Made by a program: the position numbers and the translations under genes
Source of the DNA: Brachybacterium timonense
GTDB lineage: Bacteria > Actinomycetota > Actinomycetes > Actinomycetales > Dermabacteraceae
Direction: 5' to 3'
Assembly (NCBI RefSeq): GCF_900258505.1
Contig: NZ_LT984895.1
Coordinates: 2,126,479 to 2,190,478 of the forward strand
DNA: 64,000 nucleotides
In this document: in pieces, positions 1-64,000 of the stretch
Position numbering within the stretch: the first letter of the stretch is position 1
Layout of the letters: each line of letters starts with the position of its first letter
Notes under the pieces: model-generated
What the model was told of the DNA's origin: nothing
What the model saw: the letters and a program-made list of their open reading frames with translations, nothing else
Databases searched by the model: none

Positions 1-193
1 ATCACATACACGACACCGAGGCCGATTACCAGGAGGCGACACCCAACATGCTTCCAAAGCATGTCAACACCCCTAAACCCCCAGGTCAAGGCCGAGAACT
101 AGCCGGATCCATACACACAATCTGGCCTATAACCCCCGAACCCACAACACACCCACCAGGAGACCGGACTCCGGCCCGTCAGTGAACCCACGC

Positions 194-242
194 AAAAAAA
201 CCTGAGCCGCGACACCGTCTGTCAACGATGTTGCGACTCAGG
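194..242 (-). terminator. Rho-independent terminator of the initiator tRNA
   Basis: Read on the minus strand, a stem of about 14 bp (arms at 229-242 and 201-214, with G-U pairs) is followed by seven T at 194-200. It lies just past the 3' end of the tRNA. The rest of 1-193 shows no gene that can be supported. Confidence 0.85.
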
Positions 243-249
243 ACATTCG

Positions 250-323
250 TGGCGGGGGCAGGATTTGAACCTACGACCTCCGGGTTATGAGCCCGGCGAG
301 CTACCGAACTGCTCCACCCCGCG
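250..323 (-). tRNA. Initiator tRNA-fMet (anticodon CAT)
   Basis: A 74-nt cloverleaf carries anticodon CAT in a loop closed by three consecutive G-C pairs (GGG/CCC), the initiator hallmark. The first acceptor position is an unpaired C1 x C72, also an initiator feature. The CCA end is not encoded; the discriminator A is followed by CGA. The 221 bases between this tRNA and the UPF0182 stop at 545 show no supported gene. Confidence 0.92.
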
Positions 324-544
324 GCGACGTCGTCCACTCTAGGACGTCTACCCCAGGCGGTCCAGCGCAGCAGGCTCGAACGTGGGACAACACACGTTCA
401 CGGCACGTTCACCATGCGTCGAATCCGCAGAGCCCTGTGCGTCAGTCATCGAGCTGCCGCGCAGCGCGGAACGGGCGCCGCCCGACGCGGCATGTCGGGC
501 GACACCGCCGCATGTCCGCGCCAGCGGTGCTGGAGCGATAAGCG

Positions 545-3500
545 TCAGCCTTCCCCGCCGTCCGATGGGGCCGGGACACTACCGCCAAGTTCCTTGTTCG
601 CCTGGACCGCCCGGTTCAGAGCATCGGACACGCGTTCTTGCGCTTCACCATAGGCAGCCCAGTCGCCCTCAGACATCGCCTTCTCGCCATCCTTCACGGC
701 GGCGTCCATGTCCTTCAGCGCCTGGTCGAGCCGCGCCTGCGGGCTGCCCTGCGCTCCCGCTCCCGGGTCAGCGGGTTGCTCATCCTCAGGCGTCTTCGCC
801 TCGCCTTCGTCGGACACATCGGCTTCGCCGGTCTCCGTGTCTGCGGACCCCGACTGTCCACCGGTGTCGGGCACCGCGGCATCACCTGCAGCCGCACCGG
901 AGTCACCTCCGAAGACCTCGTCGAGGGCTTGATCCAGCGTCGGCGCGAAGCCGATCTTCTCGCCGAAGGAGACCAGCACCATCTGCAAGAGCGGGTACTG
1001 GGTACCGCCACCTGTCGCCGAGGACTGCAGGTACACCGGCTGGACGTACAACAGGCCACCACCCACCGGCAGTGTGAGCAGGTTGCCGTTGATCACCTCG
1101 GAGTTGCCGGACTTCAGCAGGTTCAGTGCCCGCGACACATTCGGCTCGGAGTTGAAGGTCGCCTGCACCTGGCCGGGTCCGTTCACGGGGTTCGACGCCG
1201 GTAGCACGAGCAACGAGAGCTGCCCGTAGTTCTTCGCCGGATTGCCCGCCTCATTCCCCGTCTCGGAGTCCACAGCCAGGAAACCGGTAAGTACGTTCTG
1301 TCCCTGCGCCGGAATGAAGCTGGAGGACAGCGTGAACCGCGGATCATCCATTCCCGGCACCTGCATCGTGAGGTACATCGGCGGCTGCGGGGGCTGCTGC
1401 TGCGTTGTGCCATCAGCGTTGCGGGATGCTGACAGGCGCGGATCGGGCGGCACCTGCCAGAAGTCCTGCTGCCCGAAGAACTCATCAGCATCGGTCACGT
1501 GATAGGTCGCGAGCATCTCGCGCTGCGCCTTGAACAGGTCTGCCGGGTATCGCAGGTGACTCATGAGCTCGCTGGAGATCTCCGATGCAGGCTTCAGCGC
1601 CTGCGGGAACACCTCTTGCCATGCAGCGAGGATCGGGTCCTCGGTGTCCCAGGCGTACAGCGTGACCGAGCCATCGAACGCATCGACGGTGGCCTTCACC
1701 CCGTTGCGCAGATAGTTCGCCTGGGCAACGCGGTGGTTCGCCGCATCACCGGCCTTCGTCTGGGAGTCAGTCACTACCTGGTTCATGTCAGCGGTGCGGG
1801 AGTACGGGTAGCGGTCTGTGGAGGTGAAACCGTCCACGACCCACACCAGTTTCTCGTCCACCACGGCCGGGTAGATCTGCGAGTCCAGCGACAGGAACGG
1901 AGCGACCTCACGTACACGCTGCTGCGGGTCGCGGTCATACAGGATCTGCGACTCGGAGTTCACATAGTTCGAGATCACGATGTTGGGATCACGGAACTTG
2001 ATCGCATATAGCAGGCGGTTGAAGGGGTTGCCGACGTCGGGGCCACCATCGCCGTCGAAGGTCGTGTTGACCTGGGCTCCGGCGTCACCGTCCTCGCCTG
2101 TCCCGGTCTGGTAGTCAAACTCCTCAGGGTTAGCGCCATCCGGGGCGCCGACGATGGAATACTGCGGAGAGTGGCGGCCGAAGTAGATCCGTTCCTCGTA
2201 GGAGCCCAGCGCGCCGCTGCCCGGCACGCCCGACTGCAGGAACCCGGGTTCACCGTCGGCATTGCGCCGGTTGCCGTGAGCGGCTGCGGTCCCGTAGCCG
2301 TGGGTGTACACGATGTGCCGGTTGACCCACGGCTGGTTCACGAGGTCGAACTTATCCGGGCGCAGTTCACGCACCCCGATCACGGTGTCCTGCATCTGCC
2401 CGTCGATCTCGTAGCGGTCGACGGACAGCACACTGTCAAAGCCCCAGTACCGACGGTTCGCCTCACGCTGTTCGAAGGTTGGGCTGACCACGGCCGGATC
2501 CATCAGGCGAATCTGTGCGGTGGTGTCTGCATCGGAGCGCAGCGCACCGGGCTCGGCGTCGGTGGTCGCGGCGTAGGGCACTTCGCGCACGTCGTTGAGA
2601 CCGAATGCGGCACGGGTGGCATCGATGTTTCGCTGGATATAGGGCTGTTCGAGGGCGCGTTCGTTCGGGCCGACGCGGAACTGCTGGATGACCCACGGGT
2701 ATGCGTTGCCCACCACGAGGGTCGACAGCAGCATGAGACCGGCGCCGATCGCGGGGATGCGCCAGTCGGCCCGGACCACCCAGACGATGAAGAGGGCGGC
2801 CACGATCATCCCGGAGATGGCGAGGATGGTCTGCGCCGGGAGGATGGCGTTGATGTCGGTGTACGAAGCGCCATCAAACCGGCTGTGCCGCTCGTTGAGC
2901 AGGCTGTAGCGATGGAACCAGTGCCCCACTCCCAAAAGCAGCACGTACCCGGCTGCGAGGATGCCCAGATGCTGACGAGCACCACGTGTCACCTCCAGCC
3001 CGCTCTCCTGCCCCCAGGCCACACCCCCGTACACGAAGTGCCCGATCAGCGCGCCGACGAGGGCGACCAGAAACACGAACTGCGTAAACGCGATCGCATC
3101 GTCGATGATCGGCAGCTGGAAGACGTAGAAGGAGATGTCCCGTCCGAAAACGGGGTCCTCAGTACCGAACGTCTGCGGGTGGACAAACAGCTGCGCCTCT
3201 TGCCAGCGGCGTGCAGCGGCGAGTCCGCCGAATCCTCCGATCAGTAGCGGCGCGATGACGGTCAGGCCGCGACGCAGCGGATCCACGGCGGCCCGAAACT
3301 GCTCAAGGGCTTCCTGCTCGCGGGTGATCGGCGGATAGACCGGGCGGGACCGGTAGGCGTGACGCAGACTCAGGTACAGCGGCACAGCGAACAGCGCGAA
3401 ACCGATCACGAACAGGATGCCCTGCGTCACCCAGCGGGTCAGCAGCACATCGGTGAAGCCGAGCTGTTCGAACCACAGGTACTTCGTCCAGATTTCGGAA

Positions 3501-3652
3501 GCAAGCACCAGGGTGATCGCGACCGCACCGAGCACGATCGCGGTGATGCCCAGCGGCGTCACTCGAGGCCGCTCCCCGCTGGCTCCGTCCTTCTGTGGTC
3601 GGGGGCGGGGCCGTGGGGCGGAATTGCCCCCGAACGGGGAGGTGAAGCTCAC
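545..3652 (-). CDS. UPF0182 family integral membrane protein
   Basis: A 1035-residue protein of the UPF0182 family, a large membrane protein of unknown function widespread in Actinobacteria. About seven hydrophobic segments lie in the first 315 residues (near 33-55, 70-92, 130-148, 185-205, 228-246, 270-292 and 298-315). A long extracytoplasmic domain follows. The C-terminus has an acidic Gly/Asp/Glu-rich linker (about 900-960) and then a helical, coiled-coil-like tail. The start is GTG at 3652 behind a GAGG element. It is divergent from the PPA1309-type gene, a pairing I recall from other actinobacteria. The family is confident; the function is not known. Confidence 0.93.
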   Translation of the reverse strand: MSFTSPFGGNSAPRPRPRPQKDGASGERPRVTPLGITAIVLGAVAITLVLASEIWTKYLWFEQLGFTDVLLTRWVTQGILFVIGFALFAVPLYLSLRHAYRSRPVYPPITREQEALEQFRAAVDPLRRGLTVIAPLLIGGFGGLAAARRWQEAQLFVHPQTFGTEDPVFGRDISFYVFQLPIIDDAIAFTQFVFLVALVGALIGHFVYGGVAWGQESGLEVTRGARQHLGILAAGYVLLLGVGHWFHRYSLLNERHSRFDGASYTDINAILPAQTILAISGMIVAALFIVWVVRADWRIPAIGAGLMLLSTLVVGNAYPWVIQQFRVGPNERALEQPYIQRNIDATRAAFGLNDVREVPYAATTDAEPGALRSDADTTAQIRLMDPAVVSPTFEQREANRRYWGFDSVLSVDRYEIDGQMQDTVIGVRELRPDKFDLVNQPWVNRHIVYTHGYGTAAAHGNRRNADGEPGFLQSGVPGSGALGSYEERIYFGRHSPQYSIVGAPDGANPEEFDYQTGTGEDGDAGAQVNTTFDGDGGPDVGNPFNRLLYAIKFRDPNIVISNYVNSESQILYDRDPQQRVREVAPFLSLDSQIYPAVVDEKLVWVVDGFTSTDRYPYSRTADMNQVVTDSQTKAGDAANHRVAQANYLRNGVKATVDAFDGSVTLYAWDTEDPILAAWQEVFPQALKPASEISSELMSHLRYPADLFKAQREMLATYHVTDADEFFGQQDFWQVPPDPRLSASRNADGTTQQQPPQPPMYLTMQVPGMDDPRFTLSSSFIPAQGQNVLTGFLAVDSETGNEAGNPAKNYGQLSLLVLPASNPVNGPGQVQATFNSEPNVSRALNLLKSGNSEVINGNLLTLPVGGGLLYVQPVYLQSSATGGGTQYPLLQMVLVSFGEKIGFAPTLDQALDEVFGGDSGAAAGDAAVPDTGGQSGSADTETGEADVSDEGEAKTPEDEQPADPGAGAQGSPQARLDQALKDMDAAVKDGEKAMSEGDWAAYGEAQERVSDALNRAVQANKELGGSVPAPSDGGEG

Positions 3653-3798
3653 GGACGGACCTCGGTGATGTCAAGCGGCGTTCTCTGTGATGCACGGCCA
3701 CGGTGGCGGCATCGGGTGCGCCGGGGCGGGTAAGTTGGAGTCCTCCGCCATCGGCGGCGACTCCCCCATTGTGTCAGGGTGACCCGGGAAGGACCCCC

Positions 3799-4542
3799 AT
3801 GCAGGAGCAACCGTCCGATAACGTTCGCGCGTCCCAGACTCCCGTCGGCGATGCCTCGGCTCCGCGGCACGGCGCTATCAGCGCATCTGGCGCTGACGCT
3901 GAGCTCGATCCGACAACCGCCGGTCTTGCCGCGGCCGTATTGGAGATCGCTCGCCATGTCGAGGACTCCCTCGCTGGGTCGGCGGCTTCCGTCAGTGCGC
4001 CTCCGCGATTCTTCGCGCTGGTGAGCACCGCACAGATGCTGGAAGCCCAGCCGGCTCTCGCCTCTGTACTCGGCGAGGACGCCGCGATGATGCTGGCATC
4101 CGATCCCCATCACCTCACCTCTGTCGAGCTCGAGCCAGAAAGCACCGCTGCCTCGGGAGCATCGGCACCGACGGACCCGCTGCAGGCCTTGGAGCAGGTC
4201 GCGTGGCCGCAGCCTTCCAGCGGCGGCGCGATGGTGTGCGACCTGGCCGCCGACCATTGGTCGATCCCCGCCGACAACGCCGCGCCTGCCACGTCGAGCA
4301 CAGCGTCGACGCCCGGTATCAGCACCGATGTCGATGCTCTGCGGTCACGTCTGGGTACGGGCCGACTCCGGGTGATCATCGCCTCTCTTGCCGACGGAAC
4401 CACCTGGACCGCACTGCAGCCCCAGAGTCACGCCGACGGCCCGGGCCAGGGCGAACAGTTCATGGGGCCCGCCCTGATGCCTGAGTTGACCGCGGCGCTC
4501 GCCGATAGCGTCGCCGCTGACGGGGTCGAGCAGGCCACCTGA
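3799..4542 (+). CDS. PPA1309 family protein
   Basis: A 247-residue soluble protein without signal peptide or membrane segments. It resembles the actinobacterial PPA1309 family, whose function is unknown. The middle carries the motif FFALVSTAQML, and the C-terminal half contains a DGTTWTALQ stretch. An upstream in-frame ATG exists at 3703, but ATG 3799 has a strong GGGAAGGA ribosome-binding site and matches the family N-terminus, so it was chosen. The gene is divergent from UPF0182 with about 146 bp of shared upstream sequence, so the two may be co-regulated. Confidence 0.75.
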   Translation: MQEQPSDNVRASQTPVGDASAPRHGAISASGADAELDPTTAGLAAAVLEIARHVEDSLAGSAASVSAPPRFFALVSTAQMLEAQPALASVLGEDAAMMLASDPHHLTSVELEPESTAASGASAPTDPLQALEQVAWPQPSSGGAMVCDLAADHWSIPADNAAPATSSTASTPGISTDVDALRSRLGTGRLRVIIASLADGTTWTALQPQSHADGPGQGEQFMGPALMPELTAALADSVAADGVEQAT

Positions 4543-4679
4543 CCACACCAGCGGCGGCCGCCCTGACTGGAACAGCTCGTGGGCCACGAGAAGTGAGCAC
4601 CTGGTGGAGGCCCCGGCCGCCACCCTCCAGGTGCGATGGCTACGGGCCCAGCGCACCAGCACAATTGGCAGCCCCGAGA

Positions 4680-4708
4680 GCCGCCCTCCAGGTGAACTGT
4701 CGGGCGGC
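4680..4708. terminator. Possible bidirectional terminator hairpin
   Basis: GCCGCCC and GGGCGGC form a 7-bp stem with a 15-nt loop between two convergent genes. There is no T-run, so the assignment rests on position alone. Confidence 0.3.
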
Positions 4709-4769
4709 CCTCACGAGATGGCCACGTACCGCCACTCGAACAGCTTCGCAGTCGCGCGCCCCGGGCGCC

Positions 4770-5273
4770 TCAGGCCACCACAGGATCGCGGTCATCGACC
4801 ACGCTGTCGGCATCCTCGCGAGAGATCGCGAAGTCGACACCGTCCGTGTTCTCGTGACCGGGTTTGATGATTTCGCCGGTCTGCTCGTCGATGTCCGGGG
4901 TGTCGACCTGGCGCAGTGACTTCACGAAGTTCGTCGTGCCGAAAGTGAGGTCATGACCGATGGCGTCGGCGTTGATCGAGAGGTTGAAACGCTGCGTGCC
5001 AGAGTCGTCGGTCCACTCCTGAGAGCTCAAACGCCCGGTGACGATGAGCGGTTGCCCCTTCTTCACGGACCGCAACACGTTGCGGGCGAGCGCGCGACGC
5101 GCCCACACAGTGATGAACTCAGTCTTGCGGTCGGTGTAGTCATCCTTATCAGAGTCGTAGTAGCGCGAGGTGACGGCAATGCGCACCTTGGCGGAGGTGG
5201 TGCCGTCGCTGCGCTGGATCACGTCGGCGTCGGCCGTGGCGTTCCCCATGACGGTGGTGCGGATGTCTCGCAT
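4770..5273 (-). CDS. ssb: Single-stranded DNA-binding protein paralogue
   Basis: A 167-residue protein with an N-terminal OB-fold of the bacterial SSB type: a VMGNATADADV strand, KVRIAVTSRYYD, EFITVWARRALARNV and VTGRLSSQEW span about residues 6-95. Actinobacterial housekeeping SSB usually has a glycine-rich linker, an acidic DDxPF-type tip, and lies next to rpsF. Here the tail is short, ends DDRDPVVA, and rpsF is absent, so this looks like a second SSB (SsbB-like) rather than the replication one. The start is ATG 5273 with GGAAGGA upstream; a longer in-frame start at 5315 lacks a site. Binding of ssDNA is inferred from the family. Confidence 0.85.
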   Translation of the reverse strand: MRDIRTTVMGNATADADVIQRSDGTTSAKVRIAVTSRYYDSDKDDYTDRKTEFITVWARRALARNVLRSVKKGQPLIVTGRLSSQEWTDDSGTQRFNLSINADAIGHDLTFGTTNFVKSLRQVDTPDIDEQTGEIIKPGHENTDGVDFAISREDADSVVDDRDPVVA

Positions 5274-5540
5274 GATCGTTCCTTCCGTGTCGGCCGGACT
5301 CTCCGGCTCCGGCACTCGCCGGTCCCCTCACTGTTCCCGAGCGAGCACGCCGCCCAGAAGGACGCGACGAGATTCGTGGACAAGCGCGCATGGGGAGGAA
5401 CAGGGGACGGGCAGGGGACGGGCGCGGCGCGGAACCACGCTGGGGAGACAGAAGCGGTCCGGGGAGGTGAGCACGCTCAGGGAAGGAAGAGCCCCGAAGG
5501 AGGCCACCGAGCAGGTAACACATGCGCCGGATGACAGCAC

Positions 5541-5568
5541 AGCGGCCGCCCCTGGCGGGACGGCCGCT
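5541..5568 (-). terminator. Likely terminator downstream of sodA
   Basis: An 8-bp perfect stem (AGCGGCCG/CGGCCGCT, 12-nt loop) lies 60 bases past the sodA stop. The T-tract is weak. The rest of the 354-base gap 5274-5627 is the ssb upstream region; it contains a short repeat of GGGGACGGGC near 5403-5421 and no supported gene. Confidence 0.5.
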
Positions 5569-5627
5569 TGCTTCTGACTCAGCGCGCTGTGCTCAGCGAA
5601 TACTCAGCACGGCTCTACGCTGCATGA

Positions 5628-6254
5628 TCAGGCCGGGGTGACCAGGCCCGAGGCGTTGCTGCGGGCGTTCTCGAAGCGCTTCTGCACGTCAGCCCAGTTC
5701 ACGATGTTCCAGATCGCCTTGACGTAGTCCGCCTTGACGTTCTGGTAGTCGAGGTAGAAGGCGTGCTCCCACATGTCGAGCTGGAACAGCGGCACAGTGG
5801 CCACGGGCACACCGTTCTGCTGGTCGTAGAACTGCTCGATCACGAGGTTGCCACCCGCGGGCTCGTAGGCGAGCACGGCCCAGCCGGAGCCCTGGATGCC
5901 CAGCGCAGCAGCGGTGAAGTGGGCGCGGAACGCGTCGAAGGAACCGAAGTACTCGTCGATCGCGGCCGCCAGCTCGCCGGTCGGCTTGTCGCCGCCCTCA
6001 GGCGAGAGGTTCTTCCAGAAGATGGAGTGGTTGGTGTGGCCACCCAGGTTGAAGGCGAGATCCTTCGACAGCTGGTTGACGGTGCCGAAGTCCTGCGCCT
6101 CACGAGCTGCTGCGAGCTTCTCCAGTGCAGTGTTCGCACCCTTGACGTAGGTAGCGTGGTGCTTGGAGTGGTGCAGCTCCATGATCTGGCCGGAGATATG
6201 GGGCGCGAGCGCGCCGTAGTCGTAGTCCAGATCGGGAAGGGTGTACTCAGCCAT
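5628..6254 (-). CDS. sodA: Superoxide dismutase, Mn/Fe family
   Basis: A 208-residue cytoplasmic superoxide dismutase converting superoxide to hydrogen peroxide and oxygen. Metal ligands are visible: the first His in MELHHSKHH (about 26-31), the second in [10 protein letters not shown] (about 74-83), and the Asp and His of LDMWEHAFY near the C-terminus. Length is normal for the family. The track extends upstream, but ATG 6254 has a textbook CTGAGGAGGATCG site and begins with the family-typical MAEYTLPDL, so the extra 63 residues are rejected. Whether it uses Mn or Fe cannot be decided from these motifs. The gene is monocistronic with its own downstream hairpin. Confidence 0.96.
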
Positions 6255-6601
6255 GTCGATCCTCCTCAGGGTCGGTGGTGCACCCGCCAGGGCGGATGCC
6301 TCGCCTCCCATCCTTGCATTGATCGGGGATAGGCGACACTTCCCATGCGTGGACGGGCCGGCAGGTCGGTGCCGACGATGGCGCTGATGCTGGTGAAAGC
6401 GCATGCTCTGAGCAACACCGGCCCCACTCACGACCGGCACCACTTGATAACAGAGCTAACGTAGGGTGAGACGTGCCGACGATGGGCCAATGGAGGGCAC
6501 AGGCACATCGGTCGAGTCCGCACCCACGTGCACTGGGTGTTGCTCGCTAAACTGTCCTCCGGCGCACTCGGACTGGTGGTCCTCATGATCCCCCGCGCCG
6601 A

Positions 6602-7289
<688 letters not shown>

Positions 7290-7413
7290 ACCGGGGATCC
7301 TGCCATGCCCTGCACCGCCAGCCTCGATCGTCGGGACCGATGGCGCAGGCGGCCTGGCCATTGTGTCCGTAGGCTGGTGACAGCGATATGCACCGCCGCC
7401 ACAGGAGACTTCG

Positions 7414-9537
7414 ATGCTGAACACCGGTGACCGTACCCGCGCCGACCTTGACCCCTTACTCACCCCATGGAAAATCGGAAACGTCGAGATCAAGAACCGG
7501 GTGGTTCTCACCTCCATGGGTGGAACAAACCTGTTCGGGTGGATGGAGAAGAACCACTTCGATCAAGCCGGCGCAGATTTCATGCGCACCGTCGCGGAGA
7601 ACGAAGTCGGCCTAGTGCTACCCGGCTGTCAAGCCATCTACAACCCGATCGGCGGACAGTGGCTGCACCGCAACAAGAAGATGTACCGCGATCTCGCCGA
7701 GTGGATGCCGCAGCTGCACCGCACTGGTGCAAAACTGTTCGTACAGCTCACCGCCGGATTCGGCCGCTCCTTCGCCATCAGCGAGATGATGGAGAAAATC
7801 GCGATGAACCCCGCGCTGAAGAAGGTAGCCAAGCCCATCCTGGACATCGACAAGGTGATGGCTGCCCCCAGCCCCACCCCGAACCGGTGGTCGGATAAGG
7901 TCAGCTCCCGCGAGATGACCCTAGAGGAGATCCAAGAGTTCATCGACTCGTTCGCTGAAACATCCGCGCTTCTGCAGGAAGCCGGCGTAGACGGCGTCGA
8001 GATCCACGCGGTGCATGAGGGCTATCTGCTGGACCAGTTCGCAATGCCATACACGAACCACCGCACCGACCAGTACGGCGGCAGCCTCGAGAACCGGCTG
8101 CGCTTCGCCACCGACATCGTCAAAGCCATCAAGGCTCGCTGCGGGAAGGAATTCCCTGTCTCCCTGCGCTATTCGGTGACCAGCAAGACGAAGGGCTTCA
8201 ACGAAGGGGCCCTGCCCGGCGAAGAGTTCACCGAAGCAGGTCGCACGCTCGAGGAATCCGAGAAAGCCGCCAGGATCCTGCAGGACGCCGGCTACGACAT
8301 GCTCAACTGCGACAACGGCACCTACGACGCCTGGTACTGGGCCCACCCGCCGATCTACATGCCCGAGAACTGCAACCTGGCCGATGTGGAGCACATCCGA
8401 AAGTTCGTGGACATTCCAGTGGTGTGCGCGGGCCGCATGGACCCGTACGTGGGCGCCGACTCTGTTGCCGCCGGCCGCATCGATGCCGTCGGCTTCGCCC
8501 GCAGCTTCCTGGCTGATCCCGCATGGTTTGCCAAGCTCATCGCTGATAAGCCCGAGGATGTGCGCCCCTGCATCTACTGCCATTTGGGCTGCTTCAACAT
8601 GGCCAGCTGGAAGGGTGTGCCGAATGTTCAGTCCCTCGGCGATTCACTGAACCTCTCGCGCTGCGCGGTTAATGCCGAGACCATGCAGAAGAACCGCCAC
8701 TACATCAAGAAGACCTCGTCCGCGAAGCGCGTAGTCATCGTCGGTGGTGGCATCGCCGGTATGGAATGTGCCCGCGTGCTCACCGAGCGCGGTCACACCC
8801 CCGTGATCTACGAGTCGAGTGATCACCTGGGCGGGGTCGTGGCAGCGTCGGCGAAGGAAGAGTCCAAAGCCCCGATGGGGTCGTTGCTGAACTGGTTCAC
8901 CCGCGAGATGGAACGCCTGAACGTCGACGTGCACCTGAACACCCCGGTGCTGCCCGGCAAGGACGGAGCTCTTGTGCTCACGGACGGCACCCAGATCGCC
9001 AGCGGCGATGACCACGTGGTGATCGCCACCGGTTCCACCGCGAAGAAACTGCCGATCCCGGGATTCGATCACGCGATCGACGCGATCGACTTCCTGCACG
9101 GAAAGGCGGACGTCGGCCAGAAGGTCGTGGTGCTCGGCGGCGGCGTGACCGGCTGCGAGCTTGCGTACGACCTGCATCATCACAAGGGCAAGGAGCCGGT
9201 GATCGTGGAGATGAAGCACGATCTGATCGCCCAGGAGGGCATCTGCCTGGCGAACTCCTCCTACCTGCGCGATTACTTCGCGCTGCACAAGGTGCCGGTG
9301 CATCTGGAGACTCAGGTGCAGCGTATTGAGGACGGCACCGTGATCTGTACGCAGGCAGACGGCACCCCCGTGTCGATCCCGTGCGATTCGGTGATCTCCG
9401 CCGTTGGGTACACGCCGCAGCCTCTGGATGCGAAGCGCTCTCGCAAGCGCACTCACATCATCGGTGACTGCGACGAGATCGGTAACGTCAAAACCGCTGT
9501 GTGGTCCGCCTACAAGGCGGCCATGAAGATCGACTGA
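7414..9537 (+). CDS. Flavin/Fe-S NAD(P)H oxidoreductase (2,4-dienoyl-CoA reductase / enoate reductase type)
   Basis: A 707-residue two-part enzyme. Residues 10-380 form an old-yellow-enzyme FMN barrel with the signature EIHAVHEGYLLDQF followed by YGGSLENRLRF. Cys386, 389, 393 and 417 would bind a 4Fe-4S cluster. From 439 comes an FAD/NAD(P)H domain with VIVGGGIAGME and a second nucleotide fold VVVLGGGVTGCE. This is the architecture of 2,4-dienoyl-CoA reductase, 2-enoate reductase and BaiCD/BaiH-like enzymes, which reduce C=C bonds next to a carbonyl. Two oddities are about 20 extra residues near 120-165 and an enlarged last Cys spacing. ATG 7414 follows ACAGGAGAC. The gene is divergent from the HAD gene and monocistronic. 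The substrate is not predictable. Confidence 0.87.
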   Translation: MLNTGDRTRADLDPLLTPWKIGNVEIKNRVVLTSMGGTNLFGWMEKNHFDQAGADFMRTVAENEVGLVLPGCQAIYNPIGGQWLHRNKKMYRDLAEWMPQLHRTGAKLFVQLTAGFGRSFAISEMMEKIAMNPALKKVAKPILDIDKVMAAPSPTPNRWSDKVSSREMTLEEIQEFIDSFAETSALLQEAGVDGVEIHAVHEGYLLDQFAMPYTNHRTDQYGGSLENRLRFATDIVKAIKARCGKEFPVSLRYSVTSKTKGFNEGALPGEEFTEAGRTLEESEKAARILQDAGYDMLNCDNGTYDAWYWAHPPIYMPENCNLADVEHIRKFVDIPVVCAGRMDPYVGADSVAAGRIDAVGFARSFLADPAWFAKLIADKPEDVRPCIYCHLGCFNMASWKGVPNVQSLGDSLNLSRCAVNAETMQKNRHYIKKTSSAKRVVIVGGGIAGMECARVLTERGHTPVIYESSDHLGGVVAASAKEESKAPMGSLLNWFTREMERLNVDVHLNTPVLPGKDGALVLTDGTQIASGDDHVVIATGSTAKKLPIPGFDHAIDAIDFLHGKADVGQKVVVLGGGVTGCELAYDLHHHKGKEPVIVEMKHDLIAQEGICLANSSYLRDYFALHKVPVHLETQVQRIEDGTVICTQADGTPVSIPCDSVISAVGYTPQPLDAKRSRKRTHIIGDCDEIGNVKTAVWSAYKAAMKID

Positions 9538-9547
9538 CCAACAGTCG

Positions 9548-9601
9548 CCAGACACAGACTGGCCGGGCGTCCGCACGCCAGGCGCCCGGCCACGCGTCTG
9601 G
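9548..9601 (+). terminator. Nested hairpin terminator after the oxidoreductase
   Basis: An outer CCAGAC/GTCTGG pair encloses a perfect 9-bp stem GGCCGGGCG/CGCCCGGCC (9561-9569 and 9583-9591), beginning 11 bases after the stop. No T-run follows. Confidence 0.5.
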
Positions 9602-9670
9602 CGTGCCCAGCTGTGCACCCGCGATGGGGCACGCACGGGCCTGCTGGGCCGACGGGTCAGTGTGGAAGGC

Positions 9671-9676
9671 TAGAGT
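9671..9676 (+). promoter_or_regulatory. -10 box, probable leaderless promoter of the orn fusion
   Basis: TAGAGT ends 6 nt before GTG 9683, and there is no ribosome-binding site, which places the transcript start on the start codon. Confidence 0.55.
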
Positions 9677-9682
9677 GATCAG

Positions 9683-11590
9683 GTGAGCACCAGCACCAGC
9701 GCAGATACGAAGAAGTCGACCACCGACCGCATCATCTGGGTCGATTGCGAGATGACCGGGCTCGACAAGCAGCGTGATGCTCTGATCGAGATCGCCGTTC
9801 TCGTCACCGACGCGAACCTCAACATCCTGGGCGACGGCGTCGATGTCGTGATCCGCCCACCCGCTGAAGCGCTCGAGCAGATGGATGACTTCGTCCGCAC
9901 CATGCACACGACCTCCGGACTTCTTCAGGAGCTCGATGGGGGCATGACGCTGGAGGAGGCCCAGGAGAAGTGCCTGGCCTATGTCCGCGAGCACTGCCCC
10001 GAGCCGGGCAAGGCGCCGCTGGCCGGCAACAGCGTCGGCACCGACCGCGCCTTTCTTGACCGGGACGTGCCCGACTTCGCCGACTGGCTCTCGTACCGCA
10101 CGATCGACGTCTCCAGTCTGAAGGAGCTCGCCAAACGCTGGTTCCCCCGGGTCTACTACAACACTCCCGCCAAGCACGGTGGCCACCGTGCGCTCGCTGA
10201 CATCCGCGAGTCCATCCAAGAGCTGAAGTACTACCGCTCGGTGCTGTTCTGCGCCGAGCCGGGACCGACCACCGCCCAGGCCCAGGAAGCGTCGAAGGCC
10301 TTCGAACTGCGAGACGAGGAGAACGCTGTGCCCCCCGCCCCGAGCACCCCGAGCACCTGGCTCGACACCCGTGTCCATACCACGTGGCTGGAGGGCGAGG
10401 GCGATGAACTGCTCGGCTTCGGCGCGGCCTCCGCTCGCGACGACGCCGGTTTCGCCTGGCTCGATGACACCGGTGAACGTGATCTGTCGCGCCCCGCGGA
10501 GCTGTGGATCACCTGCCGCATGACCCATTGCTTCGCCCTGGGCCACATGATGGGTCGGCCGGATCTGGGCCGCTTCGTCGATCATGGAGTCGCTGCGCTG
10601 ACCGGTGCGTTCAAGGACACCGAGTACGGCGGCTGGTTCGCCGCGGTCGCCGACGGCGAACCGGTCGACGATACGAAGCAGGCCTACGCTCATGCCTTCG
10701 TGGTCCTCGCGGCCGCCTCCGCGACCGCCGCGGGCCGTCCCGGCGCACAGGAGCTACTCGACGAAGCTCTCCAGGTGCTCGATGAGAAGTTCTTCGATGA
10801 AACCACCGGCATGAGCGTGGACACCTATGACCGCACCTTCTCGGACTGCGAGGAGTATCGCGGCATCAACGCGAACATGCACACCGTTGAGGCGCTGCTC
10901 GCAGCGGCCGACGTCACGGGTGAGCGCATGTGGCTCGACCGAGCCGTCGGTATCGCTACCCGTGCGATCGACGAGTTCGCCCGCAACAACGACTGGGCAC
11001 TGCCGGAGCATTTCGATGTGCAGTGGAACCCGCTGCTGGACTACAACCGCGACCAGCCGAACCATCCGTTCCGCCCCTACGGGGCCACCATCGGCCACTG
11101 GATCGAGTGGGCTCGCCTGGTGCTGCATGCTCGCGCCGCGCTCATTCAGCTCGACGGTGAGGCACCAGAGTGGATGCTCGAGGCCGCGACTGCACTGATG
11201 GAGAAGTCCGCGCAGTCCTTCGGGGCCGATGGGGAGCCGGGCTGGGTGTACACCGTCGACTGGGACGGCTCCCCGATGGCCCGTGAGCGGATGCACTGGG
11301 TGGCTGCAGAGGCCGTGGGCGCTGCGGCGGTCATGTACCGGGTGACCGGCGACCGCGTCTGGGCCGAGCGCTACCAGCAGTGGTGGGAGTACATCGCCGC
11401 CTACCTGCTGGATGCCGAGGACGGCTCCTGGTTCCACGAGCTCGGTGCCACCAATCAGCCGCAGGGCGTGACCTGGCCGGGCAAGCCGGACATTTACCAC
11501 GCGTTCCAGGCCACGATCATCCCGCGCCTCCCGGTCACGCCGACCATGGCGGCCGCGCTGCGCGACGGGCTGCTCGACGACGAGTTCTGA
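9683..11590 (+). CDS. orn: Oligoribonuclease fused to an AGE-family sugar isomerase/epimerase
   Basis: One uninterrupted 635-codon frame encodes two proteins that are normally separate. Residues 14-205 are oligoribonuclease, the DEDDh 3'-5' exonuclease that clears 2-5-nt RNA: Asp21 and Glu23 in VDCEMTGLD, Asp121 in GTDRAFLDRD, and His168/Asp173 in HRALAD. Residues 225-635 are an N-acylglucosamine 2-epimerase-like alpha/alpha barrel, closest in motifs to mannose/sulfoquinovose isomerases, with conserved His400 (NMHTVE), His472 (GHWIEWARL), His538 (MHWVAAE) and His606 (KPDIYHAFQ). Codon 216 is a GTG preceded by GAGGAG at good spacing, right where a normal Orn would end, so the isomerase could also be made alone. 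GTG 9683 is probably leaderless. The domain calls are strong; the fusion needs confirming at protein level. Confidence 0.9.
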   Translation: MSTSTSADTKKSTTDRIIWVDCEMTGLDKQRDALIEIAVLVTDANLNILGDGVDVVIRPPAEALEQMDDFVRTMHTTSGLLQELDGGMTLEEAQEKCLAYVREHCPEPGKAPLAGNSVGTDRAFLDRDVPDFADWLSYRTIDVSSLKELAKRWFPRVYYNTPAKHGGHRALADIRESIQELKYYRSVLFCAEPGPTTAQAQEASKAFELRDEENAVPPAPSTPSTWLDTRVHTTWLEGEGDELLGFGAASARDDAGFAWLDDTGERDLSRPAELWITCRMTHCFALGHMMGRPDLGRFVDHGVAALTGAFKDTEYGGWFAAVADGEPVDDTKQAYAHAFVVLAAASATAAGRPGAQELLDEALQVLDEKFFDETTGMSVDTYDRTFSDCEEYRGINANMHTVEALLAAADVTGERMWLDRAVGIATRAIDEFARNNDWALPEHFDVQWNPLLDYNRDQPNHPFRPYGATIGHWIEWARLVLHARAALIQLDGEAPEWMLEAATALMEKSAQSFGADGEPGWVYTVDWDGSPMARERMHWVAAEAVGAAAVMYRVTGDRVWAERYQQWWEYIAAYLLDAEDGSWFHELGATNQPQGVTWPGKPDIYHAFQATIIPRLPVTPTMAAALRDGLLDDEF

Positions 11591-11611
11591 GGACTCCGGA
11601 GGCGCCTCGCG

Positions 11612-11968
11612 TCAGGCCTCGGACGGCTCGTGCTGCTCAAGCGCGGCATCGAGTCGCGCAATCTTCGCGTCGATCTCACCGGTGCGTCCGGGCCTGATGT
11701 CGGCCTTCAGCACGAGTGAGGTGCGCGAACCGTACCGGCCTGCCTCCTCGGTGGCGCGGCGCACTACGTCCATCACCTCATCCCACTCCCCCTCGATTTC
11801 GGTGAACATGGAAGAGGTGCGATGCTGCAAACCGCTGGCGCGGACCACACGGATCGCAGCCGCCACGGCGTCGTGCACGCTGGCACTGTCGCTGCCGGGA
11901 CCAAGCTCGCGCACGATCGTCGGGTCGGACGGCTCACCGGTGGGTTGAACAGAGAAAGCGATGATCAT
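11612..11968 (-). CDS. Thiamine-binding protein (MTH1187/UPF0045 family)
   Basis: A 118-residue ferredoxin-like-fold protein of the MTH1187/YkoF-type family, members of which bind thiamine. It begins MIIAFSVQPTGEP, then has IRVVRASGLQHRTSSMFTEIEG with the family-typical 'G....T.S..T.IEG' pattern, and WDEVMDVVRRATE. No signal peptide or membrane segment is seen. ATG 11968 was chosen over GTG 11995 because the protein fold begins there and AAAGGAG and GGAGG lie upstream. It is convergent with the Orn fusion with a 21-base gap. The 164 bases upstream to tRNA-His hold no other supported gene. Confidence 0.82.
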   Translation of the reverse strand: MIIAFSVQPTGEPSDPTIVRELGPGSDSASVHDAVAAAIRVVRASGLQHRTSSMFTEIEGEWDEVMDVVRRATEEAGRYGSRTSLVLKADIRPGRTGEIDAKIARLDAALEQHEPSEA

Positions 11969-12132
11969 GCCTCCACTTTGCTCCTTTGTGGACACGCGGC
12001 GCCACTATCGGTGTCCAGATGGACCGCCCGGCCGACAATGCGGGCAGACTCACATCGGAATCGCACCTCTGAGGCGGCATCAGCACTCGACCCTGCGGTA
12101 TTGTGGGTGTTCGTTCGCTTCACGCGACACAT

Positions 12133-12209
12133 GGTGGTCGTAGCTCAGCTGGTAGAGCTCCTGGTTGTGGTCCAGGCGGTCGCGGGTTCAAATCCCGTCG
12201 ATCACCCCA
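12133..12209 (+). tRNA. tRNA-His (anticodon GTG)
   Basis: A 77-nt gene with the extra G-1 opposite C73, acceptor GTGGTCG/CGATCAC, anticodon GTG, and an encoded CCA at 12207-12209, the only one of the five tRNAs here with an encoded CCA. Confidence 0.95.
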
Positions 12210-12211
12210 AT

Positions 12212-12240
12212 AAACGCCCTGGTCACAGGGCGTTTTTCTC
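12212..12240 (+). terminator. Rho-independent terminator of tRNA-His
   Basis: A perfect 9-bp stem AAACGCCCT/AGGGCGTTT with a 6-nt loop runs into TTTTTCTC, two bases after the tRNA CCA. Its sequence also overlaps the last codons of the minus-strand threonine dehydratase remnant. Confidence 0.93.
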
Positions 12241-13037
12241 TTTCAAGCGGTGGAGTGCAGCAAGCCGGGCGAGTTTGGTGTTGCCGCCGGAGAGGATCAC
12301 CCCGACCCGTTGCCCCGCCGCGTCGGCAGCGCCGGTCAGCACAGCCGCGGCAGCGAGCGCCCCGGTGGGTTCCACCAGCGTCTTCATCCGCTCCAGCAGG
12401 AAACGGCAAGCGTGCAGCAGCTCATCATCTGTCACGGTCACGATCTGCTCGAGCTCGCGGCGCAGCACCGGGAACGTGTGTTGCCCGAGCGCCGTGGTCT
12501 GTGCACCGTCGGCCACTGTGTGCGGCGCGTCGATCTGCACGATGCGCCCCGCGGCAAGCGACTGTTGAGCGTCATCGCCAGCCGCGGGCTCCACGCCGAT
12601 GACCCGGATGCTTGGCCGTAGTGCGCGAGCTGCTCTCGGGACTCGGTGTAGCGGTCGAAGTCGATCACGCGCGCGCCGTACCCCGCGGTGGCTTCCCGTT
12701 TGAGCCTCGGCGCATCCTTCGGCATCAGCACGGTGGCCTGCACCCCGAGCTCCCGGGCGGCAAGCGCGACCGCCTGGGCATGGTTCCCGGAGGAGTACAC
12801 CACCACTGCCCGCTCCCGCTCCTGCACAGGGCGGGACGCGATGGCATTGAATGCGCCGCGCACTTTGAACGCCCCGGTGCGCTGCAGGTTCTCCGCTTTG
12901 CAAAACACACGGGCGCCGGTTGCATTATCGAGCGTGCGCGAGGTCAGGACCGGTGTGCGGTGCACTCGTCCGGCCACTCGCTTCACTGCGGCGCGCACAT
13001 CGTCGATCGTGACGGGCAGGGGCTCGTGGGTGTTCAT
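12223..13037 (-). pseudogene. ilvA: Threonine/serine dehydratase with internal deletion and frameshift
   Basis: The remnant of a PLP-dependent threonine ammonia-lyase without ACT domain (catabolic TdcB/serine racemase-like). The N-terminal part (13037 to about 12612, 142 residues) is intact, including the PLP lysine in GAFKVRGAFNAI and SSGNHAQAVA. The C-terminal part (about 12605 to 12223, 129 residues from SIRVIGVEPAAGDD to GGNTKLARLA) is in another frame. Between YTESREQLAHYG and SIRVIGVE about 50 residues are missing compared with the roughly 320-residue family, including the glycine-rich loop that holds the PLP phosphate. The junction is therefore a deletion plus frame change, and the protein cannot work. 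The family is confident; the exact reaction is less so. Confidence 0.85.
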
Positions 13038-13082
13038 GTCCTCATCCTGTCAGTCAGTGCGTTCACCGGGCACAATGGCCCG

Positions 13083-13739
13083 ATGAGGATCCTCGCGATG
13101 ACGCTGCGGCTGCTGGTGGCGATCGCTGTGGCGGCTGCGATCAGCACCGACACCACGGTGTCGATCGACCGTGGCGAGCTGGCCCGCCACGTCTCCTTCT
13201 TCACCAATCAGTCGAACGCCGCGTTCGTTCTGGTCACAGTGCTGGTAGCGGCCTTCGGTGCGCGCCGCCCGGCGTGGCTGGAGACCGCCCGCGGCGCCGT
13301 CACGTTCTACCTGGCGATGACAGGTCTGGTGTATGCATTTGTGGTGGCGCCCGTCGATGAGCTGCTGCGGTGGGACATCGGCTGGACCGGGATCGTGCTG
13401 CACCGTGTGGCTCCCGTTGCTGCAGTGGCTGACTGGGTGCTGACGCCGCGCCAACACCGCGCCGGCCCGCGCCGCATCCTGATCTGGTTGGCCTACCCGG
13501 TCGTGTACGTGGCGTTCACGTGGATCCGCGGCGGTCTCACGGGTTGGTACCCCTATGCGTTCCTGGACCCGTCGCTGGGCGGCTGGGCCGCGATGCTGCC
13601 GATCCTCGGTGTAGTGCTGCTCGCGTTCCTTCTGGTCGCGACCGTGCTGCATTTCTGCGCTGGTCGGCTCGCCGTCGGGCCAGTGCTCAGCGATCAGGAG
13701 TCACTGGCAATTGCGTCGAGCGGGCCAGGATCGCGGTGA
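13083..13739 (+). CDS. Pr6Pr family integral membrane protein
   Basis: A 218-residue polytopic membrane protein of the Pr6Pr (FAR-17a/AIG1-like) family. The family motif HVSFFTNQSNA is at about residues 36-46, with an N-terminal TM (about 5-22), TMs near 47-60, 70-90, 100-120, 130-145 and 175-195, and LLRWDIGWTGIVLHRVAP between them. The function in bacteria is not established; eukaryotic relatives hydrolyse fatty-acid esters. ATG 13083 lies 45 bp from the start of the dehydratase remnant on the other strand, and CACAAT 7 nt upstream may give a leaderless mRNA. Its last 53 bases overlap the 3' end of the convergent permease gene. Confidence 0.8.
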   Translation: MRILAMTLRLLVAIAVAAAISTDTTVSIDRGELARHVSFFTNQSNAAFVLVTVLVAAFGARRPAWLETARGAVTFYLAMTGLVYAFVVAPVDELLRWDIGWTGIVLHRVAPVAAVADWVLTPRQHRAGPRRILIWLAYPVVYVAFTWIRGGLTGWYPYAFLDPSLGGWAAMLPILGVVLLAFLLVATVLHFCAGRLAVGPVLSDQESLAIASSGPGSR

Positions 13740-14436
13740 CTATCAGCGCCGTGAGGGTCTGCGCGAGCACGATGCCGCCAAGCACCACGAGCTGAAAGCG
13801 CCCCGCCTCGATCGGTGAGGCGCCGCCGAACAGCGCGCCCACGAATGCACCGGGCAGCGTCACCAGGCCCGTCGTGCGGGTCGAATCGAGGTTCGGCACC
13901 AGCGCTTCCCGGACCGCATCACGCACGATCTGGTCATGCGCCACTGCACTGCGCGCGCCGAGCGCCCACCATCCTTCGATCTCACCACTGCGAGCCTGCG
14001 CTGCCGCACCGAACCGTCGGCCCGCGAGTGTGGAGGCCGACATCGAGTTGCCGATCAGGATGCCGACGATCGCGATGATCTGTGTGGGCTGTGTCGAAAC
14101 GATGCCGGTGAGAAGCAGAATCGCTGGGACAACCAGGCCGCTCGCAACGACGCCGGTGACCGCTGCCAGCGGCCCGTTCTGCAGCTGCCGCAAGCGGCCG
14201 ACGGCGGTAAGCGACGCTGTGGCGAGCATGAGGGCGATGAACAGCAGGATCATCCACGGCCAGGCGACAACGCCCCGCAGCAGCAGCGCGATTGCGGCCA
14301 GCTGCACCGCAGCACGCATCAGGGCGATCAGCGGCGCCCAGCCAAGCGTGACGCCGCGCCACCGCAGCAGTGCCACCGCCGTGAGCGCAAAAAACAGCAC
14401 CACGGCGCCGGTGCGCATCAGCAGCTCGACATCCAT
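13687..14436 (-). CDS. fetB: FetB-like ABC transporter permease (UPF0014)
   Basis: A 249-residue membrane protein of the UPF0014/FetB family with about seven hydrophobic segments. Diagnostic pieces are LMRAAVQLAAIALLL in the second segment, IIAIVGILIGNSMSASTLA in the middle, and TTGLVTLPGAFVGALFGGASPIEAG after a cytoplasmic loop. FetAB exports iron in E. coli; here no fetA-like ATPase is adjacent, so a partner would have to be encoded elsewhere. ATG 14436 follows GGAGGAAG. It is convergent with and overlaps the Pr6Pr gene by 53 bases. Upstream, 14437-14701 holds no gene I can support. Confidence 0.85.
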   Translation of the reverse strand: MDVELLMRTGAVVLFFALTAVALLRWRGVTLGWAPLIALMRAAVQLAAIALLLRGVVAWPWMILLFIALMLATASLTAVGRLRQLQNGPLAAVTGVVASGLVVPAILLLTGIVSTQPTQIIAIVGILIGNSMSASTLAGRRFGAAAQARSGEIEGWWALGARSAVAHDQIVRDAVREALVPNLDSTRTTGLVTLPGAFVGALFGGASPIEAGRFQLVVLGGIVLAQTLTALIVTAILARSTQLPVTPDR

Positions 14437-14701
14437 CTCGCTTCCTCCGTGTGTCACTGCGCGCCGTCATCGGGACCCAGGCGGGCTGTACAGACGTGAT
14501 CGGACAGCAACACCGTGAGCCTGACGCGCGCCATGAACGCTTCCCGCGGCCGCTGCAGATCGTATTGAGGCCAGTATCCGCCCTGTGTCGACATCGCTGA
14601 GCTCAGCGCATCCGTGGTCATCACCGCGCAGGGCCTGACGGCCCCCAGCGTGAGTGCCACACGGGTGATGGGCAGGAAACGCCCTGCCCGAACATCACGC
14701 G

Positions 14702-15085
14702 GAAGGGATCCCTGGCTTCGACATCATGGTCAACAACGCCGGAATCGCCCAGGTGAACCCGATCGCTGAATCGGCCACCAAGTTCGCGGTGCGAGCGCTG
14801 ACGCAGGCCGCCGCCAAGGAGTACGCCTCGCGCGGCATCACCGTGAATGCCTACTGCCCCGGCATCGTTGGTACCTCCATGTGGCAGGAGATCGACGCCC
14901 GATTCGCTGAGCTGACCGGCGCGGAGAAGGGCGAGACGTTCGACAAGTACGTCGGCGGCATCGCGCTGGATCGCCCGCAGACTCCGGAGGACGTTGCGGA
15001 CCTCGTCTCCTTCCTCGCAAGCCCTGGTTCGGATTACATCACGGGCCAGGCGATCCTGACCGACGGCGGCATGGTCTACCGCTGA
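14702..15085 (+). pseudogene. Remnant of a short-chain dehydrogenase (acetoin/butanediol dehydrogenase type)
   Basis: The frame reads [21 protein letters not shown] and then jumps straight to [13 protein letters not shown], continuing to a normal SDR C-terminus ([38 protein letters not shown]). Intact acetoin/2,3-butanediol dehydrogenases have about 60 residues between these two pieces, including the catalytic Ser. The catalytic Tyr position of YSATK is Glu. The N-terminal Rossmann glycine motif is also gone. The longest ORF would be 119 residues from ATG 14726. It is dead by loss of nucleotide-binding and active-site residues. Confidence 0.85.
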
Positions 15086-15105
15086 CGTTCCCACACTCAC
15101 CCCTA

Positions 15106-15166
15106 CGAACTTGGTGCGTAGTGCACGTCATCCGGCACGTTTGACATGCGCTTCGCACCAAGTTCG
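15106..15166. repeat. 13-bp perfect inverted repeat with 35-nt spacer
   Basis: CGAACTTGGTGCG (15106-15118) and CGCACCAAGTTCG (15154-15166) are perfect complements, with further partial pairing inside. It sits 20 bases after the SDR remnant. It could be a terminator or the ends of a small lost element. A second small hairpin lies at about 15299-15322. The rest of 15086-15632 shows no gene. Confidence 0.7.
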
Positions 15167-15632
15167 CGGAAGGGTAGAGGGAGCGACGGGGAGGTCACCA
15201 CGAGCTCCCTACCCGCTCTGACCGCCTAACCCGGCTCTTCACAGATGGGGGCGTAGCAGCCGGCGGCGGTCTGGGCGCTTCGCTCCGGGGGTAGGCATCG
15301 AGATATTCCGACGACGGAATCTCTGGCGCTCGCCATCCGACAGACCTCGACATGCCCAATGCTGCATTCACCGCGAGCGCCGGGCATGATCGGCTCCCTC
15401 GCCGAGCCGTCGCACGCATCACCGTGCAGCATCGTGCCACGGCATCGTCCCGTCAGCGGCGTCGTCGGCTGATACGTCATCCTTTCGGACCAGAGCCCAG
15501 CGCGATTCCCTGGTCCCTTCGGCCCGACATCGCCCGGATCCCGGCCAGACCATTGCCCCGCCCTCGCACATTTTGGGAAGGTCCGAAGCATCCCGCGGCC
15601 TTCGGGCCGACCGCCGACCCGATGGAGTCACT

Positions 15633-16622
15633 ATGTCCCCGGTCCACCGCTCCCCGTCCTCGCGCCCATCGATCCAGAATCTGACGCTGACCCGTCGCGG
15701 TCTGGGCCGTGCCCTCCTTGGAGCCAGTGCGCTGGCTGTCTCGGGCACTGCCGTCTCGATGACCGCCGAACCGGCCCGCGCCGAGGGCGAGCGGGTCCTC
15801 GCCAGCTGGGGCTCCTCGTCTCTGGCCCCGCACTCGATCCTCGACCACGTCGGGTCCGAGCTCGGCTTCTATCCCGTCGTGCACTACGCCCGACCGGCCC
15901 AGACATCGATCGAGACCCTCGCCATGCGCGGCGGCCATGACCCGCTGCTGGACCTGCCCGACGGAATGATCCCTGGGCACACCGATCCGATCGAGGTCAC
16001 CGCCTCGAACCTCCGGCCGGAGCTGTCCCTGTACGGCTACGAGGGCTGGGTCGATGACGTCTTCTGTCGCCTGGACACCACCGATCACGGCACGTTCATG
16101 TTCCACCGCGTGGATCCCGGTGAAGCGAAGCCCGCCGTCTCCACCGCGTTCCGCTCGGAGCCGCAGGCATTCTCCCGCAACGGATGCCACGTGTACTGGA
16201 TGGGCAAGAACGATCTGACGTTCGACGGCTACAGCGCGGACACCGCAATCGAAAACACCCAGCGTGCCTGGGATGTGGACGGCGCGGGCGCCGACGGTCG
16301 CGTGCTCGTGCTCGGCTACTGGCGCACCTTCCTGGATGACGCCGCCCGCGCCGGGGACATCGCCCGGGTCAACGGTGAGTACGCCACCCGTTTCGGCCCG
16401 GACTTCTACCTGGACGTCCAGCATCTGCTGACCGACCCCGAGTGGGGCCTGTCCAGCCCACCCGTGGCCGACATGGGGCTGCAGCCGGTCACCGCGCCCG
16501 ACGGCGGGCTGCAGCCGCCACGGGAGCTCGTCGGCGAAGACAACATGCACCTCAACGACCTCGGCAACCAGGTTGTCGCCTGGGCGATCACGGAGAAGAT
16601 GCGCGACCGCTGGGGAGCCTGA
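15633..16622 (+). CDS. Tat-exported SGNH/GDSL-like hydrolase
   Basis: A 329-residue exported protein. The N-terminus carries a twin-arginine signal (LTRRGLGRALLGASALAVSG) with a likely cleavage after ARA near residue 50. The mature part starts GERVLASWGSSSLAPHS, which fits block I of SGNH esterases with the nucleophile Ser in place of the usual GDS. The C-terminus has EDNMHLNDLGNQVVAWA, matching block V (Asp and His three residues apart). Such proteins deacylate lipids, polysaccharides or peptidoglycan, but the substrate is not visible. ATG 15633 lies after GATGGAG. A terminator hairpin follows the gene. The SGNH call rests on two motifs only. Confidence 0.68.
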   Translation: MSPVHRSPSSRPSIQNLTLTRRGLGRALLGASALAVSGTAVSMTAEPARAEGERVLASWGSSSLAPHSILDHVGSELGFYPVVHYARPAQTSIETLAMRGGHDPLLDLPDGMIPGHTDPIEVTASNLRPELSLYGYEGWVDDVFCRLDTTDHGTFMFHRVDPGEAKPAVSTAFRSEPQAFSRNGCHVYWMGKNDLTFDGYSADTAIENTQRAWDVDGAGADGRVLVLGYWRTFLDDAARAGDIARVNGEYATRFGPDFYLDVQHLLTDPEWGLSSPPVADMGLQPVTAPDGGLQPPRELVGEDNMHLNDLGNQVVAWAITEKMRDRWGA

Positions 16623-16678
16623 ACACGGCAGTCCCTGAGCGCCCCCGGCCGCCTCGCGACCTGCCCCGCACATGCGAA

Positions 16679-16705
16679 GAGGCCCCGTCCACTGGACGGG
16701 GCCTC
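16679..16705. terminator. Bidirectional terminator between the hydrolase and tRNA-Lys
   Basis: A perfect 12-bp stem GAGGCCCCGTCC/GGACGGGGCCTC with a 3-nt loop is followed by TCTC on plus and TTCG on minus. It serves both converging genes. Confidence 0.8.
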
Positions 16706-16714
16706 TCTCGTGGG

Positions 16715-16788
16715 TGCGCCATCAGGGACTCGAACCCCGGACCCACTGATTAAGAGTCAGTTGCTCTAACCAACTGAGCTAATGGCGC
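16715..16788 (-). tRNA. tRNA-Lys (anticodon CTT)
   Basis: A 74-nt cloverleaf, acceptor GCGCCAT/ATGGCGC, anticodon loop CTCTTAA giving CTT, T-loop TTCGAGT. The discriminator is A; the following bases are CCC, so CCA is not exactly encoded. Confidence 0.94.
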
Positions 16789-16949
16789 GAACAGAGAAGA
16801 ACACTACCCCCGATCGCGGGCCCGACCAAGCACCAGCGGCCTGGTGTGAGAGAGCGAACAGCAGTCACCTGTCGGTAGACTCAAGTTCTTCCCGACGCCC
16901 TGCCAGCTCGATCCGGCACGGGCCACGCATCGACCTCAGGAGGAGCATC

Positions 16950-17846
16950 GTGCGGATCGCGGTGACCGGAGCCACCGGTGTGCTCGGCCAGGAAGCGGTG
17001 CAGGCTCTCGTGGCCGATGGCCACGACGTCACCGGTATCACCCGCCGCGACCGGGGCGTTCCGATCGTTGAGGGACGCGGCGCCACCGCCGTGGTAGCTG
17101 ACGTCTTCAGTGCCGACGACATGACCCGCACCTTCCGCGGACACGACGTCGTGATCAACACGCTCGCGCATGTGCCGGTGGGCATGTCCGCGCTGCGGCC
17201 GGGCGCCTGGCGCGAAGATGACAAGCTCCACGCGGAGGCCTCGGTCGCCATCGCAAAAGGTGCGGCCGCCGCAGGGGTAAACAAGCTGATCCAGGAGTCC
17301 ACCGTCTTCCTGTACCCCGGCAACGGCTCGGAGTGGATCAGTGAGGATCTGCCGCTCGCAGTACGCAACCAGGCGTTCCGCCCCCGTGTGCAGGAGATGC
17401 GGGCAGCGGTGGATTTCGCGACCGGCGGTCGTTCTGCAGTGGTGCTGCGGCTCGGACAGTTGTTCGGTCGCGACCCAGCGACCACGCATGCCCTGCGGGC
17501 CACTCGCGCTGGCGACCCGATTCTGCTGGGCAAGCCCGAGGGGTACATCACTCTGCTGCACCATAAGGACGCGGGCCGTGCCTTCGTGGCGGCGCTGCGC
17601 GCGGGCAGCGGCTTCTATAACGTCGGCGGCGAACCGATCACGCGCGGCCGCTGGGCGAAGGATCTGGGCACAGAGGCCGGGGCGAAGAAGCCGGCCGTGT
17701 TCTATCCGGAGATCACGCAGGCTCTGGTGGGGACCAGGCTGGAACTGCAGCGCCGTTCGCTCAGGGTCTCCTCGGTGCGGTTCATGTCCGAGACGGGATG
17801 GTGGCCGCGCATCGGGCCGTCCACGCCCGGCTGGTCCCGTATGTGA
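16950..17846 (+). CDS. NAD(P)-dependent epimerase/dehydratase (extended SDR)
   Basis: A 298-residue extended SDR. The NAD(P) motif GATGVLGQE is at residues 7-15, and the second strand ends DVVADVFSADD-like with NTLAHVPVGMS after it. ESTVFLYPGNGS holds a possible Ser/Tyr active-site pair, although the canonical YxxxK is not clear. The substrate loop includes LLHHKDAGRAFVAALRAG, and the C-terminus ends with a Trp-rich TGWWPRIGPSTPGWS. GTG 16950 with AGGAGGAG at ideal spacing was chosen over an in-frame ATG inside the tRNA. It is probably a single-gene unit. The substrate is unknown. Confidence 0.8.
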   Translation: MRIAVTGATGVLGQEAVQALVADGHDVTGITRRDRGVPIVEGRGATAVVADVFSADDMTRTFRGHDVVINTLAHVPVGMSALRPGAWREDDKLHAEASVAIAKGAAAAGVNKLIQESTVFLYPGNGSEWISEDLPLAVRNQAFRPRVQEMRAAVDFATGGRSAVVLRLGQLFGRDPATTHALRATRAGDPILLGKPEGYITLLHHKDAGRAFVAALRAGSGFYNVGGEPITRGRWAKDLGTEAGAKKPAVFYPEITQALVGTRLELQRRSLRVSSVRFMSETGWWPRIGPSTPGWSRM

Positions 17847-17927
17847 TCCTCCCCCGTCGGCGCAGCACGAAGCGCTGCAGGGGCTGCAGCGTTGGCATAG
17901 CAAACAGGGCGGCCGACGGCCGAGGAG

Positions 17928-18512
17928 TCAGAGGCTGCGGATCACACGGGCAGGGTTGCCCACGGCCACGGAACGGGCAGGCACGTCCCTGGTGACCACG
18001 GAGCCAGCGCCGATCACGCTGTGCTCGGCGATGGTGACGCCGTTGAGGATGGTGGCGCCGCCGCCGATCCACACGTTGTCGCCGATGGTGATGGGTTCGG
18101 CCGCCTCCCAGCCGTCGGCACGCGGCCCGGGCTCAAGCGGATGGATCGGGGTGAGCAGCTGGATGTTCGGGCCCAGCTGACAGTTGCGGCCGATGCGGAT
18201 CTCCACGACGTCGAGGGCCGTGAGGTTGTAGTTCACGAACGTGCCCTCCCCAATATGGAGCCGCACCCCGTAATCCACCCAGATCGGGGCACGCACATGG
18301 GCACCCTCCCCCAGGCTGCCCAACAGCTCCCGCAGGATCTGCTGCGATCCGCTGGGGTCGGACGGGTACGCCTGAGCGAAACGGCTGGTGGCATCCAGGG
18401 CGCGATGATAGGCGCGCGTGATCTCCGGGTCATCGGCGATGTACCAGTCGCCGGCAATCATCTTCTCGCTGGGGGTCCGCTGATCCTCGGGATCGATCTC
18501 GAATGCGCGCAT
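17928..18512 (-). CDS. maa: Sugar O-acetyltransferase (maltose O-acetyltransferase family)
   Basis: A 194-residue left-handed beta-helix acetyltransferase that would move acetyl from acetyl-CoA to a sugar hydroxyl. The N-terminal helix domain has SEKMIAGDWYIADDPE (about 15-30). Hexapeptide turns cover about 70-190, with the family loop LTPIHPLEPGPR that carries the catalytic His and the end TRDVPARSVAVGNPARVIR. ATG 18512 has TAGGAGA upstream. That TAG is also the stop of the small upstream ORF, so the two may be translationally coupled. Confidence 0.92.
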   Translation of the reverse strand: MRAFEIDPEDQRTPSEKMIAGDWYIADDPEITRAYHRALDATSRFAQAYPSDPSGSQQILRELLGSLGEGAHVRAPIWVDYGVRLHIGEGTFVNYNLTALDVVEIRIGRNCQLGPNIQLLTPIHPLEPGPRADGWEAAEPITIGDNVWIGGGATILNGVTIAEHSVIGAGSVVTRDVPARSVAVGNPARVIRSL

Positions 18513-18521
18513 GGGTATCTC

Positions 18522-18899
18522 CTATATCAAGCGGCTCGCGGGGCACAAGCCATTGGGGTGGGGTTCAGCGGGGTCGGAGCGCTCAGGGGTCGGGGCGCTC
18601 ACCGGGACGTCGGCATGGGCACGGGCGAGTATGCGCCAAATGCGGCGGGCGATCTGGTTCTTCAGGCAACACAGGGCTTCCATCAGCCCCGCGCAACCTG
18701 GGACCTCCAACAGCTCCGACTCCAGATCCCGGACCATGACGCGCAGACGTGCATCGAGCACGCTGATCGAAGTGCAGAGGCGTTCACGATCGGCCAGAAC
18801 CACCTTCACCTCCCTGGCCTGCTCATCGGTGAACGCAGCCGGCAGATCATCTTCCCTGACCATCGCCCGCGCGGCCGCAGCAGTGCTCGCCGTCTGCAC
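18522..18899 (-). CDS. Small hypothetical protein upstream of the acetyltransferase
   Basis: A 125-residue frame (113 residues from ATG 18863) that I do not recognise. It has a charged N-terminus, a long helix-prone stretch (FTDEQAREVKVVLADRERL then LDARLRVMVRDLESELLEV), two adjacent Cys in EALCCLKNQI, and a Pro-rich tail. The only support beyond length is that its TAG stop lies within the ribosome-binding site of the acetyltransferase gene. It could be a decayed gene. Upstream 18900-19132 shows nothing supported. Confidence 0.35.
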   Translation of the reverse strand: MQTASTAAAARAMVREDDLPAAFTDEQAREVKVVLADRERLCTSISVLDARLRVMVRDLESELLEVPGCAGLMEALCCLKNQIARRIWRILARAHADVPVSAPTPERSDPAEPHPNGLCPASRLI

Positions 18900-19132
18900 C
18901 GTCTAAGGCTGGGTACCCGTCATGGACCCGCGACTCATCGTGACCGCACCACTCACCGCCACCCTCATCGGCACCACCCCGGCACCGCGCGCCAGCCGCC
19001 CCGAATCTTCGGGCTACGCCGGGATGAATGGTCAACGATCAGCACGCCTTCTGCCTAACCTGTATGCATCAGCGACGATAGGCATGCGCGATGCTGCACA
19101 CTTTTGCTGAGCAGTGGTCAGAAAGGCATTCC

Positions 19133-19684
19133 ATGGACTGGCATGATCGGTACGCACTGAACCCACAGCCTTTCGGGATCGAACCGACCCCCTTTTTGCG
19201 TGAAGTTTTTGAAGATCCCGATTCCTACGGTGCCCCGGGGGGTTCTTTGCGGATTCTGTGCCCTGGGGACGGGTACGGACGCAACGGACTATGGTTGGCA
19301 CGTAGGGGGCATTCGGTCGTGGCATTTGACCTTGTACGATCAGCAGTAGCCAGGGCTCTATCGGATGCCACAGTCGCCAATCTCGACTACTTGGCTATTC
19401 CTGCTGACCTTTCCGAGTCGCCATTCCCGTTGAGTCGGGGAAGCTCCTTTGAGGCAGTGGTGCTCGCATGGATGAGGCTTCCCGGTGAAGCTGCGCGACG
19501 TTCATGGAATGCGGAGTGCGTCCGGAAACTACAGGCCGGCGGCATCATCATCTTTGTCGGCGGGCAGCGAGTGACAGGCAGCCTCACCGAACAGAAGGAA
19601 TGGCCTCCTTCTATCTCTTGGCTTGATCTTTCAACCAAGGACGAAGTAAGGATGGTGGGGCGCAAAGAATGTCTTCAGCGCTAG
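19133..19684 (+). CDS. SAM-dependent methyltransferase (TehB-like)
   Basis: A 183-residue class I methyltransferase. It starts MDWHDRYALNPQPFGIEPTPF, a TehB/thiopurine-like opening. The SAM-binding motif I is ILCPGDGYGRNGLWLA (about 39-54) with the acidic motif II residue in HSVVAFD. Next come IPADLSESPFP and SSFEAVVLAW (motif IV), then a GGIIIFVGGQ strand. The acceptor is unknown. ATG 19133 was chosen over ATG 19091 because AGAAAGG lies just upstream. The gene and its flanks are visibly less GC-rich at third positions than neighbours (many T- and A-ending codons), suggesting recent transfer. After it, 19685-19931 holds no supported gene. Confidence 0.8.
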   Translation: MDWHDRYALNPQPFGIEPTPFLREVFEDPDSYGAPGGSLRILCPGDGYGRNGLWLARRGHSVVAFDLVRSAVARALSDATVANLDYLAIPADLSESPFPLSRGSSFEAVVLAWMRLPGEAARRSWNAECVRKLQAGGIIIFVGGQRVTGSLTEQKEWPPSISWLDLSTKDEVRMVGRKECLQR

Positions 19685-19931
19685 AATGGGACAAGTACAA
19701 TGGGCCATTGCAAGATGATCGGGATGATCGGGCAGCAGACCGCCGAGCGCATGGGAGCCAGCATGGCCGTCGATGCTCTCGAGATGGCACGACCGCCCAC
19801 GACACCAGCAGGCCTCGCACTGGGATCGGGCCTAGAAGACACGAGGGAGTCCGCTCCACGAGAGTGGTTAGGCCGCGACGTGCGGCAAAGGCGCCACGAC
19901 CGGCCGTGCACGACCAGTCGACGCGGCCGGG

Positions 19932-19937
19932 GATAAT
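19932..19937 (+). promoter_or_regulatory. -10 box, probable leaderless promoter of the YchJ gene
   Basis: GATAAT ends 6 nt before ATG 19944, and no ribosome-binding site is present. Confidence 0.5.
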
Positions 19938-19943
19938 CGCTGC

Positions 19944-20378
19944 ATGCCTGCCTTGACTGCCCACACCCGGCCCGACGACTCTGCCCGCTGCCCCTGTGGC
20001 ACGGGCGACGTCTACGGCGACTGCTGCGGTCCGCTGCTGTCTCAGCAGCGCCACGCCGCGACCGCTGAACAGCTGATGCGCTCGCGATTCACGGCATTCG
20101 CCACGGGAGATGTTGATCATGCGCTGCGCTCATGGCATCCTCGCACGAGCCCCAGCTGGAGGGAGCTGGATACGTCACTGGCCGACGGCACGCGATGGCT
20201 GCGCCTGGACGTCCTGCGCAGCGAGCAGGGCGGTCCGTTCGACCAGGAGGGCGTGGTGGAGTTCCGGGCGCATGCGAAAACAGCACAGGGGCGCCGTGTG
20301 CTGCACGAGGTGAGCCGCTTCGAACGCGTGGACGGACGGTGGCTGTACGTCTCCGGTGAGGTGGTCACCGGCGCCTGA
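19944..20378 (+). CDS. YchJ family SEC-C motif protein (UPF0225)
   Basis: A 144-residue protein with an N-terminal SEC-C zinc knuckle, CPCGTGDVYGDCC (about 16-28), followed by the family motif TAEQLMRSRFTAFATGD and an NTF2-like/DUF domain with WLRLDVL and VEFRAHAKT. SEC-C knuckles bind zinc and often contact ribosome- or SecB-related partners; the role of YchJ proteins is not defined. The start ATG 19944 fits the family N-terminus. It is convergent with the DUF3618 gene, separated by a strong hairpin. Confidence 0.9.
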   Translation: MPALTAHTRPDDSARCPCGTGDVYGDCCGPLLSQQRHAATAEQLMRSRFTAFATGDVDHALRSWHPRTSPSWRELDTSLADGTRWLRLDVLRSEQGGPFDQEGVVEFRAHAKTAQGRRVLHEVSRFERVDGRWLYVSGEVVTGA

Positions 20379-20438
20379 GCGCGCGGTCCTCACACGGAGT
20401 TCTTCCCCACTGCGCCGCACAGCCTTCTCGAACAGCCC

Positions 20439-20474
20439 AGCGCCCCGCTGCGGGTCCTTCCGCAGCGGGGCGCT
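20439..20474. terminator. Bidirectional hairpin terminator
   Basis: A perfect 15-bp stem AGCGCCCCGCTGCGG/CCGCAGCGGGGCGCT with a 6-nt loop lies between convergent genes. There is no strong T-run on either side. Confidence 0.75.
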
Positions 20475-20484
20475 CGCGTGCGTT

Positions 20485-20937
20485 TCAGCCGCGCCGGGTG
20501 AGGTACTCGGCGACTGTCTTCTGCGCGTTGCGGATCGCTTTATCTGCGTCCTTGGAGGCGGCACGGCCCCGCGAGGCGACCTTCGAGGCCTGCTTGGCGA
20601 AGTCCTTGCGGGCAGCTGCCGACGCCTTATGCGCCTTCTTCGCCTCACGCTGCGCCGGGCTGGGGCGATTCGCGAGCGCGATCGCGGTGATTGCACCGGC
20701 CGCCAGCACCACGCTGCCGATGACGCCGCCGGCGATCACAGCGGGGCTGAGACCGGCGTCCTTCCCGTCACCGGCGGCGGAGAAATCCTTCACGGATCCG
20801 ACCAGCTCGTTCTTCCACCGGGTCACGGCGTTCTTGGGGTTGATCCGGTCGATCAGCTCGTCGATATCCGATGCGAGATTGTCCTGTCGGCGGTGCGCCT
20901 CCGCCCGCATCTGATCCAGGTTGTCCTTCTTCGCCAC
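20485..20937 (-). CDS. DUF3618-like membrane-anchored protein
   Basis: A 150-residue protein. The N-terminal part MRAEAHRRQDNLASDIDELIDRINP matches the DUF3618 helix, which is followed by a charged linker (VTRWKNELVGSVKDF). One transmembrane segment (about 65-90, VIAGGVIGSVVLAAGAITAIAL) precedes a Lys/Ala-rich basic tail that may bind nucleic acid or the membrane surface. GTG 20937 has CCGGAGG just upstream; the in-frame upstream ATG lacks support. The function is unknown. Confidence 0.75.
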   Translation of the reverse strand: MAKKDNLDQMRAEAHRRQDNLASDIDELIDRINPKNAVTRWKNELVGSVKDFSAAGDGKDAGLSPAVIAGGVIGSVVLAAGAITAIALANRPSPAQREAKKAHKASAAARKDFAKQASKVASRGRAASKDADKAIRNAQKTVAEYLTRRG

Positions 20938-21036
20938 GGGGGCCTCCGGGGTGGTTCGTAGTGTGGTCAGGGCCGATGTTATCGCCTTGTGCGTGTTCCC
21001 CGCGCTCGCTGCGGGCGGCACGGGTCAAGCGGTCGA

Positions 21037-21795
21037 TCAGTGGTTCTGGGTGCGGGCCAGGAAGTCGTCGGCGCCACCGACGAGCTCGATGTGGCCGGTG
21101 GGAACATCCGCCACGGCCATAGCCACCACCTCGTCGGCGAATTCCTCAACCGAGTACAGCCGGCCAGCGGCTTCACGGCGTTCCTCAAGAGCGCCGGGGC
21201 GGGCACGGTTCAGCAGCGTTGCGGTGACGGTTCCCTCGATCATGTCTCCGGAGACGATCACGAAGGAGACGCCGTTCTCCTTGAGGGCGGGGATCTGCTC
21301 GGTGAGCGCGTCCTCCCCCGCACGCTTGGACAGCGCCACCGCTTCGTACTCGGGCATAGTCTCGACCTCGCGGATGAAGTGCGCCTGGTGGCTGGTGACA
21401 AACACGATGCGGCCACCAGGCTGCATCAGGTCGGCGCCGGCACGCAGGGCGTCCAGCTGCGCATCACGGTTCAGGCGCATCGCGTAGTCCTCCCCCAGGT
21501 CGGTCTCCATACCGCCCGAGGCGTTCAGCACCAGGATGTCGAGAGAGCCGTAGGTCTCCACAGCGGTACGCATGAGGGTGCGCACGTCGTCGGGGTTCGT
21601 GAGGTCGGCGCCGACGGCGACAGCCTGGCCACCGTTCTCCTCGATGCTTGCGACCACCTTGTTCGCCCGTGGTGCCTTCTGCCGGTAGTTCACGACCACG
21701 TTCGCGCCGAGCGCGGCCAGCTTCTGGGCCGTGGCGGCGCCGACTCCGCGGGAGGAGCCTGTGACGACAGCGGTCTTACCGGACAAAGCGGCCAT
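21037..21795 (-). CDS. SDR family oxidoreductase with atypical active-site spacing
   Basis: A 252-residue classical-size SDR. The NAD(P) motif is TGSSRGVGAAT (about 12-22), and the NNAG-equivalent is LNASGG. The expected YxxxK is instead in MPEYEAVALSKRAGEDAL, where Lys is seven residues after Tyr. I recall the same arrangement from other actinobacterial SDRs of this subgroup, so it is probably natural. ATG 21795 with GAGGAGAG five bases upstream is clearly the start; the frame continues far upstream across tRNA-Leu but that part is not coding. The substrate is unknown. Confidence 0.86.
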   Translation of the reverse strand: MAALSGKTAVVTGSSRGVGAATAQKLAALGANVVVNYRQKAPRANKVVASIEENGGQAVAVGADLTNPDDVRTLMRTAVETYGSLDILVLNASGGMETDLGEDYAMRLNRDAQLDALRAGADLMQPGGRIVFVTSHQAHFIREVETMPEYEAVALSKRAGEDALTEQIPALKENGVSFVIVSGDMIEGTVTATLLNRARPGALEERREAAGRLYSVEEFADEVVAMAVADVPTGHIELVGGADDFLARTQNH

Positions 21796-21887
21796 GGAAA
21801 CTCTCCTCATGTGTGATGCAGGGGACCCTGCGAGCCTACCGCTGATGGCACGCCCCGTGCCGACTGCCCGGTACGCTAGTGCGGCGC

Positions 21888-21969
<82 letters not shown>

Positions 21970-22053
21970 CTTCGCCGACGGGGCTTGCGGGAACCCGCAC
22001 TGATCCCCTGCTGCCTGCCATACTGCTGGTGACGTACCGCACGAGGAGGCACG

Positions 22054-22590
22054 ATGAGCCGCACTGCTCTGGGAACCGAGGGCGCCTGGTTCGAACCGGA
22101 AGAGATGGGCGAGCTGCGCCGTCGGCTCCCGATCCCCTATGTGGACGTGGTACCGGTGCGCACCGATGTGGACGGCACCGTCTCCCAAGTAGGTCTGTTG
22201 CTGCGCGCCTCCGGGGCCGGGCGGATCATCCGCGACATCGTCTCCGGCCGCGTGCTGATCCACGAAACGCTGCGCGAAGCAATCGCTCGGCACATCGACA
22301 AAGACCTGGGGCCGATGGCGCTGCCGCGCATCCCCGCCTCCCCGGTGCCGTTCACGGTCGCGGAGTACTTCCCCACCCCGGGGCAGTCTCTGTTCACAGA
22401 CGCCCGTCAGCACGCCATCGCGCTGGGGTACATCGTGCCGGTGGACGGCGAATGCGCCCCGCAGGAGGATGCGCTCGAGCTGGCCTGGTTCGACGTCGCT
22501 GAGCTGATGGACTCCCCCGTGCTGTCCGAGATGGAGAACGGGCACGACATCATTGTGCGCCGCGCCCTCGCCCACGCTGGCGTGATCTGA
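22054..22590 (+). CDS. NUDIX-like protein (DUF4916)
   Basis: A 178-residue protein similar to DUF4916 NUDIX-fold proteins of Actinobacteria. It starts with LGTEGAWFEPEEMGELRRRLPIPYVDVVPVR, contains IIRDIVSGRVLIHETLREAIARHIDKDLG in the place of the Nudix box, and ends with an acidic LELAWFDVAELM strand-helix. The usual GX5EX7REUXEEXGU is only partly kept (ETLREAI...DLG), so catalytic activity is uncertain. ATG 22054 follows ACGAGGAGGCACG. It is convergent with rdgB. Confidence 0.75.
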   Translation: MSRTALGTEGAWFEPEEMGELRRRLPIPYVDVVPVRTDVDGTVSQVGLLLRASGAGRIIRDIVSGRVLIHETLREAIARHIDKDLGPMALPRIPASPVPFTVAEYFPTPGQSLFTDARQHAIALGYIVPVDGECAPQEDALELAWFDVAELMDSPVLSEMENGHDIIVRRALAHAGVI

Positions 22591-22610
22591 TCCGGCGTCG
22601 ACGAGCGCGG

Positions 22611-22659
22611 GGCGCCGTCAGCGCCCGATAACCGCGAAGGGCGCCGTCAGCGCCCGATA
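22611..22659. repeat. Tandem 29-bp repeat, each copy a hairpin
   Basis: GGCGCCGTCAGCGCCCGATA occurs exactly at 22611-22630 and 22640-22659. Each copy can fold GGGCGC/GCGCCC. It lies between the convergent DUF4916 and rdgB genes and may work as a double terminator. Confidence 0.8.
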
Positions 22660-22710
22660 CTCACGAGCTCTGCTCCGGGCACCAGCCAGCCCCTTTGCCT
22701 CCGGCGGACG

Positions 22711-23355
22711 TCAGCTCAGCAGGTCCGCCACGTGCACCGCGATAGCTCGGAACGCCGTGCCGCGGTGGGAGATCGCGTCCTTCTCCTCAGCGCTGAGCTC
22801 AGCGCTCGTGCGATCTGATCCGTCGGGCACGAACAGTGGGTCATAGCCGAAACCGCCTGCTCCGCGCCGCTCTCGTAGCAGCGTTCCGGTCATTTCTCCG
22901 CGCTCCACGACCTCGGTGCCGTCGGGCGCCACCAGGGCGGCCGCGCAGACGAAGCGGGCCGTACGGTGCTCATCGGGCACATCGGCGAGCTGGGCGAGCA
23001 GCAGGTCATTGTTGGCGTCATCGTCACCATGGCGGCCAGACCAGCGGGCGGAGAAGATACCGGGGCTTCCACCCAGCACATCGACGGCGAGCCCGGAGTC
23101 GTCGGCGATCGCGAGCAGCCCCGTGGCGCGGGCGGCAGCGCGGGCCTTCAGCAGGGCATTGCCGTCGAAGGTCACGGCATCCTCCACCACGTCCGGCAGC
23201 TCGATGCCAGCCGAGGAGATCACCTGGTCGGCGGCGAGGCCGGGCACGGCGTCGGCGAGGATTCGCTGCAGCTCAACGAGCTTCTTCGCATTGTGCGAGG
23301 CGAGGATGACTCGCGCATGCGCGGGCACAGCGGCGCGGGTGGGGGATGTGCTCAT
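22711..23355 (-). CDS. rdgB: RdgB/HAM1 non-canonical purine NTP pyrophosphatase
   Basis: A 214-residue Ham1-family enzyme that hydrolyses ITP, dITP and XTP to monophosphates, keeping damaged purines out of nucleic acids. It shows [11 protein letters not shown] (about 19-29, the SxNxxK phosphate site), [36 protein letters not shown] and SHRGTAFRA. Its ATG overlaps the rph stop as ATGA, so translation is coupled. This rph-rdgB order is widely conserved. Confidence 0.95.
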
Positions 23356-24119
23356 GATGCGAGCCCGAGCACGTCCGCCTGGATCTGGGCCAGCTGCGCG
23401 CAGCCGCCGGTCGCGAGGTCCAGCAGCACACCCAGCTCCTCACGGTCGAAGGGCTCCCCCTCGGCGGTGCCCTGCACCTCCACGAAACGACCAGACCCGG
23501 TGACCACGACGTTCATGTCCGTGTCCGCCTCGACGTCCTCGCGGTATTCGAGATCCAGCAGAGGCCTTCCCTGAACGATCCCCACGCTGATGGCGCTCAC
23601 CGAGTCGGTGAGCACGCTGCGTGCCGCGGGGATGGAGGCGTGCTTTGTGCCCCAGCTGATTGCGTCGGCAAGCGCCACGTAGGCACCGGTGATTGCCGCG
23701 GTGCGGGTACCGCCGTCGGCCTGTAGCACGTCGCAATCCAGCTGGATCGTGTTCTCCCCCAGTGCTTGCAGGTCCACCACGGCACGCAGGGAGCGGCCCA
23801 CCAGGCGGGAGATCTCGTGGGTGCGGCCGCCGATACGGCCCTTGACGCTTTCACGGTCCGAGCGGGTGTTCGTCGAGCGTGGCAGCATCGCATACTCGGC
23901 AGTGACCCAGCCGGAGCCAGAACCCTTCTTCCAGCGCGGCACGCCCTCGGTGAACGAGGCCGCGCACAACACGCGGGTGCGACCGAACTCGATCAAGGCG
24001 CTGCCTTCGGCATGGTCGAGCCAGCCGCGGTGGATGCGCACCTCGCGCAGCTGATCCGGGGTGCGGCCATCCACGCGGTCGCCAGTAGTGCTGGCGGGGG
24101 TGGCGGACGTGGCGCTCAT
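23352..24119 (-). CDS. rph: Ribonuclease PH
   Basis: A 255-residue phosphorolytic 3'-5' exoribonuclease that trims tRNA 3' ends, releasing nucleoside diphosphates. Family motifs are [73 protein letters not shown] and [13 protein letters not shown] 24119 behind AAGGAGGCCATCA was chosen over the longer frame. It is followed by rdgB with a 4-base overlap. Since most tRNAs here lack an encoded CCA, end maturation would also need a CCA-adding enzyme outside the window. Confidence 0.96.
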
Positions 24120-24255
24120 TGATGGCCTCCTTAACTCGGGTCCAAGACCCCTCGAGGATAGTCGCCGCATGTGAGGCGCTCAGGCGCCGACGCAAACAGT
24201 AGGCGCCGCTCGAGCGGCTCCGCGCCCTGTTCGGGTGCCGCCGCGCCGAGCGTGC

Positions 24256-25032
24256 TCAGATGTCGTAGTGCGCGCCAGCGGCGGCCAGCTCGATCGGACC
24301 GTCGTACACGCTGCGAGCCTCCCGCAACGGGATCTGCGGATCGGTCCAGGCTGGCACATGCGTAAGCAGCAACCGCTGGACAGCAGCAGCCCGGGCGGAT
24401 TCGCCCGCACGCTTGCCGGTCAGGTGGACGCCGGTGAAGCGATCGTCGCGCCCCTCGATGTAGCCGGCCTCGCACAGGTACAGGTCCGCGCCCGAGGCGA
24501 GCTCGTCAAGCTGCGGGCACGCGTCGGAGTCCCCGGAATAGACGAGCGTGCGATCCCCGTCGGTGATGCGGAAGGCGTACGCCTCCACGGGATGCAGCAC
24601 GGTCCGAGCCTCGAAGCGCAACGGGCCGATGCTCCAGGAGGCCCCATCGGTGATGGACTGGTAGCTGAAGGGGCTATCAGTCACGCCATCCGGCACCGTG
24701 GAGCGGCGGTTCATCACCGCACAGAGCCGATCGGGCAGATCTGCCGGGGCGTGGATCGGCAGGATCGGCAGATCAGTACGTTCGTGGTAGGCGCGGAACA
24801 CCTCCAGGCCGGTGAGGTCCAGGAAATGGTCCGGGTGCAGGTGGGAGATCACCACGGCGTCGATGTCGATCGGGTCGATCACGCGTTGCAGCGCACCGAA
24901 GGCACCGCTGCCCAGGTCGATCAGCACTCGCCAGGTGCGGCCGTTCTCGTCCACGTGCTCGAGCAGATAGCTGGACGCAGCCGACTCAGGGCCTGCAAAG
25001 CTGCCACTGCAGCCGATCACATGCAGTCTCAT
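24256..25032 (-). CDS. MBL-fold metallo-hydrolase (RNase Z-like)
   Basis: A 258-residue metallo-beta-lactamase-fold protein. The metal motif is HLHPDH (His64, His66, Asp68, His69), with a third-site region in [13 protein letters not shown] and a distal His in LLLTHVPAW. It resembles the short MBL proteins encoded just after murI in actinobacteria, some of which act on cyclic nucleotides or phosphodiesters; the substrate here is unknown. The ATG overlaps the murI stop as ATGA, so it is coupled to peptidoglycan precursor synthesis. Confidence 0.9.
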
Positions 25033-25838
25033 ACGCGCACCTCCGGCAAGGTCGAGGTCATGGTGACCATGGGGCCCAGGAAGCGACGGGACAGCCGCGC
25101 GAAGTCGCTGCCGCCATCGCCTCCGGTCTCCGCGAACACGTGATGGGGCGGCTGGGTGCTCGTGCGCAAAAGGTGCCCAGCGCGCAGCTGCCGGTACACG
25201 TCCAGCGCGGTCTCCGATGCGGAGGAGACGAGCGTGACCTCGGGGCCCATCACATAGCTGATCGGGCCCGCAAGCAGCGGGTAGTGGGTGCAGCCCAGCA
25301 CCAGGGTGTCCACGCCGGCATCCCGCACCGGGGCAAGGTACTCGTGGGCCGCTTCGATCACGTCGTCGCCGTCGGTCTCGCCACGTTCCACGAACTCGAC
25401 GAACCGTGGGCAGGCGGCGGATGTGATCTGCAGATCCGGTGCGGCCGCGAAGGCGTCGTCGTAGGCGCGCGAGGCGATGGTGGCGTGGGTGCCGATCACA
25501 CCGATGCGGCGGTTACGGGTGGCGGCCACGGCACGACGCACAGCCGGCTGGATCACCTCGATCACGGGCACGCTGTACCGCTCCCGCGCATCGCGCAGCA
25601 CGGCAGCGGATGCTGTGTTGCAGGCGATTACAAGCATTTTCACGTCGCGCTCGACCAGCGAGTCCATGATCTCGAGCGCGAGTGCGCGCACCTCGGCGAT
25701 CGGGCGGGGACCATAGGGCGTGTGTGCGGTGTCGCCGATGTAGACCAGCTCCTCGCGTGGCAGCTGGTCCAGGATGGCGCGGGCGACCGTGAGGCCCCCG
25801 ACGCCGGAGTCGAAGATCCCGATCGGCGCGTCATTCAT
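25029..25838 (-). CDS. murI: Glutamate racemase
   Basis: A 269-residue cofactor-independent racemase that makes D-glutamate for peptidoglycan. Both catalytic cysteines are present, in [11 protein letters not shown] and [11 protein letters not shown], plus the substrate motif [14 protein letters not shown] near the N-terminus and [14 protein letters not shown] 25838 fits the family N-terminus and lies 7 nt after TAGCCT, suggesting a leaderless mRNA; the longer frame is rejected. It is followed by the MBL gene with a 4-base overlap. Confidence 0.95.
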
Positions 25839-25845
25839 CACCGTC

Positions 25846-25851
25846 AGGCTA
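25846..25851 (-). promoter_or_regulatory. -10 box, probable leaderless promoter of murI
   Basis: TAGCCT on the minus strand ends 7 nt before the murI ATG, with no good ribosome-binding site. Confidence 0.45.
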
Positions 25852-25923
25852 GGCCCCCATCCACTGCTGCGCTGTGACACCGCGCGCACTGCGGGTGAAG
25901 TCACAGCAGCAGGCTGGGGCGCG

Positions 25924-26565
25924 TCAGTCGATCGCCCGCAGCAGGCTTTCCTGCAGCCAGGTCAGCAGGTCATACACCGCGATCACCACATCACCGCCGG
26001 CGTGCTGGTCATCGGGTTCGTTCATTGCATCGGCGTCCTCAACCCGTTCGGAGATCTGTTGCAGCATCCGCAACGTGTCGAGGTCTCCATCGCGTTCAAG
26101 ACCCAAGCGATCAGCCAACACGATCCGCACGTCATTTAGGGCGCGCAGCACATCGGGCACATCATCGTCGTCCAGCGCGACCTCGGAGCGTGAGGGCCCC
26201 GAAGCATCCAGCAGCGCCATCAACCGTTTCAGCTCGGCAATGCGCTGCTCGGCAAGATCCTGCTGACCCAGGCGCCGGAACTCCTCGGCGAGCGCCGGGT
26301 CCTCGGAGGCCGACGGGAACAGTTTGCGCACCGCGGAGTCCGACGGCTCCCGTGCATCGCGCACCGCGAATTCTGCTTCCAGCCGTTCGAGCGGGTCCTC
26401 ACTGGTGGCGGCCCGGCGCACGGAGGCGCCCCCGGATTCAAGGCCCAGATCCATGCGGATCAGGTCTGCTGTCTCCTGCGCGACCTGGGCGATGATCGCC
26501 TTCTCTTCAGCTTCGAGACGGCACACCACAGAGCCGTCGGGGCGGCGACGGAAAGCGTGGGCCAT
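25924..26565 (-). CDS. DUF2017 family protein
   Basis: A 213-residue protein of the actinobacterial DUF2017 family, function unknown. It starts [25 protein letters not shown], then has a variable acidic middle with [24 protein letters not shown], and a C-terminal helical part [18 protein letters not shown] ending [15 protein letters not shown]. Its ATG overlaps the clpS stop (TGATG), so it is co-translated with ClpS. Constant linkage with ClpS in actinobacteria suggests a job in regulated proteolysis, but that is inference. Confidence 0.88.
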
Positions 26566-26888
26566 CAGTTCTCCTGATCCTTTTCCACCGTGGCATGCAG
26601 CCCGAAGGAGTGCATGGCGTGCACATCGGTCTCAACCTTCTCGCGGGAGCCGCGAGAGACGACGGCGCGGCCATGCTCATGCACATCGAGCATGAGGCGG
26701 TCTGCGGTGGCCTGCGAGTAACCGAAGTAGCTGCGGAACACGTACGACACGTAGCTCATAAGGTTCACCGGGTCGTTCCAGACCACGGTGCGCCACGGCC
26801 CTTCACGGCTTTCGCGTTCATCGGCATCCACCTCGACCACGCCCAGGGGGCCCGGGGTCGAAGGAGCTTCAGATGGCGGATTCGACAC
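26565..26888 (-). CDS. clpS: ATP-dependent Clp protease adaptor ClpS
   Basis: A 107-residue adaptor that delivers N-degron substrates to ClpA/ClpC. The core WRTVVWNDPVNLMSYVSYVF carries the conserved NDP that positions the N-end residue. HEHGRAVVSRGSREKVE and LHATVEKD complete the fold. GTG 26888 was chosen because GGGGAGG lies upstream and the protein then starts with a short Pro/Ser-rich tail typical for ClpS; the longer ATG frame is rejected. It is first in a two-gene unit with the DUF2017 gene and divergent from pncB. Confidence 0.94.
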   Translation of the reverse strand: MSNPPSEAPSTPGPLGVVEVDADERESREGPWRTVVWNDPVNLMSYVSYVFRSYFGYSQATADRLMLDVHEHGRAVVSRGSREKVETDVHAMHSFGLHATVEKDQEN

Positions 26889-27123
26889 GGTCACCTCCCC
26901 GCAGGTCAACACCATAAACACAGCTTCTGCCACAGTTTCTGCGCGGCTCGAATCGACCGGGGCGCCACGACACAGGCGGTGCGTTATCTTCCTGCAGCGT
27001 GAGGCCGATGCGATCCACGGTGGCGTCGAGTCTACGGGCAGGGGCCGACAAACCTGATGCAACACCGGGCATGCCGTGCCGATCGCCACTCGGTCCCACC
27101 GTGCCGCAGCGGGACGGGCCGAC

Positions 27124-27129
27124 TACCGT
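27124..27129 (+). promoter_or_regulatory. -10 box, probable leaderless promoter of pncB
   Basis: TACCGT ends 6 nt before GTG 27136, and no ribosome-binding site is seen. Confidence 0.5.
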
Positions 27130-27135
27130 AATGCC

Positions 27136-28518
27136 GTGACCACCGCTTTGCTCACCGACCTGTATGAACTGACGATGCTTGAGGCGGCGCGCGCGTCCGG
27201 CGCCGCAGACCGCCGTTGCGTGTTCGAGGTGTTCACGCGGTCCCTGCCTCCGGGCCGCCGTTATGGAGTGGTCGCTGGCATCGGTCGCGTGCTCACGGCG
27301 ATCGCTGACTTTCGATTCGATGACGCGGACCTGCGATACCTGGCAAAGATCGACGCGGTCAGCGACGACACCCTTGAATATTTAGCCTCCTACCGTTTTC
27401 GGGGCAATGTGCACGCCTATGAGGAGGGCGACCTCTTCTTCCCCGGTTCACCGATCCTCCGGGTCGAGGGCAGTTTCGCAGATGCGGTGATGCTGGAGAC
27501 CGTCGTGCTGTCGATCCTGAACCATGACAGCGGCGTCGCCTCGGTGGGCGCCCGCATGGTCACGGCAGCGCGCGGGCGGCCCTGCATTGAGATGGGCGGG
27601 CGACGCGTGCACGAGGATGCAGCGATCGCTGCGGCTCGCGCTGCGTACATCGTCGGCTTCGCCTCGACATCCAATCTCGCGGCAGGCGCGCACTATCGGA
27701 TCCCCGTGACGGGCACATCCGCGCATGCCTTCACGCTGCTATTCGATGATGAGCGCGACGCGTTCCGCGCCCAGCTCGCCGCGCAAGGCAACGCCACCGC
27801 GCTCCTGGTGGACACCTATGACGTGCCCACCGCGGTGCGCTCGGCCGTGGAGCTCGCCGGGCCGGAGCTCGGCTCCATCCGGCTGGACTCCGGGGACCTC
27901 GGGCAGCAAGCGGTGCAGTTGCGCGATCTGCTCGATTCCCTGGGCGCCGACGGTACACGCATCACAGTGACCTCTGATCTGGACGAGTATCGGCTGGAGG
28001 AGCTCGCGCATGCCCCCGTCGACGCCTATGGCATCGGCACCCGGCTCGTGACCGGCGGCGGGCACCCCGCCCCCGGTTTCGTGTACAAGCTGGTGGAGCG
28101 GGAGAACAGCGCAGGCGTGATGGAGCCGGTAGGTAAACGATCGCAGGACAAGACCACACCCGGTGGCGCGAAGCGTGCAGTGCGGATGCTCGTGGACGGG
28201 GTGGCACGCGCCGAGGTCGTGCTGCCGGCGGGTGCTGAGATCACCGAACTCGATCAGGAGATCACTGCGGCGGTCGACGCTGAAGGATCCGGGAGTGCGA
28301 GCGGCCGCGTGCACTTGCGTCCGCTGCAGGTGCCGATGATCCGCGGCGGTGAGCGCGTCAATCCGGTGAGCGCCCCGGAGCAGGTTCAGCGTGCTCGGGC
28401 CCATCATGCGCACGCGCTCGCCGAGCTCGATCTACGTGCCGACGACGGCCCGGACGGGCCCGCGGCGATCCCGACACATCTCGCCAGCCACAGCGCGGCG
28501 CAGGCGATTGAGCGCTGA
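27136..28518 (+). CDS. pncB: Nicotinate phosphoribosyltransferase
   Basis: A 460-residue enzyme of NAD salvage, joining nicotinate and PRPP. It begins VTTALLTDLYELTMLEAA, the standard start. FEVFTRSLPPGRRYGV, SVGARMVTAARGRPCIEMGGRRVHE, the catalytic His in TGTSAHAFTLLF, RLDSGDLGQQAVQLRDLLD and GIGTRLVTGGG follow in family order. The start GTG 27136 is supported by this N-terminus and the -10 box 6 nt before it. It is divergent from clpS and convergent with the helicase gene (36-base gap). Confidence 0.96.
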   Translation: MTTALLTDLYELTMLEAARASGAADRRCVFEVFTRSLPPGRRYGVVAGIGRVLTAIADFRFDDADLRYLAKIDAVSDDTLEYLASYRFRGNVHAYEEGDLFFPGSPILRVEGSFADAVMLETVVLSILNHDSGVASVGARMVTAARGRPCIEMGGRRVHEDAAIAAARAAYIVGFASTSNLAAGAHYRIPVTGTSAHAFTLLFDDERDAFRAQLAAQGNATALLVDTYDVPTAVRSAVELAGPELGSIRLDSGDLGQQAVQLRDLLDSLGADGTRITVTSDLDEYRLEELAHAPVDAYGIGTRLVTGGGHPAPGFVYKLVERENSAGVMEPVGKRSQDKTTPGGAKRAVRMLVDGVARAEVVLPAGAEITELDQEITAAVDAEGSGSASGRVHLRPLQVPMIRGGERVNPVSAPEQVQRARAHHAHALAELDLRADDGPDGPAAIPTHLASHSAAQAIER

Positions 28519-28553
28519 GAGCACCGGTGCGCACCGACCGTTACCGCCTGCCG

Positions 28554-30371
28554 TTACCGTCTGCCGACGAACCAGCCGCGCACCATGTCGATGCGGTCCT
28601 GCAGTTGTTCAGCGCTCGCCTGCGGCACCGCCGGGCCGCCGCAGCGGCTGCGTAGAGTGGTATGCACCGACCCGTGAGGCTGCCCGGACTTGCGCGCCCA
28701 CGCGGATACCAGTGAGCTGAGCTCCTTGCGCAGGTCCATCAACCGGCGATGATCCACCACAGGATCCGGCAGATCAGCACCGCCGGCGGGACGGCGCCGT
28801 CGGCGCTCCTGCTGCTGGGCCTGATGCTGCTGCAACACGGTCCGCATCTGGTCAGCGTCCAGCAGGCCAGGGATTCCCAGGAACTCCTGCTCATCCTCAC
28901 TGCCCACCACACCACCGGCGCCGTACTCGCCACCGTCGAACAGCACCCGGTCGAAGGATGCCTCCGATTCAAGCGCCTCGAAGCTCATCTCCAGCTGATC
29001 CGAGGCGCGTTCAGAACGGTTCGCCTCCTCGATGAGCTGATCATCCAGTCCCGTGACCTCATCGCCCGTCTCGGGCCGGCGGTCCAACACGTGGTCCCGC
29101 TCGGCCTCGAGCGCCGCGGCATGAGCCAAGAGGATCGGCACCGAGGGCAGGAACACGCTGGCGGTCTCACCACGGGTTCGCGAACGCACGAAACGTCCCA
29201 CGGCCTGCGCGAAGAACATGGGGGTGGCGGTGGAGGTGGCATAGACACCGACCGCCAGGCGCGGCACATCCACGCCCTCGGACACCATGCGCACCGCCAC
29301 CATCCAGCGGTCCTCGGATGCAGAGAACTCCTCGATACGTCGGCCCGCGCCGGCGTCATCAGACAGCACCAGGGCGGGGTCTTCGCCGCTGATCGCGCGC
29401 AGCGTCTGGGCATAGGCCCGCGCCGCTTTCTGGTCGGTGGCGATCACGAGGCCTCCGGCGTCCGGCACGTTCTTGCGGACCTCGGTGAGGCGACGGTCAG
29501 CAGCGCCGAGCACCGCCTGGATCCACTCGCCGCTCGGGTCCAGTGCCGTGCGCCAGGCCTGCTGGGTGATGTCTTTCGTTTCGTAGGCGCCCAGCTGCGC
29601 AGAGACCTCATCCCCAGACTTGGTGCGCCAGTGCATTCGCCCGGAGTAGGTCATGAACAGCACAGGGCGCACCACATGGTCGCGCAGCGCCTCCGCGTAG
29701 CCGTAGGTGTAGTCCGCTTTCGAGCGCAAGAACCCGTCACCGTCCGGCTCATAGGTGACGAAGGGGATCTGCGCATCATCGGAACGGAACGGGGTTCCCG
29801 TCAGCGCCAGGCGACGTGTGGCGGGGTCGAACGCATCACGCACCCCATCGCCCCAGGTGAGTGAATCTCCGGCGTGGTGGATCTCATCGAGGATCACCAG
29901 CGTGCGCTCCGCCTCGGTGCGGGCACGATGCAGCGCCGGGTTCATGCCCACCTGCGCATACGTGACAGCCACCCCCTGGTAGTGGCTGCCGTGCGTGCCC
30001 TGCGCGTTGGTGAAGTTCGGGTCCAGGGCAATGCCGACACGTGCGGCAGAGTCCGCCCACTGCGTCTTCAGATGCTCTGTGGGGGCCACCACGGTCACGC
30101 GACGCACCGCACCGCGGGCGAGCAATCCCGCGGCCACCTGCAGAGCAAACGTGGTCTTGCCGGCGCCGGGCGTCGCGACCGTGAGGAAGTCCTTCGGATC
30201 GCGACTGCGGTACAGCTCCAGTGCCTCTGCCTGCCAGGCGCGAAGCTTCGGGACGGTGCCCCAGGCGGCGCGTTCAGGGTAGGCCGGCGACAGCGACCTC
30301 GCGGCGGCCTCCGAGGGGCGGCGCGGGTCGTGATGCGAGAACAGATCCGGGGCAGTCACAGCGCTGTCCAC
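28554..30371 (-). CDS. DEAD/DEAH-box helicase (superfamily 2)
   Basis: A protein of about 605 residues. Near residue 60 it has the Walker A variant TPGAGKTTFA, then DEIHHAGDS (motif II), LTGTPFRSDD (motif III), and a second RecA domain with GGLVIATDQKAA, RMVSEGVDVPRL and FAQAVGRFVRSR (motif VI). The C-terminal 180 residues are charged and Gln-rich (VLQQHQAQQQERRRRR). Helicases of this type lie next to DUF3039 and pncB in many actinobacteria, with function unstudied to my knowledge. No ATG is near; GTG 30371 or GTG 30359 are the candidate starts after the DUF3039 stop. Confidence 0.86.
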   Translation of the reverse strand: MDSAVTAPDLFSHHDPRRPSEAAARSLSPAYPERAAWGTVPKLRAWQAEALELYRSRDPKDFLTVATPGAGKTTFALQVAAGLLARGAVRRVTVVAPTEHLKTQWADSAARVGIALDPNFTNAQGTHGSHYQGVAVTYAQVGMNPALHRARTEAERTLVILDEIHHAGDSLTWGDGVRDAFDPATRRLALTGTPFRSDDAQIPFVTYEPDGDGFLRSKADYTYGYAEALRDHVVRPVLFMTYSGRMHWRTKSGDEVSAQLGAYETKDITQQAWRTALDPSGEWIQAVLGAADRRLTEVRKNVPDAGGLVIATDQKAARAYAQTLRAISGEDPALVLSDDAGAGRRIEEFSASEDRWMVAVRMVSEGVDVPRLAVGVYATSTATPMFFAQAVGRFVRSRTRGETASVFLPSVPILLAHAAALEAERDHVLDRRPETGDEVTGLDDQLIEEANRSERASDQLEMSFEALESEASFDRVLFDGGEYGAGGVVGSEDEQEFLGIPGLLDADQMRTVLQQHQAQQQERRRRRPAGGADLPDPVVDHRRLMDLRKELSSLVSAWARKSGQPHGSVHTTLRSRCGGPAVPQASAEQLQDRIDMVRGWFVGRR

Positions 30372-30460
30372 CGTACCGGTGCGCAGCGACGAACGACTCG
30401 CCGTCGGGGTGTGACGAACTCCGTCGGCGTGTCGGCCCGACGTCGTCGAACGGGCAACCG

Positions 30461-30868
30461 TCAGCGCCGACGGAAGAGATTCCGCAGGCCGCCGCCGAAG
30501 CCGCCGCCCTGGCCGCCGTCGCCACCGTCCCCATCCTGCGGGTCGCGTATCCCGTCGTAGATCTCCTTGCACTGCGGGCACACGGGGTACTTCTTCGGGT
30601 CACGCCCCGGCACCCACACCTTGCCGCACAGGGCGATCACGGGGGTGCCGCCCAGGGATGCCTGCGCGATCTTCTCCTTGCGTACGTAGTGAGCAAACCG
30701 GTCATGGTCGCCGTCGTCGGTGCGCTCTTCGCGTTCCTGCAGCTGGCGGTCAAGCACCGCGGTGCTACCGGGGGCGGCCCCCGGGTCCTGGCGGTACGGG
30801 TCCATGCGCGAAGGATCAGAGGTGGAGGACATGTCCGCCAGGGTTCGGCGCAGCAGTGCGGGGCTCAC
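30461..30868 (-). CDS. DUF3039 zinc-ribbon-like protein
   Basis: A 135-residue actinobacterial DUF3039 protein of unknown function. The conserved core is DRFAHYVRKEKIAQASLGG, then PVIALCGKVWVPGRDPKKYPVCPQCKEIYD, where Cys residues (C-x17-C-x2-C) can bind a metal. The C-terminus is Gly-rich and ends FGGGLRNLFRRR. GTG 30868 follows GAGGAG. The helicase gene begins about 90 bases downstream, so the two form a likely operon. Confidence 0.9.
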   Translation of the reverse strand: MSPALLRRTLADMSSTSDPSRMDPYRQDPGAAPGSTAVLDRQLQEREERTDDGDHDRFAHYVRKEKIAQASLGGTPVIALCGKVWVPGRDPKKYPVCPQCKEIYDGIRDPQDGDGGDGGQGGGFGGGLRNLFRRR

Positions 30869-30960
30869 GGGGGTCTCCTCAGAGTCGTCGGACGTCCCTT
30901 GAGACTAACGCGCCAGGCACGTCGTGGCAGGATCGAGGGGCCGACGACAAAGGAGCATCG

Positions 30961-32217
30961 ATGAGCATGCACGAGACGAGGACCCGCGCGGCCCTGGAGG
31001 CGCTAGCCGCGGAGCTGACCGCAGCCGTGGTTCCCCGGATGTCCGATGGTTCTGCAGCGACCCCGCAGGTCGCATCGAGCCCGCAGGCCACGTCAAGCCC
31101 GGCAGCGTCCCCGGAGCCGGTCGAGGCCGCCAGCGCCGTTGTTGCGGCGATCGATCGACCCGGCCAGGACGCCGTGATCGTTGCAGCTGGCCGCACCAGT
31201 GTCCTCTCTCCCACGGATATTGGCCGGGAAGACCTGCAATCCGCGCATCCGTCACCGCCGCCGGAACCTGTCACCGAGCAGACCCTGTTCGATATGGCCT
31301 CGGTGACCAAGGTGGCGACGGCTCTCACCGCCGCGACGCTCATCGACGACGGCCTGCTTGACCTCGATGCGCCGGTCCACGAGGTTCTCGGCGAGCGCGT
31401 GCCCGATCCACGGATCACGGCACGCATGCTCATGACACATACGGCAGGCCTATCGCCCACGCTGCCGCTATGGACCGGGGACGGTGACCGCGAGACGCGC
31501 CTGGACCGGATCGCTGCGGCACCACTACGCAGCGAACCAGGAACAGCGCACGCCTACTCCTGCATCGGTTTCATCCTGCTGGGCCTGCTGTGCGAACAGC
31601 TCGGCGGTGCGCCTCTCCCCCAGCTCGCACGGACGCGGGTGCTCAGTCCGGCAGGAGCTAACGGAGCACACTGGCTGCCGGATGAGTCCCGGGCACCGCA
31701 GTGCGCCGCCACCGAGATCGACACCGCCACGCCGCGGGGTCTTGTCCAAGGGATCGTGCACGACGAAACAGCCTGGTCAACGGGCCCGGTGGGCAATGCC
31801 GGCCTGTTCGCAACCGTCGCGGATGCTCTGGCCCTCGGTCGCGCCCTCGCCGGACGCACGGACCTCCGCCTCTCCCCGGCCACCTGGGAGCTGCTGCGCA
31901 CTGACCAGCTGGGCGACGACATCCCCGTGGATGGCACCTGGCGTCAGGGACTCGGCCTGCGCATCGGCCATGACCTGACCGACGGAACCACAGCTCCGCA
32001 GCTCGTCGGGCACCCCGGGTTCACCGGCACGAGTGTGCTCGCTGACCCTTCATCCGGCGCCGTCGCCGTGCTGCTGACCAACCGCGTCCACCCGCACCGC
32101 GATCTGCACACCGTACTGCGCGCACGACGCCTCGTGGCCGAGCTGCTCGTTCGCCCAAGTCAGCCCGAGCCGACCGACGCTGCGCGGCCCCACGACGAGC
32201 CCATGGATCGCGGATGA
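30961..32217 (+). CDS. Serine hydrolase, beta-lactamase class C family
   Basis: A 418-residue protein with penicillin-binding/class C fold: SxxK is Ser114-Val-Thr-Lys117 in DMASVTKVAT, the Tyr motif is AYSCIG, and the third motif is GHPGFTGTS. Family members hydrolyse beta-lactams, D-amino-acid peptides or esters. The first 60 residues are Ala/Ser/Pro-rich with no signal peptide, so the protein looks cytoplasmic, unusual for this fold. ATG 30961 has AAAGGAG. It is followed by mgtE and a VanZ gene, each with a 4-base overlap. Confidence 0.86.
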   Translation: MSMHETRTRAALEALAAELTAAVVPRMSDGSAATPQVASSPQATSSPAASPEPVEAASAVVAAIDRPGQDAVIVAAGRTSVLSPTDIGREDLQSAHPSPPPEPVTEQTLFDMASVTKVATALTAATLIDDGLLDLDAPVHEVLGERVPDPRITARMLMTHTAGLSPTLPLWTGDGDRETRLDRIAAAPLRSEPGTAHAYSCIGFILLGLLCEQLGGAPLPQLARTRVLSPAGANGAHWLPDESRAPQCAATEIDTATPRGLVQGIVHDETAWSTGPVGNAGLFATVADALALGRALAGRTDLRLSPATWELLRTDQLGDDIPVDGTWRQGLGLRIGHDLTDGTTAPQLVGHPGFTGTSVLADPSSGAVAVLLTNRVHPHRDLHTVLRARRLVAELLVRPSQPEPTDAARPHDEPMDRG

Positions 32218-33575
32218 ACGTGAAGGCTCCACTGGCGCGCGCCGCCCATCTGCGCCTGGTCGAAGGACGTTTGGCTCGCCAAGACCTCGCCGGCCTCGGC
32301 GAGATCCTGGCCGGAGTCGACGTGCGCGGCCTGGTCGATATCGCCGAACGTCTGCCCCCGCATGGCCTTGCCGTGATGCTGCGCATGCTGCCCAAGGACC
32401 GAGCCTTGGAGCTGTTCGAGGCGCTGCCGTCCTCGCTCCAATCCGACCTCGTGCGGGCGCTGCAGGAGGATGCGGACATCTCTGAGATGTTCGCCCGCTT
32501 GGACCCGGATGATCGAGTAACCCTCCTGGACGAGCTGCCGGCGTCCATCGCCAATCGGATGCTGCGCGGCCTCACTGCCGAGGAACGGGCGAGGACCTCA
32601 CCGATCCTGGGCTACGACTCCTCGTCGATCGGCCGAAGAATGCACCCGGAGGTGCTGACCGCCCGACCCGACGACACAGCGGCCGCAACTCTGGCTGCGG
32701 TGAAAGCTGGAGCGGCCGATGTCAGCACGATCCAAACCGTGGTCGTTGTCGATGCCGAGCGCCGCGTGCAGGGCCAGGTCTCGCTGCGCACGCTGATCCT
32801 TGCCGACGGGGACACGCCGATCCGCGACATCCTGACGGATGCGCTGCGCGTCGAGGCGACCACCGACGCGGAAATGGCGTCCCGCGACTGTGTCGAGCAG
32901 GGACTTGACGCCGTGCCCGTGGTCGATTCCGAGCAGCGACTTGTCGGCGTTCTCACGTTGGATGACGCCGCCGCGCTTCTGCAGGCGGAAGCGGCTGAGG
33001 ACACCGCGCGTCAGGGCGGTGTGGAGCCGCTGCGGCGCCCGTATCTGGCCACACCGGTGCTGCGTCTGGTGCGCACCCGCATCGTCTGGCTTCTGGTCCT
33101 GGCGATCGGCGCGCTGCTGACCGTGCAGGTTCTGGAAGTGTTCGAGGCGACTCTCGAGCAGGTCACAGCCCTCGCGCTGTTCGTGCCACTGCTCATCGGC
33201 ACCGGCGGCAACACGGGTAATCAGGCGGCGACCACGGTCACGCGGGCGCTGGCTCTGGATGAGATCGCTCCGCGAGATCTGCTACGGGTGATGGGCAGGG
33301 AGATGCGGGTGGGTGCTCTGCTCGGCATCGTGCTCGGCGCACTCGGATTCTTCCTGGCGGGAGTGGTCTACGGTCTCGACTTCGGGATCGTGATCGGGCT
33401 GACGCTACTGGCGGTCTGCACGGTGGCGGCGACAGTCGGCAGCGCGATGCCGATCATGGCCCGGCTGGTCCATGCCGACCCGGCTGTCTTCTCCAACCCG
33501 TTCATCAGCACATTCCTGGATGCCAGCGGCCTGATCATCTACTTCCTCATCGCCAAGGCGGTGCTGGGCATATGA
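32214..33575 (+). CDS. mgtE: Magnesium transporter MgtE
   Basis: A 453-residue Mg2+ channel. The N-terminal superhelical domain (about 10-125) contains LVEGRLARQDLAGLGEILAGV-like repeats and PDDRVTLLDELP. A CBS pair follows (about 140-265), which senses cytoplasmic Mg2+. Five TM segments (about 285-453) include LLIGTGGNTGNQAATTVTRA, the conserved pore signature, and FLDASGLIIYFLIA at the end. ATG overlaps the hydrolase stop (ATGA) and the VanZ gene overlaps its own stop, so three genes form one unit. Confidence 0.94.
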   Translation: MNVKAPLARAAHLRLVEGRLARQDLAGLGEILAGVDVRGLVDIAERLPPHGLAVMLRMLPKDRALELFEALPSSLQSDLVRALQEDADISEMFARLDPDDRVTLLDELPASIANRMLRGLTAEERARTSPILGYDSSSIGRRMHPEVLTARPDDTAAATLAAVKAGAADVSTIQTVVVVDAERRVQGQVSLRTLILADGDTPIRDILTDALRVEATTDAEMASRDCVEQGLDAVPVVDSEQRLVGVLTLDDAAALLQAEAAEDTARQGGVEPLRRPYLATPVLRLVRTRIVWLLVLAIGALLTVQVLEVFEATLEQVTALALFVPLLIGTGGNTGNQAATTVTRALALDEIAPRDLLRVMGREMRVGALLGIVLGALGFFLAGVVYGLDFGIVIGLTLLAVCTVAATVGSAMPIMARLVHADPAVFSNPFISTFLDASGLIIYFLIAKAVLGI

Positions 33576-34027
33576 GCGCTAATCGCGCCGTTGCGCCCGT
33601 GATGGCCGCGCCCCGCTGGCAGCGGATTGCGCTCGTGGTGATCGCGCTGGCAGCGAATATCGGCTTCTATCTGCCGAAAGTACCTGTGGCCGGTGGAGCC
33701 GGGGGCATACCCGGGCTCGACAAGGTTGTCCATATCAGCGTGTTCGCGCTGACAGTCTGGGCTGTGGGTCGGCTCGTCGCCCCGGTCCGGCGCTTTCCTA
33801 TGGGCTGGGTGGTGCTCGGCGCCCTCGCGCATGCTGGACTCATCGAGCTCGTGCAATCGTTCGAGCCAGCGCGCTCGGCCGATCCCGGGGATCTTCTCGC
33901 CGACGCCGTCGGCGTCGCCCTGGGCCTTGTGCTCTGGCACCTGGAGCGACGCCGACATCGGCGTCAGTCTCAGTCAGTCGCGCGGGTGAGTTCGCGCAGC
34001 ACGAGCACGCGGTCGATCGAGCTGTAG
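33572..34027 (+). CDS. VanZ-like membrane protein
   Basis: A 151-residue protein of the VanZ family. Hydrophobic segments lie at about 18-36, 50-68 and 78-92, with the family motifs GLDKVVHISVFALTVW and ELVQSF followed by RSADPGDLLADAVGVALGLVL. The role is unknown in most bacteria; VanZ itself gives low-level teicoplanin resistance. The final 58 bases, coding a basic tail, overlap the 3' end of the convergent lipoprotein gene. Confidence 0.85.
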   Translation: MSANRAVAPVMAAPRWQRIALVVIALAANIGFYLPKVPVAGGAGGIPGLDKVVHISVFALTVWAVGRLVAPVRRFPMGWVVLGALAHAGLIELVQSFEPARSADPGDLLADAVGVALGLVLWHLERRRHRRQSQSVARVSSRSTSTRSIEL

Positions 34028-35634
34028 GGGGCTCCGAGCGCATACGGGTTCTCCTCACTGGGGAATCCCGTCCAGTTCTCCGCGTTGTAGTTGAACCAGT
34101 TGGGGGCGACCACGATCGGCAGCGCCGGCAGCTTCTCCACCATGATCCGCTGCAGTCCGTCGATGCATTCCTGCTGCTCAGCCTTGTCGTCCGTGGATGT
34201 GAACCGCATGAGGAGCTCGTCTGTCTCATCGTCGTACCAGCGCTGAAAGTTCGCCAGCACCGTCCCACTGTCGCTGCGATGCTTCGACGACAGCATCGAG
34301 CGGTACATGAACCAGGGGCTCGCGCCAGCCGAGACGATCGAGAGCGTGACATCGAAATTCCCGCTGTTTCGCGTCTCGATCCACGATTCCAGCGCGACGC
34401 CCTGCGGGGAGAAGCGCACGCCGATCGCTTGCAGGTTCTCATCGAGGATCTGCGTGACCGACACCCAGTCGGCAAAGGACGAGGGGATCGTCAGCGGGAA
34501 ATCCAGCGCAGTGCCGTCGGGGCCGACGCGCACACCGTCGGGACCCATCGGGTACCCCGCTTCATCCAGGACGCGCCCGGCCTCATCGGGGTCATAGGTG
34601 AACTCGCTGTCCTTGAAATCAGGGGCGATGTACTCGTCGAAGGTGGGGCGAGGCAGTGCCGTCGGATGCGGAGATGGGACGTAGCCCTGCATGGCGCGCT
34701 CGGCGATCGCTTTGCGGTCGATCGCCAGGGAGATGCCACGCCGCAGCTCGAGGTTCTGCCAGCGCTCCTTCTCCAGATTGAAGGTCAGGTTCACGGCGCC
34801 GAGGCCCGGATAGTAGTAGCCGCGGTGCTCCGGATCCGCCTTGACGAAGAGGTCCTCAACGTTCGCGACGAACCCACCGGACCAGTCGAGCTCTCCCTGC
34901 GCAAGCGCCGTACTGAAGGTCTCCGTCGAATGCGCGGGCCACTGCAGCTCCTCGACTTCGAACTCGTCGGCCGCCCAGTGATCCGGGTTCTTCACGAAGG
35001 TATACACCTGGCTGTTGAAGGTTCCGAACCTGTACGGGCCCGAGCCGATGGGCTCGGTGATGGTGTCGTTGACAACGTCGATCTTCTCGAAGATGTGTTT
35101 GGGCATGATGTAGACAGCCCGCAACGTCGGCGCGTAAGCGAACGATGGCCCGTCGAAGGAGACGTGCACCGTGTTCTCCCCCGTGGTAGCCGCATCGGTC
35201 ACCGGCAAGGCCGAACCGTTCGTCGCGGGCTCATCACGCAGCAGCAGCAAGCTGTAGAGGACATCGTCCACCGTGAGCGGCTCGCCATCATGGAAGGTAA
35301 TGCCCTGACGCACGGTGATCTCGGCACCGGTGCCGTCCTCGTCAAACGTGATGTCCTCCGCGATCCACGGCACCGGGTTCTCCACATCCATCGACGTGGT
35401 GAGCATGAGCGGTTCATAGATCAGGCCGGTTGCTCCCGCCAGTGCAGTTGACGAGAACGGGTTGAAGTTCTGCACGTACGTGGGCACGTCGTTGGCGTGG
35501 ATCCGGACCGGCGGGGCCTGCTGGGCGCCCTCACCTGGGCCACTGCTGCAGGCACTCATCACGGTCGCTGCCGCGCTCGAGCCGAGCAGGGCCGTCAGCA
35601 GTGTGCGCCTGCGCAGGTGATGTGCTGTCTCCAT
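33970..35634 (-). CDS. Extracellular solute-binding lipoprotein, family 5 (peptide type)
   Basis: A 554-residue substrate-binding lipoprotein. The signal has RRRTLLTALLGSSAAATV followed by the lipobox MSAC (mature Cys about residue 30). The two-lobed family 5 fold is shown by YEPLMLT, ITVRQGITFHDGEPLTVDDVLYSL, PIGSGPYRF and VRISLAID-like RRGISLAIDRKAIAE. Such proteins bind oligopeptides, nickel or sugars for Dpp/Opp-type importers. No permease or ATPase gene is near, so this is an orphan. ATG 35634 with upstream GGAGG was chosen because the signal peptide starts there. Confidence 0.91.
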   Translation of the reverse strand: METAHHLRRRTLLTALLGSSAAATVMSACSSGPGEGAQQAPPVRIHANDVPTYVQNFNPFSSTALAGATGLIYEPLMLTTSMDVENPVPWIAEDITFDEDGTGAEITVRQGITFHDGEPLTVDDVLYSLLLLRDEPATNGSALPVTDAATTGENTVHVSFDGPSFAYAPTLRAVYIMPKHIFEKIDVVNDTITEPIGSGPYRFGTFNSQVYTFVKNPDHWAADEFEVEELQWPAHSTETFSTALAQGELDWSGGFVANVEDLFVKADPEHRGYYYPGLGAVNLTFNLEKERWQNLELRRGISLAIDRKAIAERAMQGYVPSPHPTALPRPTFDEYIAPDFKDSEFTYDPDEAGRVLDEAGYPMGPDGVRVGPDGTALDFPLTIPSSFADWVSVTQILDENLQAIGVRFSPQGVALESWIETRNSGNFDVTLSIVSAGASPWFMYRSMLSSKHRSDSGTVLANFQRWYDDETDELLMRFTSTDDKAEQQECIDGLQRIMVEKLPALPIVVAPNWFNYNAENWTGFPSEENPYALGAPYSSIDRVLVLRELTRATD

Positions 35635-35756
35635 AGTGTGACGTCCTCCTCGACGTGGACAGGCACGGTGCCCACCCTTTTCCGCGCCACGGTAAAGGGA
35701 ATCCCGGCGCTGTAACAGTACGACGCCGGGATTGTGGATAACCATCGCGCGATGGT

Positions 35757-37214
35757 TCACCCCGTGAACGTGATCTCTTCGCCGTAGACGGCGGGCACAG
35801 CTCCCGTGATCGTGTCGACGGTGCCGAGCTCCTCGCGTGCAGCCTGCTCCACGGCCCCGGCAACGGCCTTGGTCACGCCTTCCTTGAAGACGCTGGGGAT
35901 GATGTAGGCCGGGTTCAGCTCCTCGTCGGTGACGACGTCGGCGAGTGCCCGCGCAGCAGCCAGCAGCATCCGGTCGTTCACGTGCGTGGCGTGGGCATCG
36001 AGCAGGCCGCGGAACACACCGGGGAATGCCAGCACGTTATTGATCTGGTTCGCGAAATCGCTGCGGCCGGTCGCGACGACTTCCGCATGCTTCGAGGCTC
36101 CGGCCGGGTCGATCTCCGGGGTCGGGTTCGCCATGGCGAACACGACAGCGCGGTCCGCCATCGTGGCGACGTCTTCGGCGTTGAGAATGTTGCCGGCGCT
36201 GACACCGATGAACACGTCGGCATCCCGGATCGCGTCCTGCAGCGTGCCGGTCAGGCCGCGAGGGTTGGTCACCTCGGCGATCCACGGCAGGCGGCCGGTG
36301 AGGTTCTCACGGTCCTCATGGACGATGCCGTCGATATCCGTGACCACAACGTCCCGAGCGCCTGCGGCGCGCAGGAGACGGAGGATCGCGGTGCCGGCAG
36401 CGCCCGCGCCGGACAGCACGATGCGGACCGAGCCGATCTCCTTCTCAACCACGCGCAGGGCATTACGCAGGGCGGCGACCACCACGATTGCAGTGCCGTG
36501 CTGATCATCGTGGAAGACCGGTATGTCGAGTTCGGCCCGCAGACGGTCCTCGATCTCGAAGCAGCGCGGGGCAGAGATGTCTTCGAGGTTGATACCGGCG
36601 AACACAGGAGCCAGCGCCTTCACATGGGCGACGATGTCCTCCACCGAATGGGCATCCAGGCAGATCGGGAACGCATCAATATCCGCGAAGCGCTTGAACA
36701 GGGCTGCCTTGCCCTCCATCACCGGCATCGCGGCCAGCGGCCCCAGATCGCCCAGCCCCAGGATGGCGGAGCCGTCGCTGACCACGGCGACGGTGTTGCG
36801 TTTGATGGTCAGGCGGCGGGCATCCTCGGGGTTGTCCGCGATCGCCTTCACCACGCGAGCCACGCCCGGGGTGTACACCATGGACAGGTCGTCGCGGTGG
36901 CGGATCGGCACCTTCGACTCGATGGTGAGTTTGCCGCCCAGGTGTGCGAGGAAGGTGCGGTCCGAGACCTTGCCCAGCTCAACGCCGTCCACGGAGCGGA
37001 GGTCGTCGACGACCTCGACGGCGTGGTCATGCCCGGCAGTGAGCACAGTGATGTCGGCCCGCATCCGCTCGGGCCCGGAGGCGGAGACGTCCAGCGCGGT
37101 CACCGTGGCCCCGTGGTGCTCGATACGGCCGGTGATGTCGCTGACGGCGGCGGAACGGGCCGCGAACTCGAGTCGGATCGTGATGGAGTAGCTCACGGAT
37201 GGCATCGGTGACAT
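35757..37214 (-). CDS. NAD-dependent malic enzyme with N-terminal ACT domain
   Basis: A 485-residue enzyme converting malate to pyruvate, CO2 and NAD(P)H. The first 80 residues look like an ACT regulatory domain (SVSYSITIRLEFAAR). The catalytic part has LSMVYTPGVARVVKAI, KRNTVAVVSDGSAILGLGD, the metal site in FHDDQHGTAIVVVAAL and the nucleotide motif LSGAGAAGTAI. ATG 37214 lies 7 nt after the -10 box TACAGT and has no ribosome-binding site, so it is probably leaderless; ATG 37205 is an alternative. Cofactor preference is not certain. Confidence 0.93.
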   Translation of the reverse strand: MSPMPSVSYSITIRLEFAARSAAVSDITGRIEHHGATVTALDVSASGPERMRADITVLTAGHDHAVEVVDDLRSVDGVELGKVSDRTFLAHLGGKLTIESKVPIRHRDDLSMVYTPGVARVVKAIADNPEDARRLTIKRNTVAVVSDGSAILGLGDLGPLAAMPVMEGKAALFKRFADIDAFPICLDAHSVEDIVAHVKALAPVFAGINLEDISAPRCFEIEDRLRAELDIPVFHDDQHGTAIVVVAALRNALRVVEKEIGSVRIVLSGAGAAGTAILRLLRAAGARDVVVTDIDGIVHEDRENLTGRLPWIAEVTNPRGLTGTLQDAIRDADVFIGVSAGNILNAEDVATMADRAVVFAMANPTPEIDPAGASKHAEVVATGRSDFANQINNVLAFPGVFRGLLDAHATHVNDRMLLAAARALADVVTDEELNPAYIIPSVFKEGVTKAVAGAVEQAAREELGTVDTITGAVPAVYGEEITFTG

Positions 37215-37221
37215 GAGTCTC

Positions 37222-37227
37222 ACTGTA
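37222..37227 (-). promoter_or_regulatory. -10 box, probable leaderless promoter of malic enzyme
   Basis: TACAGT ends 7 nt before ATG 37214. TTCAAC, 16 nt further upstream, may be the -35 box. Confidence 0.55.
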
Positions 37228-37304
37228 GCGGTGCTCCGGGCCCGTTGAACCCCGCTCGTCGAACTCGACGCAATCGTGTCCTGACCGCGACCTTCCGCAC
37301 TGCG

Positions 37305-37340
37305 CAGAGCCGCCCCGAGCACTGGCTCAGGGCGGCTCTG
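37305..37340 (-). terminator. Hairpin terminator of the lysozyme-like gene
   Basis: A 16-bp stem with one mismatch and loop ACTG (arms 37305-37320 and 37325-37340) lies 75 bases after the minus-strand stop at 37416. No T-run. Confidence 0.65.
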
Positions 37341-37415
37341 ACTGGTGTTGTGCCGATGTTCCCACGGTTCTTTGGCGGAGTTCATTCACCCGCCGCCGTG
37401 GGGATCAACGCACGG

Positions 37416-38003
37416 TCAGCCGCGGAAGGGCGCGACGTCGTGGGCGTGACGCTCCCACAGTGCGTCAGCAGCGGGCACCTGCTGGCCGTACCGCTCAGGA
37501 TGCGCGGAGACCTGCACAGACTGAGCAGCAACTCCCGGATCCCACTGGTCATAGTCGGGGGCCACCTGGATCAGGCCCGGCGGGGTGGCATGCTCGCCGA
37601 AGCCCAGGAACGCGTCGATGGCCTTCTTCTTGTGGCGCACCTCGTCATACGTGCCCCAGCCCATGGAGGGGCGCTGCTGGAACAGGCCACCGGAGTCGGC
37701 ATCCACGGCCGGCTCGTAGTTGTACAGCCACGACTCGACGATCGCGGTGATCAGCGCGATGCGCGTGGCCGACGGGCCCAGGTCGTGGCCAGCGCAGACG
37801 GCAATGATGAAACGAGCGTTGGCGGTCTGCCAGTCGTCCATATTGTTGACGTCGAAACCCTGCCGGTTCTCCGGGCGGGTCATGAATTCCTCGGTCCACA
37901 CGTCCTCCGCGCGGGAGGGAGTGGCGAGGGCAGCTGCACCGGTGAGAGTGAAGGCGCCGAGGGCACCGGCAGTGAACAGGCGGCGACGGGTCAAAGCAGT
38001 CAC
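37416..38003 (-). CDS. Tat-exported lysozyme-like (transglycosylase-type) protein
   Basis: A 195-residue secreted protein with a Tat-like signal (TRRRLFTAGALGAFTLTG, cleavage near SRA, residue 32). The mature part contains GHDLGPSATRIALITAIVES, with a Glu in the position of the lysozyme-like catalytic acid, then DADSGGLFQQRPSMGWGTYDEV and AAQSVQVSAHPERYG. The same GLFQQRPS-GWG arrangement occurs in actinobacterial lysozyme-like domains of wall hydrolases. Peptidoglycan cleavage is inferred. There is no ribosome-binding site of note except GAAGGAC before the ATG. Confidence 0.75.
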   Translation of the reverse strand: MTALTRRRLFTAGALGAFTLTGAAALATPSRAEDVWTEEFMTRPENRQGFDVNNMDDWQTANARFIIAVCAGHDLGPSATRIALITAIVESWLYNYEPAVDADSGGLFQQRPSMGWGTYDEVRHKKKAIDAFLGFGEHATPPGLIQVAPDYDQWDPGVAAQSVQVSAHPERYGQQVPAADALWERHAHDVAPFRG

Positions 38004-38213
38004 GATGTGTCCTTCTCATGCAGGGGGTCGGTTCTCCGCAGGGAAGACACGGATCACCTGGCTGATCGGGCACTTCGACGCTAACGAGCCGGCCGCACCG
38101 CATGCCATGGTCCTTACGTGCCGGATTCACGCCCTCCAGCGCACGTTTGCCCGGGACACTGTCACCATGTCGAACCTAGGTGCCGACGCCTGGCGCCCGG
38201 TCCAGTCCCGATC

Positions 38214-41200
38214 TCAGCCGAGCGCGGCGATGGCGGCGCGGATCCGCTTCTCGGAGACGGTGTAGCGGGTCCCAAGGGTCTGCGCGAACAGGCTCACGCG
38301 GAACTCCTCGAGCAACCACGGAATCGCAGCGGCATCCTTCTGGGCGAGTTGCCGCTGGCTGAGGGACGCCCGCTTGTGTTCCCAAGCATCCTGCACGGTA
38401 CGCAGCTGCCAGGCGAGCTGTTCATCGCGGCGCGGGTTCTCCTCGAGTTTGTCCAAGCGGATCTCGTCGGCCTGCAGATACCGGGGCAGATCCCCCAAGT
38501 GATCCACGCCGGTGCGGGAGATGAAGCCATCGGCCAGCAGATCCTCCGCATGCTCACGGATGGCGGTGAGTCGGTCGAGGATCGACAGGGAGGAGATCCG
38601 GCCCAGTCGCCTGTGCACGGTTGCCCCGGCGGCGAGTGCGGCAGCGGCGTCCTTCACAGCCTGGGTGGCCACCTGGTCGTGCTCAGCACGCACCCGAGCA
38701 CGCAGGGCGTCGTACTCCGCCCGGGTGCGCACGTCGGCCTCCCCTGCCAGGTGCTCGGTGGCAGCGCGTGACGCATCCGCGAGCAGTGCGGCAGTCGAGG
38801 CGTAGCGGGAGGTGCCGACGGCGAGCTTCGTGGGGTTCGGCAGTGCCCGCAGCACCGGGTCGAGATCCGCACCCAGGTCGCGGTCCAGCAGGGCGAGCAC
38901 ACCGTCACGATGGGCAAGCGCCTGCTCATCAGCCGTGGCGAGCACCTTGAGGTCGACGCGCTCCACGCGACCGTCGGCACCGCGATGCGCCACCAGCGCT
39001 GGATACCCCGTGACCTTCAGGCCGCCCACGGTGGACTCGTGCACGCGCGGAACCCCAGCGTTAGGGAAGCCGGGCAGGTCACGGCGGGCCAGTTCCTCCC
39101 CTTGGGCGGAAACAGAGGTGTCCATGCGCTTCTTCAAACGCGCACTGAGCTCGGCCAGGTCATCGCCGGCGCCCACCTGCCGACCCTTGGCATCCACGAC
39201 ACGAAAGTGCATCCGCAGATGCGCGGGCAGCTTCGTCAGATCGAACTCAGGGCCGTACAGCGGCAGATCATCGGGCACACCGGGGAGGGCCACGAGCTCG
39301 TCGGCAACGGCTTCAAGGAAAGGCTCACCAGCGTCCGGGTCATCCTCATGCAGCGTGGCAGCCACGGTCTTCGCCCGCTCCGGGGCGGGTACGAGGTGGC
39401 GACGGATCGGCTTGGGCAGGGACCGGATCAGCTCGGTGATCAGCTCCTCACGCATGCCGGGCACGAGCCAATCGAAGCCCCGTGGGGCGAGCCGGTTCAA
39501 CACGGCAAGCGGCACGGTGGCGGTCACGCCCTCAGCTCCCTTCGAGCCCACCTCACCAAAGGAGTAGCTAAGCGGCAGGGTGATGTCGCCCTGCACCCAG
39601 GTATCGGGGAAGTCAGCGCGGATCGCGGCCGTGGTGTCCTCATCGGCCACCAGAAGATCCTGCTCCGTGAGGGTCAGCAGGTCGGGGGTCTCGTGCCGCT
39701 GCCTCTTCCACCAGGCGTCGAAGTGGCGGCCAGAGACGACCTTCTGCGGGATACGCGCGTCGTAGAAGCGGAACAGCTGCTCATCGGTGATCAGCAGGTC
39801 GCGCCGACGGGTCTTCGCCTCCAGCTCCTGCAGGGAGGTGATCAGCTGCTGATTGTCACGGAAGAAGTGGTGGCGGGTTCGCCAATCACCCTCGATGAGG
39901 GCGTGCTGGATGAAGATCTCCCGGGCGGCCTCGGGGTCGATGCGGCCGTATCCCACCACTCGGTCAGCCACGATCGGCACGCCGTACAGGGTGACCTTCT
40001 CATGCGCCATTGCTGAGGCGCGCTTGGAGGACCAATGCGGTGCCGAATGGGAACGACGCACCACATGGGCGCCGATCTCCTCCGCCCAGGCAGGGTCGAT
40101 GCGGGCGGCGGTGCGGCCCCACAGGCGAGAGGTCTCCACGAGCTCGGCAACCATCACATAGTCAGGCCGTCTCTTGGCCAGAGCAGAGCCGGGCCACAGC
40201 GCGAAACGCGCGTTGCGCGCCCCCGTGTATTCGCGGGTGCGGTCCTCATACAAGCCCACATGGCTGAGCAGCCCCGCCAGCAGCGCCTGGTGGATCGCCT
40301 GCGGGGAGGCGGGATTGTCGTTCGCGCTCAGGCCGACGTCCTTGGCCATGTCCTTCAGCTGCGCATGCAGATCCCACCATTCGCGGATGCGCAGGTAGTG
40401 CAGGTACTGGGAGCGCACTTCGCGGCGGAACGCGGAGCCGGACAGCTCCTTGCGGCGCTGCTGCAGGTGATTCCACAGATTCAGGAAGGTCAGGAAATCA
40501 CTGGTGTCATCCTCGAAACGCTTGTGCTGCTGACGGGCCTGGGTCTGCGCGTCCAGGGGCCGTTCGCGCGGGTCCTGGATCGACAGCGCGGCAACGATGA
40601 TGAGCACCTCGCGCAGCGCGCCGAGTCTGTCCGCTTCGATGAGCATGCGGGCCATGCGGGGATCCAGTGGGAAGCGGGCGAGCGTGCGTCCCACACGTGT
40701 GAGGCGTCGGCCCCCGGGAGCACGACGGTCCTGCTCGATGGCGCCGAGCTCCTCCAGCAGCCGCACACCGTCGGTGACAGCCCGAGTGGCGGGTGGTTCG
40801 ACGAACGGGAAGGACTCCACATCGCCCAGCCCCAGGGACGTCATGAGCAGTACCACAGAGGCGAGTGAGGTGCGCAGGATCTCCGGTTCGGTGAACTCCG
40901 GTCGGGACTCGAAATCCTCCTGCGAGTACAGGCGAATAGCGATGCCCGGTTGTGTACGGCCAGAGCGGCCCGAGCGCTGATTCGCGCTCGCCTGGGATAT
41001 CGGTTCGATCGGCAGTCGCTGCACCTTGGTGCGCTGAGAGTAGCGGGAGATGCGAGCGAGTCCTGAGTCGATCACGTAGGTGATGCCCGGGACGGTCAGA
41101 GACGTCTCCGCGACGTTGGTGGCCAGCACGATGCGTCGAGCGACCCCGGCCCGCTTGGGGCTGAAGATCTTCTGTTGGTCGCCAGCAGAGAGCCTGCCGA

Positions 41201-42131
41201 ACAGTGGCAGTACGTCGACTGACAGGGAACTCGTGCCGCGGCCCAGGTGGGCGGTGAGCGCATCGGAGATCTCGCGGATCTCCCGCTCACCGGGTAGGAA
41301 GACGAGGATGTCGCCGGATCCCTCGGCCATCACTTCGTCCACGCCATCAGTGATCGCCTGAGTGAGGTCTCGCTCGATGGAGTGGATGTTCTCGAGCTCG
41401 TCGAGATCGTCGGCGTCAATGTCTTCCACGTCAGGCGTGAGCACGAGCGGCCGGTAGCGAATCTCGACCGGGTAGGTGCGCCCGGATACCTCGATAATCG
41501 GTGCGGGTGTGAGCTCGCCGTCGGGGGCGCGGGTACCGAAATGGACGGCGAACCGCTCCGGGTCGATCGTCGCGGAGGTGATGACGACCTTGAGGTCGGG
41601 GCGCTGCGGAAGGATCTGCCGCAGGTAACCGAGGATCACGTCGATCGTGAGGGAGCGTTCATGCGCCTCGTCGATGATGATTGCGTCGTATCGCTTCAGG
41701 AGACGGTCCCGGGCGATCTCCGCCAGCAGGATGCCGTCGGTCATGAGTTTCAGCCGGGCACCGCGCGCCACCTCGCGCGTGAACCGCACCTGATAGCCGA
41801 CAGCGCCCTCCCCCAGTCGCTCCCCCAGCTCGTGGGCGATGCGCGAGGCGACGGATCGGGCAGCGATGCGCCGCGGCTGCGTATGGCCAATGAGTCGCCC
41901 GCCGCTGCCGTAGCCGAGCTCAAGCAGCATCTTGGGGATCTGCGTGGTCTTGCCGGATCCCGTCTCACCGGCGATCACCACCACCTGCTGCTCGCGCAGC
42001 GCCTCGAGGATGTCCTCACGCCGCTGCGAGACGGGCAGATCCGCGGGATAGCTGATCCGCAGCGCGTCGCCGTCGCCCGAGTCGGGGCGTGTGGCGTCCG
42101 AGGCTGAGGGGTCATTCGCGGGCGATGTCAC
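38214..42131 (-). CDS. hrpA: ATP-dependent RNA helicase HrpA
   Basis: A DEAH-box RNA helicase of about 1305 residues. Motifs are IAGETGSGKTTQIPK (I), TQPRRIAARSVA (Ia), IIIDEAHERSLTIDV (II), VITSATIDPERFA (III), VLATNVAETSLTVPGITYVID (V) and QRSGRSGRTQPGIAIRLY (VI). The helicase-associated and OB domains follow, then the long HrpA-specific C-terminal DUF3418 region (from about 700) ending FRVSLFAQTLGTRYTVSEKRI. E. coli HrpA resolves stalled ribosomes; the same role is possible here. GTG 42131, 8 nt after -10 box TAGGGT, is preferred over TTG 42137. It is divergent from tdh. Confidence 0.94.
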   Translation of the reverse strand: MTSPANDPSASDATRPDSGDGDALRISYPADLPVSQRREDILEALREQQVVVIAGETGSGKTTQIPKMLLELGYGSGGRLIGHTQPRRIAARSVASRIAHELGERLGEGAVGYQVRFTREVARGARLKLMTDGILLAEIARDRLLKRYDAIIIDEAHERSLTIDVILGYLRQILPQRPDLKVVITSATIDPERFAVHFGTRAPDGELTPAPIIEVSGRTYPVEIRYRPLVLTPDVEDIDADDLDELENIHSIERDLTQAITDGVDEVMAEGSGDILVFLPGEREIREISDALTAHLGRGTSSLSVDVLPLFGRLSAGDQQKIFSPKRAGVARRIVLATNVAETSLTVPGITYVIDSGLARISRYSQRTKVQRLPIEPISQASANQRSGRSGRTQPGIAIRLYSQEDFESRPEFTEPEILRTSLASVVLLMTSLGLGDVESFPFVEPPATRAVTDGVRLLEELGAIEQDRRAPGGRRLTRVGRTLARFPLDPRMARMLIEADRLGALREVLIIVAALSIQDPRERPLDAQTQARQQHKRFEDDTSDFLTFLNLWNHLQQRRKELSGSAFRREVRSQYLHYLRIREWWDLHAQLKDMAKDVGLSANDNPASPQAIHQALLAGLLSHVGLYEDRTREYTGARNARFALWPGSALAKRRPDYVMVAELVETSRLWGRTAARIDPAWAEEIGAHVVRRSHSAPHWSSKRASAMAHEKVTLYGVPIVADRVVGYGRIDPEAAREIFIQHALIEGDWRTRHHFFRDNQQLITSLQELEAKTRRRDLLITDEQLFRFYDARIPQKVVSGRHFDAWWKRQRHETPDLLTLTEQDLLVADEDTTAAIRADFPDTWVQGDITLPLSYSFGEVGSKGAEGVTATVPLAVLNRLAPRGFDWLVPGMREELITELIRSLPKPIRRHLVPAPERAKTVAATLHEDDPDAGEPFLEAVADELVALPGVPDDLPLYGPEFDLTKLPAHLRMHFRVVDAKGRQVGAGDDLAELSARLKKRMDTSVSAQGEELARRDLPGFPNAGVPRVHESTVGGLKVTGYPALVAHRGADGRVERVDLKVLATADEQALAHRDGVLALLDRDLGADLDPVLRALPNPTKLAVGTSRYASTAALLADASRAATEHLAGEADVRTRAEYDALRARVRAEHDQVATQAVKDAAAALAAGATVHRRLGRISSLSILDRLTAIREHAEDLLADGFISRTGVDHLGDLPRYLQADEIRLDKLEENPRRDEQLAWQLRTVQDAWEHKRASLSQRQLAQKDAAAIPWLLEEFRVSLFAQTLGTRYTVSEKRIRAAIAALG

Positions 42132-42139
42132 GGACAAAC

Positions 42140-42145
42140 ACCCTA
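42140..42145 (-). promoter_or_regulatory. -10 box, probable leaderless promoter of hrpA
   Basis: TAGGGT ends 8 nt before GTG 42131 with no ribosome-binding site between. Confidence 0.45.
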
Positions 42146-42163
42146 GACTCTTCTCGTATGTGA

Positions 42164-42188
42164 ATCGCTTCGCGCGTCATGAAGCGAT
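42164..42188 (+). promoter_or_regulatory. Inverted repeat in the tdh upstream region
   Basis: ATCGCTTC (42164-42171) and GAAGCGAT (42181-42188) are perfect complements around a 9-nt spacer, just after a possible -10 TATGTG at 42157-42162. It could be an operator or leader hairpin for tdh-kbl. Confidence 0.4.
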
Positions 42189-42232
42189 CGGCGCATGACG
42201 GCGATGATCTGGCGAGCAAGGAGGCTTCCGTA

Positions 42233-43294
42233 ATGCGAGCACTGCGCAAGACAGGCCCCGGGCCGGGCTTGGAACTGGTGGACCTGCCCGAGCCCTCCTG
42301 CGGGCCGAGCGACGTGAAGATCCGGGTGCTGCGCGCCGGGATCTGCGGCACCGACCTGCACATCCTGGCGTGGGACGCCTCCGCGCAGGCGATGTGCGAC
42401 ACGGTGCCATTCACGCCAGGCCACGAGTTCTACGGCGAGGTCGTCGAGGTGGGCGCAGACGTCGACGACATCCGCGTGGGTGATCGCGTCTCCGGCGAGG
42501 GCCACGTGGTGTGCGGCATCTGCCGCAACTGCCGCGCGGGCCGCAAGCACATGTGCATCCGCACCCGCTCCGTGGGTGTGCAGCGCGATGGTGCCTTCGC
42601 CCAGTACGTCGTGATTCCCCGGATTAACGTGTGGGTGCACGAGCATGACGGCGGCGAGTCTCTGATTTCCCCCGAACTGGGCGCTGTGTTCGACCCGCTC
42701 GGAAACGCCGTGCACACCGCGCTGAAGTTCCCCGTCGTGGGCGAAGACGTGCTGATCACCGGTGCCGGACCGATCGGGCAGATGACCGCTGCCGTCGTCC
42801 GCCATGCGGGTGCTCGCTTCGTCACCGTGACCGACGTGGCCGAGCACCGCCTCGCGATGGCCCGCGAGTGCGGCGCTGACCTCACCGTCGATGTCTCCAC
42901 TGCACGGATCCGCGCCGCCCAGGAGGAGCTCGGCATGCAGGAGGGTTTCGACGTGGGCCTGGAGATCTCCGGTCAGGCGTCGGCCCTGCAGGAGATGATC
43001 GAGAACATGAACCACGGCGGCAAGATCGCTCTGCTGGGCCTGCCGCCGAAGCAGTTCGGGATCGACTGGACCCAGGTGGTCACCCGCATGATCACGCTGC
43101 AGGGCATCTACGGCCGCGAGATGTTCGAGACCTGGTACGCGATGAGCGCAATGCTGCAGACCTCCGAACTGCTGCGTGACCGGATCCGCTCCACCATCAC
43201 CCATGTGCTGCCACTGGAGGACTGGGAGCACGGCTACGGGATCGCCCGCGAAGGCAGCGCCGGCAAGGTGCTGTTCGATCTGTCCGACCTCTGA
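42233..43294 (+). CDS. tdh: L-threonine 3-dehydrogenase
   Basis: A 353-residue zinc alcohol dehydrogenase family enzyme oxidising threonine to 2-amino-3-oxobutyrate. The catalytic zinc site is [15 protein letters not shown] and [14 protein letters not shown], the structural zinc cysteines are [15 protein letters not shown], and the NAD motif is [14 protein letters not shown]. The end [23 protein letters not shown] is diagnostic for Tdh. ATG 42233 follows AGGAGG. Kbl starts 29 bases downstream, so the pair converts threonine to glycine and acetyl-CoA. Confidence 0.95.
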
Positions 43295-43323
43295 CCCCGC
43301 CCCAACCTTCCCAGGAGACTGTC

Positions 43324-44541
43324 GTGTACACCGACTTGAAGGATCAGCTCACCCAGGAACTCGCCGCGATCGACGCCGCCGGCACGTTCAAACGTGAGCG
43401 AGTGATCACCACCCCACAGTCCAACACCGTCACCGCCGGGCCCATCGGCCAGGACGGCACCGAGGTGCTGAACTTCTGCGCGAACAACTACCTGGGGCTC
43501 GCCGATCATCCCGCTCTGATCGAATCGGCCAAGAATGCGCTGGATGAGCGCGGCTTCGGCATGGCCTCGGTCCGGTTCATCTGCGGCACCGGCGACCTGC
43601 ACCTGCGCCTAGAAAAGGCGGTCTCGCAGCTGCTGGGCACTGACGACACGATCCTGTTCTCCTCCTGCTTCGATGCCAATGGCGGCGTGTTCGAGTCGCT
43701 GTTCGGGCGGGAGGACGCGATCATTTCCGACGAGCTGAACCATGCCTCCCTGATCGACGGAATCCGTCTGAGCAAGGCGGCACGCTTCCGCTACCGCAAC
43801 GCAGACCTCGAGGATCTACGTGCCCAGTTAGAGGCCACTCGTGCACTGAACGACGGCGCCGGCGCGCGCCGCATCGTGATCGTCACCGACGGCGTGTTCT
43901 CCATGGACGGCTACCTTGCTCCGCTGCCGGGCATCTGCGATCTGGCCGACGAGTACGGCGCGCTGGTGCTGGTGGATGACTCCCACGCCGTCGGCTTCAT
44001 GGGCGCCACCGGCGCCGGCACCCCCGAACACTTCGGGGTGAGCGACAGGGTGGACATCTACACCGGCACCTTCGGCAAGGCACTCGGCGGTGCAAGCGGC
44101 GGCTACGTGTCAGGTCATGCGGAGATCGTGGGGATGCTCCGTCAGAAGGCGCGCCCGTACCTGTTCTCGAACTCGCTGGCGCCGTCGATCGTGGCGGCCT
44201 CACTCACAGCGCTCGAGCTCGTGGCCGACAGCGGCGAGCTGCGCATCCGCCTATTCGACAACGCCTCTCTGTTCCGTCGCCGCATGAGCGAGGAAGGTTT
44301 CGAGCTGCTGGACGGCGAGCACGCGATCATCCCGGTGATGTTCGGCGACGCTGCGCTCGCGGGCCGGATTGCCGATGCGATGCTCGCCCACGGCGTGTAC
44401 GTGACCGCGTTCTCTTATCCAGTGGTGCCGAAGGACAGGGCGCGCATCCGCGTGCAGCTGTCGGCGGCGCACACCGAACAGGACATCGAGCGGTGCGTCG
44501 CTGCATTCGTCGCCGCCCGCTCGGAGTGCGCTGAGGGCTGA
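43324..44541 (+). CDS. kbl: Glycine C-acetyltransferase (2-amino-3-ketobutyrate CoA ligase)
   Basis: A 405-residue PLP enzyme of the alpha-oxoamine synthase family, cleaving 2-amino-3-oxobutyrate with CoA into glycine and acetyl-CoA. [56 protein letters not shown] and the PLP lysine in [15 protein letters not shown] are in place. GTG 43324 has AGGAGAC. The last seven codons lie in the first copy of a 30-bp tandem duplication, so the C-terminus ERSECAEG-type tail borders a repeat. Operon with tdh. Confidence 0.96.
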
Positions 44542-44611
44542 GCCGCGCGCTCGGAGTGCGCTGAGGGCTGAGCCGCGCGCGCCTGAAGCGCTCTCAAGGC
44601 TGAGCTGCCCG
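44521..44611. repeat. 30-bp tandem duplication covering the kbl stop, plus a degenerate third copy
   Basis: TCGGAGTGCGCTGAGGGCTG plus AGCCGCGCGC is exactly repeated at 44521-44550 and 44551-44580. A weaker third unit (GAAGCGCTCTCAAGGCTGAGCTGCC) follows to about 44611. The stop codon at 44539-44541 is inside copy one. Confidence 0.9.
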
Positions 44612-44637
44612 CTTTCGCGGCCGCCATGTCAATCCAT

Positions 44638-44689
44638 GGCGGTATTCGTGGATCCGCGACGTATACAGCGCGGATCCATGAATACCGCC
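44638..44689. repeat. 21-bp inverted repeat (long hairpin, 10-nt loop)
   Basis: Arms at 44638-44658 (GGCGGTATTCGTGGATCCGCG) and 44669-44689 pair with one G-T mismatch; the loop is ACGTATACAG. There is no T-run, so a simple terminator is not obvious. The 44690-44788 stretch holds nothing else I can support. Confidence 0.85.
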
Positions 44690-44788
44690 ACGAAACGGCG
44701 GATTCGAGTGGTCGACCTGGCTCAAGGCGACGGCCATCACGCCAGACCTCAGCCACACAACCGCACCACCCGGCCTGCTCCACCCGGG

Positions 44789-44843
44789 CATAACAAAGAC
44801 CCGTGCCGCGACGCTGTGACAGAACAGCATCGCGACACGGGTC
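44789..44843 (-). terminator. Rho-independent terminator of tmRNA
   Basis: On the minus strand a 20-bp stem (arms 44824-44843 and 44798-44817, two wobble pairs, 6-nt loop) is followed by TTTGTTATG. It starts 10 bases after the tmRNA 3' end; the tmRNA itself runs into TTTTTT. Confidence 0.92.
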
Positions 44844-44852
44844 AGAAAAAAG

Positions 44853-45220
44853 TGGAGCCGGCGGGAATCGAACCCGCGTCCGATCGTGTGGAGCCAGGGC
44901 TTCTCCGGGCGCAGTTCGTGAAGGCGTGTTCTCAGTCCCGACGCTCGCACGAACACGTCGTCGACAGACTCAGTCACTCTGAGGTGTTCATCCGCCCCCG
45001 GTGACGAGGGACGGCAGCAGTGGCTCCTTAGATGATGGAACGATCCGGGTCAGGAGCACCCCCGGGGTTCCAGACTGCTGTCGCTGATCAGGCAGCGAGA
45101 GCGAAGTCAGTGCGCTTAGGTTCGGCACTTATTGGTTTCCAGAGGACATTAACGAGATGACTCTGGTTTCTCGGCCCGCTTCCCCTGCCTGGACAACGAC
45201 CGTCGAAACCGATCGGCCCC
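44853..45220 (-). ncRNA. ssrA: tmRNA (ssrA)
   Basis: A 368-nt transfer-messenger RNA. The ends pair as a 7-bp acceptor stem GGGGCCG/CGGCTCC; the 5' part has ATCGGTTTCGACGG and the 3' part the T-arm GCGGGTTCGATTCCCGC. The tag frame at 45091-45126 encodes AEPKRTDFALAA and stops with TGA (45088-45090), the LAA end being the normal degron. CCA is not encoded. SmpB, its partner, is encoded 1.3 kb upstream on the same strand. Confidence 0.96.
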
Positions 45221-45281
45221 CTGGCGTGGAGTCGCTGGTGGCGGCAGGGCCGCCTCGCACGCGATATCGAGTTGTCAATCG

Positions 45282-45303
45282 GGACGTTCCCGCGGGAACG
45301 TCC
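45282..45303. promoter_or_regulatory. Perfect 22-bp palindrome upstream of ssrA
   Basis: GGACGTTCCCG joined to its exact complement CGGGAACGTCC, with no spacer, 62 bp upstream of the tmRNA 5' end. A minus-strand TTGACA -35-like box lies close, at about 45273-45278. It looks like a dimeric repressor/activator site. The rest of 45221-45496 has no supported gene. Confidence 0.6.
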
Positions 45304-45496
45304 GTCCACGGTCACACCACACTACAACGCACTGCTGGGCTGCCCAAGCGATTATCGGGACGCTCACTCCCGGGCCCGTTCCAGGAATACCGCAGGCAGA
45401 GATCGCCCGAGTGACCCGCGACCGCTGGACACCGCTGAAACGGATTGCGGGCCCCGCCGCTGACCACACAGGTGAGGCCCGCCGGCGCCGACGCCG

Positions 45497-46399
45497 TCAG
45501 TCGCCCAGTCGCAGGGCGACCAGCAGTCCCGGGTCGGAATCGAGGTAGACCACGGGGACCGCCGATACCGTGATCTGTGCGTCCGGGGAGTGTGTCCAGG
45601 CCGCCGTGCATGTCACAGGCGACGTCGTGCGCGCCGGCATCGGGCCGTCACAGCCCGACACCGTCATCTCACCCTCGAGCGGGACGTAGCCGCCGCCCGA
45701 GTTCACGGTGGTGTCGACCGCTGCGATGAGTTCCTCCTCGGTGAGGTCGGAAGAACCGAACATGCTGCCCTGGCCGACGCCGACGAGCTGGTTCGCGGGA
45801 TCGGTGATGGCCTGTACAGTCGACGCGTCCAGGCCGTTGCCGACGCTCACAATCATCGCCGGCTGTCCCTCCTTCTCCCAGCCGGACGGTGCGCGCACCC
45901 CGTAGACGGTCAGCTCACCGGATGTCTGTCCACCCTCCATCGGCGGTGTGCCGCTGCAATGCAAGGGCGCATCCTGCTCCCACCGCAGATCGCCCTCGCA
46001 TGAGGCGTCCTTGATGCCGGCGTCCGTCAAAGCGGCTGCAGTCTTCTCAGCGTCGAGCGTCCAGGTCTTGGTGGAGGTATCCACTGTGTCGTTCAGACCC
46101 TCGGTCACGAAGAGAACCAGCGGCATGACTCCCGCCGTGCCGGTCTCCTCGGCACCGCCACCATCGGACGACTCCTCACCGCCACCATCAGACGAATCAT
46201 CGCTGCCCGCATCGGACGACTCATCGCCGCCACCAGACGCGTCTCCGCCCTGATCTGAGGCAGCGGGCGGGTCGGCAGTCGGTTCCTCAGTGGGTGTGCA
46301 GGCGGCAAGCCCACCGACCGTGAGCATTGCGGCACAGCACACACCACCCATGGACGTGGCAATCCGGGTGGTGAGAATGGTGCGTCGGGTGGCGGTCAT
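45497..46399 (-). CDS. Secreted lipoprotein with acidic Ser/Asp/Gly linker
   Basis: A 300-residue predicted lipoprotein. The signal ends in the lipobox LAAC (Cys about 34). A low-complexity region follows (about 48-85) made of repeated S-S-D-x-G units, rich in Asp, Glu, Ser and Gly, typical of a wall-spanning spacer. The C-terminal domain (about 90-300) has two Cys pairs (DASCEGDLRW, PLHCSGTPP, VSGCDGPMP, PVTCTAAW) and may be a disulfide-bonded fold; it is similar in style to DUF4333-type lipoproteins but I do not recognise the family. ATG 46399 follows CAGGGGGAG. Confidence 0.8.
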   Translation of the reverse strand: MTATRRTILTTRIATSMGGVCCAAMLTVGGLAACTPTEEPTADPPAASDQGGDASGGGDESSDAGSDDSSDGGGEESSDGGGAEETGTAGVMPLVLFVTEGLNDTVDTSTKTWTLDAEKTAAALTDAGIKDASCEGDLRWEQDAPLHCSGTPPMEGGQTSGELTVYGVRAPSGWEKEGQPAMIVSVGNGLDASTVQAITDPANQLVGVGQGSMFGSSDLTEEELIAAVDTTVNSGGGYVPLEGEMTVSGCDGPMPARTTSPVTCTAAWTHSPDAQITVSAVPVVYLDSDPGLLVALRLGD

Positions 46400-46534
46400 G
46401 TCTCCCCCTGGGTTGTCGACGAACGCTCAGTCTGTCACATCACACATAGCGCGCCCGAAAACGGGAGCACCGGGTGCCAGTCTCGCTACAGGGGGCGACA
46501 CCGGGACGACGTGGTCGCCGTGGTGCCCGACGGG

Positions 46535-47035
46535 TCAGACCAGCTCGCGCTGACGCATGGCGCGCTGCGCCTCGCGCAGGTCCTGCTTCTCGCGCAGAGT
46601 CTGGCGCTTGTCCCATTCCTTCTTGCCGCGGGCGAGTGCGATGACCACCTTCGCGTGCGAGCCTAGGAAGTACATCTCCAGGGGCACGATCGTGTACCCC
46701 TTCTCGCGTGTCTTCCCGGCGAGTTTGTCAATCTCGCGACGGTGCAGCAGCAGCTTGCGTTTGCGTCGCGCGGCGTGGTTCGTCCAGGTGCCCTTGACGT
46801 AGGGGGCGATGTGCACGGCATCCATCCACATCTCCCCTCCCTCGATGAAGCAGTAGCCATCCACGAGGGATGCTCCGCGATCGCGCAGAGACTTCACTTC
46901 GGTGCCGGTCAACACGATTCCGGCTTCGTAGGTGTCGTCGATGTGGTAGTCGTGCCGGGCCTTCTTGTTCGAGGCGATCAGCTGTTTGCGGGGAGCATCC
47001 GACGGCGCAGCCTGTGCGGCATTCTTCTTGGCCAT
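46535..47035 (-). CDS. smpB: SsrA-binding protein SmpB
   Basis: A 166-residue OB-fold protein that brings tmRNA to stalled ribosomes. Family segments are LIASNKKARHDYHIDDTYEAG, VLTGTEVKSLRDRGASLVDGYC, RKRKLLLHRREIDKLAG, VPLEMYFLGSHAKVVIALARGKKEWDKR and the decoding-centre tail QRAMRQREL. ATG 47035 with GGAGAGAAG was chosen. It lies after the M23 peptidase gene in the same orientation, with a 180-base gap, and before the lipoprotein and ssrA. Confidence 0.96.
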   Translation of the reverse strand: MAKKNAAQAAPSDAPRKQLIASNKKARHDYHIDDTYEAGIVLTGTEVKSLRDRGASLVDGYCFIEGGEMWMDAVHIAPYVKGTWTNHAARRKRKLLLHRREIDKLAGKTREKGYTIVPLEMYFLGSHAKVVIALARGKKEWDKRQTLREKQDLREAQRAMRQRELV

Positions 47036-47217
47036 CAACTTCTCTCCGTTCTTTGTGTGCTGTCCTGCGCTCCCCCGCCCGGGCGCAGCGGGCACCCCAC
47101 TCTAGAACCTTGGCGACGGTCAGGCGAGCGAATACTCGTGATCATCCGCGCCATGCGGCACGAGTCGCGGAGGTCCCGCAGCGCCAGGTCGGTCCACCCC
47201 AGCCCCACACGCCTGGA

Positions 47218-48528
47218 TCAGACGTACTTCAGAGGATTGACGGCGGTTCCGTCTTCGTGAATCTCGAAGTGCAGGTGGCACCCGGTTGAGGAACCCGTGG
47301 TGCCGACGTAACCGACGGTCGTACCAGCGGAGACCTTCTGCCCCGGCGAGGCCGCATACCCCTGCAGGTGGTGGTAGGAACTGGTGATGAGCTTGCCGTT
47401 GCGTATGCCATGGCTGACGATCACCTTTTTCCCGGCGCGGGAATTGGAGGTGTTCTGCAGAACACGGCCAGACGCAGTCGATTTGACTGGTACGCCGCAG
47501 GCAACAGGGAAGTCGATGCCCGAGTGGAACTTGCGGGTGTGGAACACCGGATGGAATCGCCAACCGAATCGCGAGCTCACGCGCCCCGGCACGGGCCGTA
47601 CGAACCCACCGCTGTTGCTCGCCTCCTCATCCACCTCTGGATCGGCGGCGTTGTTGTTGTCGTTGTTGTTGCTCTGGGCCAGCCGCGCTCGCTCTTCGCG
47701 TGCAAGCGTCTCGATCTCCTCATCAAGCTCAGAACCACGGCTTTCGAGGTTGTCCTGATCGCCCTGATACTTGCTGCGCTTGGCCTCGAGGTCGTCCTTC
47801 TGCTGCTTCTGGTCGTCGTAGAGTTTGTCCAGGTCGTCCTTCGCGTCCTGCGCGGCCTGTGTTGCGTCCTTCTTACGCTGCAGTGCCTCTTCGGCCTCCT
47901 GCTTGAGATCCTTGATCTCCTCGCGCACCGCGATCAGTCGATCTTCAGCATTGACGTTCACGGCCTGATCCGTGCGCAGCTGCCCGAGCCGGGTGCCCTG
48001 GGACTCGAGGGTGAGCCGGTAATTCATCGAACGGTCCACGGTGTCCTGGGGTGAGCTAGAGCCGACGAACACCGACGCCGGGCTGGGCGGACCTCCGCCC
48101 TTGTATGCGGAGATCGCCACCTGCGCGAGCTCCTTGTCCGAAGCGTCCACTTCCTCCTGGCCGGAGGAGACCTCTCCGCTCAGCCGTTTCTCTTCCGCTT
48201 CAGCATCACCCAGGCGGCGCCCCACACGGGCGTCTTCATCTTCCGCCTCCTTCTGCTCGGCGCGCGCGTCCTCAAGGTCCTGCTGAGCCTGCGGGATCTT
48301 CATCTCCGTCTCCGCCAGGTCCAGGTAGGTCTGCGCAAGGTCCTCGTTGACACCGTCGAGCTCAATCCGCAGGTCTTCGAGCTGCTGGTTGATGCTCTCA
48401 CGCTCCTTCATCTTGTCTTCCTTGGAGCCGTCGGCCAGTGCCGCGGGCGCGCCAAGCAGCAGCGCCTGCCCGACCATGACAGCGGCAGCACCGAAGGCCA
48501 GCAGGGAGCGATGGGGGAACCGAGGCAT
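47218..48528 (-). CDS. M23 family murein hydrolase activator (EnvC/RipC type)
   Basis: A 436-residue exported protein. A signal peptide (about 1-33, LLAFGAAAVMVGQALLLGAP) is followed by a long coiled coil (about 35-290) in two halves split by YKGGGPPSPASVFVGSSSPQ. After an Asn-rich linker comes a LytM/M23 peptidase domain, with the zinc motif HSGIDF (HxxxD) and HLHFEI (HxH). Both are intact, so the enzyme may be active, in contrast to degenerate EnvC. The gene starts two bases after the ftsX stop, so it is the FtsEX-controlled septal wall hydrolase, by analogy with PcsB and RipC. Confidence 0.93.
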   Translation of the reverse strand: MPRFPHRSLLAFGAAAVMVGQALLLGAPAALADGSKEDKMKERESINQQLEDLRIELDGVNEDLAQTYLDLAETEMKIPQAQQDLEDARAEQKEAEDEDARVGRRLGDAEAEEKRLSGEVSSGQEEVDASDKELAQVAISAYKGGGPPSPASVFVGSSSPQDTVDRSMNYRLTLESQGTRLGQLRTDQAVNVNAEDRLIAVREEIKDLKQEAEEALQRKKDATQAAQDAKDDLDKLYDDQKQQKDDLEAKRSKYQGDQDNLESRGSELDEEIETLAREERARLAQSNNNDNNNAADPEVDEEASNSGGFVRPVPGRVSSRFGWRFHPVFHTRKFHSGIDFPVACGVPVKSTASGRVLQNTSNSRAGKKVIVSHGIRNGKLITSSYHHLQGYAASPGQKVSAGTTVGYVGTTGSSTGCHLHFEIHEDGTAVNPLKYV

Positions 48529-48530
48529 AC

Positions 48531-49448
48531 TCACACCTTCAGATAGCGGTTGAGGGAGACGACACTGGAGCTGATCGAGAGGGCCGCGCCAAGGGCGATC
48601 AAGATCGGCGCAGCCCAGATCAGATCGAACGTACCGACCGAGACGATCTGCTTTCCGAGCGTCGGTACCAGCCAGCCCTGCACAATGTACTCCAGCCCCA
48701 ACCACAGCAGGCCGGAGGCGATCAGCGCGCCGATGATGGCTGCAACGGCGCCCTCCAGCAGGAACGGCGCACGGATGAACACGTTGGAGGCACCCACCAG
48801 GCGCATGATCGCGATCTCTCGGCGCCTGTTCGCCACCGACATGCGGATCGTGGTGGCCACCAGCAGCACCGCAGCGATGAGCATCAATACCGCTAGTCCG
48901 AGTGCGAACAGCGTGGACTGATTGAGCACATCGATGAACGGAGCGAACACACTGAGCAGGTCAGTGACCTCGTCCACGCCGTCGCGGCCCTGGAAGAACT
49001 GCACCACCGCACGGGAGTCCTCCGCTGAGCTGAGCGTGATGTGGAAGGAGACCGGCATGTCCTCCTCCGTGAAGTCAGCCGCGAACCCCTCCCCCGCGAA
49101 CTGCTCCTGGTAGATCTTCAGCGCTTCAGCTTGAGATCGCTCGGTGTACGAGGCGACGTACCGGGAGAGTTCCTCGCCTTCCAGCGCATCTCGCACCGAC
49201 TGGACCTGGGCGTCCGTGGCTGCACCTCCCGCACACGAGGCGGTGGTTGAGTGCGGCGAGCACATATAGATGGTCACCTGGGATTGCTCCACCAGGGTGG
49301 CCTTCATATCCATGATCTGCTTCTGCATCAGCAGACCGGTGCCGACAAACGTCAGCGATACGGCAGTCACGATCACCACGGAAATGACCATGGCGATGTT
49401 GCGCCACAGTCCCGTGAGGATTTCGGAGAGGATGAACCGCGCTCTCAT
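48531..49448 (-). CDS. ftsX: Cell division protein FtsX
   Basis: A 305-residue membrane protein with one N-terminal TM (about 20-42), an extracellular domain (about 45-175) containing the Cys pair YMCSPHSTTASC, and three C-terminal TMs (about 183-205, 230-250 and 280-300). SVANRRREIAIMRLVGASNVFIRAPFLLEG is the FtsX signature. It passes conformational change from FtsE to the M23 protein. Its ATG overlaps the ftsE stop (ATGA). Confidence 0.95.
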   Translation of the reverse strand: MRARFILSEILTGLWRNIAMVISVVIVTAVSLTFVGTGLLMQKQIMDMKATLVEQSQVTIYMCSPHSTTASCAGGAATDAQVQSVRDALEGEELSRYVASYTERSQAEALKIYQEQFAGEGFAADFTEEDMPVSFHITLSSAEDSRAVVQFFQGRDGVDEVTDLLSVFAPFIDVLNQSTLFALGLAVLMLIAAVLLVATTIRMSVANRRREIAIMRLVGASNVFIRAPFLLEGAVAAIIGALIASGLLWLGLEYIVQGWLVPTLGKQIVSVGTFDLIWAAPILIALGAALSISSSVVSLNRYLKV

Positions 49449-50323
49449 CGGCCACCGCCCAGATCGTCGTCGTCCGCCGCGAAGGCAGCCTCCTCTTCAC
49501 GCACCACGGCGTCGCGATCATCCAGAAGCTGCTCTCCACCGTGGGTGGGACCGTGGCCGGTGGCCTCACTATCCACGTCGGCATCGGACTGGTGCTCCTC
49601 ACCGTCAGCCTGATGACCTGAGATCACCGATTCCTCGTTCGAGGACTCGTACGCACCATGGGTGTCATCGCGCACCACACGGCCGCCAACCATTTCCACC
49701 ACGCGTCGGCGCATGCGGTTGACGGCGTTGCGATCATGGGTGGCCATCACGACCGTGGTTCCGCGGTCATTGATCTCGTCGAGCAGATCCAGGATTCCTT
49801 CCGCGGTGGCGGGATCGAGGTTACCGGTGGGCTCGTCACACAGCAGGATCGACGGCCGGTTGACGTAGGCGCGGGCAATCGCGACACGCTGCTGCTCACC
49901 ACCGGAGAGCTCATGGGGCATACGTCGGCCCTTGTCTTCAAGGCCCACCATCTCCAGCATCTCCGGCACGAGTCGACGCACGACACGGCGGGGGGTACCG
50001 ATCACGGCGAGGGCGAACTCAATGTTCTGGTACGCCGTCTTGGAGGGCAGGAGGCGGAAGTCCTGGAACACCATGCCGATGTCACGGCGCAGCGACGGGA
50101 CCTTCCATGAGGGGATCCGGGAGAGGTCCTTACCGGCGACGAACACCTTGCCCGTGGTCGGCGCAGTCTCCTTGAGCACGAGTCGCATCAGGGTGGATTT
50201 ACCGGATCCGGAGGCTCCGACGAGGAACACGAACTCCCCGCGCTCGAACTCCATGTCGATGTCCGTGAGAGCGGGGTGGCTGCCGCGCAGATACGTCTTG
50301 GAGACGTTGTCGTATCGGATCAC
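49445..50323 (-). CDS. ftsE: Cell division ATP-binding protein FtsE with acidic tail
   Basis: A 292-residue ABC ATPase. Walker A is VGASGSGKSTL, the Q-loop lies in GMVFQDFRLLP, the signature is LSGGEQQRVAIARA, Walker B is ILLCDEPTGNLD and the H-loop is MATHDRNAVN. The usual FtsE is about 230 residues; here about 65 extra C-terminal residues are rich in Asp, Glu, His and Gly. The start is GTG 50323 with no clear ribosome-binding site. It is first in the ftsE-ftsX-M23 unit, downstream of prfB as in many actinobacteria. Confidence 0.95.
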   Translation of the reverse strand: MIRYDNVSKTYLRGSHPALTDIDMEFERGEFVFLVGASGSGKSTLMRLVLKETAPTTGKVFVAGKDLSRIPSWKVPSLRRDIGMVFQDFRLLPSKTAYQNIEFALAVIGTPRRVVRRLVPEMLEMVGLEDKGRRMPHELSGGEQQRVAIARAYVNRPSILLCDEPTGNLDPATAEGILDLLDEINDRGTTVVMATHDRNAVNRMRRRVVEMVGGRVVRDDTHGAYESSNEESVISGHQADGEEHQSDADVDSEATGHGPTHGGEQLLDDRDAVVREEEAAFAADDDDLGGGR

Positions 50324-50450
50324 TCAGGCGCCTAGGTGGTCGGGGAAGTCTGCCGACCACAATCTATGGCGCGTGCGCGCGGAACGCTGTGACCCACGTG
50401 GGCGCGGGCGGTCAAACCTTGGTCAAATCTGCGTTCGCATCCGTCGCGGC

Positions 50451-50575
50451 TGACGGGTGATGTGTGCACGCCGACAAGCGATCCACGTCGCACGACGGGC
50501 GACGCACGGAGCCGACCAACGATGCGTGCCGAGCAACGGGCGATGCGTGACGCGCGACGTGTGCCGCACGACGGT
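50451..50575. repeat. Degenerate repeats between prfB and ftsE
   Basis: Units related to CGGGCGATGCGTG recur irregularly (near 50453, 50495, 50520 and 50537). Only the pattern is visible; no gene is supported in 50324-50587. Confidence 0.35.
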
Positions 50576-50587
50576 GGTCAGTAGTGA

Positions 50588-51703
50588 TCAGTCCTCAGAC
50601 TTCGCCTGTTCGGCGCGCCAGCGGATGCCCGCATCGATGAACGCATCGATCTCGCCGTCGAACACCGAGGACGGGTTGCCCTCCTGGTATTCGGTGCGCA
50701 GATCCTTCACCATCTGGTAGGGGTTCATCACGTAGGAGCGCATCTGGTCACCCCAGCTGGCCTTCACATCACCGGCGAGCTCCTTGCGCTTGGCATCCTC
50801 CTCCTGCTTCTTGACCAGCAGCAGGCGGGACTGCATGACGCGCAATGCGGCGGCGCGGTTCTGGATCTGCGATTTCTCGTCCTGCATCGAGACGACGATG
50901 CCGGTGGGGATATGGGTCATGCGCACCGCGGAGTCCGTGGTGTTCACGGACTGGCCGCCGGGCCCGGAGGAGCGGAACACGTCGATCTTCAGCTCGTTCT
51001 CGGGGATCTCGATGTGATCGGTGGATTCGATCAGCGGGATCACTTCGACGGCGGCGAACGAGGTCTGGCGGCGGCCCTGGTTGTCGAAGGGGCTGATGCG
51101 CACCAGTCGGTGGGTGCCGCCTTCGACGGACAGCGTGCCGTAGGCGAAGGGAGCGGAGATCTCGAAGGTCACGGACTTCAGGCCGGCTTCTTCGGCGTAG
51201 GAGGTGTCCATCACCTTGCTGGGGTAGCCGTGGCGTTCTGCCCAGCGCAGGTACATACGCAGCAGCATTTCCGCGAAGTCAGCGGCATCGACTCCGCCAG
51301 CGCCAGCGCGGATGGTGACCACGGCGTTGCGCTCGTCGTATTCGCCGGACAGGAGTGTGCGCACCTCGAGCTCGTTGAGGGATGTGCGGATCGCCCCATA
51401 CTCATGCTCGGCCTCGGCCAGCGTGTCGGCATCAGACTCCTCAGCGGCAAGCTCCACCATGACTTCGAGGTCGTCGATACGCTGGGCGAGCTCGCCGATG
51501 CGTCGGCGCTCGGCCTGCGCATGGGAGAGCGCAGCGGTGACTTGCTGGGCGTTGTCAACGTCATCCCACAGATCGGGGGCAGAGGCATCCTTCTCCAACT
51601 GCGCGATGCGAGCATCGAGCGCGTCGACGTCGGTCACCTGCTCGATCGATGACAGGGTCGAGCGCAGGTGCGGGATCTCTTCGGAGAAGTCGATGGTGGC
51701 CAC
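50588..51703 (-). CDS. prfB: Peptide chain release factor 2
   Basis: A 371-residue class I release factor reading UGA and UAA. The RF2 anticodon-like motif SPF is in [16 protein letters not shown], and the GGQ loop is [20 protein letters not shown]. No in-frame stop is present near codon 25, so the programmed +1 frameshift that autoregulates many RF2 genes is absent. GTG 51703 is 8 nt after TAGAAT, indicating a leaderless transcript; the longer frame is rejected. ftsE-ftsX follow after about 265 bases. Confidence 0.96.
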
Positions 51704-51711
51704 GAGGAGCG

Positions 51712-51717
51712 ATTCTA
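51712..51717 (-). promoter_or_regulatory. -10 box, probable leaderless promoter of prfB
   Basis: TAGAAT ends 8 nt before GTG 51703 and has no ribosome-binding site after it. Confidence 0.6.
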
Positions 51718-51771
51718 CGGCAGGGCCGCAGCTGCGACTCCGGCTTTCTCCCTCTGCGGCGCGGCGAACGA

Positions 51772-52239
51772 TCAGCTGGCGCGGGCCTGCCCGGTGACCT
51801 GCAACGGAATGCTGACATCTGCTCCCTGCAGGAACCACCCCAGCAGCGGCGGGTGCGTGCCGGCGCTGACTTTCAGACGCACGGTGCCGTCGTTGCCCAC
51901 CTCGAAGGAGTCAATGCTCACGTCGTGCAGCCGTCGCTCACTGAACGGGTACTCCGCCAGATGCTCCGCGGCGATCTGCCGGGCCTGCGTCGGGCTGACC
52001 GCAGAGTTGACCTGATCGTCATAGATTCCTTCGGGAGTCAGCGCCTGGCTCGCGGCGAGCGCCGCGGTATCCGCGGCATGCTGGAGACCGTTGCGCTCCA
52101 GGTGCACGCCAGTGACCGCACCACCCATGGCCATCACCATGAGGATCACCACGAGCACGCCGATCAGGAGCACGGTGATCGTGCCGGAGTCGTCCACGAA
52201 CCGGTGGCGCAGCCTGCTGACGGCGTGGACGGCGCTCAT
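51772..52239 (-). CDS. TadG-like Flp pilus-assembly protein (Rv3654c type)
   Basis: A 155-residue membrane-anchored protein, last of the Tad operon. The N-terminal [22 protein letters not shown] is a prepilin-like TM, and [22 protein letters not shown] is the TadG/TadE-like 'Ax.D.AALA' motif. The rest is an extracytoplasmic domain. Its ATG overlaps the preceding TadE-like stop (ATGA). The protein probably sits in the membrane platform of the pilus; the exact task is unknown. Confidence 0.85.
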
Positions 52240-52718
52240 GGTGCGAGTCCTCGATGACGGTCAACCCGCACGACATGGTCAGAGCCGACGGTGACTGGCC
52301 CGGCCTTGCCGAGCACGGGGCCGAGTCCCGGCACAGGCACGGGGATGCGCACGACGGCACGTACTGTTCCGCCGGGCGCGGCGCAGGGGTCGAGGCTGCA
52401 GCTGATGTCGACCACATCGGCATCGGTATGCAGGCCGTAGTCCTCGAGCACCATCGTGGTGTGTGCGGCGGACTGTGCCGCAGCTTCGGTCGGATCTGCC
52501 ACGGCGGCGTGGATGCGTGCGGAGTCCCGCGCTATGACGTCGGCGGCGAAGACGGCGGACTGGACGGACCCGAGCGTGAGCACCAGGTAGAGGCTCGGAA
52601 TCAGGAGAACGACGGCGAGCACGACGAACTCCACCACAGCATTGCCGTCGTCATCGCGCAGTTGCGGCTGACGGCGGAGCTGGCGGAGGTCTGTGCGCAG
52701 GCTCATGCGGCGCCTCAT
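52236..52718 (-). CDS. TadE-like pilus-assembly protein 2
   Basis: A 160-residue pseudopilin-like protein. A basic N-terminus precedes DDDGNAVVEFVVLAVVLLIPSLYLVL (about 22-47), where the Glu after Val-Val is the type IV prepilin-like Glu5. The soluble part has one Cys pair, ISCSLDPCAAPGG. ATG 52718 with GAGGAG was chosen, overlapping the previous stop. It probably forms part of the pilus with the other TadE-like protein. Confidence 0.85.
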   Translation of the reverse strand: MRRRMSLRTDLRQLRRQPQLRDDDGNAVVEFVVLAVVLLIPSLYLVLTLGSVQSAVFAADVIARDSARIHAAVADPTEAAAQSAAHTTMVLEDYGLHTDADVVDISCSLDPCAAPGGTVRAVVRIPVPVPGLGPVLGKAGPVTVGSDHVVRVDRHRGLAP

Positions 52719-53137
52719 TCCCAGGACTCCTCATCGAGTGCACGTCCCTGCACGCTGAGTCCGCCGGCGGGGCCGATGAGGCCGACGAGTGGCAGTGTTG
52801 CTGTCACGTCGACCGTGATCACATTGCCGTCGACTGTGGCCGAGGTGCTTGCATGGAAACCGCTTCCGAATCGAGCTTCGATGAGGTCGTGCGCACGGGC
52901 CGCCCCATCGTCCGGGCTGGCACCCACTGATGCGGCGTGATGCGCGCCCTGCACGGCGGCGTCGATGAGCAGGTTGCGGGTATGCAGCGTCACGGCCGCT
53001 TGGATCACGAGCACAGCGATGAGCATCAGCAGCGCAGCGACGAGCGGAAACTCGACCACTGCCGATCCGCGGTCGGAACGCAGCGCAGTCCGCAGCCTGC
53101 GGCGACTGCACCGGTGCCCGAACGCGTCGCCTGACAT
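52715..53137 (-). CDS. TadE-like pilus-assembly protein 1
   Basis: A protein of about 140 residues with SDRGSAVVEFPLVAALLMLIAVLVIQ near residue 20, a prepilin-like motif with the same VVEF core as its neighbour, then an extracellular domain (RNLLIDAAVQGAHHAASVGA). The start is uncertain: ATG 53137 or GTG 53155; neither has a clear ribosome-binding site. Confidence 0.85.
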   Translation of the reverse strand: MSGDAFGHRCSRRRLRTALRSDRGSAVVEFPLVAALLMLIAVLVIQAAVTLHTRNLLIDAAVQGAHHAASVGASPDDGAARAHDLIEARFGSGFHASTSATVDGNVITVDVTATLPLVGLIGPAGGLSVQGRALDEESWE

Positions 53138-53214
53138 GGCGGCCGGATCAGCCACGCTGCCCAAGGCCGTTCGTGCGGCTGGCGCCTCAGATCGTGGGCG
53201 CCGATCGGGATTAC

Positions 53215-53397
53215 TCACCCGATGTCCTGCTGGAGGAACGGCGCCATCGCATTGTTGAAGATCTGGATCAGTTGATCGCTGGCCACAGCCCACAGTGCGA
53301 TCACGATCGCAGCAGTCATGAGCGTGATGAGCACCCAGCCAGGCACGTCTCCTCGTTCGGAGGCGAGACGCTGCAACAGGCGACGATGGATCGACAT
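53215..53397 (-). CDS. Small Tad pilin candidate (Flp-like)
   Basis: A 60-residue protein in the position where tad operons carry flp. It has a basic head (SIHRRLLQRLASERGDVPG), one strong TM (about 22-42, WVLITLMTAAIVIALWAVA) and a short amphipathic tail ending FLQQDIG. Typical Flp prepilins have G-x-TAEYA with Glu5; here the segment is GDVPGWVLI without that Glu. ATG 53397 with AAGGAGT seven bases upstream is the start. It is probably the major pilin, or a platform subunit. Confidence 0.75.
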   Translation of the reverse strand: MSIHRRLLQRLASERGDVPGWVLITLMTAAIVIALWAVASDQLIQIFNNAMAPFLQQDIG

Positions 53398-53523
53398 GGT
53401 CATACTCCTTCAGAATCGGTGAGGTATCGGATTCGGCGGATTGTTGGATTCGGTCGGTTCTCGACGACGGTCGATGGGGCAGTCAGGTCGGTGACATGCA
53501 GGTCGGTCTCCATGCGCAGCGGA

Positions 53524-54468
53524 TCAGAGCGTTATCTCAAGAACAGCGAGCCCCGGGAACAACGCGAAAACGATCACGAGCGGCATCACCAGGAAAACGA
53601 CCGGGACGAGCATGAAGATCTCGCGTCGCCCAGCGGTCTCCAGCAGGTCTCGTTTAGCGGCTTCCCGCGCGTCCTGCGCCTGGGCACGCAGGACATCGGC
53701 GAGCGGCGTGCCCCGTTCGAGCGCAACAGCGACACCATCCCCAAAACGCGTGATGGCCTGCAGGGGGCTGCGATCGCTCAACGCAGCGAGCGCCTGCGAC
53801 GCAGTGGACCCGGCGCGAATCTCAGCAACGGTGGTGGCGAGCTCGTCCGGCAATGCGCCACGTGAAGAGCGCGCCACGCGCTCCATCGCCGCCAATGGAC
53901 TCTCCCCGGCCGCAACGGCGAGGGCAAGCAGATCAGCGACCGTGGGGAACTCTCGTGCCATGCGTGAGGCACGCCGACGGATCTGGGCGGAGAGCACGTA
54001 GTCCCGCCCGAGCACTCCGGCCAGGGTTCCCAGCACGACGATCATGAGTCCCAGCAACGGGCTCGCCCCCCGGGCGAGGATGGCCGTGATGGCGGTGGCG
54101 AGGCCAGCCACGGAACCGATCACGCCCAGGAGCACCTGCTCCATGCGGAAGGCGTCCACGCTTGTGCGGCCACCTGCGAGCCGGAGTCGCCGCTCCAGCT
54201 GCTCTCTGCCGCCGGTGAGCCGCTCGAGAATACCGATCGTTTTCTCGGCCACAGGGCCCATCACGAGCACCAGGCCACGCCGTATCCGCCCAGAGCGGGG
54301 CGCGGTCGTCTCGAGCACGCTGTGCTGATGACCTCGCAGATACGGGTCAATTCGACGTGCAGGGTCGGGGCGGCGTGCACGCAGATGCGCCTGGGCGATC
54401 AGCAGGATTCCGGTTGCTGCGAGGAGACCGAGCAGGGCGCCGAGCAGGGGAGCTGATGTGTCTGTCAT
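53524..54468 (-). CDS. tadC: Tad secretion inner-membrane protein TadC
   Basis: A 314-residue type II secretion F-domain protein. The N-terminal TM (about 8-26), two central TMs (about 115-150) and a C-terminal TM (about 290-312) frame the cytoplasmic domain FPTVADLLALAVAAGESPLAAMERVAR, with FGDGVAVALERGTPLADVLRAQA. It forms the assembly platform with TadB. Its ATG overlaps the tadB stop. After it, 53404-53523 is a 120-base spacer before the pilin gene. Confidence 0.92.
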   Translation of the reverse strand: MTDTSAPLLGALLGLLAATGILLIAQAHLRARRPDPARRIDPYLRGHQHSVLETTAPRSGRIRRGLVLVMGPVAEKTIGILERLTGGREQLERRLRLAGGRTSVDAFRMEQVLLGVIGSVAGLATAITAILARGASPLLGLMIVVLGTLAGVLGRDYVLSAQIRRRASRMAREFPTVADLLALAVAAGESPLAAMERVARSSRGALPDELATTVAEIRAGSTASQALAALSDRSPLQAITRFGDGVAVALERGTPLADVLRAQAQDAREAAKRDLLETAGRREIFMLVPVVFLVMPLVIVFALFPGLAVLEITL

Positions 54469-55334
54469 CGAAGCACCCGCTCATCCTGGGGAAGCCGCGC
54501 GATGAGCAGCATGACGCGGTAGGCGAGCAAGGACACGACGGCGCCGATCAGGATGAGCGCGGCCCCGGCACTCGTGTCGTATGCCTCGGCCGCCTGCGGA
54601 CGGGTCGACATGAGGGCGAGCACCGCCCAGGGAGCAACGAGCGCGAGACGCGCAGCGTTGACTGTCCAGGACTGCCTGGCCTCCAGCTCAGCGCGGGTGC
54701 GGGCATCTTCACGCAGAAATGCGGACAGGGTGCGCAGTAGAACGCCAAGGTCAGTGCCGCCCACATCCCGGGTAATGCGCAGTGCTTCGACGATTCTGTC
54801 GCCGACGGGATCGGCCAGGCGCTGCTTGAGCAGATCCAGGGACCCGGCGAAATCTCCGCTGGCGCGGTGATCGCGAGCGAACTCCTGGAAGGCGGGTCGC
54901 AGCGCCTCCGGGCCTCGCTCCCCCAGCTGCCCGAGAGCCTCCGGCAGAGACATTCCCGCACGAATCGCTGAGGCCACATGATCCACGGCCTCGGGCCATA
55001 CTTCCCGCAGCGAATGCGAGCGCCGACGGGCGGCGGCCCTGAGGACCAGCAGTGGGAGCGGCACGACGGCGAGTCCGAGTGCGAGGGATGGAACGGTCGC
55101 CGCAGAGACAGTCCAGATAACGGCAGCCACCAGCAGTCCGAGTCCGGCACTGAGCGCGGGAACCGCCCACGCCGGCACGGAGCCGAGCCCCACACGGACC
55201 AGGTCCTCGCGCACCCGCTGCATTGGTCCGCTCATGGTCCGGGAGTGCTGTTCCGGCGACGTGGGCCACATCGACCACCACAGGCTCAGCAACCCGAGCC
55301 CGCCGATGAGCCCGACGACGCCGCCCGCGATCAT
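54465..55334 (-). CDS. tadB: Tad secretion inner-membrane protein TadB
   Basis: A 289-residue type II secretion F-domain protein with two N-terminal TMs, then SLREVWPEAVDHVASAIRAGMSLPEALGQLGERG and a C-terminal pair of TMs (from about 235). Together with TadC it anchors the ATPase TadA. Its ATG overlaps the tadA stop, and its own stop overlaps tadC. Confidence 0.92.
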   Translation of the reverse strand: MIAGGVVGLIGGLGLLSLWWSMWPTSPEQHSRTMSGPMQRVREDLVRVGLGSVPAWAVPALSAGLGLLVAAVIWTVSAATVPSLALGLAVVPLPLLVLRAAARRRSHSLREVWPEAVDHVASAIRAGMSLPEALGQLGERGPEALRPAFQEFARDHRASGDFAGSLDLLKQRLADPVGDRIVEALRITRDVGGTDLGVLLRTLSAFLREDARTRAELEARQSWTVNAARLALVAPWAVLALMSTRPQAAEAYDTSAGAALILIGAVVSLLAYRVMLLIARLPQDERVLR

Positions 55335-56557
55335 GCTGCTGCCTCCGTGCCCAACAGGTCGCGAAGATCATGGCCGCAGCGGCTGAACCGCTCAGGATGC
55401 GGCGGCATGCCAGCGCCGCGCACAAGTCGTCCATGGCGGCTCACGAACAGTTCGGCGGTCTCGATCACGCCGTTCTCCGCCCGGCCGGGCAGCGCGACGA
55501 TCTCGCGCACGCTGCGATGCCCGTCGGCACTGATGTCGAGGTGCACGACGATGTCGATCGCGCTGGCAACCGTGGGTACGACGAACGACGAGGAGACGTT
55601 CTCTCCGGCGAGCAACGGCAGCGTGCACAGCTTCGCCACCGCATCGCGTGCGGAGTTCGCATGCAGGCTTGCCATGCCGGGCAGCCCGCTGTTCAGGGCG
55701 AGCAGCATGTCCAGGCATTCCGCCTCACGCACCTCGCCAACGATGATGCGGCTGGGGCGCATCCGCAAAGACTCCTTCACCAGACGGCGCATGGTGATCT
55801 CCCCGGTGCCCTCGAGACTCTCTTGTCGGGTCTGCATCGCCACCACGTCTCGTAAGGCGAGGTCCAGCTCGAAGACCTCTTCAATCGTGACGACACGTTC
55901 ACGCGGACCGACGGAGGAGGCGAGGCACCGCAGCAGCGTGGTCTTGCCAGCGCCGGTTGCTCCGGACACAACAATGTTGAGGCCGGCGTTGACGGCGGCG
56001 TCGAGGAAGGCAGCCGCCTGCCGGTTCATCGAACCGAGCGCCACCATTCCTTCCACGTCGTGGGCGCGGGCGATGAATTTGCGGATGTTCACCGCCCAGT
56101 GGCGCCGGGTGACCGAGGGAATGACGACATGCAAACGGGACCCGTCGGGCAGCAGGGCGTCAACGAAGGGGCTTGAGAGATCCAAACGTCGGCCACTGCT
56201 GACGAGCATCCGCTCGACGATGCCGCGGACCTGCGCATCATCCAGCACGATCGTGGTCAGCTCACTGCGTCCGTTGCGGCTGACGAACACCTGCGTGGGC
56301 GAGTTCAGCCAGATCTCCTCGATCTGCGGATCATCCAGCAGCTCCTGCAGCGGGCCGAAGCCACCGATGCGGGAGGCGACTTCCGCCACCAGTGCGTCTG
56401 CATCGCGCAGCGCCGGCACCGAACCGTCGGCGGCGCGATTGTCGTACTCCGTGACCACGTCGCGGATGAGCGGCTCCAGCTGGTCACCACGGATGTCGAG
56501 GCCGCGTCGACGAATCAGCTCGCGCGAGCGCTCCTCGATCACCGCGGTCGTATCCAT
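55331..56557 (-). CDS. tadA: Tad pilus secretion ATPase TadA (CpaF family)
   Basis: A 408-residue hexameric ATPase driving pilus assembly. An N-terminal helical domain (about 1-90, GGFGPLQELLDDPQIEEIWLN) is followed by the core: Walker A VSGATGAGKTTLLRCL, the Asp box RVVTIEEVFELDL, Walker B RIIVGEVREAECLDMLLALN, and the His box GMASLHANSARDAV. ATG 56557 has GGGGGAGGGGAC upstream. It starts the operon and is divergent from the YihY-like gene. No tadZ/cpaE or prepilin peptidase gene is present in the window. Confidence 0.95.
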   Translation of the reverse strand: MDTTAVIEERSRELIRRRGLDIRGDQLEPLIRDVVTEYDNRAADGSVPALRDADALVAEVASRIGGFGPLQELLDDPQIEEIWLNSPTQVFVSRNGRSELTTIVLDDAQVRGIVERMLVSSGRRLDLSSPFVDALLPDGSRLHVVIPSVTRRHWAVNIRKFIARAHDVEGMVALGSMNRQAAAFLDAAVNAGLNIVVSGATGAGKTTLLRCLASSVGPRERVVTIEEVFELDLALRDVVAMQTRQESLEGTGEITMRRLVKESLRMRPSRIIVGEVREAECLDMLLALNSGLPGMASLHANSARDAVAKLCTLPLLAGENVSSSFVVPTVASAIDIVVHLDISADGHRSVREIVALPGRAENGVIETAELFVSRHGRLVRGAGMPPHPERFSRCGHDLRDLLGTEAAA

Positions 56558-56866
56558 CGTGTCCCCTCCCCCGGGCATCCACTCGGCCGGCTCTGTGCCG
56601 CACCTCGATGACGCGGCGCCTGCCTGCCACCGTAGAAGCGCACACCCACCTCCCGCAGGGCAGAGGCGAGGATTGTGGATAACTCCCGCAGATACGCCCG
56701 AACCTCGCATTCGTCATGTCGTGAGCCCACCGCGGGCCGTCCTCGTGTCGTGCGTCAGCCGCGTGGCCGAGTGGCAAGGACGTGTCTCGACCGTGCGGGA
56801 CCGTGCGATCATGGGGCGCGTTGTCCCCTCCCCTGCCCGCTCGGGCATCCCGACAGGAGCTATGCC

Positions 56867-58084
56867 ATGGCGGAGTCCTCCGCGCCGTCCACCCGACGAC
56901 CCAAAGGCCCGACCCTGAAGTACATGGCCAAGCGCGTGCTGGCCGAGTTCAGCCGCGACGGCGGCACTGATCAGGCCGCCAAACTGACCTACTTCATGGT
57001 GCTGTCGATCGCCCCCACCATGCTGGCGCTGTTCTCGATGGCCACCTTGCTGCTGGCCGACATCAAGGATCAGATCGCGCAGCTGATCAAGGACGCGATC
57101 ACCTCCGGCGCCGGCGGAAGCGGCATGGATATTGGACCCGCCGTGGACTCCACGCTGGATTCGCTGATGGGCTCGGCCACTGGCGGCACTATTGCGCTGA
57201 TCATCGGTATTGCCACGGCACTGTGGTCAGCCTCGGCCTACGTGAAGGCCTACGCCCGTGTCGCCAACCAGATCTATGAGGTTCCCGAGGGGCGCGGACC
57301 GGTGCGGATGAACCTCGCGATGCTTGCCATCACCCTGGTGCTGATCCTTGGGATCCTCACGATCCTGATTTCGGTCCTGCTGAACGAGACCATCGTGGAC
57401 GGCCTGGTCGCTCCGCTCGCCGGGCCGCTCGGGGCGCAGGGCTTCGTGAGCTTCCTGTCCGGGACGTTCCTACCGTTCTGGGCGTGGCTGAAATGGCCGG
57501 TGATCCTGCTGCTCGCCTTCGCGCTGGTGTCGGTGCTGTACTGGGGCGCCCCGAACGTGGATCGGCGCTTCCGTCTGATCTCCCCCGGTGGTGTGTTCGC
57601 TGTCCTGGGTATCGCCGTTGCGGCCGTGGCGCTGTCGATCTACATGACCACGGTGGCCAGCTATTCGAGCTACGGCGCGATCGGCGGCATTATGGCGGTG
57701 CTGTTCGCTCTGTGGGTGATGAACATCGTGATCATCATGGGAGCGGAGGTCGACGCCGAGTACGAGCGTGCCAGTGAGCTCGAAGCCGGCAAGCCGGCTG
57801 AGGCGACCGTCACCGCACCGCTGCGCGACGATACCGGCGCAAAGAAAGCTGCCGCCAAGCATGAGAAGCTCGTGGACGAAGGCCGCGACATCCGCCTGCG
57901 CCACCTGCATCGCGACGGCGACGCCTACACGGCAGAAGGCTCCCGCCTGACACCGAGCGGCTCGATCCCGGCAGTCGATCCCGACGCGGAGGCCGCGCAG
58001 ACGTCACACGAGAAGGACGCGGGCAGGAAGGCCGACGGTCAGGACTCCGCCGGTTCGAGCACCAGTTCCTCGTCAACGGACTGA
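56867..58084 (+). CDS. YihY/UPF0761 family membrane protein
   Basis: A 405-residue protein of the YihY family (once called RNase BN). Six hydrophobic segments (about 40-60, 100-122, 148-172, 205-226, 245-268, 280-302) include LTYFMVLSIAPTMLALFSM and GGTIALIIGIATALWSASAYVKAYARVANQIYEV. A C-terminal polar tail (about 310-405) is rich in Asp, Ser and Ala. The function is unknown; no nuclease motif is present. ATG 56867 follows ACAGGAG. Confidence 0.92.
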   Translation: MAESSAPSTRRPKGPTLKYMAKRVLAEFSRDGGTDQAAKLTYFMVLSIAPTMLALFSMATLLLADIKDQIAQLIKDAITSGAGGSGMDIGPAVDSTLDSLMGSATGGTIALIIGIATALWSASAYVKAYARVANQIYEVPEGRGPVRMNLAMLAITLVLILGILTILISVLLNETIVDGLVAPLAGPLGAQGFVSFLSGTFLPFWAWLKWPVILLLAFALVSVLYWGAPNVDRRFRLISPGGVFAVLGIAVAAVALSIYMTTVASYSSYGAIGGIMAVLFALWVMNIVIIMGAEVDAEYERASELEAGKPAEATVTAPLRDDTGAKKAAAKHEKLVDEGRDIRLRHLHRDGDAYTAEGSRLTPSGSIPAVDPDAEAAQTSHEKDAGRKADGQDSAGSSTSSSSTD

Positions 58085-58090
58085 CTCGTC

Positions 58091-58837
58091 ATGTGCGGAC
58101 GCTTCGCGTTCTTCCAGGAGATCGAGCCCCTGATCGAGGATCTGGGGGCCGTGGATCTGGCTGACCCGCACCTGCGCCAGCGCTGGAACATCCCGCCGAC
58201 GGCCCCGATCTACGTGGTCACCGAGTCCGTGGATCAGGCGTCTGGCGAGGTGCAGCGGGCGCTGAGAGTCGCTCGCTGGGGTCTGCTGCCGCCGTTCGCG
58301 AAGGACGAGTCCTTCTCCTCGCGCACGTTCAACGCGCGCCGCGAGACCCTTGCCGAGAAGCCGAGCTTCCGCGGCAGCCTCGGCCGGTACCGGGCGATCG
58401 TGCCCATGGATGGGTACTACGAGTGGGTGCGCGACCCACAAGGCAAGCGCAAGCAGCCGTATTGGATCGCGCCGGCGGACGGCTCACCACTGTATATGGC
58501 GGCGCTCGTGTCCTGGTGGAAGGGGGCGGGCGATCACGCCGGTCCGGCCGCATCGCCTGACGGGGAATTCCTGCTGAGCGCCACGATCATCACGCGTGAG
58601 GCGACAGGTGATCTCGCCCAGATTCACCACCGCACCCCAGTCATGCTGCGCCGTGAGGCGGTCAATGACTGGCTGGATCCACGGCTGGACGATAGGCGTG
58701 CCGCCCAGGCATGGATCCTGGACGATGCGCATCTGCTCCATGACGCCGCGCTCGCACCGCGGGAGGTGGATCCAGCGGTGGGGAAGGTCGGCAACGAGGG
58801 CCCCGAACTGCTCGCTGGTCCGCAACGGTTGCTCTAA
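58091..58837 (+). CDS. SRAP domain protein (YedK/HMCES-like)
   Basis: A 248-residue SOS-response-associated protein that crosslinks to abasic sites in single-stranded DNA. The catalytic Cys2 follows Met1 (MCGRFAF). Asn in SRTFNARRET, Glu in DGYYEWV and His in IHHRTPVML complete the active site. RWNIPPTAPIYVV is the typical second motif. It lies 6 bases after the YihY gene, so the pair may be co-transcribed. No LexA box was identified. Confidence 0.95.
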   Translation: MCGRFAFFQEIEPLIEDLGAVDLADPHLRQRWNIPPTAPIYVVTESVDQASGEVQRALRVARWGLLPPFAKDESFSSRTFNARRETLAEKPSFRGSLGRYRAIVPMDGYYEWVRDPQGKRKQPYWIAPADGSPLYMAALVSWWKGAGDHAGPAASPDGEFLLSATIITREATGDLAQIHHRTPVMLRREAVNDWLDPRLDDRRAAQAWILDDAHLLHDAALAPREVDPAVGKVGNEGPELLAGPQRLL

Positions 58838-58901
58838 GCGCCCCCAGGCTGCCCCCACAAGGTCCTCCCGCGGGATGACGTCCTGCGTCAGGCCGCCGTC
58901 G

Positions 58902-58907
58902 TAAGGT
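58902..58907 (+). promoter_or_regulatory. -10 box, probable leaderless promoter of the histidine kinase
   Basis: TAAGGT ends 7 nt before ATG 58915. Confidence 0.5.
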
Positions 58908-58914
58908 CGTGCTC

Positions 58915-60192
58915 ATGTCCGAGCCATCCCCGTCGCCGCGCCGGTCCGCCCTGCCGTGGCGGCGCGTGGATGACGCTTTCCGTTGGGTGATTGAACATCC
59001 CGGCACAATCGATGCCGTCGTCTTCGGCACCACCGCTGTACTGATAGCTCTGGCGGGCCTTGCAACAGCACCAACTGCCAGCGCCTGGTGGGCGCTGTTC
59101 TCGGTGCCGATGATCGCCGTCGGCGCGATCGGCCGCACCCGCCCCGCCTGGTGCATGACCGTCGTCGCGGTGCTGGCGGTGCTCCACATGGCCGTGCTCA
59201 TGCCCGTCGTCGTGGGCGACGTGATGACGTTCTATGCGTTCTACTGCGCCGTCGCCTACGGCACCGCCCGTACACACGCGATCGGGGTGGCGCTCGGCAT
59301 GCTGGGCGTGCTCATGCAGTCGCTGTTCTGGGCAGGCACCCTGCTAACCGACCCTTACGGCGGCCCCGGTGCTGCAGCCGGCATCTTCATCCTGCTGCTC
59401 ATCACCGGCTCGGTGACGATTCTGGCGATCTGGGCGCTCGCCCGCCTGCAGCATGCCCGCGTGCGACAGCTCGCCCTCAGCCGTGAACGCGCGGAGCAGG
59501 CAGTGCGCGAACGCGAGCAGCGCACCGCGCTGGCGGTGGCCGACGAACGCGCCCGTATCGCCCGCGAGATGCACGACGTGGTCGCCCACTCACTATCGGT
59601 GATGATCGCGCAGGCTGACGGCGGCCGGTACCTCGCTCAAAAGGACCCGGATGCCGCCGCACAGGTGCTCGGCACCATCGCCGGCACCGGCCGCGCGGCG
59701 CTGGCCGACATGCGTTCGCTGCTGGGCGTTCTGCGAGCTGAGGAGGAGACCAGCTTCGGACCGCAGCCGGGGTTGGACCAGATCGGTGAGCTCGCTGGGC
59801 GTGTCCGCGCCGCCGGGCTATCGGTCGACCTGCAGATGAGCGAGGGAATCGATCACCTTCCCCAGGCGCTCGGCGTGAGCGTGTTCCGCCTGGTGCAAGA
59901 GGCGCTGACCAATGTGATGAAGCATGCCGGCCCCGCGGCGGCCGCGCGCGTGAGCCTGCGTCTGAACGGTCCGTTGCTTGAGGTTGAGGTGCTCGATGAT
60001 GGCCGTGGTCATGACCCCGATTCCGATGGCCTGGGCCACGGTCTGACTGGGATGCGTGAGCGTGTCTGGGCCTTCGGAGGGGATCTGCAGGTCGGCCCGC
60101 TGCCGGGTCGCGGCTATCGCGTTCTCGCCCGTTTTCCCGTTCCTACCGACGGGCTCGTCCCCGCCACCGCCGAGAGGATGATCACTCGATGA
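58915..60192 (+). CDS. Sensor histidine kinase (NarL/DesK class, HPK7)
   Basis: A 425-residue membrane kinase. Four or five TMs lie in about 35-180, followed by a coiled linker (LALSRERAEQAVREREQR). The H-box is RIAREMHDVVAHSLSVMIAQ, the HATPase_c domain has RLVQEALTNVMKHAG and DDGRGHDPDSDGLGHGLTGMRERV. It would phosphorylate the regulator encoded next, with a 4-base overlap. The stimulus is unknown; the few outside loops suggest intramembrane sensing. Confidence 0.93.
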   Translation: MSEPSPSPRRSALPWRRVDDAFRWVIEHPGTIDAVVFGTTAVLIALAGLATAPTASAWWALFSVPMIAVGAIGRTRPAWCMTVVAVLAVLHMAVLMPVVVGDVMTFYAFYCAVAYGTARTHAIGVALGMLGVLMQSLFWAGTLLTDPYGGPGAAAGIFILLLITGSVTILAIWALARLQHARVRQLALSRERAEQAVREREQRTALAVADERARIAREMHDVVAHSLSVMIAQADGGRYLAQKDPDAAAQVLGTIAGTGRAALADMRSLLGVLRAEEETSFGPQPGLDQIGELAGRVRAAGLSVDLQMSEGIDHLPQALGVSVFRLVQEALTNVMKHAGPAAAARVSLRLNGPLLEVEVLDDGRGHDPDSDGLGHGLTGMRERVWAFGGDLQVGPLPGRGYRVLARFPVPTDGLVPATAERMITR

Positions 60193-60872
60193 CCACTACG
60201 CCCGCTCCACTGCGCATCGCCCTGGTGGATGACCAGCCACTAGTGCGCACCGGCTTCGCCATGGTGATCGACTCCCAGGACGATCTCGAGGTGGCTGTGC
60301 AGGCCTCCGACGGCATCGAGGCTGTGGACCTGCTGCGTTCCCATCGCATCGACGTGGTGCTGATGGATGTGCGGATGCCGCGGATGGACGGTATCGAGGC
60401 CACGACACAGATCCTCGCGAATGCCCCTGCCGATCGCGCTCCGAAGGTGATCGTGCTGACCACCTTCGATCTCGACGAGTACGTGGTCGCAGCGATCCGT
60501 GCTGGCGCGAGTGGCTTCCTGCTCAAGGATGCGCAGCCGGAGGAGCTGCTCGCGGCGATCCGCACGGTGCACCGTGGCGACGCCGTGATCGCCCCGTCGG
60601 CAACCCGTCGGCTGCTGGAGAAAGTGGTTGCCACGCCGGAACCGGAGACGCGTGACAGGTCCGTGCTGGACGCGCTCACCGAGAGGGAGCTCGAGGTGCT
60701 GACCCTGATCGGGAAAGGCTGCTCGAATCAGGAGATCTGTGAGCAGCTATTCGTCGCCGAAGCAACCGTGAAGACCCATGTGGGGCGCGTGCTCGCCAAG
60801 ACCGGCGCCCGTGATCGTGTGCAGGCCGTGATCCTTGCCTTCGAAACAGGTCTGGTCACCCCCGGCTCCTGA
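60189..60872 (+). CDS. LuxR-family response regulator
   Basis: A 227-residue NarL-type regulator: receiver domain with acidic pocket (VDDQPLVR) and phospho-acceptor Asp60 in VVLMDVRMP, conserved Thr/Lys (VLTTFD, LLKDA), then a LuxR helix-turn-helix (LTERELEVLTLIGKGCSNQE and TVKTHVGRVLAKTG). It probably controls the ABC transporter genes just downstream. The 258-base gap 60873-61130 would hold the target promoter; I see no clear operator. Confidence 0.95.
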   Translation: MTTTPAPLRIALVDDQPLVRTGFAMVIDSQDDLEVAVQASDGIEAVDLLRSHRIDVVLMDVRMPRMDGIEATTQILANAPADRAPKVIVLTTFDLDEYVVAAIRAGASGFLLKDAQPEELLAAIRTVHRGDAVIAPSATRRLLEKVVATPEPETRDRSVLDALTERELEVLTLIGKGCSNQEICEQLFVAEATVKTHVGRVLAKTGARDRVQAVILAFETGLVTPGS

Positions 60873-61130
60873 ATAAGGGGCCGACGGGACTCGACGCGCC
60901 ACCGCGATCGACGCCTGCACCGACGAGTTCGCCCGCCGGATGGCGGCTGTAGCTCGCCTTTTCCGGATCACCTCACCACGCTCGGGCAGCAGCACGTCAT
61001 ACCTCGGGAGGATGGGGCGGCACCCAGAATCCACCCTCAGGTGCTGCACTCACGACGCAGGGCCGACGCGCCCTCGAACGCTTCAGGCAGACGATCGAGA
61101 TGTTCCGATTCCCCGGCTCGAAGGACAGTC

Positions 61131-61892
61131 ATGTCTCGCTCTGCTCCCGTCAGAACACAGGACACCGCCAGCGCCCCCGCCAATGCCGACGCACGGCCCG
61201 CGATTCGTGCTCGCGGCATCACCAAGAGTTACGGCACCGGTGCCGGCGCCGTGACAGCTCTGGACGGTGTGGATCTCGATATCGCCAGCGGACGCTTCAC
61301 CGCGATCATGGGCCCCTCAGGGTCCGGGAAGTCGACTCTGTTGCATGTGCTCGCCGGTCTCGACTCAGTGGACTCGGGTTCCATCGAGCTCGACGGCATC
61401 GAGACGACCACGCTGAAGGACCGGGAGCTGACCCTGCTGCGGCGCGACCGCATCGGATTCGTGTTCCAGTCCTTCAACCTGCTGCCGATGCTCACCGCCC
61501 GGCAGAACATCGTTCTTCCCCTCGACCTGGCTGGCCGCCGTGTGGATGAGGCCTGGCTTGAGACCGTGGTCGGAGCACTCGGACTCACGGAGCGCCTGGA
61601 TCATCGTCCCGCGCAGCTCTCCGGCGGTCAGATCCAGCGTGTTGCGATCGCTCGAGCGCTCGTCACCTCTCCGGCCGTTGTCGTCGCCGATGAGCCCACC
61701 GGCAACCTCGACTCTCGCACCACCGACGAGGTTCTCGACTTCCTTCGCCTCTCGGTGGATGAGCTCGGGCAGACAGTCGTCATGGTCACGCACGAGCGCG
61801 ATGCTGCTGAGCATGCCGACAGGATCATCTCTCTGGTCGATGGCCGCATCGACAGTGATGAGCAGGCTCCGTTCACCGCGGGAGGTCGCTGA
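61131..61892 (+). CDS. ABC transporter ATP-binding protein (MacB/LolD type)
   Basis: A 253-residue ATPase: Walker A MGPSGSGKSTLLHVLAG, Q-loop GFVFQSFNLLP, signature LSGGQIQRVAIARA, Walker B VVVADEPTGNLDS, H-loop MVTHERDAAEHA. Close relatives pair with FtsX-like permeases in lipoprotein or peptide export and antimicrobial resistance. ATG 61131 follows GAAGGACAG. It overlaps the permease start (TGATG). Confidence 0.93.
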   Translation: MSRSAPVRTQDTASAPANADARPAIRARGITKSYGTGAGAVTALDGVDLDIASGRFTAIMGPSGSGKSTLLHVLAGLDSVDSGSIELDGIETTTLKDRELTLLRRDRIGFVFQSFNLLPMLTARQNIVLPLDLAGRRVDEAWLETVVGALGLTERLDHRPAQLSGGQIQRVAIARALVTSPAVVVADEPTGNLDSRTTDEVLDFLRLSVDELGQTVVMVTHERDAAEHADRIISLVDGRIDSDEQAPFTAGGR

Positions 61893-64000
61893 TGAGTGCC
61901 CGCACCGTGCGCCTGACCCCGCTGCGCCGCCACCTCGCCGCGATCCTCACCATCGCGCTCTCCACCGGATTCGTCGCCGTGATGATCGTGGCGGGCGGCT
62001 TGATGACTCAGTCCGTGTCTGCCGACGTGTCCGCATCCCTGCGCGGAGCGCAGCTCGTCGCCACCTCTCATGATCCTGAAGCGATCGAATCTCCGCCCGC
62101 GGTCCAGGGCAGCACCGCCTCGTGGCCGCTGATGCAGAACATGACACAGCTGCGTGCGGGCGACGCCGAGACGTGGGTGCGCATCTCCTCCCTGCCGCCC
62201 GAGGAAGCCTCTCCCACACCGCTGGTGAGTGGGCGCCATGCACGCGCCGACGGGGAACTGGTGATCGATGAGGACGCTGCCGAGGCGCTCAACGCCCGGG
62301 TCGGCACACGACTCACCGCGCCCGCGACCGCGCCCGACATACCCGATCAGCCCCTGACGGTGGTCGGGATTGCACGGTCCCAGAGCGCCGCACTGATCTC
62401 CTCGAACACCGGCAACGCGTACCTCACAACGCATTCCGCACCGCAGTTGCTGGGCGGTCCGATCGCGGACCACGCCTCGGGGTGGCTGTATGCCATTCCG
62501 GAGGGCACCGACCTCGAGGAGCTCGCAGAGACCTCGAGTCATGACACCGTGGCTGTACGCACCATCCAGGCCGTGATCGACGATTCCACTGCCGACTCCG
62601 GTCTCGATGCTCTGGCCATTGTCGTCGGTGCTTTCCTCGCTGTGGCACTTGTGACCGCTTCGGTGGTCATCGCCAACACGTTCTCCGTCACCGTCGCGCA
62701 GCGCACGCGGGACCTCGCGCTGCTGCGCACCCTCGGCGCCACGGGACGGCAGGTGAGTGCCGTTGTGCTGCGGGAGTCGCTGCTCGTTGCCCTGGTGGGA
62801 TCTTTCGCCGGTGTGCTGGGCGGGCATCTGCTGGTGCAGGCTGCCCTTGCGATCTCAGCCTCTGCTGGGTGGGTGGAACGCCTCGCGCCTGTGCCGGTGA
62901 GCTGGGCTTCTGTGCTCGTTCCGCTCGTTGCCGGGGCCGTGATCACGGTGGCGGCGAGCCTGCTGCCGCTGCGGCGAGCCACCGAGGTTGCCCCGCTGGA
63001 GGCGTTGCGGCCCGTATCGACGCGCCATCGCTCGGGTGCGCGTCGGCAGTGGCGCACGGCACTGGGAACTATCGCGACGATCATCGGAGGTGCCGCGCTG
63101 ACGGGCGGTGTCGCCATGGGGCAGATGGAGGATCCCCCTATCGAGGCAGGCGCATCGGTGCTGCTTGCGATGGCCGGTGGGGCGCTCAGCATGATCGGTG
63201 TGCTCAGTCTGCTCGAGCTGGTCGTGCCACCGCTCGCGGGTGTCGGCGGACGTCTGCTCGCGGCGATCGGCCGCCACCCCGCACGTCTGGCGCGCGCGAA
63301 CACCCTGCGCGATCCCTCGCGCAGCGCTGCCACCGTGGCCGCCCTGGTGATCGGCACGACGTTGATGACGATGATGGCCGTCGGCGCGCGCACCGCCGAA
63401 GTGTCACTCACGCATGACCTGGCCGATCGCAAACCCATCGATCTCGTGGTGCGCTCCGAGAGCCTCACGGCTGAGAGCACTGACATCGTGGCAGGCGTCG
63501 AAGGTATCGCCCGTGCAGACGCTGTGCCTGAGGCGGAGCTCGAGCTCGGCGCCGATGACACGATGACCGTGCTTGGCCCGACGCCTGAACAGCTGCGCTC
63601 TCAGGCCGCACGCGGCGGACTCGCCGAGCAGCTGCGCGACGGTGTGCTGCTCACCGGCGCCGACCGTGCGGAGCGGTTCGGCGTGCGCGACGGCCAGCGC
63701 CTCACGGTGCCGACCGCCACCGGCGGAACGCGCGAGCTCACCGTGCACGTGGACGGAAATCTGGATCTCTCTTTGGTGACCCCCGAGGTGGCACAGGAGA
63801 TCGCAGGAGTAGGCGGCCGCACCGCGGTGCTCGCGAAGCTGAAGCCCTCTCTCGGATCAGCTGCATTCGCGACTCTGAGCGACGTACGCGAACAGCTCGC
63901 CGAGGCGGGGATCGCCGATGCCCAGGTGCAGGCTGAGGGGATCGAGCGCTCGAGCTACGGCCAGATCCTGCAGGTGCTGCTGAGCGTGACCATCGCACTG
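61892..64000 (+). CDS. FtsX-like ABC permease (3' end cut by the window)
   Basis: At least 703 codons, open to the window end. The N-terminal TM (HLAAILTIALSTGFVAVMIVAGGLM) is followed by a large periplasmic-type region, then three TMs around residues 240-360 with the FtsX-domain motif QRTRDLALLRTLGATGRQVSAVVLRESLL. A second duplicated half begins with TLRDPSRSAATVAALVIGTTLMTMMAVG. This matches MacB-like/DUF214 permeases with two FtsX domains of about 800-850 residues, so the end is missing. It forms a unit with the ATPase and likely answers to the two-component system. Confidence 0.9.
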   Translation, partial: MSARTVRLTPLRRHLAAILTIALSTGFVAVMIVAGGLMTQSVSADVSASLRGAQLVATSHDPEAIESPPAVQGSTASWPLMQNMTQLRAGDAETWVRISSLPPEEASPTPLVSGRHARADGELVIDEDAAEALNARVGTRLTAPATAPDIPDQPLTVVGIARSQSAALISSNTGNAYLTTHSAPQLLGGPIADHASGWLYAIPEGTDLEELAETSSHDTVAVRTIQAVIDDSTADSGLDALAIVVGAFLAVALVTASVVIANTFSVTVAQRTRDLALLRTLGATGRQVSAVVLRESLLVALVGSFAGVLGGHLLVQAALAISASAGWVERLAPVPVSWASVLVPLVAGAVITVAASLLPLRRATEVAPLEALRPVSTRHRSGARRQWRTALGTIATIIGGAALTGGVAMGQMEDPPIEAGASVLLAMAGGALSMIGVLSLLELVVPPLAGVGGRLLAAIGRHPARLARANTLRDPSRSAATVAALVIGTTLMTMMAVGARTAEVSLTHDLADRKPIDLVVRSESLTAESTDIVAGVEGIARADAVPEAELELGADDTMTVLGPTPEQLRSQAARGGLAEQLRDGVLLTGADRAERFGVRDGQRLTVPTATGGTRELTVHVDGNLDLSLVTPEVAQEIAGVGGRTAVLAKLKPSLGSAAFATLSDVREQLAEAGIADAQVQAEGIERSSYGQILQVLLSVTIAL

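Follow-up and report, generated by a model that had tools for sequence, protein, structure and literature searches.

Fusion of oligoribonuclease and a putative sugar isomerase in a single gene of Brachybacterium and Helcobacillus

Introduction

Oligoribonuclease (Orn) is among the most conserved of the small housekeeping enzymes and is often essential. In the 64,000-nucleotide stretch of the Brachybacterium timonense genome analysed here (the window; contig NZ_LT984895.1, positions 2,126,479 to 2,190,478) it shares one reading frame with a sugar isomerase of the AGE family. We know of nothing in metabolism that connects dinucleotides with mannose, and the locus raises the question of what kind of object this gene is: a product of sequencing error, an operon in which a stop codon was lost in one strain, or a bifunctional protein that is maintained. 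A preliminary description of the sequence had left the choice between stop-codon loss and a new bifunctional protein, and had added that an internal start codon could supply a free isomerase as well. Both component enzymes are already known, although the architecture is new and apparently undescribed; our search of the open-access literature, with subscription papers outside it, found no earlier description of an Orn-isomerase fusion.

Two enzymes in one reading frame

The gene, referred to here as orn-manI (Table 1), starts with GTG, ends with TGA, and contains no internal stop in its 635 codons. Since the whole open frame spans just 638 codons, an alternative upstream start has almost no room. 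The N-terminal half matches RNase_T (residues 18-180; 87.9 bits against a Pfam cutoff of 24) and lies above the curated oligoribonuclease cutoff (NCBIfam NF003765; 250 versus 106 bits). The C-terminal half matches GlcNAc_2-epim (PF07221; residues 256-610; 370.8 bits against a Pfam cutoff of 23.4), which places it in the AGE superfamily. Its best NCBIfam name is D-mannose isomerase (NF051846), with a score of 489.9 bits that falls below the equivalog cutoff of 600; the substrate is therefore uncertain and the equivalog name is not applied. A search of the genome gives no second match to either half beyond the fused gene.

All of the catalytic residues checked are identical across 34 aligned fusions. 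In the Orn half these are the DEDDh residues D21, E23, D121, H168 and D173, and the phosphate-cap (P-cap) residues S117, Y138, R139 and S144, with roles assigned after PMC9676404; in the isomerase half they are H400, H472, H606, R279, R464 and E475, of which the three histidines correspond to those that define the YihS subfamily (PMC7762179). Among the same 34 fusions the Orn core averages 84% identity to the window protein and the isomerase 78%, against 68% for the Orn tail and 27% for the linker. The description of two complete enzymes in one stop-free frame is thus borne out by the reading frame, the profile matches and the catalytic residues, and so is the placing of the junction at the natural end of Orn, as free Orns of the order end approximately 24-63 residues past the YYR motif. 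Annotators should be warned that a database entry named solely oligoribonuclease or solely epimerase would conceal the other half.

Table 1. Features of the orn-manI locus, in window coordinates.
Feature	Position	Strand	Basis or remark
Fused gene orn-manI, 635 aa, predicted ~70 kDa	9683..11590	+	ORF, Pfam, NCBIfam, conserved fusion
Orn domain, DEDDh exonuclease, residues 13-188	9719..10246	+	Pfam/NCBIfam, invariant residues in 34 aligned fusions
Actinobacterial Orn C-terminal tail, residues 189-207, predicted helix 197-206	10247..10303	+	AlphaFold, free-Orn tails, PMC9676404
Variable Ala/Pro-rich linker, predicted disordered, residues 208-224	10304..10354	+	27% identity, composition, pLDDT
GAGGAG (10316-10321) and in-frame GTG (10328-10330), possible internal start	10316..10330	+	Specific to window strain
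ManI/YihS-type AGE domain, (alpha/alpha)6 barrel, residues 225-635	10355..11587	+	Pfam, alignment, AlphaFold, structural match
tRNA-His	12134..12209	+	Probably marks manI insertion site

Two neighbouring genes are of note. At 7414-9537 (+) there is a large flavoenzyme with Oxidored_FMN and Pyr_redox_2 domains that resembles bilirubin reductase and BaiCD, with scores below the cutoffs of both families. A broken gene of the PALP family (threonine dehydratase-like) occupies 12223-13037 (-), with its start in an ORF at 12438-13037 and its end in another frame at 12223-12903; the middle is seemingly absent at about position 12600 and the gene looks like a deletion pseudogene.

The final step of RNA decay is the cleavage of dinucleotides by Orn (PMC6613908). 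Neither a DHH (NrnA/NrnB-type) back-up nanoRNase nor a GGDEF protein was found in the window genome, and its one PF01612 match, in a 498-codon frame, looks by its length like RNase D. Judged from these searches, the genome seems to have no recognised nanoRNase other than the fused Orn, and the lack of both DHH-type and GGDEF proteins suggests that this enzyme probably clears dinucleotides in general and does not serve to turn over c-di-GMP. What is apparently the sole Orn copy of a genus is permanently tied to a sugar enzyme.

Distribution of the fusion and of the separate genes

Close genomes were searched for the same fusion, as the preliminary description had proposed, and the frame is open, with no stop at the junction, in 37/37 Brachybacterium genomes that hold the locus (38 genomes of the genus sampled); three of these loci break off at contig ends downstream of the junction. 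Helcobacillus massiliensis also carries the fusion, at 65% identity. Among named Brachybacterium records, 19 of the 20 retrieved show it and the remaining one ends at a contig end. Brachybacterium sp. Z12 has an intact Orn half, and a frameshift and a TGA interrupt its isomerase half roughly three quarters of the way along; this break may be a sequencing error, the genome being only 85% complete. Outside the Dermabacteraceae no single match with both halves was present in a phylum-wide sample of 246 genomes, and there was none among the matches listed for an order-wide sample of 396 genomes, where fusions would rank at the top.

In the other genera of the Dermabacteraceae orn and manI are neighbours on the same strand but are separate; some of these pairs overlap or have only a few bases between them, in a different frame. 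The free pairs (in Dermabacter, the TAE3 isolates, strain 31B and genus g3) have the same genes, order and strand as the fusion and encode orthologous proteins; unlike the Brachybacterium fusion they are two separate reading frames, and manI has its own start codon. The start codons of the separate manI genes fall where the fused linker ends. At two Dermabacter loci (L036 and L037) the two genes are in the same frame with a TAG and a short spacer between them that has its own GGAG and ATG, an arrangement that is either ancestral or a re-split fusion.

Elsewhere in the Micrococcales, most of the genomes sampled have tRNA-His next after orn and lack an isomerase in the vicinity; in 18 of 21 genomes sampled outside the family the tRNA lies directly after orn, within approximately 160 nt of its end. 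A search extending 8 kb from manI in 20 genomes of other families found no orn, nor was there one in the 3 kb flanks (shorter at contig ends) of the manI loci sampled outside the Dermabacteraceae. In strain 31B, the TAE3 isolates and Helcobacillus the tRNA-His gene is instead located about 110-145 nt past manI, and the spacing is larger in Brachybacterium. Because tRNA-His follows orn elsewhere and manI in these strains, the gap between orn and tRNA-His is most likely where manI was inserted, in an ancestor of the Dermabacteraceae.

In an RpoB tree the unfused strain 31B, TAE3 isolates and genus g3 branch first, followed by Brachybacterium and a clade of Helcobacillus plus Dermabacter. The pattern of fused and split genes requires two changes on this tree, which could be separate fusions in Brachybacterium and in Helcobacillus or a single fusion that Dermabacter later split again. 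In the isomerase tree the Helcobacillus domain falls with Dermabacter and not with Brachybacterium, which fits the species tree and is compatible with both histories. The two options of the preliminary description each prove partly right: the operon pair seen in the relatives has lost its stop, and the fused product has been kept throughout a genus. The Dermabacteraceae and their relatives thus provide a graded series, from no pair to operon pair to fusion, for studying how and why unrelated enzymes become fused.

We propose, with a probability of about 75%, that orn-manI is a fixed and translated fusion that arose from an operon pair by stop loss and encodes a bifunctional protein of ~70 kDa with independent active sites. 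A stand-alone manI, whose product is an aldose-ketose isomerase belonging to the YihS/D-mannose isomerase group, would have landed between orn and tRNA-His in an ancestor of the family and formed an operon with orn, in second place, and the separating stop would then have been lost in frame in the Brachybacterium line and in Helcobacillus to give one protein. The sequences themselves show the joined frame and its conservation, the intact active-site residues, the linker and the split relatives; we infer that both activities are present. The Orn half would dimerise through its core and tail helix and cut dinucleotides to mononucleotides, and the disordered Ala/Pro linker would carry the isomerase barrel, giving an Orn dimer with two tethered isomerase domains. 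The barrel would interconvert a free sugar, probably D-mannose and D-fructose, and the active sites would most likely work independently. Such a fusion would persist because it is harmless and fixes a 1:1 ratio of the enzymes, and its persistence across the genus could also reflect positive selection for physical linkage.

The junction and alternative readings

Codon 216 is a GTG with GAGGAG 6 nt upstream, and it is a plausible start in the window strain. Two products, the fusion and a free isomerase begun at this codon, could then be made at least in this strain; the separate manI genes of the relatives begin at nearly the same place, and four other fusions have a linker start codon behind a Shine-Dalgarno-like word. 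However, 33 of the 38 fusions have no such site, and the Orn tail ends in acidic residues, which account for the GAG GAG codons. Over the 38 fusions the junction is depleted in start codons, with in-frame start codons at 40 of 1620 linker codons (2.5%) against 1268 of 21441 codons in the gene bodies (5.9%), and Shine-Dalgarno-like words precede them at close to the background rate (5/40 in linkers and 92/1268 in bodies). With no enrichment, an internal start is rejected as a conserved feature, and nothing in these counts suggests that the genus maintains a free isomerase. The site noted earlier is present, but the pairing of GTG and GAGGAG belongs to the window strain and dual production does not extend to a general feature; as the pair is not conserved in relatives, the fusion is the form that evolution preserves. 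We consider two products unlikely even in this strain.

The stretch formed by the Orn tail and linker has 14 distinct lengths in the 38 fusions, from 75 to 183 nt and all multiples of three, and past the tail it is rich in alanine (29%) and proline (24%). Differences at codon positions 1, 2 and 3 number 163, 154 and 235 over 22 close pairs, and this excess at the third position, in pairs compared ungapped, may be taken as a modest sign of translation. An AlphaFold model (mean pLDDT 89.6, pTM 0.69) has two confident domains separated by a low-confidence linker (pLDDT <50 at residues 213-220), and predicts an Orn fold with its tail helix, a disordered linker, and a very confident (alpha/alpha)6 barrel.

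The join itself may have a function, through regulation, localisation or channelling of the isomerase by way of the nuclease or of the nuclease by way of the isomerase. The fusion has been retained without re-splitting across the genus, which numbers at least 37 species, the operon pair persists in the other Dermabacteraceae, and Helcobacillus is a possible second independent fusion. The linker, however, is unconserved and in some species as long as about 55 codons, and both properties speak against a fixed contact between the domains; at the two loci looked at elsewhere manI stands alone with no fixed neighbours. A connection to c-di-GMP was considered and rejected, as GGDEF proteins are absent from the genome. 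Persistence of the join is all that speaks for a functional reason behind it, and on balance we think such a reason improbable. The more specific proposal that the fusion is adaptive, such that the state of dinucleotide or RNA turnover controls sugar isomerisation or is controlled by it through the shared protein, is quite unlikely; if true, it would connect RNA recycling with carbon metabolism in a manner that has no known parallel.

It is very unlikely that the fusion is made and then cut by a protease in its linker so that the working enzymes are separate. The predicted disorder and the free variation in sequence and length would suit such cleavage, but no conserved cleavage motif is visible among the linkers, and Ala/Pro-rich linkers are common in stable multidomain proteins. 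Finally, the chance that a sequencing or assembly error deleted a stop or shifted the frame is negligible, for although the broken PALP-family gene nearby makes regional damage or error conceivable, the identical open junction in 37 independent Brachybacterium genomes and Helcobacillus effectively answers the earlier suggestion that resequencing might find a stop or frameshift there, and likewise rules out stop loss in one strain.

Comparison with known enzymes

The Orn half resembles Mycobacterium smegmatis MSMEG_4724 Orn (PDB matches 7wik and 9f7m; 228 and 227 bits), with which it shares the DEDDh residues, the phosphate cap, and a PGP-type C-terminal tail. The dimer of the M. smegmatis enzyme is stabilised by the tail helix alpha10 of each chain lying against the other subunit (PMC9676404); the predicted tail helix of the fusion corresponds to alpha10, and similar tails are present in other actinobacterial Orns sampled. 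By analogy, a homodimer with diribonuclease activity is expected (PMC9676404, PMC6613908). The tail ends the protein in M. smegmatis Orn, whereas in the fusion it continues by way of the linker into a second enzyme.

The isomerase half is 46-47% identical over the whole domain to YihS/sulfoquinovose isomerase (PDB 7ag4, 2zbl, 2afa, 2rgk). Structural comparison, in which the matches listed are to the isomerase half, gives Z scores of 62-64 and an rmsd of 1.1-1.3 Å over 407-411 residues. YihS H176 (by alignment), H248 and H383 correspond to H400, H472 and H606 of the fusion. The positions of YihS Gln362 and Gln379, which we take to be the sulfonate contacts, are occupied by His585 and Pro602, invariant in 34 fusions, and this departure from sulfoquinovose isomerase makes a sulfosugar substrate less likely. 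The substrate is most likely D-mannose/D-fructose. The three-histidine active centre of the YihS subfamily is also that of the Pseudomonas geniculata AGEase (PMC7762179) and is shared by the fusion. The AGE-family D-mannose isomerase of PDB 5x32 belongs to the same family but has just 26% identity to the isomerase described here, which is fused to Orn.
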